A stretch of 64,000 nt of DNA from NCBI GenBank assembly GCA_002706365.1, contig PALM01000032.1, positions 124,001-188,000 of the forward strand, written 5' to 3'. Source of the stretch: Flavobacteriales bacterium (GTDB lineage Bacteria > Bacteroidota > Bacteroidia > Flavobacteriales_E > Vicingaceae). Positions 1 to 64,000 of the stretch are shown here, one piece after another. How positions within the stretch are numbered: position 1 is the first letter of the stretch; each line of letters starts with the position of its first letter. Both the position numbers and the translations under genes were made by a program. The notes beneath the pieces are model-generated. The model did not search any database, was not told the origin of the DNA, and saw only the letters and a list, made by a program, of their open reading frames with translations.

Positions 1-30
1 TAATTCCTTCATTCAAAAGAGTTTAGTATT

Positions 31-927
31 GTGAATTCCCCATCGATAAAATACCTCATACTGCTCCATATTGTGGTGTTGATCTTTGGATTCACAGGAA
101 TTTTAGGCAAACTCATTAGCATCCCTTCTGAATTATTGGTGTGGTATCGCATGCTGATCGCCAGTGTTTCATTAGCAATTTATATCAAACTTAGAGGTAA
201 GTCCTTAAAGCTTAAAAAAGAAGGTCGCATCAAAGTCACCACAGTTGGTTTCATCATTGCAGCCCATTGGATCTTCTTCTTTGAGGCTATCAAGCAATCC
301 AATGTGAGTATAACTCTTGCGGCATTGGCAACAGCTTCAATTTTTACCGCTTTGTTAGAACCGCTTTTCTTCAAGAGGAAAATCCACTACTATGAACTAT
401 TCTTAGGAGCATTGGTGCTTTTAGGACTTTATTTCATCTTTCAATTCGAGACCGACAATGCCACGGGGATCATTTTGGGAGTTATAGCAGCTTTTCTCGC
501 TTCACTTTTCACCGTGATCAATGGAAAGTTGATCAAGCAGTACGACTCAGAACGTATCTCACTTTATGAACTAAGCGGTGGTGTTCTGGCCATTAGTATC
601 TACTTTCTCTTGGGCTTAGCTGATGATGCCTTCAGTCTTGAAATTCCTACTTCAGATCTTCTATGGCTTTTGGTATTAGGGGTGATCTGCACAGCTTTTG
701 CTTTTGTGGCCAGTGTGGAAGTGATGAAAGAGCTCACTCCTTTTACGGTGAGTTTGAGTATAAACTTAGAGCCTGTATATGGGATAATACTGGCTTTTTT
801 GATCTTTGGAGAAGAGGAGAAAATGTCGTTGGGATTCTATTTAGGAACAATTTTGATTCTCTCTTCCATCTTCGTCAATGTATGGCTTAAAAGAAGAGCG
901 CGTAAGCGAGCTCAAAAGGCCAAATAA
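31..927 (+). CDS. EamA/DMT-family inner-membrane transporter
   Basis: A 298-residue, very hydrophobic protein with about ten membrane segments in two similar halves, the usual size and layout of EamA (drug/metabolite transporter) permeases, which export small metabolites such as amino acids or nucleosides. The second half contains the family-like stretch with LEPVYGIILAFLIFGE near residues 246-261. It ends in a basic cytoplasmic tail (KRRARKRAQKAK). The start is GTG; no ATG lies nearby. A TAGTATTG sequence just before it resembles the Bacteroidetes -7 element with one mismatch. The substrate cannot be told from sequence. Confidence 0.85.
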   Translation: MNSPSIKYLILLHIVVLIFGFTGILGKLISIPSELLVWYRMLIASVSLAIYIKLRGKSLKLKKEGRIKVTTVGFIIAAHWIFFFEAIKQSNVSITLAALATASIFTALLEPLFFKRKIHYYELFLGALVLLGLYFIFQFETDNATGIILGVIAAFLASLFTVINGKLIKQYDSERISLYELSGGVLAISIYFLLGLADDAFSLEIPTSDLLWLLVLGVICTAFAFVASVEVMKELTPFTVSLSINLEPVYGIILAFLIFGEEEKMSLGFYLGTILILSSIFVNVWLKRRARKRAQKAK

Positions 928-953
928 TATCTGGTAGAGCTAGGCAGACTGCT

Positions 954-961
954 TATATTTG
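954..961 (+). promoter_or_regulatory. Bacteroidetes-type -7 element before metG
   Basis: TATATTTG fits TAnnTTTG, the -7 element of the Bacteroidetes primary sigma factor. No clear TTTG -33 element is seen at the usual spacing. Because transcription would begin about seven bases downstream, it argues that the GTG at 961 is not the metG start and that ATG 979 is. Confidence 0.5.
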
Positions 962-978
962 TGCCTCAATTTTTCCGA

Positions 979-3081
979 ATGAAAAGCAGCGACTCTAAAA
1001 GCCGTCATCTTATTACCGCCGCCCTTCCCTATGCGAACGGACCAATACATATTGGCCATCTTGCTGGAGCGTATCTTCCGGCAGACACCTATGTTCGTTA
1101 TCTGCGCGCTTTGGATAAGGATGTAGCATTCATCTGCGGCTCTGACGAGCATGGTGCTGCTATCACTTTAAGAGCAAAGAAAGAAGATAAGAGTCCGGCC
1201 GAGATCGTAGATAAATATCATAAGATCAATGCAGAGGCTTTCGCCGATTTTGGGATTTCTTTTGATGAGTTCCATCGCACCTCAGCAGAGATCCACCATA
1301 AGACAGCTCAGGATTTCTTCTTGAAGCTGAACGAGCAGAATGCTTTTGAGGTTAAGGAAAGCGAGCAATTCTACGATGAGGAGTTTCAGCAATTCCTAGC
1401 AGATAGATATGTTCAAGGTACTTGTCCGAAATGCGGATATGAAGCAGCCTATGGAGATCAATGCGAAAGCTGTGGAAGCTCTTTGAGTCCGACAGATCTA
1501 ATCAATCCAAAATCAACTCTCAGCGGGAAAACACCGGTATTGAAGACTACTCGCCATTGGTATTTGCCAATGCAGAATGAAGAAGCTTGGTTAAAAGATT
1601 GGATAGAAAATGGCAAACTTGAGGGCAAGCCTCATCACGATCCAAAGAATTGGCGTAAACCTGTGGTTGGTCAATGTAAGTCGTGGATCGACGGCGGATT
1701 GCAATCAAGAGCTATGACCCGCGATCTAGATTGGGGAGTAAAAGTACCTCTTGAAGGAGCTGAGGGTAAGGTGCTATACGTTTGGTTAGATGCACCCATC
1801 GGCTATATCTCAGCCACAAAAGATTGGGCGGAAAGAGAGGGAAAGAATTGGGAAGATTATTGGAAATCTGATGAGAGTAGGCTTATTCATTTCATCGGTA
1901 AAGACAACATTGTTTTCCACTGTATCATATTCCCGATCTTACTTAAGAAACACGGAGAATATATTCTTCCGGAGAATGTACCTGCCAATGAATTTTTGAA
2001 TTTAGAAGGACAAAAGATCTCTACTTCTAGAAACTGGGCAGTTTGGTTACATGAGTATCTGGAGGATCTAAAGGATCTGAAGCACCATAAAGATGTGCTT
2101 CGCTATGTACTTAGCTCAATTGCTCCAGAAAGTAAAGACAGCGAATTTACCTGGGGAGATTTTCAAGCGAGAAACAATTCGGAGTTAGTAGCCATTTACG
2201 GGAATTTCGTGAACAGGGTATTGGTCTTGAACCAAAAATATTATGAGGGGAAAGTGCCAGAGGCTATTGATCTTTCAGAATATCAGGATATCATCGATCA
2301 AATGAATGCCCACATCGAGAGATGCAGTCAGAATCTTGAAGCTTTCAGATTTAGGGATGCCATTCAAGATGCAATGTCGCTCGCGAGATTGGGAAATAAA
2401 TTCTTGGCAGATGCCGAGCCGTGGAAGCTGATCAAAACAGAGCCTGAAAAAGTTAAAACGATCATACATCTCGCTTTGCAAATAGCGGCTAATTGCGCAT
2501 TGATCTTTGAGCCATTCTTACCCGACAGTTCAGCATCACTGCAATCCTATCTTCATCTGGAAGGACTAAAATGGAAGGATCTGGGTAGAATAGACCTCTT
2601 AAAAGCAGGAGACCCCGTTGAAAAAGGCGACCTTTTATTTTCTAAGCTTGAAGATGAGGTAGTAGAGGCCCAAATTGAAAAATTAAAAGCTTCAAATAGC
2701 AGCAAAACAGAGAAAAGTTCACAATCGAATTCCAAAAAAGCATTGAATATGAAAGAGATCATTGAATTTGAAGATTTTCTAAAGCTAGATCTAAGGTTGG
2801 GAACGATCCTAAAAGCTGAAAAACTTGAAAAGAGCAATAAACTCCTAAGAATTCGAGTAGACTTAGGTGCTGAAGAACGCACCGTATTATCTGGGATTGC
2901 CAAACATTATGAGCCTGAAGAGCTTATTGGCCGTCAAGTTCAATTGGTAATCAATCTAAAACCCAGAAAGATCATGGGTGAGCTTTCAGAAGGAATGATC
3001 CTAATGGGAGAGGATGAAGATGGCAAATTGAGCCTTATTGGACCTGATAAATCAATCGCCAATGGGTCAGCGGTTAGTTAA
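979..3081 (+). CDS. metG: methionyl-tRNA synthetase with C-terminal tRNA-binding domain
   Basis: Charges tRNA-Met with methionine in the cytoplasm. Class I signature HIGH lies at residues 24-27 from the ATG used here. A CxxC...CxxC zinc knuckle follows (CPKC and CESC). The KMSKS loop appears as KISTS in LEGQKISTSRNWAVW. After a lysine- and serine-rich linker, the last 110 residues form an EMAP II/Trbp111-like tRNA-binding domain (DLRLGTILKAEKL...GLSEGMIL-type region). At about 700 residues this is the long, fused form usual in Bacteroidota. The upstream GTG at 961 overlaps a promoter-like element, so ATG 979 is preferred. Confidence 0.95.
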   Translation: MKSSDSKSRHLITAALPYANGPIHIGHLAGAYLPADTYVRYLRALDKDVAFICGSDEHGAAITLRAKKEDKSPAEIVDKYHKINAEAFADFGISFDEFHRTSAEIHHKTAQDFFLKLNEQNAFEVKESEQFYDEEFQQFLADRYVQGTCPKCGYEAAYGDQCESCGSSLSPTDLINPKSTLSGKTPVLKTTRHWYLPMQNEEAWLKDWIENGKLEGKPHHDPKNWRKPVVGQCKSWIDGGLQSRAMTRDLDWGVKVPLEGAEGKVLYVWLDAPIGYISATKDWAEREGKNWEDYWKSDESRLIHFIGKDNIVFHCIIFPILLKKHGEYILPENVPANEFLNLEGQKISTSRNWAVWLHEYLEDLKDLKHHKDVLRYVLSSIAPESKDSEFTWGDFQARNNSELVAIYGNFVNRVLVLNQKYYEGKVPEAIDLSEYQDIIDQMNAHIERCSQNLEAFRFRDAIQDAMSLARLGNKFLADAEPWKLIKTEPEKVKTIIHLALQIAANCALIFEPFLPDSSASLQSYLHLEGLKWKDLGRIDLLKAGDPVEKGDLLFSKLEDEVVEAQIEKLKASNSSKTEKSSQSNSKKALNMKEIIEFEDFLKLDLRLGTILKAEKLEKSNKLLRIRVDLGAEERTVLSGIAKHYEPEELIGRQVQLVINLKPRKIMGELSEGMILMGEDEDGKLSLIGPDKSIANGSAVS

Positions 3082-3269
3082 GCTGACTATATTTCTAGCA
3101 TCTTTAGATTGAGCCACTTAAGTAGGTGGTTATTACCTGAATCTCCCTCTAAATCTGCAAAATCTCTCGACTAAAAGCAGTTTTTCTTCGACTTATACAC
3201 AACCATCTGGTGATTTTTTTCGTCTAATGCTTGAGAAAACTGCCAGCTACTGTCTAATATTGAATTAAT

Positions 3270-3277
3270 TATATTTG
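3270..3277 (+). promoter_or_regulatory. Putative -7 promoter element for the SprB-like gene
   Basis: TATATTTG fits TAnnTTTG. It lies about 55 bases before the ATG of the giant adhesin gene, in a 251-base intergenic stretch (3082-3332) that otherwise shows no gene. No convincing -33 TTTG at 19-21 bases upstream. Confidence 0.45.
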
Positions 3278-3332
3278 TTTGGTGCCGGTAGGTCCGTAAA
3301 CTCTATTGCTTATTGCTAACTAATACCACTTA

Positions 3333-6300
3333 ATGAAGCGTTTCTTCAGGCTATTACTGTTTATCGGTATCCTTTTGCTTGGGTCTTATAAGTCTCATGC
3401 ATTAGTTATTGGTGCTGCCACATCAGAGCAACAACCTTCTTGTCAGGGGGCGTTTGATGGTTGGGTGACAATTGATTCATTGATCACATCACCACCAACA
3501 GGTCCTTATGTTATTCGTATCAATACTGTGCCTGTGCAATTCTTCAATGTAGGTGACACAGTATTCAATCTTACTACTCAGAATTACATCATTACCATAC
3601 TGGATTTAGCGGATAACTCAGTTGCTTTTGCTCCTGTGAATTTTGCTTCTTCCGGACTAAACGCAGCCGCCTTCTCATTCCCAGCCTCTTGTTTTGGAGT
3701 ATGTGATGGTAGTGCGAGTGTGGCAGCTATTGGAGGTTCTACTCCTTACACTTTCGCATGGGATGATCCTCTAGCACAAACCACTCAAGTGGCAACAAAC
3801 CTTTGTGCAGGTGTATATAGAGTAACAGTGAGCGATAACAATGGTTGTACTGTAGTTGACTCTACAACAGTTGCAGAGCCACCACAGATCTTGCCCAATG
3901 TTGTTGTAACTGATGTAAGTTGTTTTGGATTCAGTGATGGATCTGCAACTTCCACTCCTAGTGGAGGAACGGGGACATTTGTGGGATATGCATGGTCTAG
4001 TAGCGGTAATACTACTCCAACCGAAGGTAGCTTAACTGCTGGTACATATACCATCACTGTTACAGATGATGATGGTTGTACGGGTACGCAGACGTTTACA
4101 GTTGGCCAACCTGCAGCACTTGCAGTTAATTTCAGTATAGTTAATGTAGACTGTTTTAGTGATAGTACAGGATCCATCACCTCTAATGTGAGTGGAGGAA
4201 CAACAGCATATACCTTTAACTGGAATGATGGTCCAACAACACAAAACAGGACCTTGATTCCCTCCGGAACTTATACGGTTACCATCACAGATAATAATGG
4301 ATGTGTGCTTGTAGATTCAGCTACTGTTATTGAAAACCCCGATATTAATATCACCTTGAATGTATTGCAGAACAATGCATGTTTTGGAGATACTGATGGT
4401 AGGATCAATGGAAGTTGGACTGGCGGTTCTGCGCCTTATTCATTTGATTGGTCGAATCTTGCCAATGGAACCGGAGCTAATTCTACAATTAATAATCTTG
4501 CTGCGGGCACTTACACTGTAACGGTCACAGATAATTTAGGATGTACTCAAGTTGACTCAATAGCTGTAACCGAACAACCTCAAATTCAGATCGCAGTTGA
4601 TAATGTAACTGATCCAAGCTGTAATGGTGATTCAGATGGATCAATTGGTCTTACAGTGAGTGGAGGAACTCCAGCCTTGACCTTTGGATGGAATACAACT
4701 GCTACTACTGAAGACATTAGCTCATTAGGAGCAGGAACATATACATTGACCGTAACTGATGCCAATGGATGTACGGCAGTCTTCGACACTACTTTGAATA
4801 ATCCACCATTGCTCACTTTGGTATTTGACAGTTTGAGCAACGTAAGTTGTAATGGACTTAATGATGGTTATGCAAGTGTACTCCCAAGTGGAGGTACAGG
4901 AGCTTACACATACAATTGGAGCAATATTGTTTCTACAGCGGCTAATCCAAACCTAATTGCGGGCACTTATACGATCACTGTGACTGATGCGAGTGGTTGT
5001 ACGGCTGTAGATAGCACCACCATTACTCAGCCAGCTGCAATTTCTGTAGCTATGGGCTCTACCCCTGCCAGCTGTGCGGGTATAAATGATGGTACTGCCC
5101 AGTCTACACCTAGCGGAGGTACGCCACCTTACACTTATTTGTGGGCACCTGGTTCACAAACCACACAAAACATCACCAACCTCGCCGCTGGTACTTACAC
5201 CGTTACTGTTACAGATCAGAATGGTTGTACTGAAAGGGATAGTGTAGTTGTTGGCGCACCAACAGCGATAACAATAAATATTACCCCGAGCAATTTAGCT
5301 TGTAATGGAGATAATTCAGGTGCTGCATTAGCAAATGTTTTGGGGGGAAATCCACCTTATACTTTCCTTTGGGATGATCCATTGGCTCAGACTACTAATC
5401 CTGCTTCATCCCTTGCGGCAGGCACTTACCGATTAACTGTAACGGATAATAGTGGATGTACCGGAGTAGATTCTATCACCTTAACTGAACCTGCTGTATT
5501 GGCAGGTACGCTAAACACTTACGATGTGAGTTGTGGAGGTGTAAATGATGGTGCTGCAAGAGTAATTGCAAGTGGAGGCACCTTGCCTTATACTTACCAA
5601 TGGGGTCCTGGTAACCCTACCGGACAAGGAACGGATTCCATTTCGGGATTGGCTGCAGGTAACTATAGCCTTACCCTCACTGATGATAATGGTTGTAATA
5701 CCACTTTCAATTTTACCATCAATCAATCACCGCCTACTTTCAGTATTGCAGATTCTAGTGTAGATCCACTATGTAATGGGGGCAATACAGGCTTTATTGG
5801 ACTTCAGATTAGTGGTGGAGCAGCACCCTTTAATTACAATTGGACTCCAGGGCCACTGCCAAATCAACCAAATCAGCCCGGACTGATTGCGGGAACTTAC
5901 AATGTGACCGTAACAGATAACAATGGCTGTACGAATACGAGATCAATAAACTTAAATCAACCTTCTGCTATCAATGTAATAGATAGTATAACGGATGAGA
6001 GCTGTTTCCCGGGAAACGATGGAATAATTACACTCATTGTAAGTGGAGGTACTCCTGGCTATAATTACAATTGGAGTCCACCTTTATCTAACTCACCAAA
6101 TCAAACTGGCTTATCAGCTGGAACATATGATGTAACTATAACAGACCTTAATGCCTGTTCTGTAACTGGTAGCTATACGGTGAATGCAATTGGAGCACCA
6201 TTCACAGTCTCATTGATCCCTAATGATGTCTCTTGTAATGGTCTATCAGATGGATCTATACTTGCAAATACAAATCCAGGAGGTTCGAATTTCAGATACA

Positions 6301-9300
6301 CTTGGTCTGATATTGGTCCTGGAGCTTCATTAAGATTTCCACTTTCTGCTGGAACTTATACAGTTACGGTTACAGATACACTTACAGGGTGTTTTGTGAT
6401 AGATAGTGCTACCGTGAATCAACCTCCTGTGATCCAGAGCAATTTGAATATCACGCCTGATGGTTGTAGTTCATCTGGAGCAGGAAGTGTGACTTCAAAC
6501 CCAAGCGGTGGAAATGGCGCACCTTTTAATTTTGCGTGGAATACACCAGGTGGAACAGTAAGCGGTAATTCAGTGACTAACCTCAGTGCAGGAATCTACG
6601 ATGTTACAATCACAGATAATAATGGCTGTACATTGGTAGACACCTTTACAGTAAGTTCTGTTACTAGCAATATCATTCCTAATGATTCGGTAACAGATGC
6701 CAGCTGTTTTGGTGGCTGTGATGGATTCATCAGATTGAACCCTACTGGAGGAGTGGCTCCTTATTTCTTTGCTTGGAGTGACCTCCCCATTGTTTCTCCA
6801 AACAGATCATTCCTTTGTGCAGGTAATTACACAGTAACCATAACAGGCTCGGATAATTGCGATACGGTACTTACCCTTACAGTTGGTCAGGCTCCGGCAA
6901 TCTCAGCAACTATAAACACTACTCCCGATACATGTGTGCAGGGTGTTGGTGGAGCTAGAGCTACTGCTATAACAAATGGAACGCCTCCATATACCTTTAA
7001 TTGGCCTTTCGGAGGTGTAGCTGTTGGCGATAGTGTCAGAGATCTTACTGCGGGTAATTACAACCTAACGATTACAGATGATGATGGATGCCAATCTATC
7101 CTTCCTTTCACAATCGGGAATGATGCCAACTTTACAGTAAACTTAACCACCACCCCTGTAAGCTGTAGTGATGGAAGTGATGGAACCATTACCGTAAATG
7201 TGGTTAATGGAACTTCGCCAGTCACCTACGACTGGACAGGTGGTTTATCAGGTCCAATGCCAGGTAATCTTAGAGCGGGAACTTATACCATTACTGTGAC
7301 AGACGCTGTTGGTTGTGGTGCCATTAAATCCATCCAAGTAATACAACCTCCAAAAATCGAGTTTTTAGGTGTTTTAACTACCCCTGAGAATTGTATTCCA
7401 GGTAATGATGGAACGGGCAAGGCTAACTTTATTGGAGGTACTCCACCTTACAATTATACTTGGCCAGCGCCCGGTGTTGGAATTGGGGATTCAGTTAGTG
7501 GTCTACCTGCTGGTAATTACAATTTGACTTTTGCAGATGCCAATGGATGTGATACTATAGTAAACTTTACTATTGGAGCTGCAGCAGCATTCAATGTGAA
7601 CTTAACTAAGGTCGATGCTAGCTGCAATGGAGCAATGGATGGTTCAATCAGCTTGGCAGTCACCGGAGCTGTGCCTCCATTAACTTACAACTGGTCAGAT
7701 ATTGGTCTTGGTCCACAAAATAGAACGAACCTAGGAGCAGGGGTTTATGTAGTTACCATTACTGATGGCACCGGATGTCCTGAAATTGCATCCACTGCAA
7801 TCAGGGAAGCAGATGCAGTTATTATTGACGAAATAGTTGTTACAGACGAAAGTTGTACCCCTGGATTTGATGGAACAGCAACTTCTGTTATCCAAGGTGG
7901 TATTCCCCCTTATACCTATACATGGACGGGTACAACAGCAACCACTCCAGGAGTTACGGGATTGGTTGCAGGCACATACGAATTAATCGTTACTGATTCT
8001 GCAGGATGCGCAGACACGGCAAATTATGTTATTGGCACAGGTTCAAACATTACACCTAACGAGACAATCACAGATGCTAGTTGTTTTAGCTTCTGTGACG
8101 GACAAATAACACTGAGCCCTACCGGAGGAATTGCTCCTTATACTTACAATTGGACTCCTATTCCAGGAACTACAGAAACATTGAGCAATCTATGCGCCGG
8201 TGGATATCAAGTTACGATTACTGACAACATAGGCTGCTCAACGATTGAAAGCTTTATTGTAGATGAACCAAACGACATGCTCGCAACCTTTACGCGAACA
8301 ACTGAATCCTGTGTTCCTGGTGGAGATGGAACCGTGAGTATTGATGTGAGTAGAGGAACACAGCCATATACATACAATTGGGGCTCAGGAAACGTGCCAG
8401 GTAATTCAATTGGATTCTTAAATGCAGGTAGTTATAATGTTACTGTAACTGACGCCAATGCATGTTCAAAGGTATTCCCATATATCATAGACCCTAGTTC
8501 CGCAATTACAGTTTCTACAGTTACCACTCCTGCTTCTTGTGGAAACAACGACGGAACAATTACTGTAAGTGTAGCGAACTCAACAAACCCTCTAACCTTT
8601 GATTGGAGCAATATATCTGTTGGTGGAGCAGATCCAATCAATTTGGCAGCTGGAACATATACTGTTACTGTGACTGATGGTAATGGATGTACTGATGTTG
8701 AAACGGTCACCGTGATTGAGGATGGCAATTACCCACTCAATGAGGTCATTACCGATGTGAGTTGTAATGGAGATTGTGATGGGGATATTACACTTTCACC
8801 TTCTGGTGGTGTTAGCCCTTATACTTATCTGTGGGATAATAACACAACTAATTTCTTCAGGGCCGGTCTTTGTGCAGGCACCTATGATGTTACTGTAACC
8901 GATAATACCGGATGTTCTACAACAGGAAGTTTCGATGTTGGAGAACCTCCAGTCTTAGATGCAAACCTCACAGTTGTGGATGAATCCTGCAACCCTGGTG
9001 GTGATGGTTCTGTTACTTCTACACCTCTTGGAGGAACTGCTCCATTCACTTATCTATGGTCGCCCGGTGGTGCAACGAGCTCTTCAATCTCAAGCCTTGG
9101 AAGCGGAACCTATAGAGTAACTGTAACAGACGACAATGGTTGTTCAGTAGTGGATAGCGCTGATGTAGCAAGTGGTGGCAATATTGTGCTTAATGAAGTC
9201 ATCAATGATGCCAATTGTAATGGTAATTGTAATGGAGATATTACTCTAGCACCTTCAGGTGGATCAGCACCTTATACTTACTTATGGGATAATAACTCAA

Positions 9301-12300
9301 ATGCCAATAATAGAACTGCACTATGTGCAGGTAATTACGATGTAACAGTAACCGACAATTTTGGGTGTTCTACTACTAGGTCGTTTACCGTGAACGAGCC
9401 AGCTGTTCTTGAAGCCAATGCTACTGCAACAGATGAGTCCTGCTTCCCTAGAAATGATGGAACAACGAATACTTCAGCAACTGGAGGTACACCACCATAC
9501 ACCTACTTATGGTCATCTGGTGGAGCAACAACAACTGGATTAACTGGTCTTAATAGTGGTAACTATACAGTTACAGTAACGGATAATAATGGCTGTACTG
9601 ATGTAGAAACCGTTACCGTGAACACTGGTGGAAGTATTTCTCTGAACGAAACTGTGATCAGTCCAACATGTTTCAGTGATTGTGATGGATCTATCACCTT
9701 GTCCCCTTCTGGAGGGTCGTCTCCTTATACCTATCTATGGGATGATAATTCAACTAGCTTCTTCAGAACTTCTTTATGCGCTGGCAACTACGATGTAACA
9801 GTAACTGATTTCTTTGGCTGTAGAAGAACTGCAACTATTGCAGTTACTGAGCCAGATTCACTTCAAGCCAACATGAGTTCTACTGCTGAAAGTTGTACTC
9901 CTGGTGCTGATGGAACAGCCTCTAGTTCAGCTCTTGGTGGAACTCCTCCTTACACCTACAATTGGTCGCCAGTAGCGGCAACTACTCCTGGTATTAGCAG
10001 CTTGAATGCCGGAACTTACAGATTGACCATTACAGATGATAATGGATGCTTTGTAGTAGACAGTATTGTGGTAAATGGTGGTGGAAATATTCAATTCAAT
10101 GAGACCATCGTAGATGCAAGCTGTAATGGAGATTGTGATGGTAATATTAGCTTAAGTCCTTCAGGTGGAACAGCACCTTATACTTATCTGTGGGATGATA
10201 ATTCAACTAACTTCTTTAGAGCTGGATTATGCGCAGGGACTTATAGCGTAACTGTCACCGACAATACCTCTTGTAGTGCAAGTACTAGCTTTACTGTAAT
10301 TGAACCGGCTGTGCTCAGTTCAAATCTTAATTCCTTTGATGAATCGTGTACTCCAGGTAATGATGGATCAGCAACTACTGCAGTAAGTGGAGGTACGCCT
10401 CCGTATACTTATCTGTGGTCTCCGGGCGGTGCCACAACACCTGGAATAAGCAGCCTGAATGCTGGTTCATACTTTGTAACCATTACAGATAATAATGGAT
10501 GTGTTGCACTTGACACTGCTGTGATCAATTCTGGAGGAAATATCCAATTCAATGAAATCATTGATGAAGCAAGCTGTAATGGTACTTGCGATGGAAGAAT
10601 AAGAATCTTCATCAGTGGAGGAACAGGCCCTTATGCATTCCTCTGGAATGATAATCTAACAAACAGTAATAGACCGGGATTATGTGCCGGTACTTATTCA
10701 CTTACAGTTACTGATGGAACAGGATGTACTAAAGTGGGAACATTCGCAGTGAACGAGCCTCCAGTACTACAAGCAAATGTTGGTTCTGTAGATGAGAGTT
10801 GTGCACCTGGAAATGATGGTAGAGCAACTACAGCCGCTACCGGAGGTACTGCTCCATACACCTATCGTTGGAGCCCGGGTGGCGCAGTTACACCAAACTT
10901 GAGTGGACTTAGCGCAGGAAGTTATTTTGTAACTGTTACAGATAACAATGGCTGTTCTGACTTAGATACTGCTATTGTAAATAGTGGTGGAAACATCATC
11001 CTCAATGAAATAATCAATGATGCCAGCTGTAATGGAGATTGTGATGGAGATATCACACTAAATCCTAGCGGTGGTGTTGCCCCATATTCTTTCCTATGGG
11101 ATGATAATACAACTAACCCTTCCAGAACTAATCTTTGTGCTGGTAGCTATGATGTAACCATAACCGACAATATTGGATGTATAGCAATAAGAACGGTTTC
11201 TGTTAGTGAACCGGATCCGCTCTTGGCTAATGCTGTTCCAGTTGATGAAGGCTGTGCAGGTGGGGATGGATCTGTTGGTACCTCGGCAAGTGGTGGTACA
11301 CCTCCATACACTTACCTATGGAGCTTTGGATCAGCTACAACTCCGGGAATTAGCGGATTGACTGCCGGATCATATACAGTGACTCTTAGCGATAATAATG
11401 GCTGTACTACAATTGAATCTGTTGTGGTCAATACAGGAGGTAATTTTGTCTTGAATGAAGTAACAACGGGTGTAAGTTGTAATGGGGAATGTGATGGAAG
11501 TATAGTTCTAAGTCCTAGTGGAGGAGTTTCTCCATACACTTATCTCTGGGATGACAATTCTACTGATTCCAGCAGAACAGGATTATGTGCTGGCACTTAT
11601 TCTGTTACTATAACAGATGCAACTGCTTGTGCAATTACAAGATTCTTGACATTAGTTGATCCTCCTCTCATTACTCTGACTTTGAATTCTTCTTCAGTGC
11701 TGATCTGTAGTTCAGATTGTGATGGTACTGCAGATGTAAGTGCAAGTGGTGGTACAGCGCCTTATACATTTAATTGGGATGGCGGACAAACGGGTAGCAC
11801 ACCAAACGATCTATGCTTTGGTCCAAATATTTTAACTGTTACAGATGCCATTGGATGTACAGAACAGCTTACTGTGAATATTGCAGCAATAGATACAGTT
11901 GATGCTCAGGTTCCTGCAGATAACATAATCTGCGAAGGGGATAGTATAGAGTTGAGAGGTACAGTTCTTGGATCTACAGTCACATCTTTTGGTTGGTATT
12001 TGGGAGACGCAACTACTCTACTTACTAATTCACTTGACACTACGATCCTAAGACCAATAGGTACTTATTCATTCTTCCTTATTGCGACAAATGGAAGTTG
12101 TAGCGATACCACTGAGTATAATCCTACAGTTGTACCAAACCCAGCTATAATGGTGTCTCCTACGATCAACATCTATGAGGATGAAGTGGCCACTCTTAAT
12201 ATTAGCGGAAAACAAGCAAGCTATCTGTACAATTGGAGTCCGGCAGAAGGCTTGAACGATAGTACACTTGCTGAACCAACAGCCACATTAGAAGAGAGTC

Positions 12301-12644
12301 GTACATATGTGCTCACAGTTACAGACACCAATGGATGTAACTATATTGATTCCATAAGAGTGATCTATAATGAGGAATTGAGAATCCCATCAGGTATCTC
12401 TCCAAATGGTGATGGCAAGAACGATGTATGGAGAATTTCCGTATTAGAAGAGTTCCCGAATGCAAGTGTTCAGATCTTCAACCGTTGGGGAGAGCTGTTG
12501 TATGAGCAGCCTAATGGATATAAAGAACCATGGGACGGAACTTATAAAGGCAAGGCCCTTCCGGTAGGAACGTATTATTATGTGATCGATCTGAAGAGCG
12601 ATCGCTTTGAAACGATAACTGGCCCAATAACAATTGTGAAATAA
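3333..12644 (+). CDS. Giant SprB-repeat cell-surface adhesin with T9SS type B sorting domain
   Basis: A 3103-residue secreted protein. An N-terminal signal peptide (ends near KSHA, residue 23) and a short lead domain are followed by about 36 SprB repeats of 73-80 residues from about residue 117 to 2830. Each has the pattern C-N-G-x-x-D-G, S-G-G-T-x-P-Y-T-Y-x-W, L-x-A-G-T-Y-x-V-T-V-T-D, N-G-C. Two Ig/PKD-like domains and a CHU_C/gliding-associated C-terminal domain follow (SPNGDGKNDVW, FNRWGE, PVGTYYYVIDL). Such C-terminal domains direct export by T9SS and surface attachment. SprB itself is the mobile gliding adhesin of Flavobacterium, so this may be an adhesin for gliding or attachment; gliding is not proven. 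Repeats 23-35 alternate strictly between two types. Large minus-strand open frames inside the gene are artefacts of repeat codon bias. Confidence 0.93.
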   Translation: MKRFFRLLLFIGILLLGSYKSHALVIGAATSEQQPSCQGAFDGWVTIDSLITSPPTGPYVIRINTVPVQFFNVGDTVFNLTTQNYIITILDLADNSVAFAPVNFASSGLNAAAFSFPASCFGVCDGSASVAAIGGSTPYTFAWDDPLAQTTQVATNLCAGVYRVTVSDNNGCTVVDSTTVAEPPQILPNVVVTDVSCFGFSDGSATSTPSGGTGTFVGYAWSSSGNTTPTEGSLTAGTYTITVTDDDGCTGTQTFTVGQPAALAVNFSIVNVDCFSDSTGSITSNVSGGTTAYTFNWNDGPTTQNRTLIPSGTYTVTITDNNGCVLVDSATVIENPDINITLNVLQNNACFGDTDGRINGSWTGGSAPYSFDWSNLANGTGANSTINNLAAGTYTVTVTDNLGCTQVDSIAVTEQPQIQIAVDNVTDPSCNGDSDGSIGLTVSGGTPALTFGWNTTATTEDISSLGAGTYTLTVTDANGCTAVFDTTLNNPPLLTLVFDSLSNVSCNGLNDGYASVLPSGGTGAYTYNWSNIVSTAANPNLIAGTYTITVTDASGCTAVDSTTITQPAAISVAMGSTPASCAGINDGTAQSTPSGGTPPYTYLWAPGSQTTQNITNLAAGTYTVTVTDQNGCTERDSVVVGAPTAITINITPSNLACNGDNSGAALANVLGGNPPYTFLWDDPLAQTTNPASSLAAGTYRLTVTDNSGCTGVDSITLTEPAVLAGTLNTYDVSCGGVNDGAARVIASGGTLPYTYQWGPGNPTGQGTDSISGLAAGNYSLTLTDDNGCNTTFNFTINQSPPTFSIADSSVDPLCNGGNTGFIGLQISGGAAPFNYNWTPGPLPNQPNQPGLIAGTYNVTVTDNNGCTNTRSINLNQPSAINVIDSITDESCFPGNDGIITLIVSGGTPGYNYNWSPPLSNSPNQTGLSAGTYDVTITDLNACSVTGSYTVNAIGAPFTVSLIPNDVSCNGLSDGSILANTNPGGSNFRYTWSDIGPGASLRFPLSAGTYTVTVTDTLTGCFVIDSATVNQPPVIQSNLNITPDGCSSSGAGSVTSNPSGGNGAPFNFAWNTPGGTVSGNSVTNLSAGIYDVTITDNNGCTLVDTFTVSSVTSNIIPNDSVTDASCFGGCDGFIRLNPTGGVAPYFFAWSDLPIVSPNRSFLCAGNYTVTITGSDNCDTVLTLTVGQAPAISATINTTPDTCVQGVGGARATAITNGTPPYTFNWPFGGVAVGDSVRDLTAGNYNLTITDDDGCQSILPFTIGNDANFTVNLTTTPVSCSDGSDGTITVNVVNGTSPVTYDWTGGLSGPMPGNLRAGTYTITVTDAVGCGAIKSIQVIQPPKIEFLGVLTTPENCIPGNDGTGKANFIGGTPPYNYTWPAPGVGIGDSVSGLPAGNYNLTFADANGCDTIVNFTIGAAAAFNVNLTKVDASCNGAMDGSISLAVTGAVPPLTYNWSDIGLGPQNRTNLGAGVYVVTITDGTGCPEIASTAIREADAVIIDEIVVTDESCTPGFDGTATSVIQGGIPPYTYTWTGTTATTPGVTGLVAGTYELIVTDSAGCADTANYVIGTGSNITPNETITDASCFSFCDGQITLSPTGGIAPYTYNWTPIPGTTETLSNLCAGGYQVTITDNIGCSTIESFIVDEPNDMLATFTRTTESCVPGGDGTVSIDVSRGTQPYTYNWGSGNVPGNSIGFLNAGSYNVTVTDANACSKVFPYIIDPSSAITVSTVTTPASCGNNDGTITVSVANSTNPLTFDWSNISVGGADPINLAAGTYTVTVTDGNGCTDVETVTVIEDGNYPLNEVITDVSCNGDCDGDITLSPSGGVSPYTYLWDNNTTNFFRAGLCAGTYDVTVTDNTGCSTTGSFDVGEPPVLDANLTVVDESCNPGGDGSVTSTPLGGTAPFTYLWSPGGATSSSISSLGSGTYRVTVTDDNGCSVVDSADVASGGNIVLNEVINDANCNGNCNGDITLAPSGGSAPYTYLWDNNSNANNRTALCAGNYDVTVTDNFGCSTTRSFTVNEPAVLEANATATDESCFPRNDGTTNTSATGGTPPYTYLWSSGGATTTGLTGLNSGNYTVTVTDNNGCTDVETVTVNTGGSISLNETVISPTCFSDCDGSITLSPSGGSSPYTYLWDDNSTSFFRTSLCAGNYDVTVTDFFGCRRTATIAVTEPDSLQANMSSTAESCTPGADGTASSSALGGTPPYTYNWSPVAATTPGISSLNAGTYRLTITDDNGCFVVDSIVVNGGGNIQFNETIVDASCNGDCDGNISLSPSGGTAPYTYLWDDNSTNFFRAGLCAGTYSVTVTDNTSCSASTSFTVIEPAVLSSNLNSFDESCTPGNDGSATTAVSGGTPPYTYLWSPGGATTPGISSLNAGSYFVTITDNNGCVALDTAVINSGGNIQFNEIIDEASCNGTCDGRIRIFISGGTGPYAFLWNDNLTNSNRPGLCAGTYSLTVTDGTGCTKVGTFAVNEPPVLQANVGSVDESCAPGNDGRATTAATGGTAPYTYRWSPGGAVTPNLSGLSAGSYFVTVTDNNGCSDLDTAIVNSGGNIILNEIINDASCNGDCDGDITLNPSGGVAPYSFLWDDNTTNPSRTNLCAGSYDVTITDNIGCIAIRTVSVSEPDPLLANAVPVDEGCAGGDGSVGTSASGGTPPYTYLWSFGSATTPGISGLTAGSYTVTLSDNNGCTTIESVVVNTGGNFVLNEVTTGVSCNGECDGSIVLSPSGGVSPYTYLWDDNSTDSSRTGLCAGTYSVTITDATACAITRFLTLVDPPLITLTLNSSSVLICSSDCDGTADVSASGGTAPYTFNWDGGQTGSTPNDLCFGPNILTVTDAIGCTEQLTVNIAAIDTVDAQVPADNIICEGDSIELRGTVLGSTVTSFGWYLGDATTLLTNSLDTTILRPIGTYSFFLIATNGSCSDTTEYNPTVVPNPAIMVSPTINIYEDEVATLNISGKQASYLYNWSPAEGLNDSTLAEPTATLEESRTYVLTVTDTNGCNYIDSIRVIYNEELRIPSGISPNGDGKNDVWRISVLEEFPNASVQIFNRWGELLYEQPNGYKEPWDGTYKGKALPVGTYYYVIDLKSDRFETITGPITIVK
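8750..11680 (+). repeat. Higher-order A/B dimer array inside the adhesin gene
   Basis: Thirteen consecutive SprB repeats (numbers 23-35 by my count) alternate between type A (CNGDCDG ... LCAG, usually ending with a -EP- strand) and type B (V/TDESCxPGxDG ... GG-N-I-x-L/F-N-E). The unit is therefore a dimer of about 150 residues, or roughly 450 bases, repeated six and a half times. Coordinates are approximate to a few codons. Repeats 1-22 are more diverged and not strictly alternating, which suggests the array grew by duplicating dimers towards the 3' end. Confidence 0.8.
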
Positions 12645-12645
12645 G

Positions 12646-13569
12646 ATGTTGAAGCAACTACATAGACTGATTCTTACTGGATGCTTGCTGAGTCTGGGCT
12701 TCATCGCCATAGGTCAACAATTGCCTCAATACAGCCAGTATATTCTAAATCGATATGTGATCAATCCTGCCTCAGCGGGTAGTGAGCAATATTTCGTAGG
12801 ACAAACCAATTACCGTAATCAATGGGCTGGTATCAAAGATGCCCCATCTACATACATCTTAAGTGTAAATGGTCCATTAGCTAGTAATATGGGAATTGGT
12901 GGTTACCTCTTTTCGGATGTAACCGGCCCCACAAGAAGAAATGGCTTTAACTTCTCTTATTCATATATCATTCAGTTGAATGATGAGATCAGGTTATCTA
13001 TGGCGCTTAATGCAGGATTATTGCAATTCACAATTGACGGTACCGAGATCACTTTCGAAGAAGAGAACGATAATATTTTGGCTTCGGCTAGAGAAGATAA
13101 TTTTTTCCCAGATGCCGGATTTAGTATATACCTCTTTGGCCCTAATTACTTCTTCGGCGCTTCAGCACCTCAACTTATCAGGAATCAGTTGGATTTCGAG
13201 AAGTCGGTTGAAGATCCTACAGGTCGTTTAACATCTCATTATTTCATCACAGGTGGATATACTTATGAGATCAATGATGATTTTGATCTAGAACCATCAA
13301 TGATGCTGAAATATGTGCGTCCGGTTCCCATGCAATACGAATTCAGCGTGAGAGGAATCTATCAAGATATGGCTTGGTTAGGACTCTCATATAGAAAAAC
13401 GGATGCAATAGTCTTATTGGCTGGATATACTCTGCAGGATAATATATCTATAGGCTATGCCTATGACTTTATTCAGTCAAATATTGGCAACTACAGCAGT
13501 GGCTCACATGAGATCATGCTATCTGTGAAGTTCAATAAAAGAAAGAGTTCTATCCCCGACGAAGATTAA
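12646..13569 (+). CDS. PorP/SprF-family type IX secretion membrane protein
   Basis: A 307-residue outer-membrane protein with a signal peptide ending near AIGQQ. The opening of the mature part (LPQYSQYILNRYVINPASAG) is the hallmark of the PorP/SprF family. The rest is beta-strand rich, as expected for a small barrel. It starts two bases after the stop of the giant adhesin gene, so the two are surely cotranscribed. In Flavobacterium, SprF is needed to place SprB on the surface, and genes of this family often follow genes for type B-domain proteins. The natural inference is that it is the dedicated partner of the adhesin upstream. Confidence 0.92.
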   Translation: MLKQLHRLILTGCLLSLGFIAIGQQLPQYSQYILNRYVINPASAGSEQYFVGQTNYRNQWAGIKDAPSTYILSVNGPLASNMGIGGYLFSDVTGPTRRNGFNFSYSYIIQLNDEIRLSMALNAGLLQFTIDGTEITFEEENDNILASAREDNFFPDAGFSIYLFGPNYFFGASAPQLIRNQLDFEKSVEDPTGRLTSHYFITGGYTYEINDDFDLEPSMMLKYVRPVPMQYEFSVRGIYQDMAWLGLSYRKTDAIVLLAGYTLQDNISIGYAYDFIQSNIGNYSSGSHEIMLSVKFNKRKSSIPDED

Positions 13570-13583
13570 ATAGCTCCTCCAAA

Positions 13584-13880
13584 ATGGCAAACTTCCAAGA
13601 ACTGATCAATGGAGACACCCCGGTTTTAGTCGACTTCTTTGCAGAGTGGTGCGGCCCCTGCAAAATGATGCCTCCTATCTTACAAGAGGTTAAGAAAGAG
13701 CTAAAAGACCAAATACATATCATCAAGATCGATGTAGATAAGAATCAGAATGCTGCAGCTCATTATAGAGTGAGTGGAGTTCCTACTTTGATGATCTTTA
13801 AGAATGGCAAAAGTCTCTGGCGACAGTCAGGTGTTATTCCGGCCAATCAATTGATCCAACAGATCAAATCCCTGGCTTAA
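13584..13880 (+). CDS. trxA: thioredoxin
   Basis: A 98-residue cytoplasmic thiol-disulfide oxidoreductase. The redox site WCGPC is at residues 22-26 and the cis-proline segment GVPTLMIF follows near residue 75; length matches a single thioredoxin domain with no signal peptide. It lies 14 bases after the PorP/SprF gene and converges on the deacetylase gene with two bases between stop codons. The name trxA is by family; paralogues may exist elsewhere. Confidence 0.9.
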   Translation: MANFQELINGDTPVLVDFFAEWCGPCKMMPPILQEVKKELKDQIHIIKIDVDKNQNAAAHYRVSGVPTLMIFKNGKSLWRQSGVIPANQLIQQIKSLA

Positions 13881-13882
13881 GC

Positions 13883-14494
13883 TTATTGAGGCAAGCTGGC
13901 AAATTGAAAGCCTTCTTCACTTCTTTCCTTCAAGATTCGCTCAACAGCATACATCATTTTGGCAGCTGCTTTCTCACTATCGTGAAATAAGAGAATATCG
14001 CCTGCTTTGAGCTTGGAATTGGCATTTTCATAGCATTTTTCAGCGCTTACTGATGGATGGTAATCCATGCTGAGTGCAGACCACATCATGATCTTATACC
14101 TGCCCTTCAATGCTGCAATCTGAGCAGGTTTCATTTTTCCATATGGCGGTCGGAAATAGCGCGTTTGATATAGGTTTTGAAAATCTTGTACATCCTTTAG
14201 ATAAGACATATTGGTCGACTTCCAGCCATTTGTGTGCTTGTAAGTATGGTTCCCAATAGTATGCCCTTCCTCTAAGATCCTATCAAATAGCTCTGGGTTC
14301 TTTTCTATATTCTTCCCAACGCAAAAGAATGTAGCCTTGGCATTGTACTCTTTGAGTTTGTCTAATAGCTTGTCTGTAACTCCTATGACTGGCCCGTCAT
14401 CGAAGGTTAAGAATAATTGTTTTTGATCTGTCTTTACCTTCCATTTTAAAGATGGGTAAAGCGATCTGAGAATTGAAGCTGGATGGGTTATCAT
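13883..14494 (-). CDS. NodB-type polysaccharide deacetylase
   Basis: Removes acetyl groups from an N-acetylated glycan such as peptidoglycan or chitin-like polymers; the true substrate is unknown. NodB-domain motifs are clear: TFDDGP with metal and catalytic aspartates at residues 32-33, the HxxxH metal pair as HTYKH (83-87), and RPPYG. A longer frame extends upstream to 14536, but ATG 14494 follows the radA stop as TAA-g-ATG and gives the usual family N-terminus (MITHPASILRSLYPSLKW), so it is preferred. No signal peptide is obvious. Confidence 0.88.
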   Translation of the reverse strand: MITHPASILRSLYPSLKWKVKTDQKQLFLTFDDGPVIGVTDKLLDKLKEYNAKATFFCVGKNIEKNPELFDRILEEGHTIGNHTYKHTNGWKSTNMSYLKDVQDFQNLYQTRYFRPPYGKMKPAQIAALKGRYKIMMWSALSMDYHPSVSAEKCYENANSKLKAGDILLFHDSEKAAAKMMYAVERILKERSEEGFQFASLPQ

Positions 14495-14495
14495 C

Positions 14496-15863
14496 TTATC
14501 CAAATAGGTGAGCATACACCTCTTCGATCTTTCCAACAGGCACTAGCTCTATCCTTTTATGGTCGGAAGATAGCCCTTTTAGATTGTATTTGGAAATGAA
14601 GATCTTTTCAAAACCGAGCTTTTCAGCTTCCTGAATACGCTGATCGATCTTTTGAACTGCTCGTATTTCTCCCGACAAACCAACTTCTGCGGCAAAGCAA
14701 TACTTTGGTTTCAAAGGAACATCTTCATTGGAAGATAGCACTGCGGCAATCACTGCAAGGTCTATTGCCGGATCCTCTACTTTGATACCACCGGCTATAT
14801 TCAAAAAGACATCCTTGGCAGCAAGCCTGAAACCAGAACGTTTCTCCAACACCGCCAATAGCATATTCAACCTTCTTAGATCGAAGCCGGTTGCTGATCG
14901 TTGTGGTGTTCCGTAAGCAGCAGAACTAACCAATGCCTGAACTTCGATCAGCATTGGTCGCATACCTTCTAATGTTGCAGCCACACAGCTCCCACTCAAT
15001 TGCTCTTCACGATCCGATATAAGTATCTCAGATGGATTTTCTACCTGCACTAGACCTTTCCCCTGCATTTCATAGATTCCAATCTCATTAGTAGCTCCAA
15101 ATCGATTCTTTGAGCTTCGCAGAATGCGATACATATAATTGCGATCCCCTTCAAACTGTAATACCACATCTACCATGTGTTCAAGGACTTTCGGACCGGC
15201 TATGCTTCCCTCCTTATTGATATGACCTATTAAAAAGACCGGAGTATTGGTCTCCTTAGCAAATCGCATGAATTCAGCGGCACATTCACGTATTTGAGAA
15301 ATACTTCCAGCAGATGATTCTATCAATGAAGAGTGCATGGTTTGTATACTGTCGATCACCACAATATCCGGATTGATCTCGGGCAATTGCTGCATCACAT
15401 TCTGCATGGAAGTTTCCGAAAGCAATAGACTTTGATCATTATCGATACCAATACGTTCAGCTCTCATCTTGATCTGATGCTTGCTTTCCTCGCCGCTTAT
15501 ATAGAGCACCTTTATCCCAGTCCACTGCAAAGCCATTTGCAACAACAAAGTAGACTTCCCTATACCGGGTTCTCCTCCAAAAAGCACCAATGATCCTGGA
15601 ACTAAGCCTCCTCCTAAAACACGGTTCAATTCTTTGTCGGGACATTGATAACGGACTTCCTTTTGTCCTTCTATATCGACAATGGGAATGGCTTTTTCTG
15701 CCCTTTTTGAAGAAGGTCGCGAAGGAGTAGAAGTATCTGAAGCTTTCTGAATGATCTCCTCAACAAATGTGTTCCACTCTTTGCATGAGGGGCATTGACC
15801 TAGCCATTTACTAGCTTGGTGACCACAATTCTGACAGAAAAAAGCTTTTTTGAGTTTCGCCAA
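14496..15863 (-). CDS. radA: DNA repair protein RadA/Sms
   Basis: A 455-residue RecA-like ATPase that helps branch migration in recombinational repair. In order: a four-cysteine zinc finger (C10, C13, C24, C27), Walker A GEPGIGKST (97-105), the RadA signature KNRFG (252-256) and a Lon-protease-like C-terminal domain. Length is normal for the family. It sits in a minus-strand run reading panC, UPF0104, heptose adenylyltransferase-like, TPR protein, radA, deacetylase, and ends one base before the deacetylase start. Confidence 0.96.
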   Translation of the reverse strand: MAKLKKAFFCQNCGHQASKWLGQCPSCKEWNTFVEEIIQKASDTSTPSRPSSKRAEKAIPIVDIEGQKEVRYQCPDKELNRVLGGGLVPGSLVLFGGEPGIGKSTLLLQMALQWTGIKVLYISGEESKHQIKMRAERIGIDNDQSLLLSETSMQNVMQQLPEINPDIVVIDSIQTMHSSLIESSAGSISQIRECAAEFMRFAKETNTPVFLIGHINKEGSIAGPKVLEHMVDVVLQFEGDRNYMYRILRSSKNRFGATNEIGIYEMQGKGLVQVENPSEILISDREEQLSGSCVAATLEGMRPMLIEVQALVSSAAYGTPQRSATGFDLRRLNMLLAVLEKRSGFRLAAKDVFLNIAGGIKVEDPAIDLAVIAAVLSSNEDVPLKPKYCFAAEVGLSGEIRAVQKIDQRIQEAEKLGFEKIFISKYNLKGLSSDHKRIELVPVGKIEEVYAHLFG

Positions 15864-15874
15864 GCTAAGTGAAA

Positions 15875-16735
15875 TTAAAAGACGATCTCGATCTCTTTGC
15901 GTTTAGGTGCTCTTTTACCCGAACAAAAATCATTCACATTACGCGTGGCATTTGCATGATCCAAATTGGAAGCTCTTCTCCAATCTGCACAAGCTGCATC
16001 TTTGTCGCCCATTTCATACTGAGCCTCACCTCTGTAAAAATAAGCTCTTGCAAGATTCTCATCTCGCTTATTGATCACCTCAGTGAGATCCTTGATAGCC
16101 TCTTCATAATTCTCCATACCGAGCTTACTTAAAGCTATATTGATTCTACCATTGTTCAAGTTCGGATCTTTTTCCAATGCAGTTTCAAAGTCTTTTAAGC
16201 CCCCTTTGAAATCACCCAGCTCAGAAATCGCAGCTCCGCGATTGTAATATGCAGCCCCATTGTCGGGGTCCAATTCAATACATTTATCGTAGTCTTCTAT
16301 AGCGGCGTTATATCGCTCTAGCTCAGACTGGCAAAAGCCTCTGTAATAGTATAACTGAGCGTTATTGGGTTCTAGTTGTTCAGAGTGGTTGAAGTCTTTT
16401 ATAGCTGATTTGAATTCCCCTATGAAGATCTTCGCTGCTCCTCTTTTAAAATAAAGATCCGCAACCGTGTCGCTTAGCTTTTCCGCCTTATTATAATCTT
16501 GTATAGCTTCTTGATATCTCTCTTGTTTGTGTCTGCTATCCGCCAAGCCCATTTGAGCTTTGAAATTCTCAGTTTCAAGAGAAAGAGCCTTTTCATAGGT
16601 TTTTTCGGCAAGAATGAATTTCTCAGCATCATAATATTCCATTCCTTGTTTTAGAAGATCATTAATTGATTCTTCTTGCGCATAAATAGAAAATTGACAT
16701 AGAATTAGAAATGCGAGTATTAAAGTAGATCTCAT
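15875..16735 (-). CDS. Secreted tetratricopeptide-repeat protein
   Basis: A protein of about 286 residues with a cleavable signal peptide (MRSTLILAFLILCQFSIYAQ) and then roughly seven TPR motifs of about 34 residues, with repeated A-x-x-x-Y-N/D-K-A-x-x-L and A-x-x-Y-x-R-G patterns. TPRs bind other proteins; a periplasmic scaffold role is likely but no partner is evident. The open frame extends eight codons upstream, but ATG 16735 begins one base after the stop of the preceding gene (TGA-t-ATG) and starts the signal peptide cleanly. Confidence 0.85.
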   Translation of the reverse strand: MRSTLILAFLILCQFSIYAQEESINDLLKQGMEYYDAEKFILAEKTYEKALSLETENFKAQMGLADSRHKQERYQEAIQDYNKAEKLSDTVADLYFKRGAAKIFIGEFKSAIKDFNHSEQLEPNNAQLYYYRGFCQSELERYNAAIEDYDKCIELDPDNGAAYYNRGAAISELGDFKGGLKDFETALEKDPNLNNGRINIALSKLGMENYEEAIKDLTEVINKRDENLARAYFYRGEAQYEMGDKDAACADWRRASNLDHANATRNVNDFCSGKRAPKRKEIEIVF

Positions 16736-16736
16736 A

Positions 16737-17231
16737 TCAATCAGTTTTTGCTTTTTCAATTATAGTAGATGTAGAATATCCTTCAATGAAAGAAATCGTT
16801 TTGACTTCTCCTCCTTTCTGCAAGACGATCTCATGTCCAACGATATCTTCAATTGCATAATCAGCCCCTTTTACAAGCACATCGGGTTGGATGCTTTCAA
16901 TTAACTTCAATGGAGTGTCTTCGTCGAAAAATACAACCAAATCCACAAAATGCAATGCCGCCAAAATTGTAGCTCTGCTAAGTTCATCTTGTAGGGGTCT
17001 ATTCTTCCCTTTTCCTTGTCTTTGCACTGAGGCATCAGTATTCAAGCCAATCACTAATTTATGACCAAGGTCAGAAGCATTGGCAAGATACTCTATATGT
17101 CCGCGGTGAATAATATCAAAACAACCATTGGTGAATACGATCTTCTGCTCTTTGAATCTCCATCGATTCAAGAGCGCAGAAAGCTCATCTCGAGCCACAA
17201 TTTTATTCTGTATGATCTGTAGTTGCTTCAA
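16737..17231 (-). CDS. rfaE2: Heptose-1-phosphate adenylyltransferase-like nucleotidyltransferase (RfaE2/HldE C-domain type)
   Basis: A 164-residue cytidylyltransferase-fold enzyme. It has FTNGCFDIIHRGH with the HxGH nucleotide-binding motif at residues 42-45, plus the GKGKNRPLQDE loop typical of the ADP-heptose synthase C-terminal domain. The known family reaction is transfer of AMP from ATP to D-glycero-beta-D-manno-heptose 1-phosphate for lipopolysaccharide core. The kinase domain of HldE is absent, as in stand-alone RfaE2 proteins. The predicted start is TTG at 17231, overlapping the upstream gene by 29 bases; GTG 17198 is an alternative but loses residues that match relatives. Heptose use by this organism is not proven. 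Confidence 0.8.
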   Translation of the reverse strand: MKQLQIIQNKIVARDELSALLNRWRFKEQKIVFTNGCFDIIHRGHIEYLANASDLGHKLVIGLNTDASVQRQGKGKNRPLQDELSRATILAALHFVDLVVFFDEDTPLKLIESIQPDVLVKGADYAIEDIVGHEIVLQKGGEVKTISFIEGYSTSTIIEKAKTD

Positions 17232-18219
17232 CGTTATTATTTCGATTATACCACCTTAATAAAGGTATACTTAAAACTCCAAGTATTATGATCATCAATG
17301 TTTGCGAAGACCATAAGATCCATCCCAGAGCAAGGGCAGAGGTCTTTGAAATGCCATATAGCATTAAGGTTTCCATAATTGCTATCGGGAAAACCCCCAG
17401 ACCACCTTGAACAAATACTATGGATAAACTACCCATCACAAATGCTGCCAAAACAGCCGAAAAGGACGCATCAGCGGTTTCGTTCAGACTGAAAAAACAG
17501 ATATAAAACATACCAATATACATAATCCATATGAATAAGGTATGCAGTATAAAAGGCAATTTATTCTCCATGCGTAGGATGCTTAAAATGCCATCGTAAA
17601 TCCCTCTGAAAATCTCTCTGATCTTCATGAAAAAAGGGTTTGTTGACTTGCCCAACATGAAGAAAAAGAATGCTCCACCAGCCACAAGTACTACTATGGC
17701 CAAGATCAGGATGTTCCTTGGACTGAATTTTCCGGAACCCTCATCCAATAGGATGTACAGCTGATCCTTTAGCACATCCAACTCGGCAAATACAATACAA
17801 ACCATGATCAAAGCTAGAATAAGCAGATCTGCAACTCTCTCTGCCACTATGGTTCCAAATAATTTATTGAACGATAACTTTTCATATCGCCCCAATAATG
17901 CAGGTCTGGTTACTTCTCCCAATCTTGGCAAAGCATAATTGGCTACATAGCCAATCATTACAGTAAAAAAGCTATTCCAAAATTTAGGTGTCTTACCAAG
18001 AGGCTGAATGGTGTATTTCCAACGTTCTGCTCGACTTAAATGACTGAGCACGCCAAAGAGAGTAGACAGCAATATCCAGAAGTAATTGGCTTCTTTAAAT
18101 GCATTTACCAGCTCTGTTCGCTCGTCTTCTTCTAAGTCTTTGAAGACATACCAGATCAGGAATACACCAAATGCTAGTGGAATTGCAACTTTTAAAAAAG
18201 AGAGTAGGCGTTTTATCAT
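17203..18219 (-). CDS. Lysylphosphatidylglycerol synthase TM-domain / UPF0104 family membrane protein
   Basis: A polytopic inner-membrane protein of about 338 residues with some eight hydrophobic segments, carrying UPF0104-type features (NYALPRLGEVTRPALLGRYE and a Gly/Pro-rich FVQGGLGVFPIAIMETL). This is the flippase-like domain of MprF-related proteins without the synthetase half, so lipid or lipid-linked substrate movement is plausible but unproven. ATG 18219 follows the panC stop as TAA-g-ATG and is preferred to the upstream in-frame start at 18243. A panC, UPF0104, radA neighbourhood is familiar in Bacteroidota. Confidence 0.82.
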   Translation of the reverse strand: MIKRLLSFLKVAIPLAFGVFLIWYVFKDLEEDERTELVNAFKEANYFWILLSTLFGVLSHLSRAERWKYTIQPLGKTPKFWNSFFTVMIGYVANYALPRLGEVTRPALLGRYEKLSFNKLFGTIVAERVADLLILALIMVCIVFAELDVLKDQLYILLDEGSGKFSPRNILILAIVVLVAGGAFFFFMLGKSTNPFFMKIREIFRGIYDGILSILRMENKLPFILHTLFIWIMYIGMFYICFFSLNETADASFSAVLAAFVMGSLSIVFVQGGLGVFPIAIMETLMLYGISKTSALALGWILWSSQTLMIIILGVLSIPLLRWYNRNNNVEATTDHTE

Positions 18220-18220
18220 C

Positions 18221-19054
18221 TTATTTAATTGCGATATTATCAATTAATCTGACATCTCCACAATAAGCTGCGACAAATGCTCTTGGCATATCTGAATCAT
18301 CCCAACTATTCAGAGGCTTCATTGTGTATTGGTCTGCAATAGTAAAATATTCCGGCTTGAAGTTTTGTTTGAGTTTTTCGAAACATTGCTCGGCAAGTTC
18401 TATCGGAGGAATGTTTTTATCGTGATTCCTGCAAAACTGAAGTACTTCATAGATCTCAGAAGCCTGCTGGTACTGTTCTGCACTCAAATTATAGTTCCTT
18501 GAACTCATTGCAAGACCACTTTTATCGCGTATGGTCTCACATGGCACTACTTCTACATCATGCCCATATTTATCTACCAGCCAGCGGATAATTGCCAATT
18601 GCTGGTAGTCTTTTTCTCCAAAATACGCTCTACTTGGCTTTAGAATGTTAAAAAAGCGATGAATTACTTCCGCTACGCCCTGAAAATGCCCAGGTCTATA
18701 CTCTGCCTCCATTCCAACACCAATACTGCCAAAATCATAGTCTAAACGAGCCTCATCTTCATATATATCTTCTTTTCGAGGATTAAAGAGAATATCGCAA
18801 TGATGTTCGATCAACATCTCACAATCAGCCTGCATACGGTCTGGATAACTATCTAAATCCTCTATACGGTTGAATTGTAGCGGATTTACAAAGATGCTGC
18901 AAATGGTAAGGTCATTTTCACGAACAGAACGGTCGATCAGAGCAGTGTGCCCTTTATGCAAAGCCCCCATGGTAGGCACAAAACCGATAGAAGTCCATGT
19001 TTTCAGGCCTTCCAGGTAAGCTTTGATCGCCTTGGAGTGTTTAAATGTTTGCAT
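18221..19054 (-). CDS. panC: pantothenate synthetase
   Basis: Joins pantoate and beta-alanine with ATP in coenzyme A biosynthesis. Motifs: PTMGALHKGHTALI with the HxGH site at residues 33-36 of the chosen start, FVNPLQFN, FGEKDYQQL, and the KMSKS-like SGLAMSSRNYNLS loop. About 277 residues, normal length. An in-frame TTG lies at 19066, but the -7 element at 19078-19071 would start transcription near there, and ATG 19054 gives the usual N-terminus. First gene of the minus-strand operon running down to the deacetylase. Confidence 0.95.
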   Translation of the reverse strand: MQTFKHSKAIKAYLEGLKTWTSIGFVPTMGALHKGHTALIDRSVRENDLTICSIFVNPLQFNRIEDLDSYPDRMQADCEMLIEHHCDILFNPRKEDIYEDEARLDYDFGSIGVGMEAEYRPGHFQGVAEVIHRFFNILKPSRAYFGEKDYQQLAIIRWLVDKYGHDVEVVPCETIRDKSGLAMSSRNYNLSAEQYQQASEIYEVLQFCRNHDKNIPPIELAEQCFEKLKQNFKPEYFTIADQYTMKPLNSWDDSDMPRAFVAAYCGDVRLIDNIAIK

Positions 19055-19070
19055 ATGAATTCTCAAAAGC

Positions 19071-19078
19071 CAAAAATA
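19071..19078 (-). promoter_or_regulatory. -7 element for the panC operon
   Basis: Read on the minus strand, TATTTTTG fits TAnnTTTG. It lies 16 bases before the panC ATG, leaving a leader of about ten bases. Part of a divergent promoter region with the element at 19155. Confidence 0.5.
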
Positions 19079-19130
19079 GCATTTGTCGGTGGCTTCTTAG
19101 CTTTTATAAGCCTTTGAATTGTGCTTTAGC

Positions 19131-19162
19131 TTGCATAGTCACTGAATTTTTCCGTAATTTTG
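19131..19162 (+). promoter_or_regulatory. Promoter for the starch-synthase-like gene
   Basis: TAATTTTG at 19155-19162 fits the -7 consensus TAnnTTTG, with a TTG at 19131-19133 placed 21 bases upstream as a candidate -33. The predicted start of transcription is about 20 bases before ATG 19191. Confidence 0.5.
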
Positions 19163-19190
19163 TAGGGCTTTATTAACTAATGTTCCCTTT

Positions 19191-20003
19191 ATGAGTAAGA
19201 AAAGAGTTCTCTATATTTCCCAAGAAATCACCCCTTATCTCCCAGAATCAAATATCTCTCAAATTGGCCGAAACCTTCCTCAAAGCATGCAGGAAAAAGG
19301 TAGAGAGATTCGAACCTTCATGCCAAAGTTTGGATGCATCAATGAAAGAAGAAATCAACTGCACGAGGTAATTCGTCTTTCAGGTATGAATTTGATCATC
19401 GATGACAACGATCATCCTTTGATCATTAAGGTAGCTTCTATTCAGCCAGCGAGAATGCAGGTATACTTCATAGACAATGAAGATTACTTCCAAAGAAAGG
19501 CGGTAATGGAAGATAAGAATGGAGAGTTCTTCGAAGATAATGATGAGAGAGCAATTTTCTTTTGTCGCGGAGTATTAGAAACTGTGAAAAAATTAGGCTG
19601 GGCTCCAGATTTGATCCACTGTCATGGATGGATGACAAGTTTGATCCCACTATACCTTAAGACTTCTTATAAAAATGAGCCACTTTTCGAAAATGCTAAA
19701 GTGGTGACTTCTGTTTACGATGATTGCTTCAAAGGTAAGTTAGATGAGAACTTCGCTCAAAAAGCCATTATGGATGGCCTAAGTGAGGCTGAAGTGAAGG
19801 ATTTTATTGATCCTACTCATGAAAATCTTTGTAAGGCAGCTGCAAAATGGTCAGATGGTGTAATTCTGGGCAATGAAAATGCATCTAAGATCGTTGAAGG
19901 TATAGATAATCCAATATTGAATTATCAGGGAGAAGAGTATGTAGATGCATACAGCGACTTTTATGATGAAATCCTTGCAGAAGAAGAGGTCCTTGCCGAC
20001 TAA
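19191..20003 (+). CDS. Stand-alone starch/glycogen-synthase N-terminal (GT5) domain protein
   Basis: A 270-residue protein that resembles only the N-terminal Rossmann half of GT5 glycogen synthases: VLYISQEITPYLPESNISQ at the start, then RTFMPKFGCINERR, YFIDNEDYF, and DLIHCHGWMTSLIPLYL. The C-terminal half that binds the nucleotide-sugar is missing. The opening also departs from the usual K-x-G-G-L-x-D glycine motif. It is therefore unlikely to be a normal glycogen synthase and may be regulatory or structural. In Bacteroidota such short proteins are seen beside panC, DUF4270 and glmS genes, as here. The stop is followed four bases later by the DUF4270 start. Confidence 0.75.
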   Translation: MSKKRVLYISQEITPYLPESNISQIGRNLPQSMQEKGREIRTFMPKFGCINERRNQLHEVIRLSGMNLIIDDNDHPLIIKVASIQPARMQVYFIDNEDYFQRKAVMEDKNGEFFEDNDERAIFFCRGVLETVKKLGWAPDLIHCHGWMTSLIPLYLKTSYKNEPLFENAKVVTSVYDDCFKGKLDENFAQKAIMDGLSEAEVKDFIDPTHENLCKAAAKWSDGVILGNENASKIVEGIDNPILNYQGEEYVDAYSDFYDEILAEEEVLAD

Positions 20004-20007
20004 GTCA

Positions 20008-21369
20008 ATGAGAACATATACGATTCATTCCATGCGGAAAGCACTAGCTCTTTCCGCATGTTTTTTATTAGTGACTTTGATGTCGTGTAAAAAAGAAGGC
20101 GACATTGATCCCGACTTCATTGAAGATTCGAGCTCATCTACCTTCTTAAATGATTTCAATATCACCGCCCAGGTTAAATCTGTTGATACCATATTGACCG
20201 ATGAGGTTGCAAATGGTCTTGTAGGAGTGTATCAGGATTCTGTATTCGGCACATCTAGAGCCGAGTTCTATATTCAACCATTGCTTTCATCGAATTTTCA
20301 AGTGTATTACAGTGCTGGCGATATCTATATCACAGATTCTGTGGTTTTGAGCCTTCCTTATGTGAATAGCTTTGGCGATAGCACTCAAATACAATTGGAG
20401 GTTTACCGCCTAGATGAAAAGTTGGAAAAATCAACAGTATACTATTCCGACGATTCCGCGGCGGTAATTCCAGCGATTCTAGGATCTAAGACATTTACAC
20501 CAGATCTTGTATCCAATGTAAAGATAGCCAGACCGAATCTCGCAGGTATTTACGATACATTAACCTTAGCACCTCAACTGAGAATCTCATTGGACAATTC
20601 AATTGGTGATGAGATCTTATCTAAATCAGGGCAAGCGGAAGTAGAAAACGACGACAATTTCACTTCCTTCTTCAAAGGACTAAAAGTACAAGCTCCTGCA
20701 AACTTTCAGGGGGGCAACAATCAAGGAAATATACTTTCATTGGCTCTTACCAATACACAAAGCTTAATGAGTGTATTCTATACGGTTGTCGATGGTAATG
20801 GCGATACCTCTAGACGAGTAGTTGAGTTTCCGATCAATACGAATAGTGTGCGATTCAACAACTATAAGAATGCTTACACGGGTTCTGCTGTTGGAAATAT
20901 AATCAACGATGGCCAAGATGATTCTCTATACCTATTCACCAGTGGAATGGCGGGGGTACAAACAGAAGTAAAATTTCCAGGCCTAGCCGATCAGTTTGCA
21001 GGTCAGGCAATTGTAGTGAATAGAGCTGAATTAGTACTTCCTCTAGCTGAGGGTAGTTATTCCGAAAACGGAATTGCAGACAGGCTGATACTTGCTTCGA
21101 GAGACGTGAATGGAAATTTGAATTTCGTTCCCGACTTCTTTGAAGGTGTAGATTATTTTGGAGGTGGTTATGATCCATCGAAGAATGCCTATGTCTTTGG
21201 AATAAATAGATACATTCAGCAACTAATAAACGGTAGTATCGATTCAGAAGCTTTGGTGATCTTGGTAGAGGGAAGTGCCGTTACTCCTGAACGAGCAGCA
21301 ATCTTTGGTCCAGCGCAGAGCGCTGAGAAAATTAGACTAAATTTATACTACTCTAACACCCTGGAATAA
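20008..21369 (+). CDS. DUF4270-family lipoprotein
   Basis: A lipoprotein of about 453 residues, with signal peptide and lipobox (LVTLMSC followed by KKEGDID), then a beta-rich domain typical of DUF4270 proteins of Bacteroidota. Function unknown; surface-lipoprotein placement is likely. The open frame starts at 19945 inside the upstream gene, but ATG 20008 (or 20032) gives the proper signal peptide. Its stop codon abuts the glmS start with no gap, so glmS is surely cotranscribed. Confidence 0.82.
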   Translation: MRTYTIHSMRKALALSACFLLVTLMSCKKEGDIDPDFIEDSSSSTFLNDFNITAQVKSVDTILTDEVANGLVGVYQDSVFGTSRAEFYIQPLLSSNFQVYYSAGDIYITDSVVLSLPYVNSFGDSTQIQLEVYRLDEKLEKSTVYYSDDSAAVIPAILGSKTFTPDLVSNVKIARPNLAGIYDTLTLAPQLRISLDNSIGDEILSKSGQAEVENDDNFTSFFKGLKVQAPANFQGGNNQGNILSLALTNTQSLMSVFYTVVDGNGDTSRRVVEFPINTNSVRFNNYKNAYTGSAVGNIINDGQDDSLYLFTSGMAGVQTEVKFPGLADQFAGQAIVVNRAELVLPLAEGSYSENGIADRLILASRDVNGNLNFVPDFFEGVDYFGGGYDPSKNAYVFGINRYIQQLINGSIDSEALVILVEGSAVTPERAAIFGPAQSAEKIRLNLYYSNTLE

Positions 21370-23208
21370 ATGTGTGGAATTGTAGCTTACGTTGGTGAAA
21401 AAGAGGCCTATCCAATAATCATCAAAGGCCTTAAAAGACTTGAATATAGAGGATACGACAGTGCTGGTGTAGCCTTGTTGAATGGAGATATCAACCTTTA
21501 CAAGGTAAAGGGAAAGGTTAGCAAATTAGAAGATTTTGCCGCCAACAAACCCAAAACCTCCACCATTGGAATTGGCCATACTCGTTGGGCAACTCATGGA
21601 CCCCCAAATGATGAGAATGCCCATCCACACATGAGTGGCAACGAGAATATTGCACTCATCCACAATGGCATCATAGAAAACTACGACTCACTTAAAAAGG
21701 AATTGATCACAAGAGGTCATACTTTCAAAAGTGAAACCGATACAGAAGTATTGGTCCATCTGATCGAAGATATCCAAGAAAATGAAAAGGTAGATCTTGA
21801 GACTGCAACAAGAATGGCTTTGCATGAAGTGGTTGGGGCTTACGCTATCGTTATCTTGGAGAAAGGCAATCCAAATCGCCTTATTGCTGCTAGAAATAGT
21901 AGTCCGCTAGTTATTGGCGTGGGAGAAGACGAGTTTTTTGTGGCTTCAGACGCCACTCCAATTGTAGAGTATACCAAGAATGTGATCTACCTAGAAGATG
22001 AGCAAGTTGCTGTGATTGAGAAAGGTAAGGAGGTAAAGGTTACCAATATTGCCAATCAAAAGGTCACTCCTTATATTGAAGAGTTAGAACTGAACTTAGA
22101 AGCCATTGAAAAGGGCGGTTATGAGCATTTTATGCTCAAAGAGATTTACGAACAGCCTCAATCTATTCGCAATAGTATGCTAGGTAGATTGAATGTGAAG
22201 AATGGCAAGATCGTAATGGGTGGTATTGAGGAATTTGAGAGCAAATTCATGAATGCCAGTCGAATCATCTTCGTAGCCTGTGGTACTTCTTGGCATTCCG
22301 CTTTGGTTGGAGAGTATATGATAGAGGATCTAGCGAGAATTCCAGTTGAAGTAGAATACGCTTCTGAGTTCCGATACAGAAACCCCATCATCAATGAAAA
22401 AGACATTGTAATAGCTATTAGCCAGTCGGGCGAGACTGCTGATACTCTCGCAGCATTGGAGATTGCCAAGCAAAAAGGCGCTACTATTTACGGAATCTGT
22501 AATGTGGTTGGTTCTTCCATCGCCAGAGCTACAGATGGTGGATCATATACCCACGCAGGGCCGGAGATTGGTGTAGCATCTACTAAAGCTTTTACTGCAC
22601 AGATCACAATCCTCGCTTTAATGGCTCTCAGCTTAGCTGAAAAGAAAGGTAGTATTACAAAAAGCCGCTATCAAAATCTTGTAAACCAGTTGGATACAAT
22701 TCCTAATTTGGTTGAAAAGGTCTTGAAGACCAATGATCAGATCAAATATCTAGCTGACCTCTATAAGGATGCCCACAACTTCTTATATCTGGGAAGAGGG
22801 TACAATTTCCCTGTAGCACTAGAAGGTGCATTGAAGCTAAAAGAGATCTCTTACATCCACGCAGAAGGCTATCCTGCTGCTGAAATGAAGCACGGTCCAA
22901 TTGCGCTTATCGATGAGAATATGCCGGTTGTGGCAATTGCTACCCGTAAAGGATCATACCAAAAGGTTGTAAGTAACATTCAAGAGGTAAAGGCCAGAAA
23001 TGGCAAGATCATCGGTATTGTAACAGAAGGTGATGAGGCCGTAAAAGAAATGGCTGATTATGTGATCGAGATTCCCGAAACAGAGGAATTCTTAGATCCT
23101 TTGATCACAGTGATCCCTCTTCAATTACTCGCCTACCATATCGCTGTAATGAGAGGTTGTAATGTGGATCAGCCTAGGAATTTGGCGAAGTCGGTTACGG
23201 TAGAGTAG
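21370..23208 (+). CDS. glmS: glutamine--fructose-6-phosphate aminotransferase (isomerizing)
   Basis: Makes glucosamine 6-phosphate, the first step to UDP-GlcNAc for peptidoglycan and lipopolysaccharide. A 612-residue enzyme. The class II glutaminase domain begins MCGIVAYVG with nucleophile Cys2, and two SIS sugar-isomerase domains follow (CGTSWHSAL, ISQSGETADTLAAL, GRGYNFPVALEGALKLKEI), ending in PRNLAKSVTVE. Length and motifs are complete. No ribozyme-like leader is possible because the gene begins directly at the previous stop codon. Confidence 0.97.
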   Translation: MCGIVAYVGEKEAYPIIIKGLKRLEYRGYDSAGVALLNGDINLYKVKGKVSKLEDFAANKPKTSTIGIGHTRWATHGPPNDENAHPHMSGNENIALIHNGIIENYDSLKKELITRGHTFKSETDTEVLVHLIEDIQENEKVDLETATRMALHEVVGAYAIVILEKGNPNRLIAARNSSPLVIGVGEDEFFVASDATPIVEYTKNVIYLEDEQVAVIEKGKEVKVTNIANQKVTPYIEELELNLEAIEKGGYEHFMLKEIYEQPQSIRNSMLGRLNVKNGKIVMGGIEEFESKFMNASRIIFVACGTSWHSALVGEYMIEDLARIPVEVEYASEFRYRNPIINEKDIVIAISQSGETADTLAALEIAKQKGATIYGICNVVGSSIARATDGGSYTHAGPEIGVASTKAFTAQITILALMALSLAEKKGSITKSRYQNLVNQLDTIPNLVEKVLKTNDQIKYLADLYKDAHNFLYLGRGYNFPVALEGALKLKEISYIHAEGYPAAEMKHGPIALIDENMPVVAIATRKGSYQKVVSNIQEVKARNGKIIGIVTEGDEAVKEMADYVIEIPETEEFLDPLITVIPLQLLAYHIAVMRGCNVDQPRNLAKSVTVE

Positions 23209-23224
23209 TTTTTCCCCGACTCGG

Positions 23225-23245
23225 TTCCTGAGCCTGTTGAAGGAT
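23225..23245 (+). repeat. Short dispersed element, copy 1
   Basis: TTCCTGAGCC-TG-TTGAAGGAT. A similar 21-base copy lies at 23368-23388 in the same orientation, differing at five positions. Sequences of the form CCTGAnC(n)TGnnGAAGG are common intergenic repeats in Bacteroidota genomes. Confidence 0.6.
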
Positions 23246-23297
23246 TGTCGGGAGATTCCAGAGTCCAGACTTAGGATTCCTCTTAAGTTTGCCGCTT

Positions 23298-23334
23298 CTC
23301 GAGTGATCCCGATTAATCGGGATAGTATCGAGAG
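23298..23334 (-). repeat. Dispersed hairpin repeat, copy in the glmS gap
   Basis: Read on the minus strand: CTCTCGATAC, one base, the perfect 18-base palindrome ATCCCGATTAATCGGGAT, then CACTCGAG. It shares the outer arms CTCGATAC and CACTCG with copies near 34.9 kb and 46.6 kb, while the inner stem differs. The outer arms can pair (CTCGA with TCGAG) around a TAC/CAC internal loop. Confidence 0.8.
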
Positions 23335-23367
23335 AAAGGCTTTGAGATTGCCAGCAATCGACAATGA

Positions 23368-23388
23368 TTCCTGAACTGGTCGAAGGAT
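23368..23388 (+). repeat. Short dispersed element, copy 2
   Basis: TTCCTGAACTGG-TCGAAGGAT, a degenerate second copy of the element at 23225-23245, same strand. Confidence 0.6.
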
Positions 23389-23500
23389 CGGCTATCGGTT
23401 CTTTTTAATACGCAGAGGCCCTCCTAATGTCGGGCTACGCTGAGAAGGCACGGAGTTCTTTGAGGTATTCTATTCTTATTTCTCCGACTAGTTCCTTTTC

Positions 23501-23521
23501 TGATTTCTGATTTCTGATTTT
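23501..23521 (+). repeat. Heptamer tandem repeat (TGATTTC)
   Basis: About three copies of TGATTTC in tandem (third copy ends TGATTTT), a few bases outside the stop codon of the TM2-protein gene. A different heptamer array is found at 46625. Confidence 0.7.
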
Positions 23522-23525
23522 AAAT

Positions 23526-23966
23526 CTACTCCCCCTTCGGTTCCGACCACATAATAACCTTATCGTTATTCGTGAATTTCTCTAGATCCTTAGCAGAAAT
23601 AATCGCTATAGCATCAATCAAAGGCAATAGACCCAAGCCTCCTCCGAGAGTTAAACTATAAGCTACCGGAACATTGGCAGAAGTGCCAAGATAAATGCGA
23701 TGCACGCCGAAATGTCCGAGCAAGATAGTGAGCAAAACCGCTTTCAGCTTCCTTTTCTTTGGTACAGGGTAATCTGTAGCTGCATAGCGGTCGGTTCTGC
23801 CTATTGAATCAGCAGGTACAAAAAGAAAGTGAGAAGCCTCGAACGACTCCTCACTATCCAATTCAATTTCAGTTATCAATGAATCCACTTTGTCGGCATT
23901 TGAAGCCTGCACAGCTGTAATGCAAATGCAGAAAACTGCAATGGTACAAAGGGATCGAATCATCAA
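23526..23966 (-). CDS. TM2-domain membrane protein with signal peptide
   Basis: A 146-residue protein: an N-terminal signal peptide ending near AVQAS, a polar stretch, then a TM2-like C-terminal module. In that module KAVLLTILLGHFGVHRIYLG is a charged turn into a membrane segment with the His-Arg-x-Tyr-Leu-Gly signature, followed by a second hydrophobic segment GLLPLIDAIAII. TM2 proteins form a paired transmembrane hairpin of unknown function. The gene ends four bases after a superoxide dismutase gene and may be cotranscribed with it. Confidence 0.78.
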   Translation of the reverse strand: MMIRSLCTIAVFCICITAVQASNADKVDSLITEIELDSEESFEASHFLFVPADSIGRTDRYAATDYPVPKKRKLKAVLLTILLGHFGVHRIYLGTSANVPVAYSLTLGGGLGLLPLIDAIAIISAKDLEKFTNNDKVIMWSEPKGE

Positions 23967-23969
23967 TAT

Positions 23970-24575
23970 CTATTTAGCTGCCTGTAAATTGGCATTCACT
24001 TGATCCCAATTGATCACATTGAAGAATGCGTTGATATAATCAGGGCGACGGTTTTGGTAGTTCAAATAATATGCATGCTCCCACACATCAATACCCAAGA
24101 TTGGAGTACCACCGCAATCTGTAATATCCATCAGTGGGTTATCTTGATTTGGTGTAGAACAAACAGTCAATTTGCCGTTGTCATAGCACAACCAAGCCCA
24201 TCCTGACCCAAATTGGGTAGCTGCTGCATTACTAAAAGCATCTTTAAAGGCATCAAATGATCCAAAAGCATCATCGATCATAGAAGCAACCTCTCCTGTT
24301 GGGTTTCCACCGCCATTTGGCGACATCACTTTCCAGAAAAGAGAGTGATTATAGTATCCACCGCCATTGTTTCTTACTCCTGTAGAATGCTTTGAAATGT
24401 TCTTCAAGATATCCTCAATGGATTGATTTGCTAATTCCGTGCCTTCAATAGCCGCATTCAGCTTAGTTGTATATCCGTTGTGATGCTTTCCATGATGGAT
24501 TTCCATGGTTTTGGCATCAATATGTGGTTCTAATGCATTGTGTGCATATGGTAAATCTGGTAATTCGAATGACAT
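23970..24575 (-). CDS. sodA: Fe/Mn-family superoxide dismutase
   Basis: A 201-residue cytoplasmic enzyme that dismutates superoxide. The metal ligands are in the family motifs [13 protein letters not shown] (His27) and [19 protein letters not shown] (Asp and His). [10 protein letters not shown] is the usual central motif. There is no signal peptide. The metal (Fe, Mn or either) cannot be settled by eye, so the symbol sodA is only nominal. A light-exposed aerobic lifestyle fits with crtZ and a photolyase in the same window. Confidence 0.95.
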
Positions 24576-24730
24576 AATTTTTGATTTAGTTTAAATGAAT
24601 TCTCGCAGAAAATTGCTAATCTGCCTCATTAATACGACAGATAAAATTATTGAATGTTTAGCAAAAACGCTTTAAATTGAGGTTAATAAGGCAATAATTA
24701 AAGAATTTCTACACTTAAAGATAGTTTTGC

Positions 24731-24738
24731 TACTTTTG
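24731..24738 (+). promoter_or_regulatory. -7 element before the acidic lipoprotein gene
   Basis: TACTTTTG fits TAnnTTTG and lies 26 bases before the ATG at 24765. A clear -33 motif is not seen. The region 24576-24764 serves as a divergent promoter region with sodA. Confidence 0.5.
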
Positions 24739-24764
24739 GAGCAGTATAACAAACCACAATTCTT

Positions 24765-25034
24765 ATGAAACGACTATTTACACTACTTATGTTAGCAGCT
24801 GCTTTTAGCTTTGCTGCTTGCGGAGGTGCTGCTGAAGAAAAAGCAGAAGAAGCTACTGAAAACACTGAACAAGAAGCCCAGGAGATGATGGATCAAATGG
24901 ACGAAGGTATGGAAGAAGTAGCTGAAGATGCTGACAGTACTGCTGAAGCCATGGGAGATGCTGCTGAAGAAGCTGCTGAAGACATGGAAGATGCTGCTGA
25001 AGAAGTAGAAGAAGAAGTTAAAGAAGAGATGTAA
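24765..25034 (+). CDS. Small, extremely acidic lipoprotein
   Basis: An 89-residue protein. The lipobox AFSFAAC puts the acylated cysteine at residue 19. Beyond it almost every residue is Glu, Ala, Asp or Met, in EEAxED-type near-repeats that should form one long negatively charged helix. A helical, membrane-tethered spacer or cation binder is a guess; no family is recognised. It has a promoter-like element upstream and a good terminator downstream, so it is probably a single-gene transcript and perhaps well expressed. Confidence 0.82.
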   Translation: MKRLFTLLMLAAAFSFAACGGAAEEKAEEATENTEQEAQEMMDQMDEGMEEVAEDADSTAEAMGDAAEEAAEDMEDAAEEVEEEVKEEM

Positions 25035-25058
25035 TATCTCCTTTCAATCTTTTTAAGG

Positions 25059-25087
25059 AACCCGTTGAGTCATCAACGGGTTTTTTT
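25059..25087 (+). terminator. Rho-independent terminator after the acidic lipoprotein gene
   Basis: A perfect 10-base stem AACCCGTTGA / TCAACGGGTT with loop GTCA, running into seven T residues on the plus strand. It also covers the last codons and the TGA stop of the convergent S41 protease gene. On the minus strand the T tract is lacking, so it should work mainly for the lipoprotein transcript. Confidence 0.88.
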
Positions 25088-26695
25088 GTTTAAACGGATT
25101 AGGGTTCTCTGAATCATCTTGTCTTCTTTGTTCAATATTTCATAAAAGGCATTATCACCGACGAAGTTTCTTGCGATACTTCCTTTAATACGATTCTTAG
25201 CCAAATTCAAAGAAGCTTCATCCAAAAGGGTAGACACAGAATCAAATCCCTTCTCGCTGGCATAAGCATAGAATTCATTCATTACTGATGAATTGATCGA
25301 GAAATTGCTCGCAAAGTTGTCTTCTCCATACTCCAATTGAAGTGATTCGCGATTTTGGTCTACATACTCAAATCCAAATTGGTAGAATACTCCTTGAAAA
25401 TTGAGTTTGCGATAAAGGTCTGTATAGCTATTGGTGTCCAAGCCAATGAAAAGATCAGGAGTAATGCCCCCTCCTCCATAAACAAGCTTTCCACCTTCAG
25501 TATAGTATTTCAATGAATCTGGAAAGTCAATACTATCCTTAGAAAACAACTCGCCATTCAAATAGCGTTCGTAAGCTTCTTCATTGTACTTATCTATGCC
25601 ATCATCATATGGCTTTTGAATACTTCTGCCTGTTGGTGTATAATATCTTGCTACTGTTAATCTGATAGCCGACCCATCTGGCCATTGAACACTCTCTTGT
25701 ACCAAGCCCTTGCCAAAGGACCTTCTTCCTACAATAAGTCCTCTGTCGTTATCTTGAATGGCCCCTGCCAAGATCTCTGAAGCTGATGCAGAGCCTTCAT
25801 TAATTAATATAGCTACCTCTGTATTCTCTAAACTACCTCTTCTTGTGGCAAAATAATCTACTCGATCTCTCGATTTCCCTTTAGTGTAGACGATCAGCTC
25901 CCCCTTCTTCAGGAATTCATCAGCCAGATCTATAGCAGCTTTCATCATTCCGCCGGTATTGTTGCGAAGGTCAAGTATTAGATCTTCCATACCTTCTTTG
26001 CGCAATTCAGTAGTAGCCACTTGAAATTCATCATAAGTAGTTCTTGCAAAGCGAACGATCTTGATATATGCGGTATTCTCGTCGATCATATAGGCAGCAT
26101 CAATACTGTGGAGAGGAATTTTATCCCTAACAATAGTAAAATCTATAGGTCTACTTTCTGATTTTCGAACCACCTCTACACCAACCTCGGTGCCTTTTGG
26201 TCCTTTCAATCTCTTGATCACATCTTGATTGCCAATCTTTGGTCCGGTAATATTTTCACCATCTACAGCTATTATCCTATCCCCGGCCATAATGCCCACC
26301 TTCTCAGAAGGACCACCACCTAATGCCTGTATGATAACCACAGTGTCATCTACAATTCTAAATTCAACGCCAATCCCTTCGAAGGTACCTTCTAATGGGT
26401 CGTTGAGTTCGCTGAAATGACTGCCTGGGATATAGTATGAATGCGGATCTAAATTTTGAAGTAATTCCTGAATGGTCTCTTCCAGGATCATCTCCTCTTT
26501 GATAGAATCCACATACTCCGATTTGATGAAAGAGAGTACCTGCTGTAGTTTATCGTTTTCGCTTAGCTCGTTCTTTTGGAAAAAGAGCGCCTTGCTCTGT
26601 TGTTTCCCCAATTCACGCCCCACGAAAATTCCCAGGATCATAAATCCCGCAATTATCAGGGGTAAAACGATAAATATGGATCGATTGTCTTTCAT
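25073..26695 (-). CDS. S41-family C-terminal processing peptidase
   Basis: A 540-residue periplasmic serine protease anchored by an N-terminal membrane segment (residues 8-27). A PDZ domain (FEGIGVEFR to VEVVRKS, about 104-178) is followed by the catalytic core with the serine segment GSASASE (301-307) and the lysine in SFGKGLVQES (Lys329). These proteases trim or degrade periplasmic proteins by their C-termini. It is last in a probable operon purN, dCMP deaminase, protease (gaps of -4 and 3 bases). Its stop codon lies within the terminator stem of the opposite gene. Confidence 0.93.
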   Translation of the reverse strand: MKDNRSIFIVLPLIIAGFMILGIFVGRELGKQQSKALFFQKNELSENDKLQQVLSFIKSEYVDSIKEEMILEETIQELLQNLDPHSYYIPGSHFSELNDPLEGTFEGIGVEFRIVDDTVVIIQALGGGPSEKVGIMAGDRIIAVDGENITGPKIGNQDVIKRLKGPKGTEVGVEVVRKSESRPIDFTIVRDKIPLHSIDAAYMIDENTAYIKIVRFARTTYDEFQVATTELRKEGMEDLILDLRNNTGGMMKAAIDLADEFLKKGELIVYTKGKSRDRVDYFATRRGSLENTEVAILINEGSASASEILAGAIQDNDRGLIVGRRSFGKGLVQESVQWPDGSAIRLTVARYYTPTGRSIQKPYDDGIDKYNEEAYERYLNGELFSKDSIDFPDSLKYYTEGGKLVYGGGGITPDLFIGLDTNSYTDLYRKLNFQGVFYQFGFEYVDQNRESLQLEYGEDNFASNFSINSSVMNEFYAYASEKGFDSVSTLLDEASLNLAKNRIKGSIARNFVGDNAFYEILNKEDKMIQRTLIRLNKKTR

Positions 26696-26698
26696 CTT

Positions 26699-27151
26699 CT
26701 AATCAAATAATTCTTCTTCTTCAATATGAACGATCTCTACTCCGGCCTTCTCAAGGAATCTAATGCCTGAATCATCTTTATAGCCTCTCATATAAACAAC
26801 TCTTCTTATTCCCGACTGAAAAACCAGTTTACTGCATTCCTTACATGGTGATAGTGTAATGTAAAGTGTTGCACCGTCGGAATTGTTCGTGGATTTCGAC
26901 ACTTTCATTATGGCATTTGCTTCCGCGTGAAGCACGTACCAAAGAGTTTTACCTTCATCATCCTCGCAACAATTATCAAATCCCGTTGGAGCTCCATTGT
27001 AACCATCTGAGATGATCATAGAATCCTTTACGATCAATGCTCCAACTTGCTTCCTTTCACAGTGGGATAATTTAGCCCACTCTCTGGCCATTTTTAAATA
27101 GGCCTTATCATATCGAAGTTGCTTCTCTTTGCTCTTGTATTCTATCTTCAA
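26699..27151 (-). CDS. Deoxycytidylate (dCMP) deaminase family protein
   Basis: A 150-residue zinc deaminase. The signatures are HAEANAI (zinc ligand His75 and catalytic Glu77) and SPCKECSKL (Cys103, Cys106). The additional conserved NGAPTG region is typical of dCMP deaminase/ComEB proteins. It would convert dCMP to dUMP for thymidylate synthesis. It overlaps the purN stop by four bases (ATGA), so translation is probably coupled. Confidence 0.9.
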   Translation of the reverse strand: MKIEYKSKEKQLRYDKAYLKMAREWAKLSHCERKQVGALIVKDSMIISDGYNGAPTGFDNCCEDDEGKTLWYVLHAEANAIMKVSKSTNNSDGATLYITLSPCKECSKLVFQSGIRRVVYMRGYKDDSGIRFLEKAGVEIVHIEEEELFD

Positions 27152-27726
27152 CCTTTTTCGTTTTGGATCAAAGATTCTAAAAGCTGAGGCAAATGCTCAT
27201 GTTCAAGCTTTTGAATCTTGGATTTTAAGCTTTGGAGATCATCATTCTCCTCTATAATACATTCAAACTGCTGAATTAAGGATCCAGTATCGTAACCTTC
27301 ATCAACCCAATGAATGCTTATCCCGCTTTTCGGCTCTCCTGCTTCAAGCACTGCAAGATGCACATTGTCACCATACATTCCCGCTCCTCCAAATTTAGGC
27401 AATAAAGAGGGGTGAATATTCACCATTCGTCCTTGATAAGCACCGATAATCAGCGAAGGTACCTTGAGCAGGAATCCAGCAAGCACGATCCAGTCTACCC
27501 CTCTTATTTTCAAGAGCTCTAAGATCTTATCTGCCGATTGAAACTCCTCCTTTCCAAAATGAAATGCCGCTACACCTTCTTCTTCTGCCACATCAAAAAC
27601 GCCTGCATTCTTGCGATTGCATATGATGCAGTCGACCGATATAAATGGATGGTCTTTAAAATAGTGGATAATGGCCCTACTATTCGATCCTCTTCCAGAG
27701 GCAAAAATGGCTATCTTGGATTTCAT
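27148..27726 (-). CDS. purN: phosphoribosylglycinamide formyltransferase
   Basis: Transfers a formyl group from 10-formyltetrahydrofolate to GAR in purine synthesis. A 192-residue protein. ASGRGSNSRAI at the start is the phosphate-binding loop. Catalytic residues Asn103 and His105 lie in VNIHPSLLPKFGG, with Asp146 in DEGYDTGSL. First gene of a nucleotide-metabolism operon with the dCMP deaminase, and divergent from the nitroreductase gene with only 28 bases between starts. Confidence 0.95.
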   Translation of the reverse strand: MKSKIAIFASGRGSNSRAIIHYFKDHPFISVDCIICNRKNAGVFDVAEEEGVAAFHFGKEEFQSADKILELLKIRGVDWIVLAGFLLKVPSLIIGAYQGRMVNIHPSLLPKFGGAGMYGDNVHLAVLEAGEPKSGISIHWVDEGYDTGSLIQQFECIIEENDDLQSLKSKIQKLEHEHLPQLLESLIQNEKG

Positions 27727-27736
27727 TTAAAGCTTT

Positions 27737-27744
27737 CAAAATTA
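27737..27744 (-). promoter_or_regulatory. -7 element for purN
   Basis: TAATTTTG on the minus strand fits TAnnTTTG, about 11 bases before the purN ATG. It lies in the 28-base space shared with the divergent nitroreductase gene, so the upstream contacts must fall inside that coding region. Confidence 0.45.
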
Positions 27745-27754
27745 GCCAAGCCAC

Positions 27755-28432
27755 ATGGAAAAGCAGAAGCAGAATAAAAAGAACTTCATTCCTTATGAAG
27801 CAATTGATTTTGGAGAGGCAGAAATGCTGGAAAGAAGTGAGCAGTTCTTTCAATATATGGATCGACGAAGATCATTGAGATTCTTCTCATCTAAGGAAGT
27901 CCCTCTGCAATTGATCGAAAACCTTATTAAAACTGCTTCAACAGCTCCATCAGGGGCGCACAAACAGCCATGGACCTTCTGTGTAATTCAAGATAAATCC
28001 ATCAAAAAAGCAATTAGAGAAGCCGCAGAGAAAGAAGAATACGAGAACTATCACGGTAGAATGAGTGATGAATGGCTGGAGGATCTAGAGAAGTTCGATA
28101 CGGATTGGCACAAAGAATTCCTTGAAGTGGCTCCCTATCTTATTGTGATCTTCAAGAAGACTTATGATGTGGAAGAAGGGGATAAAAAGAAGAACTATTA
28201 TGTGAATGAATCTGTAGGTCTAGCAGCTGGTTTTTTACTAACTGCCATACATAATGCCGGACTTGTAGCCCTTACTCACACCCCCTCACCGATGAATTTT
28301 TTAGCTGAGATCTTAAAAAGGCCTCAAAATGAAAAGCCATTCTTACTTATACCAATAGGCTATCCCTCTGATAATGCGGTAGTTCCAGATCTAAAAAGGA
28401 AGGCCTTGGATGAGATCATGAAGCTTTATTAA
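27755..28432 (+). CDS. Iodotyrosine-deiodinase-like nitroreductase-fold flavoprotein
   Basis: A 225-residue FMN enzyme of the nitroreductase fold. The segments RRSLRFFSSKEVP, TAPSGAHKQPWTF, and PIGYPSDNAVVPDLKRK with DEIM near the end closely follow the iodotyrosine deiodinase (IYD) subfamily as I remember the human protein. The three residues that hold the halotyrosine zwitterion in IYD (Glu, Tyr, Lys, with Tyr four after Glu and Lys 21 after Tyr) are all present as Glu95, Tyr99 and Lys120. That points to reductive dehalogenation of iodo-, bromo- or chlorotyrosine. It lacks the membrane anchor of animal IYD, as bacterial forms do. Substrate is inferred, not shown. Confidence 0.85.
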   Translation: MEKQKQNKKNFIPYEAIDFGEAEMLERSEQFFQYMDRRRSLRFFSSKEVPLQLIENLIKTASTAPSGAHKQPWTFCVIQDKSIKKAIREAAEKEEYENYHGRMSDEWLEDLEKFDTDWHKEFLEVAPYLIVIFKKTYDVEEGDKKKNYYVNESVGLAAGFLLTAIHNAGLVALTHTPSPMNFLAEILKRPQNEKPFLLIPIGYPSDNAVVPDLKRKALDEIMKLY

Positions 28433-28447
28433 AGCAGAAAAATAAAT

Positions 28448-28478
28448 TTTGATATTGACTGAATAACAATTTTCTTTG
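28448..28478 (+). promoter_or_regulatory. Full -33/-7 promoter for acpP-fabF
   Basis: TTTG at 28448-28451, a 19-base spacer and TTTCTTTG at 28471-28478 match the Bacteroidetes consensus TTTG-N19-TAnnTTTG except for one base in the -7 part. It ends 23 bases before the acpP ATG. This is the best complete promoter seen in the window. Confidence 0.65.
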
Positions 28479-28501
28479 CACTTTAATCTAAATCAAATAC
28501 G

Positions 28502-28738
28502 ATGGCAGATACAGCATCAAGAGTAAAAGCAATTATTGTAGACAAATTAGGAGTAGAAGAGGGCGAGGTAACTCCAGAAGCCAGCTTCACTAACGATCTT
28601 GGAGCAGACTCTTTGGATACAGTTGAATTGATTATGGAATTTGAAAAAGAATTCAACATCGCCATTCCAGACGACCAAGCGGAAAAGATCACCACTGTAG
28701 GTGACGCGATCTCATATATTGAGGACAACACCAAGTAA
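28502..28738 (+). CDS. acpP: acyl carrier protein
   Basis: A 78-residue acidic carrier of growing fatty acids. The phosphopantetheine attachment serine is Ser37 in [10 protein letters not shown]. Size, charge and position directly before fabF (19-base gap) are standard. Cotranscribed with fabF and probably rnc. Confidence 0.97.
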
Positions 28739-28757
28739 GAGCTACTAGCTTACGATC

Positions 28758-30005
28758 ATGGAACTCAAAAGGGTAGTTATTACCGGATTAGGGGCCATTA
28801 CTCCCATTGGCAACAATTTAGAGGATTATTGGAATGCTTTGAAAGAGGGTAAGAGCGGAGCCGCTCCCATCACTCAGTTCGACGCTTCTAAATTCAAAAC
28901 TCAATTTGCCTGCGAAGTAAAGGGTTACGATCCGAACGAGCATTTCGACAGGAAAGAAGTCCGCAAGTTGGACTTGTTTTCTCAGTATGCTATGGTATCT
29001 ACTGATGAGGCCATGATAGATTCAAAAATTGACCTTGAATCAGTCGATGTAGATCGCTTTGGCGTAATCTGGGGAGCCGGAATAGGTGGTCTAAAGACTT
29101 TTCAAGAGGAATGCACAGCATTTGCAAATGGAGATGGGACTCCCAGATTTAATCCCTTCTTCATTCCTAAAATGATCGCGGATATCGCTCCGGGTCATAT
29201 TTCGATCAAGTACGGTCTTAGAGGACCAAACTTCACCACAGTTTCAGCTTGTGCATCCAGCACCAATGCAATCATTGATGCCTTTACCTATATCAGATTA
29301 GGTAGAATGGATCTTTGTATTACTGGTGGATCAGAAGCGGCAGTTTGCGAAGCCGGTATTGGAGGTTTTAATGCCCTTCAAGCGCTTTCAAAACGAAATG
29401 ATGACCCAGCTACGGCTTCTCGTCCATTCGATGCAGAAAGAGACGGTTTTGTTCTTGGCGATGGCGGTGGGGCTTTGATCCTTGAAGAATACGAGCATGC
29501 CAAAGCAAGAGGTGCTAAGATCTACGCAGAAGTAATCGGTTCTGGTTTATCTGCAGATGCACATCACATGACAGCCCCTCATCCAGATGGACTAGGAGCT
29601 AGAAATGTGATGAAGAATGCTATTGAAGATGCGGGAATTTCTCCAACAGACATCGATTACATCAATGTGCATGGTACTTCAACTCCACTTGGCGATGTAG
29701 CAGAGGCAAAAGCGATCAAAGAAGTCTTTGGAGAACATGCTTATAGCCTTAACATTAGTTCTACGAAGTCGATGACTGGCCACCTTCTTGGTGCTGCTGG
29801 CGCGATTGAATCAATTGCAAGTGTATTGGCAGTGGCAAACGATATCGTTCCACCTACCATTAATCACTTCAATGATGATGCAGATTTCGATCCTAAATTG
29901 AACTTTACATTCAACAAAGCTCAAGAACGCACAGTTAGAGCTGCTTTGAGCAATACATTTGGTTTTGGGGGCCACAATGCCTCAGTGATCTTTAAAAAGA
30001 TCTGA
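28758..30005 (+). CDS. fabF: 3-oxoacyl-[acyl-carrier-protein] synthase II
   Basis: Condenses malonyl-ACP with acyl-ACP in fatty-acid elongation. A 415-residue thiolase-fold enzyme with the complete catalytic triad: Cys165 in VSACASSTNA, His305 in HGTSTPLGD and His342 in KSMTGHLLGAAG. Begins 19 bases after acpP and ends two bases before the rnc start, the acpP-fabF-rnc order common to many bacteria. Confidence 0.97.
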   Translation: MELKRVVITGLGAITPIGNNLEDYWNALKEGKSGAAPITQFDASKFKTQFACEVKGYDPNEHFDRKEVRKLDLFSQYAMVSTDEAMIDSKIDLESVDVDRFGVIWGAGIGGLKTFQEECTAFANGDGTPRFNPFFIPKMIADIAPGHISIKYGLRGPNFTTVSACASSTNAIIDAFTYIRLGRMDLCITGGSEAAVCEAGIGGFNALQALSKRNDDPATASRPFDAERDGFVLGDGGGALILEEYEHAKARGAKIYAEVIGSGLSADAHHMTAPHPDGLGARNVMKNAIEDAGISPTDIDYINVHGTSTPLGDVAEAKAIKEVFGEHAYSLNISSTKSMTGHLLGAAGAIESIASVLAVANDIVPPTINHFNDDADFDPKLNFTFNKAQERTVRAALSNTFGFGGHNASVIFKKI

Positions 30006-30007
30006 TT

Positions 30008-30718
30008 TTGAGCCTTTTCCGAGGTATCAAATATTTCCTTCTCAGCGATAACAGTAAACATAAGATCCTTAAGTCTATTCTAGGTTTTAGACCCTTGAAT
30101 ATAGAGCTCTATGAGCAAGCATTTACCCATGCTTCAGTCGCCGGTCAGGAAGATGAAGCCATGGAGGAAAGTAATGAGCGATTAGAGTTTCTGGGTGATG
30201 CCGTCTTGGGGGCAATTGTTGCCGAATACTTCTTTGTGAAGTTTCCCAATAAGAATGAAGGTGAACTTACCAAGCTCAGATCAAAAATGGTGAGCAGATC
30301 ATTTCTCAATCAATTGGCCATTGATATGGGCCTGGATTCCTTTTTGGAGACATCTGCCGACACACGCAGATCCAAGTCCATTTTCGGAGATGCATTTGAA
30401 GCCTTGATAGGCGCAATTTATCTGGATAGAGGTTATCAGAGTTGTAAGAAGTTTGTGACCGAGAAAGTAATCCCCGATTATGTTGAGTTGAGCAAGCTAA
30501 TCAAAACTGAAAGCGACTTTAAGAGTCGTTTTATAGAACTTGCTCAAAAAGAGCGATATAAATTCGAATTCAAGAATGTGATGCTTCAGCATCAAGATCA
30601 CATCCGCTACAGATCGATACTTCTAATCGATGGAGTTGAAGTAGGTGAAGGAGAAGGCAGCTCAAAGAAAAAAGCCGAGCAAATGGCCGCCCAAACCTAT
30701 TTTGAAAAAAGAAAATAG
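30008..30718 (+). CDS. rnc: ribonuclease III
   Basis: Cleaves double-stranded RNA in rRNA and mRNA processing. A 236-residue protein. The catalytic signature ESNERLEFLGDAVLG holds the metal-binding Glu and Asp (60, 64), a second acidic site is in FGDAFEALIGAIY, and the C-terminal dsRNA-binding domain ends GEGEGSSKKKAEQMAA. The start is TTG, two bases after the fabF stop; no nearer ATG keeps the N-terminal helix. Confidence 0.95.
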   Translation: MSLFRGIKYFLLSDNSKHKILKSILGFRPLNIELYEQAFTHASVAGQEDEAMEESNERLEFLGDAVLGAIVAEYFFVKFPNKNEGELTKLRSKMVSRSFLNQLAIDMGLDSFLETSADTRRSKSIFGDAFEALIGAIYLDRGYQSCKKFVTEKVIPDYVELSKLIKTESDFKSRFIELAQKERYKFEFKNVMLQHQDHIRYRSILLIDGVEVGEGEGSSKKKAEQMAAQTYFEKRK

Positions 30719-30756
30719 CTTTAGATAAACTTAATACGAAAGCACAGGCCAATGTT

Positions 30757-30764
30757 TACCTTTG
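30757..30764 (+). promoter_or_regulatory. -7 element before the IPExxxVDY gene
   Basis: TACCTTTG fits TAnnTTTG and overlaps an in-frame TTG at 30762. It argues that translation begins at ATG 30780 rather than at the TTG. Confidence 0.45.
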
Positions 30765-30779
30765 GAGCATAGAATTGTC

Positions 30780-31193
30780 ATGAGTAAGTTTAGCCTTGAA
30801 CTGGAAGAAGATTTTGATTTTTATATGCTGGGCATTTGCTCACATGTGAAAGACTACCGCTTATGCTGGGAATTAAACCAAAATCTTGAGATCAAGCTGA
30901 CAAAGAACAGCGATCTGGAGATTGTCAGTCAGGGCGAAACTAAACTGTACTCCTTCAATTGTGACGAAGACGATAATAAAGCCAATGATTATTATCTGAT
31001 AAGCAACAAAAGCCCTCAAGGATACTTAGTGCCAGAAGAGAAGAAATGCGACTACTTTCTGGTGATAAAAGGACCGCTTAGTGAAGATGAAGAAAAGGCA
31101 ATCCTAGCTACTATTAACGAATCAAAAAATGTACTCACTAGCTACCCAATTGAGGCTTCTGAGTTAAAGTCAAAAAACAATTTAATATTTTAG
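30780..31193 (+). CDS. IPExxxVDY-family protein
   Basis: A protein of 137 residues with no known function. The family motif appears as VPEEKKCDYFL (consensus IPExxxVDYFL, with Cys for Val). These proteins are found only in Bacteroidota, almost always between rnc and pyk as here, and are soluble and acidic. The strict gene order hints at a link with RNA processing or growth control, but nothing in the sequence shows a catalytic site. Six bases separate it from pyk. Confidence 0.88.
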   Translation: MSKFSLELEEDFDFYMLGICSHVKDYRLCWELNQNLEIKLTKNSDLEIVSQGETKLYSFNCDEDDNKANDYYLISNKSPQGYLVPEEKKCDYFLVIKGPLSEDEEKAILATINESKNVLTSYPIEASELKSKNNLIF

Positions 31194-31199
31194 GCGCAA

Positions 31200-32630
31200 A
31201 TGCGATCGATGAAAAAAACCAAAATTGTTGCCACCGTTGGACCGGCTACTTCTTCCAAAAGTGTACTTAGCAGTATCATTAAACAAGGAGTAAATGTGAT
31301 CCGTGTGAATTTCTCTCATGGCAGTCATGACGAGCATCAGCAAGTAATTGATCGCGTTAGAGCAATCAATAAAGAGAAAGGGATCCACACTGCTATACTT
31401 GCAGATTTGCAAGGTCCAAAGATCAGGATTGGCAATGTGATAGGAGGTAAAATGGAAGTGAAGAAGGGTCAAAAGATCACATTCACTACCAAAGATGAAG
31501 ATCCGAAGGATCAGCATACCCTTTATATCAGCTATCCAAGCTTTCCAAAGGATGTGAAGAAAGGAGAAAAGATCCTTATCGACGATGGTAAATTGGGCCT
31601 TGAGATCATCAGCACAGACAGAAAGGATAAGGTAGAAGCCAAAATGCTTAATCCGGGAGTGATCTCATCTAAAAAGGGAGTCAACCTACCTAATACCAAG
31701 ATCTCTCTTCCCAGTTTGACTGAAAAAGATAGAAAAGATCTTGATTTTGCCCTTGAGAACGATGTAGAATGGATTGGCCTTTCCTTTGTGCGAAATGCAA
31801 GGGATATTATTGAACTCAAACATCTCATCCACAAGCAAAATCGAAACTCCAGGGTAATTGCCAAGATCGAAAAGCCAGAGGCTATAGATAATATTACAGA
31901 GATCATCGATAAAACTGATGGGATCATGGTAGCTAGAGGTGATCTGGGCGTTGAGATTCCAATGGAAAAGGTTCCACTCTTGCAAAAAGAGCTGGTGAAT
32001 AAGTGTTTGAAAGCATCTAAGCCGGTGATCATCGCAACCCAGATGATGGAAAGCATGATCAACAATATCAGTCCAACAAGAGCTGAAGTAAATGATGTGG
32101 CCAATGCAGTATTAGACGGAGCTGATGCCGTTATGTTAAGTGCTGAAACTTCTGTGGGAAAGTACCCTATTAAGGTGATTCAAGCCATGACGAAGATCAT
32201 CAAGCAAATTGAAGAGACAGAGCAGATCTACCATCATGAATTCCCCCCTGAATTGAATGAAGAGCGCTTTATCTCCGATTCTATTTGCTATAATGCCTGC
32301 AGGCTATCTCAAAGAACAGAGACAAAAGCCATTGTGAGTATGACGCATTCCGGTTATACCGCTCAGAAACTATCGAGCTTCAGACCAAAAGCAAATATTT
32401 ACGCCTTTACAGGTAACCATGCCTTGCTCAATAAGCTAAGTCTGGTTTGGGGTGTCCAGGGCTTCTACTATGATAAATACGTGAGCACAGACCACACCAT
32501 TGCAGACATCAAGTACCTCTTAAAGAAGCATGGACACCTTAAATCAAAGGATTTGATCATCAATATTGCGAGTATGCCTATCAATGAAAAAGGGCAGTCG
32601 AATATGATCAAATTGAGCTATGTAGATTAG
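31200..32630 (+). CDS. pyk: pyruvate kinase
   Basis: Last step of glycolysis, phosphoenolpyruvate plus ADP to pyruvate plus ATP. A 476-residue TIM-barrel enzyme. KIVATVGPAT at the start, NFSHGSHDEH, the substrate/cation signature VIAKIEKPEAIDNI, then MVARGDLGVEIP and the TQMMESM helix are all intact, and a C-terminal regulatory domain follows. ATG 31209 is an alternative start three codons in and fits homologues equally well. Confidence 0.96.
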   Translation: MRSMKKTKIVATVGPATSSKSVLSSIIKQGVNVIRVNFSHGSHDEHQQVIDRVRAINKEKGIHTAILADLQGPKIRIGNVIGGKMEVKKGQKITFTTKDEDPKDQHTLYISYPSFPKDVKKGEKILIDDGKLGLEIISTDRKDKVEAKMLNPGVISSKKGVNLPNTKISLPSLTEKDRKDLDFALENDVEWIGLSFVRNARDIIELKHLIHKQNRNSRVIAKIEKPEAIDNITEIIDKTDGIMVARGDLGVEIPMEKVPLLQKELVNKCLKASKPVIIATQMMESMINNISPTRAEVNDVANAVLDGADAVMLSAETSVGKYPIKVIQAMTKIIKQIEETEQIYHHEFPPELNEERFISDSICYNACRLSQRTETKAIVSMTHSGYTAQKLSSFRPKANIYAFTGNHALLNKLSLVWGVQGFYYDKYVSTDHTIADIKYLLKKHGHLKSKDLIINIASMPINEKGQSNMIKLSYVD

Positions 32631-32740
32631 TCTAGATTGAATTCAATTAGCAGATCCCATTGATATAAGCAATCGATTGTTAAAAAGCGGTTGTATGCCT
32701 GTCTAAAAGCACTTACTAGAATTATTAGTATTGCTAATAG

Positions 32741-34756
32741 ATGAAAAGCGTTCGTGCCCAGCTTTTGCTGATTTTTCTATCATTTATCGTTGTGAGCCTT
32801 CTCACAGCCCTATACACTGCGAACCACTATCAAAAAAAGCAAGACCTCAGCAGTATAGATACTGAGCTAAACCAGCTAGAAGTACTGCTACTTCAATCTC
32901 TAAAAGAGCAAGAGAACTTCTTCAACTTCGAAACAATGAATGAAGAGTATTTTGTCACTTTAGAAAGTAAATACCTGAAAAGGTATAAGAACAAATTAGA
33001 TCGTGTAAAGCAAAAGATCAGTGCACTCTACGACAGCGAATACACTACAGAGCCCAGTAAGGATCATTTGGCGAATATTCGCTCAGAGCTTTTCGATTTT
33101 GAAGTCAATTTCAAGACCATCACACAAAAAATTACCGAAAGAGGCTACAAAGATTATGGCGTGATCGGGGAAATGAGAAAAGTGGCACATCGCTTGGAAG
33201 AAGAGGCACTACTTCCCTCCAATGATATCCTAATGCTGAGGAGACTAGGAAAGGATTATATCATCCGGCAGAATGAGGATTATCTAGAAAAACACTCCGA
33301 ATATCTTCAAGAATGTATTGCAAAGATTGAGAATTATGAGGCTTTAGATGAGTTTGATAAGGAGCTAAGTCAGCAGCTACTGATACAATACGGCCGACTC
33401 TTCAAAAGGATGAGTGAATTGGATAAACAGATCGGACTCAAAACCAATTCGGGTTTAAAAAGAAACTTGAACAAGAACATTAATGAAACCCTGTATAAGT
33501 TGGATCTGCTCAAAATGGGGATTATCAGCGACCAAGACGAGCAATTGGTAGCTTTGAACTTTTCACTGATCACTTTTTGGACCATCTACCTCATTATTGC
33601 CATCTGGCTATGCATCAAGGTAGCAAGTAGGTCTACTCGCAGGATCAGCGACCTCAGCCAACATATCAACTATTTCGTAAACTCAAATTTCACTGCACGT
33701 CTCGACTCCGATTTCAAGAAGGCTACCGCAGATGAAGTTGGAATGCTCTGGGGTAATTTCATGAAAATGGAGAATGAGATCATCGAATATATCGAACTCT
33801 TCAAAGAGAAAGTGGATGAGAAAACCATTGAGTTATCAAGGCGAAACAGATTGATCGAGGCACAAAAGCGAGAATTGGAGATCAAGAAAGCAGAATCTGA
33901 AGAGCGATACAAAGACTTGCTTGATGGAATGAGATACGGCTGGAGAATCCAAAATGCATTACTGCCAAGTAAGCTAAGGTTCGAAAAACAAGTCGAGAAA
34001 GGTTTTGTATTCTTCAGACCAAAAGACATCGTGAGTGGTGATGTCTATTTTACTCATAAGCTGAATCGCAGAGAAGGCGTTGAGAATATCTTCTCTGTAA
34101 TAGATTGTACCGGGCATGGAGTTCCCGGTGCCTTTATGAGCATCTTGGCTATGAATTCGATCAATAATGCAGTGCTAACAGTTAAGCATCGCGATCCGCA
34201 TTATATCTTGCAAGAGGCCAACAACTTTGTGTACTCATCAATGAAATACTACCTGAGTAAGTTCAACAAAGAAACCATTACCAAAGATGGTATGGATATG
34301 ATGGTGTGTAGATTGAAAAGGGAAACCAATTCACTGAGCTTTGCCGGTGCTCACAGACCACTCTATATTGTCCGAAAAACTGAGAACGACAGCGGTCTAG
34401 GCCTAAGTGAAGATCAATATCGAACCATGGAAGTGAACGGATGCAGATTGTACGAAGTAATTCCCGTAAAGAAAACAGTTGGTACTGTGCATCCCGAAGA
34501 AAGTTCAATATTCAATAAAGTCGAGATCAAAGTGCAAGAGGATGATATGCTCTACTTGAGCTCTGATGGCTATGCCGATCAGTTTGGAGGACCTTCCAAT
34601 AAGAAATTCATGACGAAACGACTAAAGAAATTCCTTTGTAAGATCTTCGATCTATCTCTAACAGAACAGGAAGAACGTTTGGCTGATGGATTCGAAAACT
34701 GGAGAGGAGAAAATGATCAAATAGATGATGTGTGTTTGATGGGAGTCCGAGTATAA
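32741..34756 (+). CDS. Membrane-bound SpoIIE/PP2C-type serine phosphatase with extracytoplasmic sensor region
   Basis: A 671-residue signalling protein. A membrane segment at residues 6-25, a long helical periplasmic region (about 26-265), a second membrane segment (about 272-292), a HAMP-like/coiled-coil linker (about 293-395), then a PP2C-like SpoIIE domain: MRYGWRIQNALLP, IVSGDVYFTHKL, and VIDCTGHGVPGAFMSILAM. The metal-binding aspartates GD and DxTGHG are present; the usual GGD is SGD here. Such proteins dephosphorylate anti-sigma antagonists or similar partners, but no partner gene is nearby. It stands alone, flanked by gaps. Confidence 0.85.
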   Translation: MKSVRAQLLLIFLSFIVVSLLTALYTANHYQKKQDLSSIDTELNQLEVLLLQSLKEQENFFNFETMNEEYFVTLESKYLKRYKNKLDRVKQKISALYDSEYTTEPSKDHLANIRSELFDFEVNFKTITQKITERGYKDYGVIGEMRKVAHRLEEEALLPSNDILMLRRLGKDYIIRQNEDYLEKHSEYLQECIAKIENYEALDEFDKELSQQLLIQYGRLFKRMSELDKQIGLKTNSGLKRNLNKNINETLYKLDLLKMGIISDQDEQLVALNFSLITFWTIYLIIAIWLCIKVASRSTRRISDLSQHINYFVNSNFTARLDSDFKKATADEVGMLWGNFMKMENEIIEYIELFKEKVDEKTIELSRRNRLIEAQKRELEIKKAESEERYKDLLDGMRYGWRIQNALLPSKLRFEKQVEKGFVFFRPKDIVSGDVYFTHKLNRREGVENIFSVIDCTGHGVPGAFMSILAMNSINNAVLTVKHRDPHYILQEANNFVYSSMKYYLSKFNKETITKDGMDMMVCRLKRETNSLSFAGAHRPLYIVRKTENDSGLGLSEDQYRTMEVNGCRLYEVIPVKKTVGTVHPEESSIFNKVEIKVQEDDMLYLSSDGYADQFGGPSNKKFMTKRLKKFLCKIFDLSLTEQEERLADGFENWRGENDQIDDVCLMGVRV

Positions 34757-34845
34757 AGCAAATCGGAGATCGGAAATTTGGAATAAGGAAAAAGGGGAAA
34801 GGATTAAGGAGAAAGGAATCTGCGAGATCTGCCTGACCCGACGGC

Positions 34846-34926
34846 TCCCGAGTGATCCCGCATGTCTCGATACTTTTCCGATTTCATCGGAAACACTCGA
34901 CAAGCTAATGGGATTGTATCGAGGGA
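34846..34926 (-). repeat. Dispersed hairpin repeat, outer copy split by an inner copy
   Basis: The left half TCCCGAGTGATCCC (34846-34859) and right half GGGATTGTATCGAGGGA (34910-34926) together make a minus-strand copy, TCCCTCGATAC-A-ATCCC ... GGGAT-CACTCGGGA. The arms match the copy at 46552 exactly. The two halves are separated by another, oppositely oriented copy at 34866-34901. Confidence 0.7.
34866..34901 (+). repeat. Dispersed hairpin repeat, inner copy
   Basis: CTCGATAC, one base, stem TTTCCGAT, loop TTC, stem ATCGGAAA, then CACTCGAC. Same arms as the other copies, different stem. Lies inside the outer copy. Confidence 0.8.
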
Positions 34927-35214
34927 TAGTCGGTGGCGAATGAAATCAGCGTGATCTGCGGGAAAGAATTAAGAGCAGTGATTCTCAGAGTTCAGAGTAC
35001 AATAGAAATGTTGAAATTTTTAAATTTCGGCTAGCGGGTATTGAGGGTCGGCAATCGGCAATTCTATCCAGCGAAGGTGTACGGCAATCGGTCCAAAATC
35101 AATTATGATTATTATTGCAAATCTCTAGTTGCCTACTAATGAGACAATTATTAAATTAAAAATTAAAACAACCACCATTATTCCCTACTTTTATTAAGAC
35201 AAGTTTCAATTGCT

Positions 35215-36267
35215 ATGAAATTAAATATTCCCCTACTAAAAGAAATCTGCGAGATTGCTGGTGCTCCAGGTTATGAACAAAGGATTCGCGAGCTGGTAAT
35301 TTGCGAGGTTAGCCCTCTGGTTGATGAAGTTAAAACCAATAATCTAGGTAACGTCTACGCCATAAAAAAGGGCAAGGCCGATAAGAAAGTGATGATCGGT
35401 GCCCATATGGACGAAATTGGGTTCATTGTTACCCATATCGACGATAGAGGTTTTGTCCGCTTTCACACCTTAGGAGGTTTTGATCCAAAGACCTTAACTG
35501 CCCAAAGAGTGATCATTCACGGGAAAGAAGATGTAATGGGTGTAATGGGAAGTAAGCCCATTCACGTCATGACGAATGAAGAAAAGGCCAAGAATCCCAA
35601 AACCACCGACTACTTCATTGACCTTGGTATGCCAAGAGAGAAAGTAGTGGAATTGGTTGATGTGGGTAATCCTATTACGCGATACAGCGAATTGATCGAA
35701 ATGGGAGATTGTGTGAATTGTAAGTCGATCGACAATAGAGTATCTGTTTTCATCCTTCTTGAAACACTGCGATTGCTGAAGGATAAAGAAGTTCCTTTTG
35801 ATATCTATGGCGTATTTACCGTTCAGGAAGAAGTGGGAATTAGAGGAGCAAATGTATCCGCAATGGAAATTCAACCTGATTTTGGTTTCGGATTAGACAC
35901 AACCATCGCCTATGACCTTCCCGGGGCAAAACCTCATGAAGAGATCACTAAGCTTGGAGAAGGTACTGGTATCAAGATCATGGATGCATCTGCAATCTGC
36001 GATTATAGAATGGTAGAATACATGAAGCAAACTGCCAAAAAGCACAAGATTAAATGGCAGCCAGAAATCCTTACTGCAGGAGGAACAGATACTGCCGGAA
36101 TTCAACGTATGAATGATGGAGGTGCAATTTCAGGAGCAATTTCTATCCCTACAAGACACTTGCATCAGGTAATTGAAATGGCTCATAAAGAGGACATTTT
36201 AGCCTCTATTGCGCTATTGGAAAATTGCTTGCTTGAGCTGGATAAGTTCGACTGGAAATTCAGCTAG
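35215..36267 (+). CDS. M42-family glutamyl aminopeptidase
   Basis: A 350-residue cytoplasmic di-zinc aminopeptidase. Metal and catalytic residues are recognisable: GAHMDEIGFIV (His and Asp), KSIDNRVSVF (bridging Asp), TVQEEVGIRGA (catalytic and ligand Glu), GLDTT and the late His in PTRHLHQ. Usually trims peptides. Its TAG stop shares the palindrome CTAG with the stop of the convergent pheS gene. Confidence 0.92.
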   Translation: MKLNIPLLKEICEIAGAPGYEQRIRELVICEVSPLVDEVKTNNLGNVYAIKKGKADKKVMIGAHMDEIGFIVTHIDDRGFVRFHTLGGFDPKTLTAQRVIIHGKEDVMGVMGSKPIHVMTNEEKAKNPKTTDYFIDLGMPREKVVELVDVGNPITRYSELIEMGDCVNCKSIDNRVSVFILLETLRLLKDKEVPFDIYGVFTVQEEVGIRGANVSAMEIQPDFGFGLDTTIAYDLPGAKPHEEITKLGEGTGIKIMDASAICDYRMVEYMKQTAKKHKIKWQPEILTAGGTDTAGIQRMNDGGAISGAISIPTRHLHQVIEMAHKEDILASIALLENCLLELDKFDWKFS

Positions 36268-37292
36268 AGAGAAGATCTGAATTGCTCCAAGAACTGAGCA
36301 TCATTCTCAGAATATAATCTTAGATCATTCACATTGTACTTGAGCTGAGCGATACGTTCAATACCCATCCCAAAAGCAAAACCGCTGTAAACTTTAGAAT
36401 CAATCCCACAGTTTTCTAATACATTGGGGTCAACCATTCCACAACCCATAATTTCTAGAAAGCCTGTGTATTTGCATACATTACATCCTTTCCCGCTACA
36501 GATTGTACAAGAGACGTCCATTTCTGCGCTTGGCTCCGTAAATGGGAAGTAAGAAGGTCTTAGTCTGATCTCAGTATCCTCACCAAAGAGTGTTCTTGCA
36601 AAATAGAATAAGGTCTGTCTTAAGTCAGCAAAGGAAACATTCTTGTCGATGTACAAGCCTTCAACTTGGTGAAAGAAACAATGGGCTCTGGCAGAAATAG
36701 CCTCATTCCTATACACTCTACCCGGTGAAATTGTACGAATAGGTGGACTCTGACTTTCCATCATTCTCACCTGTACAGAAGAAGTGTGAGTACGAAGCGC
36801 AATATCGGGGTCCTTATCGATGAAGAAGGTATCCTGCATATCTCTTGCAGGATGCTCTGGCGGAAAATTCAAGGCCGTAAAGTTGTGCCAATCATCTTCT
36901 ATTTCAGGACCAACAGAAACTTCATAACCGATATTCTGAAAGATCTCAACGATTCTATTGCGAATTAATGAGATAGGATGGCGACTACCAACCTTTTGTT
37001 GATTTACCGGTCTACTAAGATCCAGGCTATCGGCTTCTGCAGAAGATTGTTGTTGCTTTAATGCTTGCTTAAGTTCATCAACTCTAGCTTCGGCAACATG
37101 TTTAAGTTCGTTTAGTACCTGACCGTATTCTTTTTTCTCTTCTGGAGCAACCTCTTTGAACTGAGCAAAAAGTTGTTTCAATTCTCCTTTGTTCCCTAAA
37201 ATGCGAATTCGGAAATCCTCGATTTCCTTTTCGGTTCCCGCTGCAAAGGCCTTAACCTCTTCGATCAGACTTTTAACCTTATCGATCTTCAT
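36264..37292 (-). CDS. pheS: phenylalanyl-tRNA synthetase alpha subunit
   Basis: Alpha subunit of PheRS, which charges tRNA-Phe. A 342-residue protein. An N-terminal coiled coil (tRNA binding) is followed by the class II catalytic domain: HPARDMQDTFF, RTHTSSVQVRMM, FRVEG-like FHQVEGL, and motif 3 GMGIERIAQLKY. A four-cysteine CxxC...CxxC cluster precedes the end of the core. The start overlaps the upstream isomerase stop as TAATG, so the two are coupled. The beta subunit is not in this window. Confidence 0.96.
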   Translation of the reverse strand: MKIDKVKSLIEEVKAFAAGTEKEIEDFRIRILGNKGELKQLFAQFKEVAPEEKKEYGQVLNELKHVAEARVDELKQALKQQQSSAEADSLDLSRPVNQQKVGSRHPISLIRNRIVEIFQNIGYEVSVGPEIEDDWHNFTALNFPPEHPARDMQDTFFIDKDPDIALRTHTSSVQVRMMESQSPPIRTISPGRVYRNEAISARAHCFFHQVEGLYIDKNVSFADLRQTLFYFARTLFGEDTEIRLRPSYFPFTEPSAEMDVSCTICSGKGCNVCKYTGFLEIMGCGMVDPNVLENCGIDSKVYSGFAFGMGIERIAQLKYNVNDLRLYSENDAQFLEQFRSSL

Positions 37293-37939
37293 TACAATAT
37301 TTCCATTTTAAGGATCAAAACAGGCTTGACCGGACGATCTCCTTCTCCTGTATTCACCATTGATATTTGTTCAACAATTGACATCCCCTGCAAGACTTCA
37401 CCAAAAACGGTATATCCCCCATCCAGATGTGGAGTGCCACCTACCTTTTCATAGATCTCTTTTTGTCGGTCTGTATATGTCATGCCGTTTTCAGCTTCAA
37501 ACTGACTCAAATATTGAACGGGATATTTTCTCCCTACGACAATATAGAATTGTGAGCCTGAGCTTCGTTTCTCCGGATTGATTTGATCTCCTTGTCGGGC
37601 GGCAGCTAACGCCCCCTTCTTATGAATATGCCCTTTATCCAGCTCTGCATCAATGGTGTATCCTGGTCCGCCATTACCTACCCTAGTGTAGCCGGAAGAA
37701 GGTTTAGACTGAGGATCGCCACCTTGGATCATAAAGTCTTTGATCACTCTGTGAAATGAAGTGCTATCGTAAAAACCCTTTTTTACCAATTTGATGAAAT
37801 TCTCTCGATGAATTGGAGTATTTTCATATAGCTTTACCACTATAACTCCCTGAGTAGTCACAATTTTCACCCTATCCTGAGCTCCCAAAGAACACATTAA
37901 TAGGGTCAGGCTTATAAGTAAGCAAGTCTTCTTGAACAA
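37292..37939 (-). CDS. Exported cyclophilin-type peptidyl-prolyl cis-trans isomerase
   Basis: About 215 residues with a signal peptide (FKKTCLLISLTLLMCSLGAQ) and a complete cyclophilin domain: FHRVIKDFMIQGGDP, GSQFYIVVG, DGGYTVFGEVLQGM. Catalyses proline isomerisation during folding of periplasmic proteins. The open frame runs on to 38227, but that part is antisense to a convincing lipoprotein gene. The best start is TTG 37939 just before the signal peptide; no ATG fits. It is translationally linked to pheS by TAATG. Confidence 0.85.
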   Translation of the reverse strand: MFKKTCLLISLTLLMCSLGAQDRVKIVTTQGVIVVKLYENTPIHRENFIKLVKKGFYDSTSFHRVIKDFMIQGGDPQSKPSSGYTRVGNGGPGYTIDAELDKGHIHKKGALAAARQGDQINPEKRSSGSQFYIVVGRKYPVQYLSQFEAENGMTYTDRQKEIYEKVGGTPHLDGGYTVFGEVLQGMSIVEQISMVNTGEGDRPVKPVLILKMEIL

Positions 37940-37947
37940 AATATAAT

Positions 37948-37955
37948 TAAGTTTG
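37948..37955 (+). promoter_or_regulatory. -7 element for the small lipoprotein gene
   Basis: TAAGTTTG fits TAnnTTTG, between the divergent isomerase and lipoprotein genes. It favours ATG 37974 or 37986 over the TTG at 37953 as the lipoprotein start. Confidence 0.4.
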
Positions 37956-37985
37956 CGACAGTTAGTAAGCAGTATGGGCAAAAGT

Positions 37986-38360
37986 ATGAAAAAATATACC
38001 CTCCCTTTTTTAGTTTTATTTCTCTCTTCGCTTACCATAGCTTGCAAGAAAGAAAAATCTCCTGAACTGGAAATCACCGTTCTCAACTCTTCAAATGAGC
38101 CTGCTCGAAATGTGTGGGTGAGGACATCTATTCCCGGTACAGAATCTGATCCAAGAGAAGTTGCCGCTAAGGTGATTGATTCTGTTGTAACCGATAATTT
38201 CGGAAAGGCATTCTTTGAATTCGACAATACGATCTTGATTCGTGTAGATGCTTATCGCAGTCCGGATAATATCCTCGATTCAATTAGTGTCTTATTGGAA
38301 ACCAAACGTTTGAGAGGGAGCGAAGACAACTATTATGAGCGCTCTATGCGCATTCCATAA
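37986..38360 (+). CDS. Small lipoprotein with an Ig-like/carboxypeptidase-regulatory-like domain
   Basis: A lipoprotein of about 124 residues: signal peptide with lipobox TIAC (after MKKYTLPFLVLFLSSL), then one beta-sandwich-like domain (EITVLNSSNEPARNVWVRTS ... VVTDNFGKAFFEF) of the kind used in outer-membrane and secreted Bacteroidota proteins. No enzyme motif. Divergent from the isomerase gene and convergent with the next small gene. Function unknown. Confidence 0.75.
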   Translation: MKKYTLPFLVLFLSSLTIACKKEKSPELEITVLNSSNEPARNVWVRTSIPGTESDPREVAAKVIDSVVTDNFGKAFFEFDNTILIRVDAYRSPDNILDSISVLLETKRLRGSEDNYYERSMRIP

Positions 38361-38366
38361 TTGTTT

Positions 38367-38696
38367 CTATTCTGACCAGTATTCCAGAATACTCTGTTTA
38401 ATTAACTCTTCTTGTTGATCCTTTGCCAGGGCTGGAAGCTTTTCCATGAGTTCCCAATGCGGCCAACCATCTTTATCCCTACCGAGATATTTGTAGTGAC
38501 CGAATGGTTCTAGCAATGTGCAAATAGCTACATGCATGACCTCAAGTTTTTGGTCTTTTGAAAATTTCTGTTGATTCATTCCAAGCTCCTGAAGTCCGAT
38601 TATAAATAGTATCGACTTTAGGTCCATGTCCATTTTGAACCTCTCTTTCAAAGCTAGCAAAAGGCTATCCCACTTTTTTTGACTTTCTATCTCCAC
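38367..38696 (-). CDS. Conserved hypothetical protein, 109 residues
   Basis: A soluble, helical protein with a DKDGWPHWE patch and no recognised domain; I do not know its function. It starts with GTG only five bases after a -7 element, so the message may be leaderless. It is divergent from cvpA and convergent with the lipoprotein gene (6-base gap). Codon usage and amino-acid makeup look normal, and the sequence reads as a real Bacteroidota protein rather than a chance frame. Confidence 0.7.
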   Translation of the reverse strand: MEIESQKKWDSLLLALKERFKMDMDLKSILFIIGLQELGMNQQKFSKDQKLEVMHVAICTLLEPFGHYKYLGRDKDGWPHWELMEKLPALAKDQQEELIKQSILEYWSE

Positions 38697-38701
38697 AAGA
38701 G

Positions 38702-38709
38702 CAAAATTA
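38702..38709 (-). promoter_or_regulatory. -7 element almost abutting a GTG start
   Basis: TAATTTTG on the minus strand fits TAnnTTTG. Five bases (CTCTT) separate it from the GTG start of the 109-residue protein gene, so transcription would begin at about the start codon. Confidence 0.45.
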
Positions 38710-38733
38710 ATGATAGATTAGCCGGCAATTCCT

Positions 38734-39255
38734 ATGAATTACTTCGACCTAATAATTGCTATTCCCCTGGCCTGGGGCGCCATAATGGGCTTTAAAAAAG
38801 GGCTGATATTAGAATTGGCTTCTCTTGTAGCCTTGTTCTTGGGAATTTGGGGAACAATTCAATTCTCTGATCTCACTGCATCTCTTTTGTCAGAATGGCT
38901 AGAGGCTTCTGCCAGCCTAATTAGCTTGATCTCTTTTGTAGTCACTTTCGTGATCATAGTATTGACAGTTCATCTCTTAGCCAAGATCATTGATAAAAGT
39001 CTGAGAATGGTAGCAATGGGCCCATTATTGCGAATTAGCGGCTCTATCTTTGGGATTCTGAAGTATGCATTGATACTTTCAGTCTTGCTTTATGCCTTTG
39101 AAGCTATTAATTCGAGATGGCAGTTTGCAAATACAGAGAAATATCAGAGTTCCACTGCTGTTTCACTGCTCAAGAAAGCGAATCAGCCCATATACAATTG
39201 GCTAGACCAAATGGATTGGGATTTTGAGATAGATGAAGAGATCCAATCAATTTAA
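38734..39255 (+). CDS. cvpA: CvpA-family membrane protein
   Basis: A 173-residue inner-membrane protein with four hydrophobic segments. It opens with NYFDLIIAIPLAWGAIMGFKKGLILELASL, where F-D-L-x(8)-G-x(3)-G-x-x-K-G is the CvpA signature. In E. coli CvpA is tied to colicin V production and envelope stress; in Bacteroidota its role is undefined. Its stop overlaps the convergent pgk stop in TTAA. Confidence 0.85.
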   Translation: MNYFDLIIAIPLAWGAIMGFKKGLILELASLVALFLGIWGTIQFSDLTASLLSEWLEASASLISLISFVVTFVIIVLTVHLLAKIIDKSLRMVAMGPLLRISGSIFGILKYALILSVLLYAFEAINSRWQFANTEKYQSSTAVSLLKKANQPIYNWLDQMDWDFEIDEEIQSI

Positions 39256-40439
39256 GACTGTATAGCCTTAATTCCAGGCAACTCCTTTCCTTCCAAATAT
39301 TCCAGTAGAGCTCCTCCACCAGTAGAGATGTAGCTTACTTTATCGTCGAAGTTGAAGGTCCTAATTGCCGCTGCTGAGTCGCCACCACCAATAAGACTAA
39401 ATGCCCCATTCTCTGTAGCATTCGCAATAGCAGTTGCCATAGCTTTGGTTCCTTCGGCGAATTTGCTCATTTCGAACACTCCCATTGGTCCGTTCCACAG
39501 TATGGTTTTTGAAGACTCCACAACTTCTGCAAATTCTCTGCTGGCTTTTGAGCCGATGTCTAGCCCCATCCAGCCACTCTTGATTTGCATATTATCTGCT
39601 TCGGATGTATTTGCATCATTACTGAAGTTATCGGCAATAATAGAGTCTTGAGGCAAGTGTAATTCAACTCCTTTTTCCTCTGCCTTATTCAATAGATCTA
39701 ATGCCAATTGAAGTTTATCTTCTTCCACCAATGAATTCCCCACATCTCCTCCTTTTGCTTTGAAGAAGGTATAGCTCATTCCACCACCAATGATCAATCT
39801 GTCTACTTTGTCGAGGATGTTCTCGATCAATAGGATCTTATCAGAGATCTTTGCTCCACCCATGATAGCGGTAAAAGGTCTTTGCGGTTCTTGCAACAAT
39901 CTAGCTACTGCCTCCAATTCATTCTGAATGAGATACCCAAAGGCTCTTTCATCAGCTTTGAAGAAATCAGCAATAATTGCAGTAGAAGCATGTGCTCTGT
40001 GTGCTGTTCCAAATGCATCGTTCACATACACATCTCCAAGCTCTGCCAATTGAGAAGCAAAGGCTCTATCTCCTTTCTCTTCTTCTGCATGAAAGCGCAA
40101 ATTCTCAAGGAGCAGGACTCCATTTTCTTTCAAATTTGCAATTGCTTCCTTTACTTCTTGACCTACACATTGGTCGACAAAAGCTACTTCTCTCCCTAGT
40201 TCCTCACTCACTGCAGAAACGATCTGTGAAAGTGAGAATTCTGCTTTCACCTCTCCTTTTGGACGTCCTAAGTGCGACATTAAAACCACCTTGGCACCTG
40301 AATCCAATAATTTCTCAATTGTTGGCACTGCCGCGATGATTCTATTTCTATCTCCAACCACTCCATCTTTAAGTGGCACATTGAAGTCAACTCTTACTAA
40401 AGCAACTTTTCCTTGAAGGTCTAATTCGTCTATATGCAT
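39252..40439 (-). CDS. pgk: phosphoglycerate kinase
   Basis: Glycolytic enzyme making ATP from 1,3-bisphosphoglycerate. About 395 residues. KVALVRVDFNVPL near the N-terminus, MSHLGRPKG, the HRAHAST segment, GGAKISDKI, and the C-terminal nucleotide site GPMGVFE with GGGDSAAAI are intact. The frame continues to TTG 40460, but that codon is part of a -7 element (40465-40458); ATG 40439 is the start that leaves a short leader. Confidence 0.95.
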   Translation of the reverse strand: MHIDELDLQGKVALVRVDFNVPLKDGVVGDRNRIIAAVPTIEKLLDSGAKVVLMSHLGRPKGEVKAEFSLSQIVSAVSEELGREVAFVDQCVGQEVKEAIANLKENGVLLLENLRFHAEEEKGDRAFASQLAELGDVYVNDAFGTAHRAHASTAIIADFFKADERAFGYLIQNELEAVARLLQEPQRPFTAIMGGAKISDKILLIENILDKVDRLIIGGGMSYTFFKAKGGDVGNSLVEEDKLQLALDLLNKAEEKGVELHLPQDSIIADNFSNDANTSEADNMQIKSGWMGLDIGSKASREFAEVVESSKTILWNGPMGVFEMSKFAEGTKAMATAIANATENGAFSLIGGGDSAAAIRTFNFDDKVSYISTGGGALLEYLEGKELPGIKAIQS

Positions 40440-40457
40440 CTCTTCAAAATTGGACGG

Positions 40458-40465
40458 CAAATTTA
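40458..40465 (-). promoter_or_regulatory. -7 element for pgk
   Basis: TAAATTTG on the minus strand fits TAnnTTTG. It lies 18 bases before the pgk ATG, so the mRNA leader is about a dozen bases. Confidence 0.5.
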
Positions 40466-40520
40466 GCTATTTATGAGTCTTTAACACTTGCCATTAGCTC
40501 TAGAATACTAATTTTAACTC

Positions 40521-41675
40521 ATGCAATTCAAAGAGCTTGTTGGACAGTCAGTATTGAAAGAGAACCTCATTCGCATAGTGAGAGAAAACAGGCTCAGTCA
40601 TGCGCTATTATTCCAAGGTGAATACGGATATGGCAGCCTCGGCCTAGCTCTGGCACTCTCTCAATATATCTTTTGTCAATCCCCTAATGAAAATGACGCT
40701 TGTGGTACATGCGCATCTTGCATTAAAACCCAAAAGTTAGCTCATCCGGATCTTCATTTCGCCTTTCCGGTAAACTCTGCCGATGGCTCATCTACTAAGG
40801 TGGGTAGTGATGATTTTCTTGTTCAATGGAGAGAGCAGATACAAGAGAACGTATACTTCGATCTGAAACAGTGGAATGAGAAGATCGGGATTGAGAAAAA
40901 ACAGTCGTTGATCAAGGTAGATGATAGCAAGGCCATTATGAAAAAGCTAAGCTTAAAGAGCTTTGAGGCCAAGCATAAAGTATTGATCATTTGGGCTGCA
41001 GACAAAATGAATGGGGAGGCGGCTAACAGATTGCTAAAATTGATAGAAGAGCCTTCAGAGGACACCTTGATCATTCTCATAAGCGATAATGAAGAGCAGA
41101 TCTTACAAACGATTCGCTCCAGAACCCAAGTGGTGAGAGTTCCTCCAATTCAAGAAGGAATAATTGAAGCGGCGCTTGAGGCGCGATTTGATCTTGCAGA
41201 AGAACGAGCCACCCAAATTGCTCGTCAGGCGGAAGGAAATATGATCCGTGCCGAAAGGTTGTTGAATCGACAAGAAGAGGACGACCTATTCTTTAATTTA
41301 TTCACGGAATGGATGCGCGCCTGCTATGAAGCCAATGTAGAGCGAATGTATAAGTGGGTTGAAGAAATTAGCAGTGCCAGTTATGGAAGAGAAAAGCAAA
41401 AACGATTCTTGGTATATGTCTTGGATCAAATGCGCGAGGGTATTTTAAGAAACTATGGAGGAGATCAGCTACAGCATTATTTTGGCAAGGAGGATCAGTT
41501 CATGAAGAAGTTTTCTCCCTTCATTATTGCTGAGAATATCTTGGAGATCAATGAGCTAATCAATGAGGCTCACTATCATATTGAACGCAATGCTTACGCC
41601 AAGATCGTATTTATGGATATGTCTATGCAGTTCGCCAATTTGCTGCGTGCCAAAAACCGTAAATTTGTCAGTTAA
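40521..41675 (+). CDS. holB: DNA polymerase III delta-prime subunit (clamp-loader ATPase-like)
   Basis: A 384-residue AAA+-fold clamp-loader subunit. It has HALLFQGEYGYG, a zinc cluster (Cys52, 61, 64, 67), then LIKVDDSKAIMKKLSL, ADKMNGEAANRLLKLIEEP, and the sensor region IRSRTQVVRVPP. The P-loop position reads GEYGYGSL (33-40) and lacks the lysine, in keeping with delta-prime being an ATP-independent member. Followed 17 bases later by ricT, a gene order also known outside this phylum. Confidence 0.88.
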   Translation: MQFKELVGQSVLKENLIRIVRENRLSHALLFQGEYGYGSLGLALALSQYIFCQSPNENDACGTCASCIKTQKLAHPDLHFAFPVNSADGSSTKVGSDDFLVQWREQIQENVYFDLKQWNEKIGIEKKQSLIKVDDSKAIMKKLSLKSFEAKHKVLIIWAADKMNGEAANRLLKLIEEPSEDTLIILISDNEEQILQTIRSRTQVVRVPPIQEGIIEAALEARFDLAEERATQIARQAEGNMIRAERLLNRQEEDDLFFNLFTEWMRACYEANVERMYKWVEEISSASYGREKQKRFLVYVLDQMREGILRNYGGDQLQHYFGKEDQFMKKFSPFIIAENILEINELINEAHYHIERNAYAKIVFMDMSMQFANLLRAKNRKFVS

Positions 41676-41692
41676 GCTAAGGAGAAGGGATT

Positions 41693-42874
41693 ATGGCTTG
41701 TGCCTCATGTGGAAATAAGGAAAATGGAGTTCCTGCTGGTTGTAAAAGCAATGGCAGCTGTGGTAATGGTGGTTGTGATAAGCTAACCGTTTTCAATTGG
41801 TTGTCTAATATGGATCAGCCAGATGGGAAAGGCACATATCCGGCAGTTGAGGTTCGTTTCAAGAACGGTCGAAAGGAATTCTTCAGTTTCGATCCTGAAC
41901 ATATGACCCTTTACGAAGGTGAAGCCGTAGTGGTAGACATGACAAAAGGATACGATATTGGTATCGTTTCATTAAGCGGAGAATTGGTTCGTCTGCAGAT
42001 CCAAAAGAAACATCTAGTTCAGAATTTCGATGCTTTTAGCAAAGTATTGAGAAAAGCCACTGAAAAGGATCTAGAGCTATGGGAGAATGGCAAAGCCAAA
42101 GAAGCTCAAACAATGGTACGATCTAGAGAGATTGCCAGAGATTTGAACTTAGCAATGAAGATCTCGGATGTGGAATATCAGGCAGATCAAAGCAAGGTTA
42201 TCTTTTACTATACCGCAGAAGAACGAGTTGACTTCAGAGAGTTGATCCGAAAGTTGGCAGATGCTTTCAAAACTCGAATAGAGATGAAGCAGATCGGTAT
42301 GCGCCAAGAAGCCGGTCGCTTAGGAGGGATTGGTTCATGCGGAAGGGAGTTGTGTTGTTCTACTTGGCTTACCGACTTCAGATCAGTATCCACTTCGGCG
42401 GCTCGCTATCAGCAATTGTCGCTAAACCCTTCAAAATTGGCCGGACAATGCGGTAAGTTGAAGTGTTGTTTGAACTATGAGCTCGACCTCTATGTGGAAG
42501 AGTTGAAAGAGTTTCCGAATACCAAGCATAAGCTAAAGACCGAGAAAGGGAATGCCTTTTTCCAAAAAATGGACATCTTTAAAAAGCGAATGTGGTACTC
42601 CTATGCCGATCAGCCGAATGAATTCATTGAAATGTCTTTGGAGCAGGTTAAGGGAATCATAGATGATAATAAAAAAGGTAAAAAGGTACTAGCTCTTCGT
42701 TCTGAAAGCAGTGTAATGGAAGTGGAGAAGACAGAAGATTACGCGAATGTAGTTGGACAAGACAGCCTGAATAGATTCGACCATCTAAAAGGCGGAAAGA
42801 AGAAAGGCAGGAACAAGAAAAGAAGAAAGAGTCGCAAACAAGATCAGAAACAAAACAATCAAAAAGGGAATTAG
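41693..42874 (+). CDS. ricT: PSP1-domain protein, RicT (YaaT) family
   Basis: A 393-residue protein. An N-terminal cysteine cluster (C3, C6, C17, C23, C28) precedes a PSP1 domain with IGSCGRELCCSTWL and GQCGKLKCCLNYE. The C-terminus is a long basic Lys/Arg/Gln tail. In Bacillus, RicT with RicA/RicF carries Fe-S clusters and affects RNase Y and development. In Bacteroidota this protein stands beside holB and gldH, as here; its role there is not established. The two CC motifs are likely metal-cluster ligands. Confidence 0.9.
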   Translation: MACASCGNKENGVPAGCKSNGSCGNGGCDKLTVFNWLSNMDQPDGKGTYPAVEVRFKNGRKEFFSFDPEHMTLYEGEAVVVDMTKGYDIGIVSLSGELVRLQIQKKHLVQNFDAFSKVLRKATEKDLELWENGKAKEAQTMVRSREIARDLNLAMKISDVEYQADQSKVIFYYTAEERVDFRELIRKLADAFKTRIEMKQIGMRQEAGRLGGIGSCGRELCCSTWLTDFRSVSTSAARYQQLSLNPSKLAGQCGKLKCCLNYELDLYVEELKEFPNTKHKLKTEKGNAFFQKMDIFKKRMWYSYADQPNEFIEMSLEQVKGIIDDNKKGKKVLALRSESSVMEVEKTEDYANVVGQDSLNRFDHLKGGKKKGRNKKRRKSRKQDQKQNNQKGN

Positions 42875-42878
42875 CATA

Positions 42879-43364
42879 TTGAGAGCTTTTAAGTCACATT
42901 TGGGTCAATCACTGATCGTTTTTGTCATTCTGCTATCATTTTCTGCTTGCGATGACGCCCTATTGTTTGAAGAGAATCTAAAGATTGCAGATTCCGAATG
43001 GCATAGGGATGAGAAAGCAAAATTTCAATTCAAGGTAGAAGATACCACAGCTAGTTACGACTTCTATCTGAACGTTCGCCATGGTGGCGAATACCCATTT
43101 AAGAATCTCTATCTTTTTACTGAAACTCGCAGTCCAAATGGATTGTTAGCAGTAGACACTGCACAGATGATCTTCGCCGACAATAGTGGAAGATGGATGG
43201 GTAAAGGAATTGGAGGTATTTATGATTATCAGTTCAAATTCAAAGAAAAGATAGAATTCCCCCTTAGAGGAGAGTACACTGTTGAAATAGAACAAGGCAT
43301 GAGAGAAATGGTAGTGCCTGAATTGACTGATATAGGAATTAGAATCGAGAAAAGCCTTGAATAA
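42879..43364 (+). CDS. gldH: Gliding-motility lipoprotein GldH
   Basis: A 161-residue lipoprotein with lipobox LSFSAC (Cys near residue 24) and a single beta-sandwich domain characteristic of GldH: FYLNVRHGGEYPFKNLYLF, GRWMGKGIGGIYDYQ, and PLRGEYTVEIEQGMR. In Flavobacterium johnsoniae, GldH is required for gliding. Start is TTG, four bases after the ricT stop. Together with the SprB-like adhesin this supports, but does not prove, gliding. It overlaps the PBP1A start by eight bases. Confidence 0.9.
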   Translation: MRAFKSHLGQSLIVFVILLSFSACDDALLFEENLKIADSEWHRDEKAKFQFKVEDTTASYDFYLNVRHGGEYPFKNLYLFTETRSPNGLLAVDTAQMIFADNSGRWMGKGIGGIYDYQFKFKEKIEFPLRGEYTVEIEQGMREMVVPELTDIGIRIEKSLE

Positions 43365-45795
43365 AGCGAACACAGAAAATACCAATAAGCGCAAGTACAT
43401 CTTGCTGTTTTGGATCATCCTATTCATTCCTTTGCTGTTCTTCAGCATTATGTTTTACGGTGCGGCAAATGCAATTTTGGGTTTCGACCCATTGCCTCCC
43501 ATTGCAGATCTAGAGAATCCCAAAAGTGACCTAGCTACTGAAGTTTACACTGCAGATAGAAAGGTATTGGGACGATATTTCTATCAAAACAGAATCAATA
43601 TTGACTATCAGGAGCTTCCTGAAAACTTAGTCAATGCGCTAGTCTCAACTGAAGATGAACGATACTATGAGCATTCCGGTATCGATTTACGCGGATTGAT
43701 TAGAGCAGTGATCAACCTTGGGAAAAGTGGAGGAGCGAGTACCATCACACAACAGCTGGCAAAATTACTCTTCAATGAACCTGCAACCAGCAAATGGGAG
43801 AGGATCAAACAAAAACTTCAGGAGTGGATCATCGCTGCGCAACTAGAGCGACGATATACCAAAGATGAGATCATTGCAATGTATTTCAATCGTTTTGATT
43901 TTATCAATAATGCGGTTGGGATTAAATCGGCAGCTGCTGTATACTTCGATAAGCATCCATCGGAACTGAATATTGAGGAATCCGCAATGCTTGTGGGAAT
44001 GCTGAAAAATCCATCATTGTTCAACCCTTTGAGGGATCCGGATACCACGCTGCATCGCAGAAATGTGGTTTTGGGACAAATGATGAGAAACGACCAAATT
44101 AGCAGAGAAGAATTCGATTCTTTGGCCGCTTTGCCTATGGAGTTAGATTACAGCAAAGTAGACCACAAACAAGGGATAGCGCCTTATTTTAGAGAGGTAT
44201 TGAGAGCCGAATTAAAAAGGATATTCAATGAGAAAGACGCTCAAGGGAATTATAAATTGAGAAAGGCAGATGGCAACAAGTACGATATCTACAAAGACGG
44301 ATTGAAGATCTATACTACCATCAATTACAAAATGCAGGAATATGCAGAATGGGCCGTAAAAGAACATTTGAGCTATCAATTACAAGATGAATTCTTTGCG
44401 AGTTTAAAGAAGAAAAAGAACGCCCCTTTCGATCATAGAGTTAGCCAGCAGGAGATAAACAATATCCTGAATGCAGCTAAAAGGAGATCAGAGCGATATC
44501 TCATCATGAGTGGGAAGCAATGTGCCAATTGTGGAAGAAGAGGAGCGATACTGGAAGAAGAAACGATTGATGGTAAAGAGGTGGTTGTTTGTCAGGCCGA
44601 TGATTGCGGACATCATACCCATATTCAACCAAAAGACACAATTGATGCCGTATTCAATCGACCAACGAAAATGAAAGTCTTTTCTTGGAATGGAGAAATA
44701 GATACGGTAATGAGCCCAATGGATTCGATCCGCTATTACAAGAGCTTCCTACAAGCAGGTATGATGTCGATGGATCCACGTACAGGGTATATCAAAGCAT
44801 GGGTTGGAGGAATTGATTACGATCACTTTGCCTATGATCATGTGAGGCAAGGAAGACGACAAGTTGGTTCTACTTTCAAACCTTTTGTTTATGCTGTAGC
44901 AGTTGATGAGGGTATGTCGCCTTGTAAAGAAGTATCCAATGTAAGATATGTCTTCAAAGCTGAGGAATGGGGACTACCAAAAGACTGGTCGCCAAAGAAC
45001 AGTACAGATGATTATGGTTACAATGTGACCTTGAAATATGGGCTGGCAAATTCTATGAACACCATAACTTCATGGGTGATGAAACAATTCGGGCCGGATC
45101 GTGTGGTGAGAATGGCTCGAGATCTGGGAATTGAATCACCTTTGGATCCTGTTCCTTCATTAGCATTAGGTGTAGCTGATGTTTCAGTCTATGAGATGAC
45201 CGGAGCTTTCTCCACCTTCGTGAATAAGGGTGTGTGGACAGAACCAATTTTCTTAACTAGAATTGAAGATAAGGATGGGAATGTGATCGTGGAATATGTA
45301 CCTAAAACTAGAGAAGCCTTAAGCGAGCAAACAGCATACGTAATGCTTGATCTGCTTAAAGGTGTGACTTCTTATAACTGGAATGAATACAAGCAAAAGA
45401 CAGCTGGAGGTACAGGTATAAGATTGAGATTCGCGAAAACAAAAGAAAGACCTTATGGGGGTATTCAATACCCTATTGCTGGGAAAACCGGAACCACACA
45501 AAACAACTCAGATGGTTGGTTTATTGGTGCTACCCCTGATCTTGTAACCGGTGTATGGGTAGGCGCTGAAGATCGCAGTGTACGCTTTACCTACACGCAA
45601 GACGGACAAGGAGCAAATACAGGTCTGCCAATTTTTGGTTATTATATGAACAAGGTTTATGCAGATTCTAGTCTTAAGATTTCTACTGAGGACTTTGAGA
45701 AACCAGAACAGCCTTTGAGCATAGAACTAGACTGCGAAGTATATAGGGAGCAAGATAACTTTGATGGCGGAGGAGTACCCGACTTCGGATCATAA
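43357..45795 (+). CDS. Class A penicillin-binding protein (PBP1A-type) with a cysteine-rich insertion
   Basis: An 812-residue peptidoglycan synthase anchored by one membrane segment (15-35). The glycosyltransferase domain has catalytic Glu99 in [14 protein letters not shown] and [14 protein letters not shown]. The transpeptidase domain has STFK (Ser505, Lys508), SMN (566-568) and KTGT (710-713). Between the domains is an insertion with CxxC (389, 392) and CxxxxC (412, 417) followed by HH, which looks like a zinc ribbon and is unusual for the family. Start is TTG, overlapping gldH; no ATG lies before the membrane segment. Cotranscribed with gldH. Confidence 0.92.
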
Positions 45796-45809
45796 AACAC
45801 AAAGAGCAA

Positions 45810-46517
45810 ATGGCAAATAAAGTAGTAGCAAACGCAGAAGAGGCAATTGAAGGCATAAAGAGCGGAATGACACTTATGCTAGGAGGTTTTGGCCTATGTG
45901 GAATTCCTGAAAAGTGCATTGCAGCGCTAGCTGCCAGACCAGAGATCAAGGATCTTACATGTATTTCAAATAATGCAGGAGTAGACGACTTTGGTTTGGG
46001 ATTGCTATTGAAAAACCATCAGATCAAGAAAATGGTCTCTTCTTATGTAGGTGAGAATGATGAGTTTGAACGACAAATGCTCAGTGGTGAATTGGAAGTT
46101 GAGCTTACCCCACAAGGGACGCTTGCAGAGAAATGTCGTGCAGGTGGTGCGGGAATTCCAGCATTCTTTACGCCAACCGGATATGGAACCGAGATAGCAG
46201 AAGGTAAGGAAGTAAGAGAATATAATGGTAAGAAGTATATCTTGGAAGAGAGCCTAACCTCCGACTTTGCCATAGTAAAAGCATGGAAAGGCGACACCAA
46301 AGGAAACCTCATCTTTAAAGCAACGGCGAGAAACTTTAATCCAGTAATGGCAATGGCTGGAAAAGTCACTATTGCAGAAGTTGAACATTTAGTAGAGCCT
46401 GGTGAATTAGACCCAAATGAGATCCATACTCCGGGAATCTATGTAAATAGAATCTTTGAAGGAAAGAATTACGAGAAGCGAATTGAACAGAGAACAGTGA
46501 GATCAGCCGAAGGCTGA
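45810..46517 (+). CDS. scoA: 3-oxoacid CoA-transferase subunit A
   Basis: A 235-residue subunit of succinyl-CoA:3-ketoacid CoA transferase (or a close relative) used in acetoacetate or branched-chain metabolism. It has [28 protein letters not shown], and [14 protein letters not shown]. It pairs with subunit B at 46671; the two are separated by 153 bases of repeats, unlike the usual tight coupling. A 7-base hairpin ATCAGCC-GAA-GGCTGAT (46502-46518) spans its stop codon. Confidence 0.93.
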
Positions 46518-46518
46518 T
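46502..46518 (+). other. Small hairpin across the scoA stop codon
   Basis: ATCAGCC, loop GAA, GGCTGAT: a perfect 7-base stem that includes the scoA TGA. No T tract follows, so it is not a standard terminator; it could stabilise or attenuate the scoA-scoB message. Confidence 0.4.
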
Positions 46519-46551
46519 ATCCAATGGCCGATTGCCGATAGTCGATGGCCG

Positions 46552-46590
46552 TCCCTCGATACAATTTCGCTTTGCGAAATCACTCGGGAC
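46552..46590 (+). repeat. Dispersed hairpin repeat between scoA and scoB
   Basis: TCCCTCGATAC, one base, stem ATTTCGC, loop TTT, stem GCGAAAT, then CACTCGGGAC. Same outer arms as the copies near 23.3 and 34.9 kb, with a different inner stem. Confidence 0.8.
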
Positions 46591-46624
46591 GGGATTGGAG
46601 ATAAAAACGAGCACACAATCTAGA

Positions 46625-46656
46625 TTCTAGGTTCTAGGTTCTAGGTTCTAGGTTCT
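46625..46656 (+). repeat. Heptamer tandem repeat (TTCTAGG)
   Basis: Four perfect copies of TTCTAGG followed by TTCT, 15 bases before the scoB ATG. Such an array can change length by slippage and so alter the scoB leader. Confidence 0.9.
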
Positions 46657-46670
46657 TAAAATGAAACAAC

Positions 46671-47324
46671 ATGTTAGATAAAAACGGAATCGCAAAACGA
46701 ATCGCACAGGAATTAAAAGATGGCTGGTATGTGAACTTGGGAATAGGAATCCCAACCTTAGTCGCAAACTATATTCCCGATGGCATTGATGTGACTTTGC
46801 AGTCGGAGAATGGCCTTTTGGGTATGGGTCCGTTCCCTACGGAGGAAGAAGTAGATGCAGATTTGATCAATGCGGGAAAGCAAACCATTACTACTCGCCC
46901 AGGTTCCGTTTTCTTTCATTCAGCTGATAGTTTTGCTATGATCCGTGGAGGCAAAGTCCAGCTCACAGTGCTAGGTGCTATGGAGGTGGATCAGAATGGC
47001 GACATAGCCAATTGGAAGATTCCGGGCAAAATGGTGAAAGGAATGGGTGGAGCAATGGATTTGGTGGCCTCTGCAGAAAACATCATCGTTGCTATGATGC
47101 ACACCAACAAAGCAGGTGAGTCAAAATTGCTAGAGAAGTGTACCTTGCCACTTACAGGAGTGAATTGCATTACCAAAGTAGTTACTAATCTGGCAGTATT
47201 AGAAGTAAAAGATGGTGCTTTCATCTTAAAAGAAAGAGCACCTGGAGTTAGTGCAGAAGAAATCAAGAATGCTACTGCTGGTAAGTTGATCGTTGAGGGA
47301 GATATTCCTGAAATGACCATATGA
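46671..47324 (+). CDS. scoB: 3-oxoacid CoA-transferase subunit B
   Basis: A 217-residue catalytic partner of scoA. The CoA-ester-forming glutamate is Glu46 in LQSENGLLGMG, with VNLGIGIPTLVANY before it and NGDIANWKIPGKMVKGMGGAMDL after. Its TGA stop overlaps the next ATG (ATGA), so the downstream membrane glycosyltransferase gene is translationally linked to it although unrelated in function. Confidence 0.94.
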   Translation: MLDKNGIAKRIAQELKDGWYVNLGIGIPTLVANYIPDGIDVTLQSENGLLGMGPFPTEEEVDADLINAGKQTITTRPGSVFFHSADSFAMIRGGKVQLTVLGAMEVDQNGDIANWKIPGKMVKGMGGAMDLVASAENIIVAMMHTNKAGESKLLEKCTLPLTGVNCITKVVTNLAVLEVKDGAFILKERAPGVSAEEIKNATAGKLIVEGDIPEMTI

Positions 47325-49306
47325 AAAATATCCTTCTTCTCTTAGGCATCAGTCTGATGCTATTGGGCTGCTCTGAAAGCCCCTACCTTGAAGAAGGTGA
47401 TAAAATTGTACTTCAAGATCGATTTGGGCAATACCTAAGTGCTGATAGGCACGGAAATGGCGAATTGATTCCAAATCGGGATAAGATCCGCAATTGGGAA
47501 TTCTTTAAGGTTCAATCCGTCACAGAGGAAAAGTTTACCCTTAGCGACTTCGAAAACAATCCCATTTATCTCCACAAAAAACGACTTCAATGGGATAAAA
47601 ATGCTACTGCTGCTAACTTCAGATTTGAGACTTCTAAAGGAAGAGTATTCTTAAAAACAGGCGACGATAAATTCCTGAGATCGAATTCAAAATACGTCGT
47701 TCCTTCAAAGAATGCCGGCATCATTATCCATCGACTAGGACGCAAGAATGTCTTAGGTGGATACCTCGATAACGAAGATGTAATCATGCTCTTCCTAGCA
47801 TTAGGCATATTCATCTTTTTAATACTGAATCAGCTTTATGGCTGGTATTCAATCAAATCTAAGATCCTTTATTCCCTTCTGCTTATTGCACATTTCTCAG
47901 TGGCATTCTTTGCCATTACCCAATTCGACTTCTTATTCTTTTGGGATGAAATGTTCCATGCAGTCGTCGCGAAGAATCTTAGTATAGACCCCACTATCCC
48001 AAAACTTTTCAATCCCGCTTGTCATGACCCAAGTTTAGGTTGGGGCGACACTGATGTTTGGCTGCATAAACAACCTCTCTTCCTCTATCAAATGGCAGCT
48101 GCCATTAAACTCTTCGGCATTAATGCAATTAGTCCTAGAATCCCATCACTATTGATGATGACTTTAACAGGCTTGCTTGCTTATAGAATAGGCTCTCAGC
48201 TATTCAATAAACTAATCGGCTTGATCGCTTCCATGATCTTCTGTTTTTCTCTGCATAAGATCGAATTGTTGTTTGGTATGAGAAATACAGACCACAATGA
48301 TCTGGCATTCCTTTTCTATGTGACTGCAAGCTTTTGGGCATTGATAGAATATAGGATATCGCGAAAAAGATGGGCCTATGCCGGAATATTCATTTTTGCT
48401 GCTTGTGCAGTGCTCACAAAATGGTTACTGGGCTTTCTTGTCTATTATGCCTGGGGAATTATTCTGCTATTGAGTTTTACAGATTTCAAAACCTTCCTTA
48501 AAGAGCTCAAACCACTCTTGATGAGTTTCGCATTTAGTTTGCTCTTAGTAATCCCTTGGCAAGTCTATATATTTTCTGCATATCCAGAGATTGCTTCCTT
48601 TGAGATCTCCGAGATCAGAAGACATTTTACCGAGGTGGTTGAAGACCATTACGGCGACTGGGATTATCATCTCTTATTGAGTGTGAAACATTACGGACTT
48701 CACTATTACCTATTGATAATTGCTCCCTTCTTAGCTTATTTTTCGAGCAATCGTAAAAAACTATTCATGTCAGTGGTTATTTCAGTTATCACTGTCTATG
48801 TGTTTTACAGCATAGCCGAAACAAAAATGGTGAGTTTCACTTTTGTGGTATCCGTATTGATCTGTGTGATCATTTCAGCAGCCATTGAAAACCTCTATCG
48901 TTCGCTATTGCATTTTCATCCCAATAAGGAGAAGATCATTAAGCCTTTCTTACTAGCATCATTGCTATTCCTAATATATCACAGTTTTGACCTTGTGGAG
49001 ATTGAAAGGAAGATAAATCCCAAATTGTCGCATTTCAAATATGTACAAAAAGAGATAACTCAGAAGAAATTCAAGCGCCTTTCACATGATATTATTAAGC
49101 CCTCAGCGCTATTTAATGCTAGATGGCCAGAAAACATCAATGCAATGTATTACAATGACAACTTGCCTGTATATCCGGCATTCCCCGACTTTGAACGCTT
49201 GAAAGAACCCCCTTGTGAAGAAAGAGAAATCTTGGTCTTTGATGATGGGAATGTGCCAGACAGCGTAGCTACAAATCCGAGAGTAAGGCTAATCCCCAAT
49301 TATTAA
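47321..49306 (+). CDS. GT39-like membrane glycosyltransferase with N-terminal lipobox and fascin-like domain
   Basis: A 661-residue protein with an odd build. Residues 1-17 are a lipoprotein-type signal (LMLLGC, Cys17). Residues about 24-140 form a beta-trefoil/fascin-like unit (VLQDRFGQYLSADRHGNGEL, FFKVQ, VFLKTGDDKFLRS). From 152 on there are about 12 membrane segments of a GT-C protein. FFWDEMFHAVVAKNL after the second membrane segment carries the Asp-Glu pair used by GT39/ArnT enzymes for lipid-linked sugars. Topology works: the trefoil and the DE loop would both be periplasmic. Substrate unknown; whether Cys17 is acylated is unknown. Confidence 0.75.
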   Translation: MKNILLLLGISLMLLGCSESPYLEEGDKIVLQDRFGQYLSADRHGNGELIPNRDKIRNWEFFKVQSVTEEKFTLSDFENNPIYLHKKRLQWDKNATAANFRFETSKGRVFLKTGDDKFLRSNSKYVVPSKNAGIIIHRLGRKNVLGGYLDNEDVIMLFLALGIFIFLILNQLYGWYSIKSKILYSLLLIAHFSVAFFAITQFDFLFFWDEMFHAVVAKNLSIDPTIPKLFNPACHDPSLGWGDTDVWLHKQPLFLYQMAAAIKLFGINAISPRIPSLLMMTLTGLLAYRIGSQLFNKLIGLIASMIFCFSLHKIELLFGMRNTDHNDLAFLFYVTASFWALIEYRISRKRWAYAGIFIFAACAVLTKWLLGFLVYYAWGIILLLSFTDFKTFLKELKPLLMSFAFSLLLVIPWQVYIFSAYPEIASFEISEIRRHFTEVVEDHYGDWDYHLLLSVKHYGLHYYLLIIAPFLAYFSSNRKKLFMSVVISVITVYVFYSIAETKMVSFTFVVSVLICVIISAAIENLYRSLLHFHPNKEKIIKPFLLASLLFLIYHSFDLVEIERKINPKLSHFKYVQKEITQKKFKRLSHDIIKPSALFNARWPENINAMYYNDNLPVYPAFPDFERLKEPPCEEREILVFDDGNVPDSVATNPRVRLIPNY

Positions 49307-49362
49307 TGTCTTGCTAGTTATCATGCTTTCTCAGGAAGCTTAACGGGTATAAAAGAAAAGTA

Positions 49363-49370
49363 TATTTTTG
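49363..49370 (+). promoter_or_regulatory. -7 element within the glycan cluster
   Basis: TATTTTTG fits TAnnTTTG and lies about 55 bases before the TTG start of the next GT-C gene, in a 119-base gap. It would allow the cluster from 49426 on to be transcribed separately from scoB. Confidence 0.4.
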
Positions 49371-49425
49371 GCATTGCTAAATCGCTCGCCTGAGCTAATT
49401 CCTAAGCCCTTTCAAATAGCATAAA

Positions 49426-51315
49426 TTGAGTCAGAATAAGATTTACAACTTAATATCATCGATTAGTTCTAAGTCGGTCTGTTGGGCAATATCCATCATA
49501 CTCCTCCTGACTCATTTTGTACTTAAAAAGTACAACTATCAAGACTTCCACAATGTACTTGGTTGGGACATATTGGCCTATTATATCTATTTGCCATTTA
49601 GTTTTATTCATGCAGATCCCGGCATCAGCAATGTGGAGGTAATCGAATACATTTTTGAAGTATACAAGCCCTCTGGCACTTTCTATCAGGCCTACCCTCT
49701 TGAGAATGGCAATCATTCTCCAATGTATACTATTGGTTTTGCACTTCTCTATCTTCCATTCTTCTTGATTGGCCATCTATGGGCCAGCCTATCTAGCTAC
49801 CCTGCAGATGGCTTCTCATATCCATATCAAGTAGCGATTTCAATGGGTGTAATGACTTACATCATAGCTGGAATATTCGCCTTTAGAAAGCTCTTGCTTG
49901 AATTCTTCAGCGATGGGATCAGCAGCCTTGTAATTCTTGCAATGGTTTTGGGAACTAGCTTATTTCATGAGAGCGTAGCTTATGCTGTTGGTCCGCATGC
50001 GATGATGTTCGCAGGTTTTGCAGCCGTACTTTACTTCAGTGCGAAATGGCATAAAAGCCCCTCTAGAAAAAGTGCCTTCTTCTTAGGCTTGATTGCAGGC
50101 TTGTGCATTTTAGCAAGAGGTAGTGGAATATTCGTATTAATTATTCCTGTTTTATGGGGTATTCACGATTGGGATAGCGCTAAGCAAAAATTCCAATTGA
50201 TCATTGACAATTACAAGCATCTTTTAATTCTGATAGCCGGCTTTATGGTATTTCCTCTGATACAAATGATCTATTGGAAATACGCTACTGGTCAGTTCAT
50301 TTTCAATACCTATCAAGTAACTCCGGGATTTGATTGGTTTAGTCCTCATTTCAATAAGGTATTCTTCAGTTATAAAAAAGGCTGGTTGCTCTATACGCCA
50401 ATGATCACATTTTGTCTGATTGGAACTTACTTCTTATGGAAGAGGTATCGTGAAATTGCACTCTCCGTAATCGCCTTCATGCTCATCAACATTTATGTTC
50501 TATCCGCATGGGGCACTTGGTGGCAAGGCGGAAGCTTTGGATCTAGGTATTTCGTAGACTCCTATGCAATCTTAGCACTTCCATTAGGGGCATTTCTTGT
50601 AGAGATCAAAGGAAGAAAAGTGTGGACTTGGATCATTGGTATCTTGATGGGATTCTTCATCTTCTTGAATCTTTTTCAGACATGGCAATTCAACAACTTC
50701 CTATTTGATGGGTATTCCATGACCAAAGAATACTATTGGAGAGTTTTTCTGCAGACAGAAGTATCGGAAGAAGATCGGAAATACCGTGAGATCATACGTG
50801 ATTTTGGTCCTGTAGATGTATTCTCCAATCCACAAGACTATAATCATCATACTGAGGCATTCGCAAACTTTGATGAGGTGAATACGGTGGCCTTTCATGA
50901 GAAATATCTCGACACTAACTATGCTTACAGCGGAAATTATTCAGCCAAGATCACACCGGAATTCATCTATGGCCCAACTTATAATATCCGTTATTCAGAT
51001 CTAACTGATAGAGAACATGCTTGGATGAAAGTTAGCTTCAGGTATTTGGTTGAAGATCCAATTGAAGCTGCTGATCCGGTTTTAGTAATAGAAATGAACC
51101 ACAATAGAGGACAGTATATCGAAAAAAGAAGAGATTGGGAATTGAAGTCGCAAAGCACAGAAATAGGCAAATGGCAATATTTCGAAGTAGATTACTTAAC
51201 CCCCTACCCGCTTTCTCCCAAAAATGATGTTTTCAAAATTTATCTTTATTTGCGTGGCGATAAAGCCTTATATCTTGACGACTTCAAGGTTGAGGCCTAT
51301 GAACGCAAATGGTGA
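49426..51315 (+). CDS. GT-C-type membrane protein with C-terminal beta-sandwich domain (pair 1, member A)
   Basis: A 629-residue protein with roughly 11 membrane segments and then about 150 polar residues likely to fold as a jelly roll (YSGNYSAKITPEF ... FEVDYLTPYPL ... ALYLDDFKVEAYE). GWDILAYYIYLPF in the first loop gives the acidic residue expected of GT-C enzymes. YKKGWLLYTPMITF and WWQGGSFGSRYFVDSYA are shared with the protein at 55840-57207, so the two are paralogues. Start is TTG. Probably transfers a sugar from a polyprenyl phosphate to an exported acceptor; the C-terminal domain may bind glycan. Confidence 0.7.
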   Translation: MSQNKIYNLISSISSKSVCWAISIILLLTHFVLKKYNYQDFHNVLGWDILAYYIYLPFSFIHADPGISNVEVIEYIFEVYKPSGTFYQAYPLENGNHSPMYTIGFALLYLPFFLIGHLWASLSSYPADGFSYPYQVAISMGVMTYIIAGIFAFRKLLLEFFSDGISSLVILAMVLGTSLFHESVAYAVGPHAMMFAGFAAVLYFSAKWHKSPSRKSAFFLGLIAGLCILARGSGIFVLIIPVLWGIHDWDSAKQKFQLIIDNYKHLLILIAGFMVFPLIQMIYWKYATGQFIFNTYQVTPGFDWFSPHFNKVFFSYKKGWLLYTPMITFCLIGTYFLWKRYREIALSVIAFMLINIYVLSAWGTWWQGGSFGSRYFVDSYAILALPLGAFLVEIKGRKVWTWIIGILMGFFIFLNLFQTWQFNNFLFDGYSMTKEYYWRVFLQTEVSEEDRKYREIIRDFGPVDVFSNPQDYNHHTEAFANFDEVNTVAFHEKYLDTNYAYSGNYSAKITPEFIYGPTYNIRYSDLTDREHAWMKVSFRYLVEDPIEAADPVLVIEMNHNRGQYIEKRRDWELKSQSTEIGKWQYFEVDYLTPYPLSPKNDVFKIYLYLRGDKALYLDDFKVEAYERKW

Positions 51316-51324
51316 AACTGAAAT

Positions 51325-52041
51325 ATGAAGAAGCTTTCGATCTTGATCCCCGCCTATAATGAGGCAGCAACCATTCATCTCATTCTCGATAGAGTTAAGG
51401 AAGTGGACCTCATTGGCGAAATTGAAAAAGAGATCATCATTGTGAATGACTGCTCTACAGACCAAACTGAAGAGGCTATTAAGAAGTATATGAATGAAAA
51501 TCCATCTATGGATATTCAGTACTTCAAGCAGGAGAAGAACCAGGGCAAAGGAGCGGCAATACACAAAGCTATTGAGCTTGCCAGTGGAGACTATTTGATC
51601 GTTCAAGATGCAGATCTCGAGTATGATCCTAGAGAATATAACATACTCTTAAAACCAATTGTAGAGGGGAATGCAGATGTGGTTTACGGCTCGAGATTTA
51701 TGGGAGGAAATCCTCACCGAATTCTCTTTTTCTGGCATTCATTGGGAAATAAGTTTCTCACGCAGCTTTCCAATGCCTTAACAAATCTGAATCTAACGGA
51801 TATGGAGACTTGCTATAAGCTAATGGATGCAAGAATGGCCAAATCTTTGAAATTGAAAGAGAAACGTTTTGGATTTGAGCCTGAGCTCACGGCAAAGCTT
51901 TCAAGAATACCGAAGATCAGGATCTACGAAGTGGGAATCTCCTATTATGGAAGAACCTATGAAGAAGGCAAAAAAATCGGATGGAAAGATGGTTTCCGAG
52001 CCATTTATTGCATTCTAAAATATGGTCTTTTCTCCCGATAA
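51325..52041 (+). CDS. GT2 glycosyltransferase, polyprenyl-phosphate-mannose synthase (DPM1) type
   Basis: A 238-residue soluble GT-A enzyme: [55 protein letters not shown] (DxD-type metal site), [10 protein letters not shown], and [10 protein letters not shown]. This layout is that of DPM1-like enzymes, which load mannose or a similar sugar onto a polyprenyl phosphate at the cytoplasmic face. No membrane domain. Nine bases after the GT-C gene, so it can supply that enzyme with lipid-linked donor. Confidence 0.85.
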
Positions 52042-52092
52042 TGGAATTGCAAAGCTATTCGTTACTTTGCATCCAATCTAGATTACATTGCC

Positions 52093-52818
52093 TTGATAAG
52101 AATCATCGTACCATGTTACAATGAAGCAGAGCGACTTCCAATTGGAGACTTCCTGGATTTCTTAAGATCTGAAGCATCTGTTGACTTTGATATCTTATTT
52201 GTTAATGATGGAAGTTCAGATGATACCATTCAAGTGTTAAATGATATTCGCAACAAATCTGAAAGAGTTTCCGTGCTTGATCTCCAAAAGAACGGTGGAA
52301 AAGCTGAGGCAATTAGGCAGGGAATGCTTTCAACCCAAAGCGACAAATACTCATATCTTGCTTTCCTAGATGCAGACCTTGCAACGCCCATTGAAGAATT
52401 GATCAGAATGAAGGATCTCGCCTTTAAAGCTGAAGAACCATATTTTGTGATGGGTTCTAGGATCAATTTATTGGGATACAGTCAGATCAAACGAAAAGCT
52501 AGTAGGCATTACATTGGAAGAATATTTGCCACTATAGTTAGTAACCTACTTGGTCTTGCCGTTTATGACACTCAATGTGGAGCAAAGCTCATCCGACAAG
52601 ATCTAACTCAAGAGTTATTCAAAGAACGATTCATTTCGAAATGGCTCTTTGATGTGGAAATGATCTTTCGACTCAAAAAACTTAAGTCTGATTATGACCA
52701 AAGGATCATGGAAGTCCCCTTGAAAAAGTGGGAAGACAAATCGGGCTCAAAGATCAAGTTTACTTACTATTTTCAAGCCCCAATAGACCTTTTGAGGATT
52801 TACTTCAAATATGGCTAA
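52093..52818 (+). CDS. GT2 glycosyltransferase, ALG5-like polyprenyl-phosphate glucosyltransferase type
   Basis: A 241-residue GT-A enzyme: RIIVPCYNEAERLP, ILFVNDGSSDDTI, NGGKAEAIRQGM, YLAFLDADLATP, MGSRINLLG, YDTQCGAKLI and the KWLFDVEM helix. This order resembles dolichyl-phosphate beta-glucosyltransferase (ALG5) and its bacterial counterparts. It differs clearly from the DPM1-like neighbour, so two different lipid-linked sugars may be made. Start is TTG, 51 bases after the previous stop. Confidence 0.82.
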   Translation: MIRIIVPCYNEAERLPIGDFLDFLRSEASVDFDILFVNDGSSDDTIQVLNDIRNKSERVSVLDLQKNGGKAEAIRQGMLSTQSDKYSYLAFLDADLATPIEELIRMKDLAFKAEEPYFVMGSRINLLGYSQIKRKASRHYIGRIFATIVSNLLGLAVYDTQCGAKLIRQDLTQELFKERFISKWLFDVEMIFRLKKLKSDYDQRIMEVPLKKWEDKSGSKIKFTYYFQAPIDLLRIYFKYG

Positions 52819-52854
52819 CTCAAAAATTAGATACAGAATACGCGAATAATCTCA

Positions 52855-54132
52855 ATGAAAAAGTTCATCAAAGCATTTTCTTTTATAGTCATTATACTGT
52901 TTGCCCTTTCATTGTTTGGATGGGTGAGTGTGCATATTCAGAAGGGAGACAAGGACTTTGGTTTTCTTAACGAACCTGTTAAGTTCATGTATTCCTTCCT
53001 TGATCAATTCAATAAATCTGTGGAAGAAGTTAAAAAACTCTCTCCTACCTTCTTGCCAATATGGAAAGAATTTGAACCGGTGAACAAGCTTGAAGAAGAT
53101 GTCCATATTCTCTACTCTTACTCGCCTTACAACTTAGTGCGTAAAGTGGCTATTAAGAATCTAAAAGATGATAAGACAGTTTACACCTGGGACATACAAG
53201 AAAGTGCCAGTCGCTGGGATCGACTTGTAAATCCATATGTTTTACCCAATAAGGACCTCATCTATTTCTTTACAGATAGAACGGGTTTGAGACGTATTGA
53301 TTCATTGGGTAATATCAAATGGAAACAAGACAAATACCTAGCACACCATTCCTTGAATATCGATAGTGCAGGCAACTTCTGGGTCTGTTCTAAAAAGCCG
53401 CCAAAAAACAGTACTAGTGGTACTTACAAAATAGATGGCCGAAAAGTATTCTACGCTGATGATATGATCTCCTTGATCGATGCCGAAGACGGAAAGATCC
53501 TCTTTCACAAATCGATCACAAACATCCTAAAGGCAAATCATCTTGAAAACTATCTGCTTCAAGCGAATACAGCTATGGATCCTATTCACTTGAATGATAT
53601 ACAGCCTGCATTGAAAACAACAAAATACTATAATGAGGGAGATGTCTTCTTGAGTATTAAACAGTCTTCTATTTTAGTGCATTACAGGCCTAAAACAAAT
53701 AAAGTGATCAAGATTATTGAAGGCCCATTTTCAGCCCAGCATGATATAGACTTCTACAATGATTCCACTTTAAGCATATTCAATAATAATTCTTATCCTC
53801 AGTGGACAAAGCAGACTAAGGCCAAACCGGAAAAGAAAGAGAAATTGGCAAATGCCGGGAATTTCTATTCGAATATCGTCCAATATGACCTCTCAAGTGG
53901 TGAATTCTCTTTTATTGGGGAGAAAGTGTTCAGAAAGAATAAGATCTTCACCTCAACTGAAGGCCTTCACGAATTCATCAATGATTCAACCTATTTTATT
54001 GAAGAGCAAAATGTGGGAAATTATTGGATCATAAGAAATAATGAGGTGATCTATCACGATGTCTTCAGATCAAGTGAAGAAGGTCATTGCCATCTACCTA
54101 ACTGGGCAAGAATAATAGAAGGAGATTTCTAA
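52855..54132 (+). CDS. Membrane-anchored arylsulfotransferase-like protein
   Basis: A 425-residue protein with an N-terminal membrane anchor (8-26) and a beta-propeller like that of arylsulfotransferases (ASST, PF05935 type). Recognisable landmarks are AHHSLNIDSAGNFWV (His164/165), DPIHLNDIQ (His245), VFLSIKQSS where the family has an arginine (Lys269 here) and SAQHDIDF with His296 at the place of the sulfated histidine, followed by LSIFNN. If active it would move sulfate between phenolic esters in the periplasm. The Arg-to-Lys change leaves activity open. It ends six bases from a convergent glycosidase gene. Confidence 0.7.
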   Translation: MKKFIKAFSFIVIILFALSLFGWVSVHIQKGDKDFGFLNEPVKFMYSFLDQFNKSVEEVKKLSPTFLPIWKEFEPVNKLEEDVHILYSYSPYNLVRKVAIKNLKDDKTVYTWDIQESASRWDRLVNPYVLPNKDLIYFFTDRTGLRRIDSLGNIKWKQDKYLAHHSLNIDSAGNFWVCSKKPPKNSTSGTYKIDGRKVFYADDMISLIDAEDGKILFHKSITNILKANHLENYLLQANTAMDPIHLNDIQPALKTTKYYNEGDVFLSIKQSSILVHYRPKTNKVIKIIEGPFSAQHDIDFYNDSTLSIFNNNSYPQWTKQTKAKPEKKEKLANAGNFYSNIVQYDLSSGEFSFIGEKVFRKNKIFTSTEGLHEFINDSTYFIEEQNVGNYWIIRNNEVIYHDVFRSSEEGHCHLPNWARIIEGDF

Positions 54133-54137
54133 AAAGC

Positions 54138-55736
54138 TTAAAGGTCTACTTCTTCGAGCTCAATGGTTTCCATTTTGGCCTTTAGCTTATGCTTTCCATA
54201 ATACTTCGGATCGAAGTCGAAAACACTCTTGCCTTTCTGAGCATCCTTGACAAAAGGTTGATAGTGAATGCTGTGGTACTCTAATAAGCGATCTTTCAAT
54301 CTCCCCTGCTTGACCGTATCATATTCAAGTTTAAGCGTAAACTTAGCCGTCTTTGTGCCAGGCCCAGAAATCTCAAAGTTTACGCACTCATCATTTGAGT
54401 AGATTCTAAATACTCCTTCTTCATCGCTGAAAGTATTAAGTCCTACAGTCCAATATCGGTTCCAACCTCGAATGACCGCACCTTCAATTGGATCTCCACT
54501 TTCCTTATTGATCAGCTTTCCTTCAATAAGATAGTTATTATAGCCCATCATATTGTAGTAATTCACATGACAATCACAATCCCCACGCTTTTCAAAATCG
54601 AAGTTCTGAAGTGTTTTTGCAGCCTTTTTGACGGTGCCTAGAATGCTATCCCCATCGATATAAGTCATGCCCTTTCTGTCCATAATAGCCGTATGATCAT
54701 GCTCAAATGGACCCCACGACACATCTTGGAATTGCCACCAGCCAAAACCCGCTCCTCCACAATCTATAGTTCTCTGTAAGGCCTCTTTCATGAATAGAGC
54801 TTGCTCTTCATAACTTATAGAATCATTATCTGCCGGCAATGAAGTCTCAGAAATGATCCAGGGTTTCTTGGAATAATTGGCGTACCAATAGATCTCATTA
54901 GGCACCCTTAAAGGATGGTAGGTATGAAAAGAAACAAAGTCTAGATCTAGAATACTTGGATCCCACTCAAATGCTTCAATTGGCTCTGACAAACCAATTG
55001 TGATAAGCTGCTTTGGAGCTAGTTCATCCATGAGTTCTTGCCACTCTTCTGTAAGGCGCACTGCATCTTCTTTCTCCCTATGTTTATCTATGTATTCTCT
55101 ATATTCAGAATTGTCGAAATACAGAGGTTCATTAAAGAAGTCGTAAGAGAAAACAGTTGGTTCTTTACTGAAGCGTTTCAACACCTCTTTGATAAAAGTC
55201 AGCCTAATGTTATTCTCCTTTTCTAACTTCTTAGGTTTTGGCAGAAGTAGCATGATTCGAAGATCTTCTTCCTTCGCAATGCGAACCACTGCTTCTAGTG
55301 ACTTTAGCAGTTCTGTTTGATACTCTTCAATTGAAAAAGGCTCGCGACTCCTATCTCTATTGAACAGCTCCAATTGTGCGATAACTGAATCTCCTTGATT
55401 CTTGTAAACAAAAGGATTTAAACCCACCAGTCTAAGGCTGTTAAAGCCCATTTGTCTAATCAACCTAAAATGTAAACGCATTCTATGATTAACCGCATTT
55501 GTGGACACAGCGTAGTCTGATGCTGGGCGATCATATTCCACTGTTGGCCCTATTACTAGGCTGTCATTTATCCTATGCACAGATAACATATAGTTCATAA
55601 GGACAGGAAAGTACGGCTCACCTTCCACTATAAACTGTTCCTCAGATACAGAAACGAATTCACTAACCTCAACTCTATTGCATGAGGATGCAAAAAGCAG
55701 AATGATCAAGGAGAACAATAAATATGAAGACTTCAT
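54138..55736 (-). CDS. GH5-like glycoside hydrolase lipoprotein
   Basis: A 532-residue lipoprotein (lipobox ASSC, Cys19). A clan-A TIM barrel follows, with MGFNSLRLVGL, acid/base Glu203 in FFNEP, SFHTYHP and nucleophile Glu297 in IISETSLP; WWQF follows near 334. A C-terminal region from about 400 looks like a carboxypeptidase-regulatory-type beta domain (EGKLINKESGDPIEGAVIRG). These are features of endo-mannanases and cellulases; the true glycan is unknown. It faces the glycan-building genes on the opposite strand and may trim the same polymer. Confidence 0.82.
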   Translation of the reverse strand: MKSSYLLFSLIILLFASSCNRVEVSEFVSVSEEQFIVEGEPYFPVLMNYMLSVHRINDSLVIGPTVEYDRPASDYAVSTNAVNHRMRLHFRLIRQMGFNSLRLVGLNPFVYKNQGDSVIAQLELFNRDRSREPFSIEEYQTELLKSLEAVVRIAKEEDLRIMLLLPKPKKLEKENNIRLTFIKEVLKRFSKEPTVFSYDFFNEPLYFDNSEYREYIDKHREKEDAVRLTEEWQELMDELAPKQLITIGLSEPIEAFEWDPSILDLDFVSFHTYHPLRVPNEIYWYANYSKKPWIISETSLPADNDSISYEEQALFMKEALQRTIDCGGAGFGWWQFQDVSWGPFEHDHTAIMDRKGMTYIDGDSILGTVKKAAKTLQNFDFEKRGDCDCHVNYYNMMGYNNYLIEGKLINKESGDPIEGAVIRGWNRYWTVGLNTFSDEEGVFRIYSNDECVNFEISGPGTKTAKFTLKLEYDTVKQGRLKDRLLEYHSIHYQPFVKDAQKGKSVFDFDPKYYGKHKLKAKMETIELEEVDL

Positions 55737-55839
55737 CTGTTGAATTAGGATGTAAAAATCAGCATTAATTGAGAAAGCTATCCATGAATCCTATTTATTG
55801 AAAGATACTTAGCTTTAAAGCCCAATCTTAAAGAACATT

Positions 55840-57207
55840 TTGAATACCAAGCTTTCTCATCCATGGGTTAAACTAGCATTTACAATTGTTGCTTGTACTA
55901 TGGTTTTGGCAAGCGTATTCTATAAGAATTGGCGCTACCAAAATAGGATTCTTGTACACGATTCTATAGGGTATTACAATTACCTTGTAGTCTCTTTTAT
56001 TTACGAAGACATAGGCCTAGACTTTGTTCGTCACAACAAAAAGCTACTGAAGAAAAGACTATGGTACTGGGTAGGAGCAGATGGACAAAAAATATTCAAA
56101 TACTCGCTGGGAGTTTCTTTAGCCGAGATGCCTTTTTTCCTGATTGCACATCAACTTGCAATAGCAGATGGGAATGTAGATGAAGGTTTTGCTGATATCT
56201 ATCGTTTAAGTGTGCTATGTTCAGCGATCTTCTACCTGCTTTTAGGTCTATTCTATCTGTTCAAGATCTTGAAACCCTATTTTGAGGAAAAATCGATCTT
56301 CTGGACCATTATCATACTGGCTTTAGGAACGAATTTGATCAATTATGTGATTCGCGAGCCAGGCATGAGCCATGTATATAGCTTCTGTGCAATAGCCGCA
56401 TTCATTTATTACAGCCTGCGTTATTGGGAGAGTCCTAATATGAAAACATTGATCACTATTTCAGTGATTGCCGGATTGATTGCATTAGTTCGCCCATTCA
56501 ATGTGATCGTCTTGGTCTTATTTCCACTGCTCAACTTAAGTTCATTCAAAGAATTAAAAGGCAGGTTCACTCATCTGATTCATAACCCTAAGCGGTTCCT
56601 TCTTGCAATTGCTCTCTTTATTCTAATCTTCTCCCCTCAATTGATCTACTGGAAACTTGTTAGTGGCGATTGGTTTGTTGATTCATATGTAAAGAATGAA
56701 AGCTTCTTTTTTAATGACCCAAAAATCATTGATGGTCTATTCAGCTATAGGAAAGGATGGTTGCTATACACTCCGCTTATGATCTTGTTCTTCTTGGGAC
56801 TATTTAACAAGCATTCTTTCGTGAAGAGAAATAGGTGGTTGAGCATTGGATTCTTCTTGATGAGCTGCTATTTGATCTTTTCTTGGTGGTCTTGGTGGTA
56901 TGGAGGCTCTTTTGGAGCTCGGCCACTCATCGATTACTACCCGCTCTTTGCCATCTTTATTGCCGCTTTTTTAAATCATTTATTGAATCTCAATCTGTGG
57001 GTAAGACGGTCGGTTTATCTAATTATTATTCTCTTGATAGGATTGAACTTATTTCAGTTCTATCAATTTGAAAAGGGCTTGATCCATCATGCGGGAATGA
57101 CTAAAAAGAGTTATTGGATGGTATTTGGAAAGCTAGATAAACCTAAAGGCCTGATTAAGGCTTTCGATTATCCCGATAACCAAAAAGCAAGGGAGGGAGA
57201 TCGATGA
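55840..57207 (+). CDS. GT-C-type membrane protein (pair 1, member B)
   Basis: A 455-residue protein with about 11 membrane segments. It has ILVHDSIGYYNYLVVSFIY in the first loop, then YRKGWLLYTPLMILFF and WWYGGSFGARPLIDYYPLF, motifs shared with the protein at 49426-51315 but without its C-terminal jelly-roll extension. Probably a lipid-linked-sugar-dependent glycosyltransferase. Start is TTG and no closer ATG fits. It overlaps the next gene by four bases (ATGA). Confidence 0.7.
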   Translation: MNTKLSHPWVKLAFTIVACTMVLASVFYKNWRYQNRILVHDSIGYYNYLVVSFIYEDIGLDFVRHNKKLLKKRLWYWVGADGQKIFKYSLGVSLAEMPFFLIAHQLAIADGNVDEGFADIYRLSVLCSAIFYLLLGLFYLFKILKPYFEEKSIFWTIIILALGTNLINYVIREPGMSHVYSFCAIAAFIYYSLRYWESPNMKTLITISVIAGLIALVRPFNVIVLVLFPLLNLSSFKELKGRFTHLIHNPKRFLLAIALFILIFSPQLIYWKLVSGDWFVDSYVKNESFFFNDPKIIDGLFSYRKGWLLYTPLMILFFLGLFNKHSFVKRNRWLSIGFFLMSCYLIFSWWSWWYGGSFGARPLIDYYPLFAIFIAAFLNHLLNLNLWVRRSVYLIIILLIGLNLFQFYQFEKGLIHHAGMTKKSYWMVFGKLDKPKGLIKAFDYPDNQKAREGDR

Positions 57208-58586
57208 AAAGTATTACTAAGGAATCCCTCTATTGGTTTTTAGCAAACTTCATACTCTTAATTGCGCTATTATACCCTGCAATAGAAAATGGCTTTCCAC
57301 TCTTATATGCAGAGAGCGGCACTTTTATTAGCACTAAAAGTGATGGCTCATATGCTGTGGATATACTCAATACTTACGGACTATTTGTAAGGCATAGTAG
57401 TCTTTCATGGAACTTATGGATGCTATTATTTGCCCAGACATTAATCGTAATTGTAGTTCTCAAAAGCTTTTTGAAGTTCCTATTAAACGACAAACTAAAC
57501 CCAGTCAGCTTTGGGCTCATTGGATTCTTCTTGGTCTTTTTTACCTCTATAGACTCAATGTGTTCTTCTATTAGTCCAATGATCTTTGAGCCGCTTTCAC
57601 TTATCCTATTCGGCTTGATCCTTTTCTCAAAGCGCCTACCAAAGCTTGCATTAGTTGTGTTTATAATCTTTACTGCTTTCAACCATAGTAGCATGCTAAT
57701 TGCTATTATCTTATCGGTCTGCTTTGCAATCTACTATATCATAAAGAGCGGCAATAATCCTCTTTTTAAGCGCTCACTTTTGCTTCTTTCTATTAGCATA
57801 AGTCTTCCTATTCTCATAGCTTTTGGCAACTATATCAAAGAAGGTAATTTTCAGATTAGCAGGAATTTAGGTGTTCAACTAATTGCCAATTTTTCTGAGA
57901 ACCATATGTTGGAAGACTTTCTAAATGAAAAATGTAAAAAGCAGAAGAATGATCTTAATCTATCTTTAAACTATTGTGAGAATGAGAAGTATCGTAAACA
58001 CTTCTCTAGAGAAGACTTCATGTATAAGAAGTCAAGCCCATTGTATTCGCATTATCCCGACCTTAATTGGGCTGAAAGCTGGGAGAAGCTCAACCAGCCA
58101 TATGAGGAACTCGCCTTTAGAATGATCAATGATTCAAAGTATGGCAGAAAGTACCTATTGGGCACTTTATCTAGTTTTTTGAAACAACTGCAGTATGTAC
58201 AAGACTCCAAACTTGCAAAGCAAAACTTCAGAAAGATCATCTCTTTTAAGTATCGTTATAACCTAGAGGAGTACCGTCATTCAGCTCAGTTTAAAAGGGC
58301 AATTGAATACAGAAACAATGAACTGATAGAGTCTTTGCTCTACGTTATATTCCTTCTTTCATTTCCAATTTTTCTCTACATAAAAAGAGATCAAGATCCC
58401 ATCATAAACAAGTTTGGCTGGTTGATCTATATGGCTACTATACTGAATGCCTTCTTGCATAGTCTTATTGCAAATGCCGATGTGAAGTTCCAATTGCCCT
58501 TAGTATTCTTATTGATACTAATAGGCATAATCAAACTTTATTCGCACCTCAATAACACTTATGTTATTAGTCGAAAAAGCTCCTGA
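57204..58586 (+). CDS. Polytopic membrane protein, possible GT-C enzyme (pair 2, member A)
   Basis: A 460-residue protein with about ten membrane segments and a loop near residues 220-330 rich in charged residues and Cys. The N-terminus NGFPLLYAESGTF and YGLFVRHSSLSWNL is shared with the minus-strand protein at 58599-60008 (NGYPLLYTDSGTYL, YGLFVRHISLSW). The acidic residue next to S-G-T in the first loop recalls GT-C catalytic loops, but no named family is recognised. Cotranscribed with the preceding GT-C gene. Confidence 0.62.
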   Translation: MKSITKESLYWFLANFILLIALLYPAIENGFPLLYAESGTFISTKSDGSYAVDILNTYGLFVRHSSLSWNLWMLLFAQTLIVIVVLKSFLKFLLNDKLNPVSFGLIGFFLVFFTSIDSMCSSISPMIFEPLSLILFGLILFSKRLPKLALVVFIIFTAFNHSSMLIAIILSVCFAIYYIIKSGNNPLFKRSLLLLSISISLPILIAFGNYIKEGNFQISRNLGVQLIANFSENHMLEDFLNEKCKKQKNDLNLSLNYCENEKYRKHFSREDFMYKKSSPLYSHYPDLNWAESWEKLNQPYEELAFRMINDSKYGRKYLLGTLSSFLKQLQYVQDSKLAKQNFRKIISFKYRYNLEEYRHSAQFKRAIEYRNNELIESLLYVIFLLSFPIFLYIKRDQDPIINKFGWLIYMATILNAFLHSLIANADVKFQLPLVFLLILIGIIKLYSHLNNTYVISRKSS

Positions 58587-58598
58587 TTTGCCTTTTCT

Positions 58599-60008
58599 TT
58601 AATCCTGAGACTTCTCAACTGATTGCCTAGAAGCAAGCGCAATAAGCAAGAATGAGATCAGTGGGATGGTGAATATCAGCCTGCCTTGATAGCGGTCTAC
58701 CACATTAGAAAAAGCACTACACACAAAAGCATTAAGCAATATTGCTAAAAAGACGATCGTGATCAATTGGATGGAGGGTCTATTGAGTATTTGTCTATTG
58801 AAGATCATAATGTAAATAATCACAATTATTGAAATGATGACAAGCCACTTCTCCAGCAAGCTTTGAATGTTGAATGCTATGCCTGCCCTATCTTGCATTG
58901 CCCCATAAAAGAAATCCCAATCATCATTGAAGGATCTTTTGATGATTCTATCTAGCTCTGATTTATCCAGATGAGTATGGCCAAAATTAAACAGCTGCTC
59001 AAATGTTCCAGTAATTGCAATTTCTGCATATCTCCAGAAGTATTTCTGATCTGAAAGTATGTCTCTCACAAGGCTTCCATAGGCCTCATCTTTATCTGTC
59101 CAACAGTTATCCCATTTTCTTTTATAATTACAGTCACCATCATAAAGTGGACTGCTCGTATCAAATAAAAAGAGTCCTGTATTTGGCCAATTATCAAATT
59201 GATCAACATACTTACACAATTCACCGTAAGGAAGCTGTTTCGTATTCTCACATGCTTCTTTTAAGTAGTCATTAGCAATACCACTATTGATCAGTCGTGC
59301 AGCAAGAAATACATTCTTAGTTCTGCTTAATTGAAATCCAAAGCCCAGACTGTAGTTGATCAGGCTTAAACTAAAAAGGGAAAGAACAATCAAGCTGAAT
59401 ATCAGCAGATACCTTTTTAAATATGCTTTGAAGTGTCTTTTGATCAAATGAAACATCCCAACTAAACCAAATAAGCCTAATATCATTGGCAAATGAGATA
59501 AATGGGCAATAAGAGAGAAGGCAAAGATCAAAGCGGTGAAGAAGACTGTGGTTTTGTTGTTCATAGAACCAAAAAGCAGCAAGAAAGAACTCAAAACAAT
59601 CGCAGATGTAAAGATGTCTGGGATAATCATGCTTATGTAGAAGTCGAGACCACTAAGCAGAGCCATCAATGAGCAAATAATAAAACCACTTCTCGCAGAA
59701 TTCTTAAATGATCCAACAACTTCAAGCCAAATGCGATTGATCAGAAAGACCATCATCACAGCTTGGGCAATGGCAACTAGAAAGACCGACCATGAAAGTG
59801 AGATGTGGCGTACGAACAATCCATAGATAATTGGTCTATCTACAGGTACATGCAAAGTATGTCCGCTTACTAAATAGGTGCCGGAATCTGTGTAGAGAAG
59901 TGGATAGCCATTGGAAATTACCGGCGTTAATAACACCAAGACTGAAGCTAGGTGAAAGAGAAGATCTGCCCAATTGATCTTAGAAAGTGAAGTTCGAAAG
60001 TTTTTCAA
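58599..60008 (-). CDS. Polytopic membrane protein, possible GT-C enzyme (pair 2, member B)
   Basis: A 469-residue protein, paralogue of the plus-strand gene it converges on (12-base gap). It has the same NGYPLLYTDSGTYL and YGLFVRHISLSW start, a similar number of membrane segments and a similar central polar loop. Start is TTG, supported by a -7 element TATTTTTG at 60032-60025. Two divergent copies placed tail to tail suggest duplication followed by specialisation for different acceptors or sugars. Confidence 0.62.
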   Translation of the reverse strand: MKNFRTSLSKINWADLLFHLASVLVLLTPVISNGYPLLYTDSGTYLVSGHTLHVPVDRPIIYGLFVRHISLSWSVFLVAIAQAVMMVFLINRIWLEVVGSFKNSARSGFIICSLMALLSGLDFYISMIIPDIFTSAIVLSSFLLLFGSMNNKTTVFFTALIFAFSLIAHLSHLPMILGLFGLVGMFHLIKRHFKAYLKRYLLIFSLIVLSLFSLSLINYSLGFGFQLSRTKNVFLAARLINSGIANDYLKEACENTKQLPYGELCKYVDQFDNWPNTGLFLFDTSSPLYDGDCNYKRKWDNCWTDKDEAYGSLVRDILSDQKYFWRYAEIAITGTFEQLFNFGHTHLDKSELDRIIKRSFNDDWDFFYGAMQDRAGIAFNIQSLLEKWLVIISIIVIIYIMIFNRQILNRPSIQLITIVFLAILLNAFVCSAFSNVVDRYQGRLIFTIPLISFLLIALASRQSVEKSQD

Positions 60009-60024
60009 GCTATAGGTATTGACC

Positions 60025-60032
60025 CAAAAATA
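60025..60032 (-). promoter_or_regulatory. -7 element for the pair 2 member B gene
   Basis: TATTTTTG on the minus strand fits TAnnTTTG and lies 16 bases before TTG 60008. Confidence 0.4.
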
Positions 60033-60039
60033 AGGCCTT

Positions 60040-60588
60040 TTACCTAAGCTTACCCACCAGCTTAAAATAGTCTTTTAGGCTTTTTTTGATCGACTTCAAT
60101 TCGCTCTCGCTAAATGAAAACTCATCACTTCCAGAAATAAGTGCTACTTCACTTCCTCTTTCCAAGGCCTCAAATAGCTTTGCGGCAAAGGTATAATTCG
60201 CTTCTGCATCTTTGGCTTCTAAAGCTAATGTGTCAGATACTAAGATTAAGCTAAGATTCTCTTTCTCTATGTCTATGAGATCAGATTCAAGCATGATATA
60301 GGCTTCATTCAATCTCCAATTATGTATGATCATGAAGTGGAGTTTACTCTCCGTTTTTTCTCTACTTCCAATACGGTAGATATTGAAGCCCGATTTTTCA
60401 TCATCATTCAAATCGTAGAAATAGGCTCGCATATTCCTAAAATAGAGTGTTGAGGACTCAGTTGTGTTGTAACTGATCTCATTGAGGTCGATCTTCTTGG
60501 CCTTTGGTCCGAATGCCCAAAATAAAGTCAGTCCAAGAATCATTGTCGCTGCCCAAAGAAAAAACCACTTAAAAAGAGTTCCTTTCAT
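60040..60588 (-). CDS. Single-pass membrane protein of unknown function
   Basis: A 182-residue protein with one N-terminal membrane segment (6-26) and an exposed alpha/beta domain (YFRNMRAYFYD, FMIIHNWRLNEAYIMLES, LFEALERGSEVALISG). No family is recognised. It lies at the edge of the glycan cluster and is divergent from crtZ. Codon use is like its neighbours. Confidence 0.65.
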   Translation of the reverse strand: MKGTLFKWFFLWAATMILGLTLFWAFGPKAKKIDLNEISYNTTESSTLYFRNMRAYFYDLNDDEKSGFNIYRIGSREKTESKLHFMIIHNWRLNEAYIMLESDLIDIEKENLSLILVSDTLALEAKDAEANYTFAAKLFEALERGSEVALISGSDEFSFSESELKSIKKSLKDYFKLVGKLR

Positions 60589-60633
60589 AACTGATTAACA
60601 AATCCAATTATACTTTGTTATGGATAGGAGATG

Positions 60634-60641
60634 TAAATTTG
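60634..60641 (+). promoter_or_regulatory. -7 element abutting the crtZ start
   Basis: TAAATTTG fits TAnnTTTG, with TTTG 16 bases upstream (60614-60617) as a rather close -33. Only four bases lie between it and the crtZ ATG, so the transcript should be leaderless or nearly so. Confidence 0.5.
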
Positions 60642-60645
60642 CATT

Positions 60646-61110
60646 ATGGAAATCCTACTTCAGATATTGATTTGTATTGGAACCTTCGCCGGTATGGAAT
60701 TTATGGCATGGTTTACTCATAAGTATGTTATGCATGGTTTCCTTTGGGTATTGCATAAAGATCACCATCAGCCGGAAAAAGGATGGTTTGAAAGAAATGA
60801 TGCTTTCTTCCTTTTTTATGCGGCCATTAGTACAACTCTTTTTGTGCTGTGGAATGAAGGGATCTTCGAATATGGTTTAGCAATGGGAATTGGAATCTTC
60901 CTCTACGGATTTGCATATTTCTCTGTCCATGATGTATTCATTCACCAAAGATTGAATTGGTTCAAGAGAACAGATAATGCCTACTTCAGAGCAATTCGCA
61001 AAGCACATAAAGTGCATCACAAACATCTGGGTAAAGAAGATGGAGAGTGTTTCGGAATGTTAGTCGTTCCTTGGAAATTCTTCAAAGAAGCTAAGAAAGC
61101 TAAACAGTAA
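60646..61110 (+). CDS. crtZ: Beta-carotene hydroxylase
   Basis: A 154-residue membrane di-iron hydroxylase that adds the 3-hydroxyls of zeaxanthin. Histidine motifs typical of CrtZ are all present: HKYVMHG, HKDHH, VHDVFIHQR and HKVHHKHLGKEDGECFG. Start M1 matches relatives. It points to a yellow-orange carotenoid pigment, common in marine flavobacteria; other crt genes are not in this window. It overlaps the convergent DUF429 gene by 11 bases. Confidence 0.92.
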   Translation: MEILLQILICIGTFAGMEFMAWFTHKYVMHGFLWVLHKDHHQPEKGWFERNDAFFLFYAAISTTLFVLWNEGIFEYGLAMGIGIFLYGFAYFSVHDVFIHQRLNWFKRTDNAYFRAIRKAHKVHHKHLGKEDGECFGMLVVPWKFFKEAKKAKQ

Positions 61111-61687
61111 TTGTCCCTTCATCATCATCGCCAAAAACCATGGCGGCTTGCATCTCAAAGCGCTTTGCCGAGTATAGGCACAATAAGGCGTCGAAGTGAT
61201 GCCAGTCTTTCACCTCATTTTCGTCGAACTTCAAATTGCTGTGCTCTTTAACTAGTGAGCACATCTCTGGAATTAAGGTTTTATCCTGCTTATAGCCTTT
61301 TTCCTTTAATCCAAGTACCTCTGCCAATTTGCTGGGGTAGGTTTCTACCAGTTTGATTCCCTGTATCTTGAATGAAGCTTTGAGTTTCATTGCTCTGGCA
61401 GTTAAGCCTCCAAGAAACATGGGCGACATAGCACCTGTGCTTCGATCTGCTTTGCGATAGAAATAGTCCCCTTCTCCTAATCCGTTTCTATAGATCTTCG
61501 GTAAAGAGAGAGGAGCATCAATATAGGCGAGCCAGATATCTTCATGCTTTTGGATGAAATTAAATAGGAATTGATCAGCATCTTGCCCTTTTTCACTAGC
61601 GTGAAAGTCGACCTTATCAAACTCATAAAGTCGGGCTATTACTGTTGTCCCAGCCGTTTTGGCCCCGAAATCAATTCCAATGATCAT
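61100..61687 (-). CDS. DUF429-family predicted RNase H-fold protein
   Basis: A 195-residue soluble protein: IIGIDFGAKTAGTTVIA (an actin/RNase H-like first strand with Asp), YIDAPLSLP, and WHHFDALLCLYSA. This is the layout of the DUF429 family, predicted nucleases with an RNase H fold. No substrate known. Its 3' end overlaps crtZ on the other strand, and its start lies 74 bases from the divergent photolyase gene. Confidence 0.78.
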   Translation of the reverse strand: MIIGIDFGAKTAGTTVIARLYEFDKVDFHASEKGQDADQFLFNFIQKHEDIWLAYIDAPLSLPKIYRNGLGEGDYFYRKADRSTGAMSPMFLGGLTARAMKLKASFKIQGIKLVETYPSKLAEVLGLKEKGYKQDKTLIPEMCSLVKEHSNLKFDENEVKDWHHFDALLCLYSAKRFEMQAAMVFGDDDEGTITV

Positions 61688-61761
61688 AATTCCTAAATAT
61701 CAGCTGAAACAGTCAGTGTAAATGATTTGTTTAATTGATCAATCGAATATAGTTGAATTTG

Positions 61762-63306
61762 ATGAACAAAAAATGCCTCAGGTTAATATTGGGTGATCAG
61801 CTAAATGCCAATCATTCTTGGTTTAACTCCATTGATAAGAAGGTAAGCTACCTCATGATGGAAATGAAACAGGAAACCAATTACGTAAATCATCATGTCC
61901 AAAAAATCGTGGCATTCTTCGCTTCCATGCGAAACTTCAAAGAGGAGATGGAAGAAGCTGGACATCAATTCATCTATTATCAATTAGACGATAAGAGAAA
62001 TCAACAAGACCTTCAAAAGAATATTGAAGATCTGGTTAAAAGCGAGGGATTCGAGCAATTCGAATATCAGCTTCCAGATGAATTTCGGTTGGATCAGCAG
62101 ATGAATAGTCTAAAAGATAAGCTAGGAATTCCGGTAAGATCTATCGACAGCGAGCATTTTTATACTGAGCGCTATGAAATGAAGGAGTTCTTCGAAAAGA
62201 AGAAAAGCAAACAATGGTTGATGGAAAGTTTCTATCGGCATATGCGAAAGAAACATGATCTCATGATGGATGCCGATCAACCAATAGGCGGTAAATGGAA
62301 TTTTGATCAGTCGAACCGAAAGTCGCTACCAAAAGACCATAAAGTCATTGATGCAAAAGTCTTCAATAAGGATGTGAGCGATATCCTGGAGATGATAGAT
62401 GGCGAAGGAGTGAATTATATTGGTGAAATAGATGCAAAGAATTTTATCTGGCCAACTAACAGAGAAGAGAGTCTTGAATTGCTCCACTTCTTTAAGACCA
62501 AATGTCTACCACTATTTGGCGACTACCAAGATGCCATGACAGATGACAAATGGAGTTTATATCATTCACGCTTGTCCTTTTCCATGAACAGCAAAATGCT
62601 AAGTCCTGCAGAAGTCATTGATGCTGTGATTGCTCATTGGGAAGCGAATCAAGATGAGATCGATATTTCACAAGTTGAAGGATTTGTGAGACAGATCATA
62701 GGCTGGAGAGAATATATGAGAGGGATCTATTGGGCGAAGATGCCTGAATATGAGAATGAGAATCAACTCAATCATCAAAGAAAACTACCGGGCTTTTACT
62801 GGACAGCTAAAACAAAGATGAATTGCATGCATCATGCGATCAAGCAATCCCTTGAATATGCTTATGCCCATCATATACAGCGCTTGATGATTACAGGAAA
62901 TTTCGCATTGCTCGCCAACTGCCAACCTCAAGAGGTTGATGATTGGTACTTGGGGATTTATATCGATGCGATCCAATGGGTTGAACTTCCAAATACCAGA
63001 GGAATGAGTCAATATGCCGACGGCGGTTTGATTGCCACCAAGCCATATGTATCATCGGCAAACTACATCGATAAGATGAGTGATCATTGCGGCAATTGTC
63101 ATTATTCTAAAAGCAAGAAGACAGGAGAGAACGCTTGTCCTTTCAATAGCTTATACTGGAATTTCATCGACCGACATGAAGAAGAGTTTGCAAAGAACCA
63201 ACGAATGTCTATGATGGTTGCCAGCTGGAGGAAGAGAAAGCCGGAAGATAAAGAGGCACTTCTCAAACAGGCTGAATACTATTTGGAAAACATCGAGTCT
63301 CTTTAG
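61762..63306 (+). CDS. Cryptochrome/photolyase of the FeS-BCP (PhrB) class
   Basis: About 514 residues. An N-terminal nucleotide-binding-like domain opens RLILGDQLNANHSWF, the DUF523/photolyase-related start. The FAD-binding helical domain contains FVRQIIGWREYMRGIYW and GNFALLANCQPQEVDDWY, and FeS-class cysteines follow. Counting from the TTG at 61753, the cysteines are 358, 446, 449 and 462: spacings 88, 3 and 13, the same as in Agrobacterium PhrB from memory. This class repairs (6-4) photoproducts with a [4Fe-4S] cluster. ATG 61762 is preferred to TTG 61753. Its stop abuts the convergent gene. Confidence 0.9.
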   Translation: MNKKCLRLILGDQLNANHSWFNSIDKKVSYLMMEMKQETNYVNHHVQKIVAFFASMRNFKEEMEEAGHQFIYYQLDDKRNQQDLQKNIEDLVKSEGFEQFEYQLPDEFRLDQQMNSLKDKLGIPVRSIDSEHFYTERYEMKEFFEKKKSKQWLMESFYRHMRKKHDLMMDADQPIGGKWNFDQSNRKSLPKDHKVIDAKVFNKDVSDILEMIDGEGVNYIGEIDAKNFIWPTNREESLELLHFFKTKCLPLFGDYQDAMTDDKWSLYHSRLSFSMNSKMLSPAEVIDAVIAHWEANQDEIDISQVEGFVRQIIGWREYMRGIYWAKMPEYENENQLNHQRKLPGFYWTAKTKMNCMHHAIKQSLEYAYAHHIQRLMITGNFALLANCQPQEVDDWYLGIYIDAIQWVELPNTRGMSQYADGGLIATKPYVSSANYIDKMSDHCGNCHYSKSKKTGENACPFNSLYWNFIDRHEEEFAKNQRMSMMVASWRKRKPEDKEALLKQAEYYLENIESL

Positions 63307-64000
63307 TTAATCCAGCATACCGGCAAGTACAAAAGGAAGCTTCTTGAACACAAGCTCTCCCGAAGGATGAAAAGCTTCAAAAGTCAATAAATAGATACCA
63401 ATTGGTGCATTTGATCCGCTGTCGTCAATCCCATCCCAGAGAAATGTACCTTCAATGGATAGCAATTCATTGTTGAGTAGTTTCTTTATCCTCCTTCCTT
63501 TTGAATCTAGTACTTCAATGGTTCCGACGAAACCTGGCTGCTCAAACTCATAGTCGAGAAAAAGAAGATCTTGAAAGCCATCATTATCGGGTGAGAAGAC
63601 CTTATCTCTAAACCCTATGACCGCATTATTTGCTTTGGGAGAACGCTGAGAATTTGGGAGTGTTGGTGTGGCAAAGTTCACTTGTTCTGAAGCAGAGAAG
63701 AAATTATCTGCAACAGCCTCACTAAATGGATCAAGTCTTTCAAGCGATACGCCATCAAAGCTGCTGAGAAGCTGAAAATGCATATCCTCATTATAATGAA
63801 AGTGCTCAATGAGTTGTTTCTTCTGATTTCCAAGATAAAATTGCCCTTCTTCATTGGGAAAAGAGGGTAGATCGAATTCAATCAAATGATTAGGTCGAAG
63901 ATTAGGATATTCCATTTGCAAGCGACTTGGATCATCGGTTAGGACCCAAAGTTCTGAGGGATGAAACAGCACTCCACTTGCTTCAACAATCTCCCATTCA
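63307..64000 (-). CDS. C-terminal part of a lamin-tail and FlgD-Ig-like secreted protein (partial)
   Basis: Truncated by the window edge: the frame stays open up to 63999 on the minus strand, so the real start lies outside. What is visible is the end of a lamin-tail-like domain (LFHPSELWVLTDDPS, followed by TPTLPNSQRSP), then a FlgD-Ig-like/gliding-associated domain: VFSPDNDGFQDLLFLDYEF, GTIEVLDSKGRRIKKL, FLWDGIDDSGSNAPIGIYLL. Such modules are common in secreted Bacteroidota proteins and some are T9SS cargo. The GTG at 63972 is only an internal codon. Confidence 0.85.
   Translation of the reverse strand, partial: EWEIVEASGVLFHPSELWVLTDDPSRLQMEYPNLRPNHLIEFDLPSFPNEEGQFYLGNQKKQLIEHFHYNEDMHFQLLSSFDGVSLERLDPFSEAVADNFFSASEQVNFATPTLPNSQRSPKANNAVIGFRDKVFSPDNDGFQDLLFLDYEFEQPGFVGTIEVLDSKGRRIKKLLNNELLSIEGTFLWDGIDDSGSNAPIGIYLLTFEAFHPSGELVFKKLPFVLAGMLD

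Follow-up and report, generated by a model that had tools for sequence, protein, structure and literature searches.

The window analysed here, a stretch of 64,000 nucleotides, carries an open reading frame that encodes a 3103-aa protein and holds the whole repeat region in a single frame. In order, this adhesin consists of a signal peptide, 37 SprB-type repeats (R00-R36), two more Ig-like domains and a CHU_C sorting domain. A Pfam profile search with the 3103-aa protein matches the SprB repeat family PF13573 in 34 stretches, above the curated cut-off (E=1.4e-283), and places the type IX sorting domain CHU_C (type B) at aa 3017-3101. The principal features are as follows.

3333..12644, + strand: T9SS type B adhesin, 3103 aa (ORF; Pfam SprB, CHU_C)
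12381..12635, + strand: CHU_C, type IX secretion sorting domain, type B (Pfam, E=1e-25)
12646..13569, + strand: PorP/SprF-type outer-membrane carrier (E=2e-73), the next ORF after the adhesin

Both marks of a type B substrate of type IX secretion, a CHU_C domain and an adjacent PorP/SprF carrier, are present, as is the over-threshold PF13573 match that marks an SprB-repeat protein; judged by its sequence, the adhesin belongs with the type B secreted adhesins that carry SprB repeats. Profile searches of the host genome find GldK above its cut-off and a GldJ-like protein below its cut-off. The host is represented by a 3.0 Mb draft genome, in which SprB repeats occur in several further proteins.

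Four cysteine positions recur in the repeats and are referred to as C1 (in SC.G), C2 (four residues after C1, before DG), C3 (in L-C-A-G) and C4 (in TD..GC). A first-pass annotation had counted about 36 repeats; these correspond to R01-R36, its number 1 being R01, and the divergent additional first repeat, R00, brings the count to 37. The domains that are distinguished by their cysteines are listed below.

3420..3668, + strand: R00, first repeat, aa 30-112, with C1 (C37) and no C4 (cysteine list, alignment, AlphaFold)
3669..3899, + strand: R01, four-cysteine (A) repeat with C120, C124, C158 and C172 (cysteine list, alignment)
6684..6911, + strand: R14, four-cysteine repeat (cysteine list, alignment)
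8061..8288, + strand: R20, four-cysteine repeat (cysteine list, alignment)
8742..8966, + strand: R23, four-cysteine repeat, first domain of the AlphaFold triplet (cysteine list, alignment, AlphaFold)
9195..9419, + strand: R25, four-cysteine repeat (cysteine list, alignment)
9648..9872, + strand: R27, four-cysteine repeat (cysteine list, alignment)
10101..10325, + strand: R29, four-cysteine repeat (cysteine list, alignment)
10554..10778, + strand: R31, four-cysteine repeat (cysteine list, alignment)
11007..11231, + strand: R33, four-cysteine repeat (cysteine list, alignment)
11457..11684, + strand: R35, four-cysteine repeat (cysteine list, alignment)
11685..11909, + strand: R36, four-cysteine repeat with LCFG (cysteine list, alignment)
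11910..12160 (ends approximate), + strand: domain 37, with C1-like C2867 and C4-like C2923 (assigned by eye)
12180..12377 (ends approximate), + strand: last Ig-like domain, with C4-like C3002 and no C1 (cysteine list)

When all 98 cysteines of the protein were listed and its 37 repeats aligned, C2 and C3 were found together in exactly 11 repeats and singly in none. These are the same 11 repeats for which co-occurrence had been claimed, and the re-alignment, which could have revealed the two extra cysteines occurring independently, yielded no repeat with one and not the other. Perfect co-occurrence in 11 of 36 would arise by chance with a probability of 1.7e-9 if the repeats were independent, which the repeats of a single protein are not. 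R01 shares 51% identity with the two-cysteine repeat R07, as compared with 37-45% with other four-cysteine repeats, and thus the C2-C3 pair is not confined to a single recent duplication. Between R36 and the remaining four-cysteine repeats, identity is just 28-37%. By these identities, the 11 four-cysteine repeats are related, yet are not one recent family. The further suggestion that the adhesin is stapled at defined intervals holds for R23-R35, the only part of the window protein in which A and B repeats alternate, and does not extend to a general rule: elsewhere, the share of four-cysteine repeats ranges from almost all (L100, L117) down to none.

The same association is found across the Bacteroidota. 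Whole genomes across the phylum, and those of near relatives, supplied SprB-repeat loci, to which 80 named loci from genome contigs were added; a profile derived from the window protein was used to score the repeats in all of these. Among the 1300 unique repeats of the first set, 404 have both cysteines and 892 have neither, with only one carrying C2 alone and three C3 alone. Over all Bacteroidota loci outside the window (3371 unique repeats), the corresponding numbers are 887 with both, 2460 with neither, and 12 each with C2 or C3 alone. The covariation initially noticed in one protein is thereby upheld in SprB-repeat proteins of other genomes, with 887 repeats carrying both against 24 discordant ones. 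Masking the cysteine columns in the search profile leaves the pattern unchanged (611 both, 2 C2 only, 6 C3 only, 1286 neither). When the cysteine columns are left out of tree building, 292 branches show a joint change of C2 and C3, and each of the two changes by itself five times; this tree rests on 72 columns and is weakly resolved, and its number of events is inflated, although the coincidence of the changes is not. When the partner of C2 or C3 is instead taken from the neighbouring repeat, the match is much weaker, and thus the C2-C3 pairing lies within one repeat. An unsupervised scan of all Cys-Cys column pairs also ranks this pair (columns 11-44) at the top, followed by the rarer associated pairs 49-63, 16-39 and 47-65. 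Pairs 11-44 and 16-39 share a common antiparallel register (sum 55), and 49-63 and 47-65 share another (sum 112).

The common cysteines, C1 and C4, behave differently from what had been assumed. The first-pass annotation pictured them as bonded inside each repeat, with C2-C3 as a second bond inside one subtype. This arrangement would account for the presence of both C1 and C4 in nearly every repeat of the first set, which gives most repeats an even number of cysteines. However, within a repeat the losses of C1 and C4 are uncoupled. In the two-cysteine-type repeats of the first set, 42 have C1 only, 20 have C4 only and one has neither; over all loci, there are 108 and 91 single losses and two double losses, and the unsupervised scan does not include within-repeat C1-C4 among its associated pairs. 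Losses are instead coupled between neighbours. In the first set, C4(n) and C1(n-1) are both lost in 10 cases, singly in 2 and 0, and both kept in 1171 (p=4.6e-23). A larger sample shows 17 double losses of C1(n) and C4(n+1) against 6 single ones, and across samples this pairing, with 10 to 42 double losses and p values of 1e-22 to 1e-60, is the best of all offsets. With losses joint between neighbours and not inside one repeat, C1 and C4 do not behave as a within-repeat bond; a bond between C1 and C4 of one repeat was rejected on these uncoupled losses, and the arrangement as a whole is regarded as very improbable. The a-2-b patterns also suggested C1(n+1) or C1(n+2) as partners for C4(n), but these associations are far weaker than the one with C1(n-1).

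In the named loci alone the coupling is seen again, but there are 30 cases in which C4 remains although C1 has gone. The apparent exceptions involve a relocated cysteine. In L203, L204, L214, L225 and L260, a new linker cysteine lies directly before the next repeat, and examples can be read directly in the sequence (VNEFICPTLTI, AVGCAGF). A linker cysteine is present instead at all 32 junctions, in eight loci, that lack C1(n) and retain C4(n+1). With linker cysteines counted and sequences containing unknown residues left out, none of 2884 C4(n+1) is without a partner, and all 24 junctions that offer no partner also lack C4(n+1). Seven junctions have a possible partner and no C4(n+1), several of which look like cases of third-pair cysteines scored as linker cysteines. 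The feature that would mark the proposed disulfide-stapled chain of domains, cysteines covarying as C1(n)-C4(n+1) across junctions, is observed, together with its offset, and from it we infer the bonds.

An AlphaFold model of the triplet R23-R24-R25 (mean pLDDT 90.2, pTM 0.60) gives these cysteines a structural context. The alignment supplied was limited to window rows that keep register; triplet alignments may slip, as an A repeat can be aligned with a B repeat. The strands are placed at residues 2-5 (A), 15-19 (B), 40-44 (E), 47-54 (F) and 60-67 (G). C1 and C2 (residues 9 and 13) reside in the loop between strands A and B, C3 (residue 45) in the turn between E and F, and C4 (residue 59) immediately before G. 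The two registers of the column scan, sums 55 and 112, fit strand pairs B-E and F-G of this model, respectively, in which C2 and C3 are predicted to sit at facing ends of the neighbouring strands B and E. The Ig topology brings the A-B loop and E-F turn together at the bottom of the domain, with the F-G turn at the top. Taken with the strand positions, this topology makes C2 and C3 neighbours in one domain, and C1(n) faces C4(n+1) across the junction; the C1 and C4 of a single repeat would lie at opposite domain ends, which further disfavours a bond between them. As C2 and C3 act as a unit and the strand map puts them opposite one another, the extra disulfide previously proposed for one repeat subtype is likely, and an additional intra-repeat C2-C3 bond is the best reading of the pair. 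Beta-sandwich domains arranged head to tail, as in tandem Ig-like proteins, are indicated both by the confident triplet model and by Foldseek and VIA matches; among solved structures, tandem Ig-like proteins match best, and the GhpA grappling hook of Aureispira leads the ranking. In a model of R00-R02, strands are also predicted in R00, at a low pLDDT of 56-69, making R00 a candidate Ig domain.

A chain of inter-repeat staples would be expected to begin with a domain that has C1 and no C4 and to end with one that has C4 and no C1. The cysteine order of the window protein, 1-1-4-1-4 ... 1-4-4, is of this form: R00 contains only C37 and the last domain only C3002, an arrangement that also speaks against C1-C4 bonds within repeats. 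The 98 cysteines, a tally that includes C2867 and C2923 of the middle domain as assigned by eye, comprise 38 C1, 38 C4, 11 C2 and 11 C3, and all pair off. Several relatives' proteins begin as the window protein does. L078 and L188 have a repeated 1-1-4-4 order, that is, putative three-domain stapled blocks in which every third junction is open. Each of the 36 counted junctions shows a C4(n)-to-C1(n+1) spacing of either 25 or 26 residues.

Since the four thiols of C1(n), C2(n), C3(n) and C4(n+1) are predicted to meet at the same domain interface, they could conceivably bind a metal rather than form two disulfides. Six loci, however, keep C2-C3 where both C1(n) and C4(n+1) are missing, and 2150 junctions have C1-C4 and no C2-C3; such independent loss speaks against a single four-thiol metal site, which we consider a very poor prospect. 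It is similarly hard to credit that the cysteines merely mark old duplicated subfamilies of repeats and co-occur by hitchhiking, with no bond: repeats within an array are related, their subtypes do cluster (297 Fitch changes versus about 650 when shuffled) and no canonical oxidase family was found in the host genome, but on 292 branches both members of the C2-C3 pair change, against 10 on which one changes by itself, and hitchhiking would not be expected to produce neighbour coupling, the end rules or, in 8 loci, a C1 that has moved into the linker.

The protein is thus best described, with considerable though not complete confidence, as a type IX-secreted, SprF-anchored adhesin of about 39 Ig-like domains with inter-repeat C1(n)-C4(n+1) disulfides and optional intra-repeat C2-C3 disulfides, which would make it nearly inextensible. 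At every junction, an inter-repeat staple would tie C1 of domain n, located in its lower A-B loop, to C4 of domain n+1, which lies in the upper F-G turn where strand G starts. In 11 repeats, an optional intra-repeat staple would connect C2 in the A-B loop to C3 in the E-F turn, this being the pair first noted in the window protein, and would pin the staple-carrying loop to its own domain core. The inter-repeat staples would short-circuit the backbone, such that domain unfolding could not lengthen the fibre. The shortest covalent path through the repeats, assuming 0.36 nm per backbone residue and 0.55 nm per disulfide, computes to 1067 nm with no disulfides, 406 nm with intra-repeat C1-C4 bonds, 192 nm with inter-repeat staples and 181 nm with inter-repeat staples plus C2-C3. 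The computed folded length is 156-176 nm, for an assumed 4.0-4.5 nm per domain. As the stapled path of about 190 nm is near the folded length, the fibre could hardly lengthen even if its domains unfolded.

Gliding Bacteroidota are pulled forward by fibres that belong to the SprB-type adhesins, and a fibre that bears force has to resist unravelling. An inter-domain disulfide chain would offer an answer to how fibres of 150-200 nm survive load, and the sequence rule C1(n)/C4(n+1) would annotate thousands of repeats and predict a measurable mechanical property. It is an evenly balanced proposition whether the SprB-type fibres of Bacteroidota form a general class of inextensible, redox-set tethers, in which every domain is disulfide-bonded to its neighbour and stiffness is tuned by lineage. 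In such a class, load would be carried on two interleaved covalent lines, with about 25 residues per two domains, and lineages would tune stiffness by omitting staples (three-domain blocks), relocating them to the linker or adding intra-domain staples. If the staple chain of the window adhesin holds, some oxidase would have to form dozens of bonds although the host has no recognisable member of the common Dsb and VKOR families, which prompts the question of its identity. Counting against the bonds, the DSBA, DsbB, VKOR and Thioredoxin_4 families have no match in the host draft genome (96% complete), and of 41 relatives only 2 have VKOR. The bonds might arise through oxidation by air once the protein is exported, or through a thioredoxin-fold oxidase that escaped recognition.

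In the open literature on SprB-repeat cysteines, adhesin interdomain disulfides and GhpA, no description of the inter-repeat staple pattern was found. The window locus shares with SprB/SprF of Flavobacterium johnsoniae the repeat family PF13573, the CHU_C type B domain and the adjacent PorP/SprF carrier. According to the accessible passages of PMC12635249, SprF of F. johnsoniae needs a Cys-X-Cys tail, disulfide-linked to GldK, in order to move; those passages do not describe disulfides at the level of the SprB repeats. The Cys-X-Cys motif of moving SprB/SprF adhesins was sought in the C-terminal tail of the window carrier, KFNKRKSSIPDED, which contains no cysteine, unlike the F. johnsoniae SprF tail as described in that part of the source. 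Given a carrier lacking this tail, movement of the adhesin on the gliding track is doubtful, and the window adhesin may not ride it.

GhpA of Aureispira, which like the window adhesin consists of tandem Ig-like domains, is the closest solved structure by sequence profile (PDB 9flp, 9flw and others; E=3e-13) and also by fold (Z 10.8, rmsd 6.0 over 211 residues). The available part of its sequence contains C1-like and C4-like cysteines, as in the window repeats. At 5898 aa, GhpA is much longer than the window adhesin. GhpA forms heptamers; the likeness of the window adhesin to it is one of fold and sequence.

Covalent bonds that affect the extension of Ig-like domains also have precedents elsewhere. 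In titin, disulfides alter the extension of tandem Ig domains; according to the abstract of PMC5766482, they lie within a domain and isomerise, and no domain-to-domain chain is described. In the isopeptide-stabilised adhesins of Gram-positive bacteria, a covalent bond likewise blocks the extension of Ig-like domains, according to the abstract of PMC8382745. The load route in the window adhesin would differ from that provided by the isopeptide bonds of Gram-positive pili, as its disulfides would connect neighbouring domains whereas isopeptide bonds form inside one, and the likeness is one of functional analogy rather than membership.

Repeats R23-R35 of the adhesin are made up of a two-repeat super-unit, in which a four-cysteine (A) repeat alternates with a two-cysteine (B) repeat:

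8742-11684, + strand, two-repeat super-unit of 151 aa (R23-R35)

Within this region, the later A-B-A triplets share 56-62% identity with the first one. The nearest relative is a 4375-aa protein (L099, G162:C4) that displays a similar 2-4-2-4 alternation of cysteines per repeat close to its C-terminal end, with 57-64% identity to the A-B unit of R23-R35.

Among the repeats of all loci, three rarer, optional pairs of co-occurring cysteines are found at profile columns 49-63 (33 repeats), 16-39 (18 repeats) and 47-65 (7 repeats), and their strand registers are those of the AlphaFold model of R23-R24-R25.

The cysteines proposed to staple neighboring repeats are C1 (SC.G) and C4 (TD..GC). In L203, L204, L214, L225 and L260, C1 is missing from every other repeat (DETxxGANDGTAT type), and the linker ahead of the next repeat gains a new cysteine. 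The order 1-1-4-4 recurs in L078 and L188, a pattern that would leave every third junction open, with domains stapled in threes.

The whole draft genome yields no matches to DSBA, DsbB, VKOR or Thioredoxin_4, as against 98 cysteines in the adhesin. Downstream of the adhesin lies the carrier gene:

12646-13569, + strand, PorP/SprF carrier

In Flavobacterium johnsoniae, SprF forms a disulfide to GldK, whereas the C-tail of the carrier described here is cysteine-free.

Follow-up and report, generated by a model that had tools for sequence, protein, structure and literature searches.

In Neisseria, a small GIY-YIG nuclease has as its target the NTS repeats, of which the genome carries many copies; the enzymes concerned, Ssn, are reportedly GIY-YIG nucleases acting on single strands of these repeats. 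REP palindromes, for their part, are also targeted by insertion sequences other than ISPpu9. ISPpu9 itself is described as an insertion sequence targeting REP palindromes (PMC8450116); a repetitive palindrome is the target here too, but insertion sequences of that type bear a transposase, whereas the insert here is a short palindrome of the same kind. REPs and REPINs are palindromic, non-autonomous repeats, found as inverted pairs and considered to be mobilised in trans by a small single-strand enzyme (PMC6006769, PMC3116915), and the subclass 2.6 RAYTs of Bacteroidetes are noted for atypical flanking structures (PMC6006769, same sections). Closest in form to the repeat described here are the CGTC-tagged REPs, short intergenic palindromes that occur in numerous phyla, Bacteroidetes and Spirochaetes among them (Di Nocera et al. 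2013, PMC3733652). As far as the consulted text of that paper goes, these REPs have no dedicated or associated transposase gene, their terminal CGTC is often TGTC, and dimers of them are described as inserted inside other palindromes.

Our preferred reading of the present repeat, to which we give a probability of about one half, is that of a REP-like palindrome partnered by a GIY-YIG nuclease, whose core is copied to the centres of palindromes and whose compounds are then copied as a unit.

The window, by which we mean the whole 64-kb stretch of DNA analysed, contains a compound palindrome at 34838-34933 (no strand assigned), delimited from its sequence and from co-variation in 18 copies. It is closed by CCGAC (34838-34842) and GTCGG (34929-34933), and recurs in the same genome at 80-99% identity. 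It starts 81 bases past a gene with a SpoIIE-type phosphatase domain (32741-34756, plus strand), and a gene for an M42 aminopeptidase comes after it (35215-36267, plus strand). Its outer unit lies on the minus strand (34849-34923) and consists of CGAGTG (34849-34854), ATCCC (34855-34859), an interval of 50 bp (34860-34909), GGGAT (34910-34914), a single T and GTATCGAG (34916-34923), which is the order of a minus-strand CTCGATAC...CACTCG unit. The interval is 50 bp because the inner unit, whose core CTCGATAC-hairpin-CACTCG occupies 34866-34899 on the plus strand, brings with it the arms GCATGT/ACAAGC and a TAAT (34860-34909 in all). The original prediction, that a plus-strand copy is nested in a minus-strand copy between ATCCC and GGGAT, is thus borne out by the sequence of 34849-34923. 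Two simple single-unit copies complete the four in the window, one at 23300-23332 (minus strand, stem type ATCCCGAT/ATCGGGAT) and one at 46555-46586 (plus strand). The latter had been said to match the outer arms of the compound base for base; this holds for TCCCTCGATACAAT and ATCACTCGGGA (25 nt) and fails for the stem, which is ATCCC/GGGAT in the compound and ATTTCGC/GCGAAAT in the copy at 46552, and for the arms further out. GATCTGC is found on either side of the compound (34826-34832 and 34953-34959) without adjoining it, and this pair is apparently part of a different dispersed repeat, not a target duplication.

The letters CTCGATAC and CACTCG form an asymmetric internal loop, and the stems on both sides of it vary in sequence yet pair. 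When 18 of 20 compounds in the genome were aligned by structure (L083 and L088 were left out), 90.5% of the pairing cells were paired, against 82.0 ± 0.9% in shuffled and 23-47% in slid alignments, and changes on both sides of a pair numbered 46, against 18.1 ± 3.7 and 3-14 respectively. The number of further pair types in these 18 compounds (21, against 22.3) showed no excess over shuffles. The compensatory changes across copies support a single long hairpin with internal loops, its apical stem 8 bp long and its loop 3 nt. Taken alone, the window sequence folds moderately better than its shuffles (z of -2.8 as RNA and -2.0 as DNA), and no Rfam model matched the window at its gathering score. 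The outer halves prove on alignment to be homologous and to co-vary in the 18 compounds, rather than being unrelated sequences.

To count the repeat, the 3.02-Mb genome was searched with the single-unit pattern CTCGATACN{8,38}CACTCG, which gave 39 matches and none for the reversed control, and with a long-gap pattern, which gave 16 (control, 0): ten nests, the inner unit being decayed in three of them, four representatives of a different, 69-bp family, and two simple units whose loop holds a 20-bp palindrome. When the compound and its surroundings (191 bp) were used as a DNA query, 55 matching stretches were returned, many of them short, which on realignment resolved into 24 different copies, namely 20 compounds, a half compound (L097) and three inner units standing alone (L095, L096 and L072). 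In none of 20 relatives searched with element-containing DNA, one of them of the same genus, was a match listed, and in G003 the same gene pair is separated by a spacer of about 54 bp from which the element is absent. That the element is copied, as the original prediction had it, is upheld by these scattered copies and by their absence from the relatives searched. That the locus records an insertion event of its own is not: the nested form is itself a repeated unit of about 20 copies, which is why the window copy was probably nested before it spread. A single event at this locus, in which one repeat entered another, would fit the geometry of 34849-34923 and the unoccupied sister copy described below, but the shared arrangement of about 20 compounds places the event before their spread; a one-off event here is rejected on copy number, and we give this explanation almost no credence.

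Two minor families accompany these copies. Four of them carry, at one and the same position within the CTCGATAC loop, a 20-bp palindrome resembling CCTGCCCGACGGCTGGCGGG; they lie at C30:71433 (L023), C18:62030 (L017), C40:41737 (L071) and C37:14512 (L070). The 69-bp family, CTCGATACATTTTT...TTCCTTCGGAA...AAAACACTCG with a different middle, is found at C5:6372, C29:169, C32:27493 and C44:70607.

The original prediction had called for an outer copy without its occupant. A sister copy answering this description exists on contig C18: its outer unit and its flanks on both sides are the same as those of the window copy, and a short apical loop stands in place of 34860-34909, such that ATTCCGCGAAGCGGAAT occupies the position of ATCCC, the inner unit with its arms, TAAT and GGGAT in the window. 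Being a single pair, it would fit a gain of the inner unit as well as a loss. A short target duplication, which had also been suggested and would be expected of a classical MITE or insertion sequence, is not visible in this pair, the one pair examined. A second line of evidence comes from copies with different types of arm, whose 74-nt cores agree at 91-96% of positions while their arms agree at only 25-75%. In 16 of the 20 compounds (excluding L084 and L100, in which the left arm is replaced, and L083 and L088, which carry the extra 20-bp palindrome), each left arm nonetheless pairs with its own right arm: the value is -8.44, compared with -5.44 ± 0.57 for permuted arms, and none of 500 permutations did as well. 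Since a base-by-base change of both arms around a near-constant core is unlikely, we infer from these alignments that whole cores pass from one palindrome to another. Contig C46 holds a second kind of nest (C46:123752) with different arms, so that differing arm types nest in each other. The guess that the centre of a palindrome is the site at which the core is copied is supported by the C18 sister, the like cores between unrelated self-complementary arms and the nest on C46. An occupied and unoccupied pair, together with like cores between unlike arms, makes insertion at palindrome centres a concrete and testable claim.

Nests of the same order are found in other genomes. Strict searches of 199 genomes for CTCGATAC-x-CGAGTG-hairpin-GTATCGAG, in which the two units have opposite polarity, gave 23 matches in eight genomes, although the one match in G056 has more the look of a pair of adjacent units than of a nest; same-polarity nests numbered zero in the same 199 genomes, in a comparison that represents rather few independent events. 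Units lying side by side in module loci are inverted in 77 cases and in the same direction in 31, and because these 31 share a direction, a general preference of the repeat is not enough to account for the missing same-polarity nests. As judged from these sequences, insertion in random orientation would not give such a pattern. A wider nest scan of GTDB species genomes yielded at least 111 stretches. Among the 80 loci listed, at least 41 matches pass a loose test (an inner hairpin and a closing motif), in hosts that include Flavobacteriales, other Bacteroidota, Spirochaetota, Chitinispirillaceae, Solimonas and Termititenax, though some of the 41, like some of the 94 different nest cores considered below, are located in GC-rich or coding sequence and could be chance matches. 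Control loci scanned loosely, with one mismatch allowed and the hairpin check omitted, give about 0.02-0.18 background matches per kb, and single loose matches are for that reason not counted as evidence. The stems of nests in other Bacteroidota, Spirochaetota and Solimonas are unrelated, with the order unchanged, and the pairing value of the middle stem over the 94 cores is -9.76, compared with -5.44 ± 0.26 for permuted partners.

These observations might also be explained if the two-loop hairpin were the ancestral functional unit, its loops of opposite polarity offering dyad-symmetric single-stranded DNA or RNA to a protein dimer, and single-loop copies were reduced derivatives, with no insertion involved. 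The recurrence of one order with unrelated stems in several phyla would be accounted for, as would the strict-search polarity (23 against 0) and the strong co-variation. The middle stem, however, ranges from 6 to 33 nt in the 94 cores, unlike a fixed dimer site, the standalone inner units have arms of their own, different arm types nest mutually on C46, and the C18 copy has the same flanks around one unit only. We consider an ancestral two-loop unit unlikely, and prefer the copying of cores into palindrome centres.

Comparison with the CGTC-tagged REPs brings out both likenesses and differences. The present repeat is close to them in form, is intergenic and has no associated transposase gene. 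In 41 of the 94 nest cores GTCA occupies a fixed place, three bases ahead of the inner unit's CGAGTG, and may be compared with TGTC among the ends CGTC, TGTC and CCTC of those REPs. None of these 41 is from the genome of the window, whose nest cores lack the tag and have AGCT (six) or CGCT (one) in its position. A CGTC-tagged REP is a single hairpin with a stem of 8-9 bp and a loop of 4-5, unlike the long hairpin with internal loops found here; the consulted text of PMC3733652 has no description of the conserved CTCGATAC/CACTCG internal loop, and opposite-polarity nesting is, in strict searches, the rule here.

A transcribed structured element, such as a bidirectional terminator or an mRNA 3' structure, could be kept by selection, with the similarity of copies arising from ordinary duplication and gene conversion. 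Several copies do lead into T tracts (L001 for example), the RNA fold is stable, and of 53 matches examined in the genome 15 lie between convergent, 18 between codirectional and six between divergent ORFs. Ten of the 53, by contrast, lie inside ORFs of at least 90 aa, as crudely called, and four at ORF edges; the apical stems keep long runs of identical letters that a terminator would not need, the burst of compounds is lineage-specific, and the proximity to GIY-YIG genes is left unexplained. Such an origin seems improbable to us, and a mobile, copied core remains the reading that we favour.

Alternatively, the repeat could be a REP element that RAYT transposases (HuH, Y1) move as they do REPINs, nesting being a by-product. 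The repeat is indeed palindromic, intergenic and multi-copy, with neighbours often inverted, its genome has three RAYT-like genes (L031, L032 and L033), one of them a clear REP_Tyr_transpos, and Bacteroidetes RAYTs with atypical flanks are known (PMC6006769, sections consulted). Yet each of the three is surrounded by its own, different palindrome family, none of which is the CTCGATAC/CACTCG family, and the 33 Y1 loci searched (102 kb) contain no hairpin module. PF01797 found no match in the module-bearing genomes G001, G002, G030, G035 and G045, and the sole near case is G056, in which some 1.1 kb separate a RAYT-like gene from two modules. The GT[AG]G foot is absent beside the hairpin, the conserved letters being CTCGATAC/CACTCG instead, and hairpins lie inside one another rather than side by side as in REPINs. 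A RAYT was thus not found as partner beside the modules, that one near case apart, and we hold mobilisation by RAYTs to be highly improbable. One of the three RAYT-like genes, L031, has a stop codon in frame.

Our preferred reading assigns the part of the partner to a GIY-YIG nuclease, a gene for which sits between two modules on contig C14 of the same genome. It encodes a small single-domain GIY-YIG protein of 97 aa (PF01541, 1e-14), the nearest solved relatives of which are UPF0213 proteins (1zg2 and 1ywl); among the small GIY-YIG genes looked at in this genome (on C10, C14, C20 and C36), it is the only one so flanked. In module-bearing loci, which had been chosen for their modules, no GIY-YIG ORF found is more than 48 bp away from a module, and most are flanked by modules on either side; the 8-kb loci around the Solimonas and Spirochaetota nests yielded no GIY-YIG ORF. 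Two samples were taken without regard to modules. In the first, the best-scoring PF01541 gene of each of 30 relatives, modules with up to one mismatch were present on both sides within 160 bp of five of the 30 genes and of none of 81 control ORFs (Fisher, 0.0011); exact matches on both sides were present at two of 30 against 0/81 (p 0.07). In the second, class-wide sample (the 30 best C14-like genes, one per genome, from 295 genomes), CTCGATAC modules flank only the C14 gene itself on both sides, and many genes have palindromes with a related core, TTCGA...CTCA. A generalised core YTCGR...CTCR with perfect 5-nt arms was present within 200 bp of 17 of 30 genes in the second sample, 5 of 30 in the first and 1 of 76 control ORFs, the reversed motif being found nowhere; the corresponding p values (9.5e-11 and 0.0067) are optimistic, given that the core was picked after seeing the flanks of some of the same genes. 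With 6-nt arms, the sample of relatives gave 2/30 (p 0.19). The single control match, L038, itself holds a GIY-YIG ORF.

The GIY-YIG gene could be a passenger beside the repeats. That the nuclease moves them is what we infer from the association, which provides a candidate partner open to an in vitro test that needs just a single small protein and a single oligonucleotide. By analogy, the pairing can be read as close to that of Ssn and NTS, since the C14 product is a small single-domain GIY-YIG protein whose gene has palindromes of its own type, present in many copies, close by; the Ssn/NTS system is not known to show nesting or an exchange of palindromic arms. Literature searches found no paper linking GIY-YIG to palindromes or REP elements, and those for COG2827, for Ssn/NTS and for single-stranded nucleases in natural transformation gave nothing relevant by title. 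Searches with the strings CTCGATAC and CACTCG gave titles, among the matches listed, unrelated to bacterial repeats, and the motif is absent from the text of the RepRanger paper (PMC12306157).

The mechanism that we propose would run as follows. The conserved part is the asymmetric internal loop 5'-CTCGATAC / CACTCG-3', lying between stems that are free in sequence and kept in pairing. The core, that is, this loop with its apical hairpin, would be copied to the centre of other palindromes, its own copies included and then with opposite polarity, and the resulting compound would be copied in turn as one unit. A small, UPF0213-like GIY-YIG endonuclease may bind the folded single strand and cut near the conserved loop, triggering a repair that copies the core into another hairpin. 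Copies that lack the gene would spread in trans, and a strand-specific cut would fix the orientation and could in this way explain the polarity rule. More tentatively, a small GIY-YIG nuclease, and not a HuH transposase, may drive widespread REP-like palindromes with the core YTCGR...CTCR, the core homing into palindrome centres, taking over their arms and nesting in its own kind with opposite polarity, a generalisation that we consider possible rather than probable. If true, it would make the GIY-YIG nuclease the missing partner of REPs that have no transposase.

Other small GIY-YIG genes were seen in settings of a different kind. A tandem array of one such gene (L338, G010:C9:905000-911500) has 10 copies, one every 457 bp, and another GIY-YIG array (L339, G022:C2:183000-187500) has eight or more, about every 375 bp; the spacers of both arrays hold apparent tRNA 3' ends. 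In the genome of the window, a small GIY-YIG gene at C10:73741-73950 (L334) lies directly after a tRNA-like sequence.
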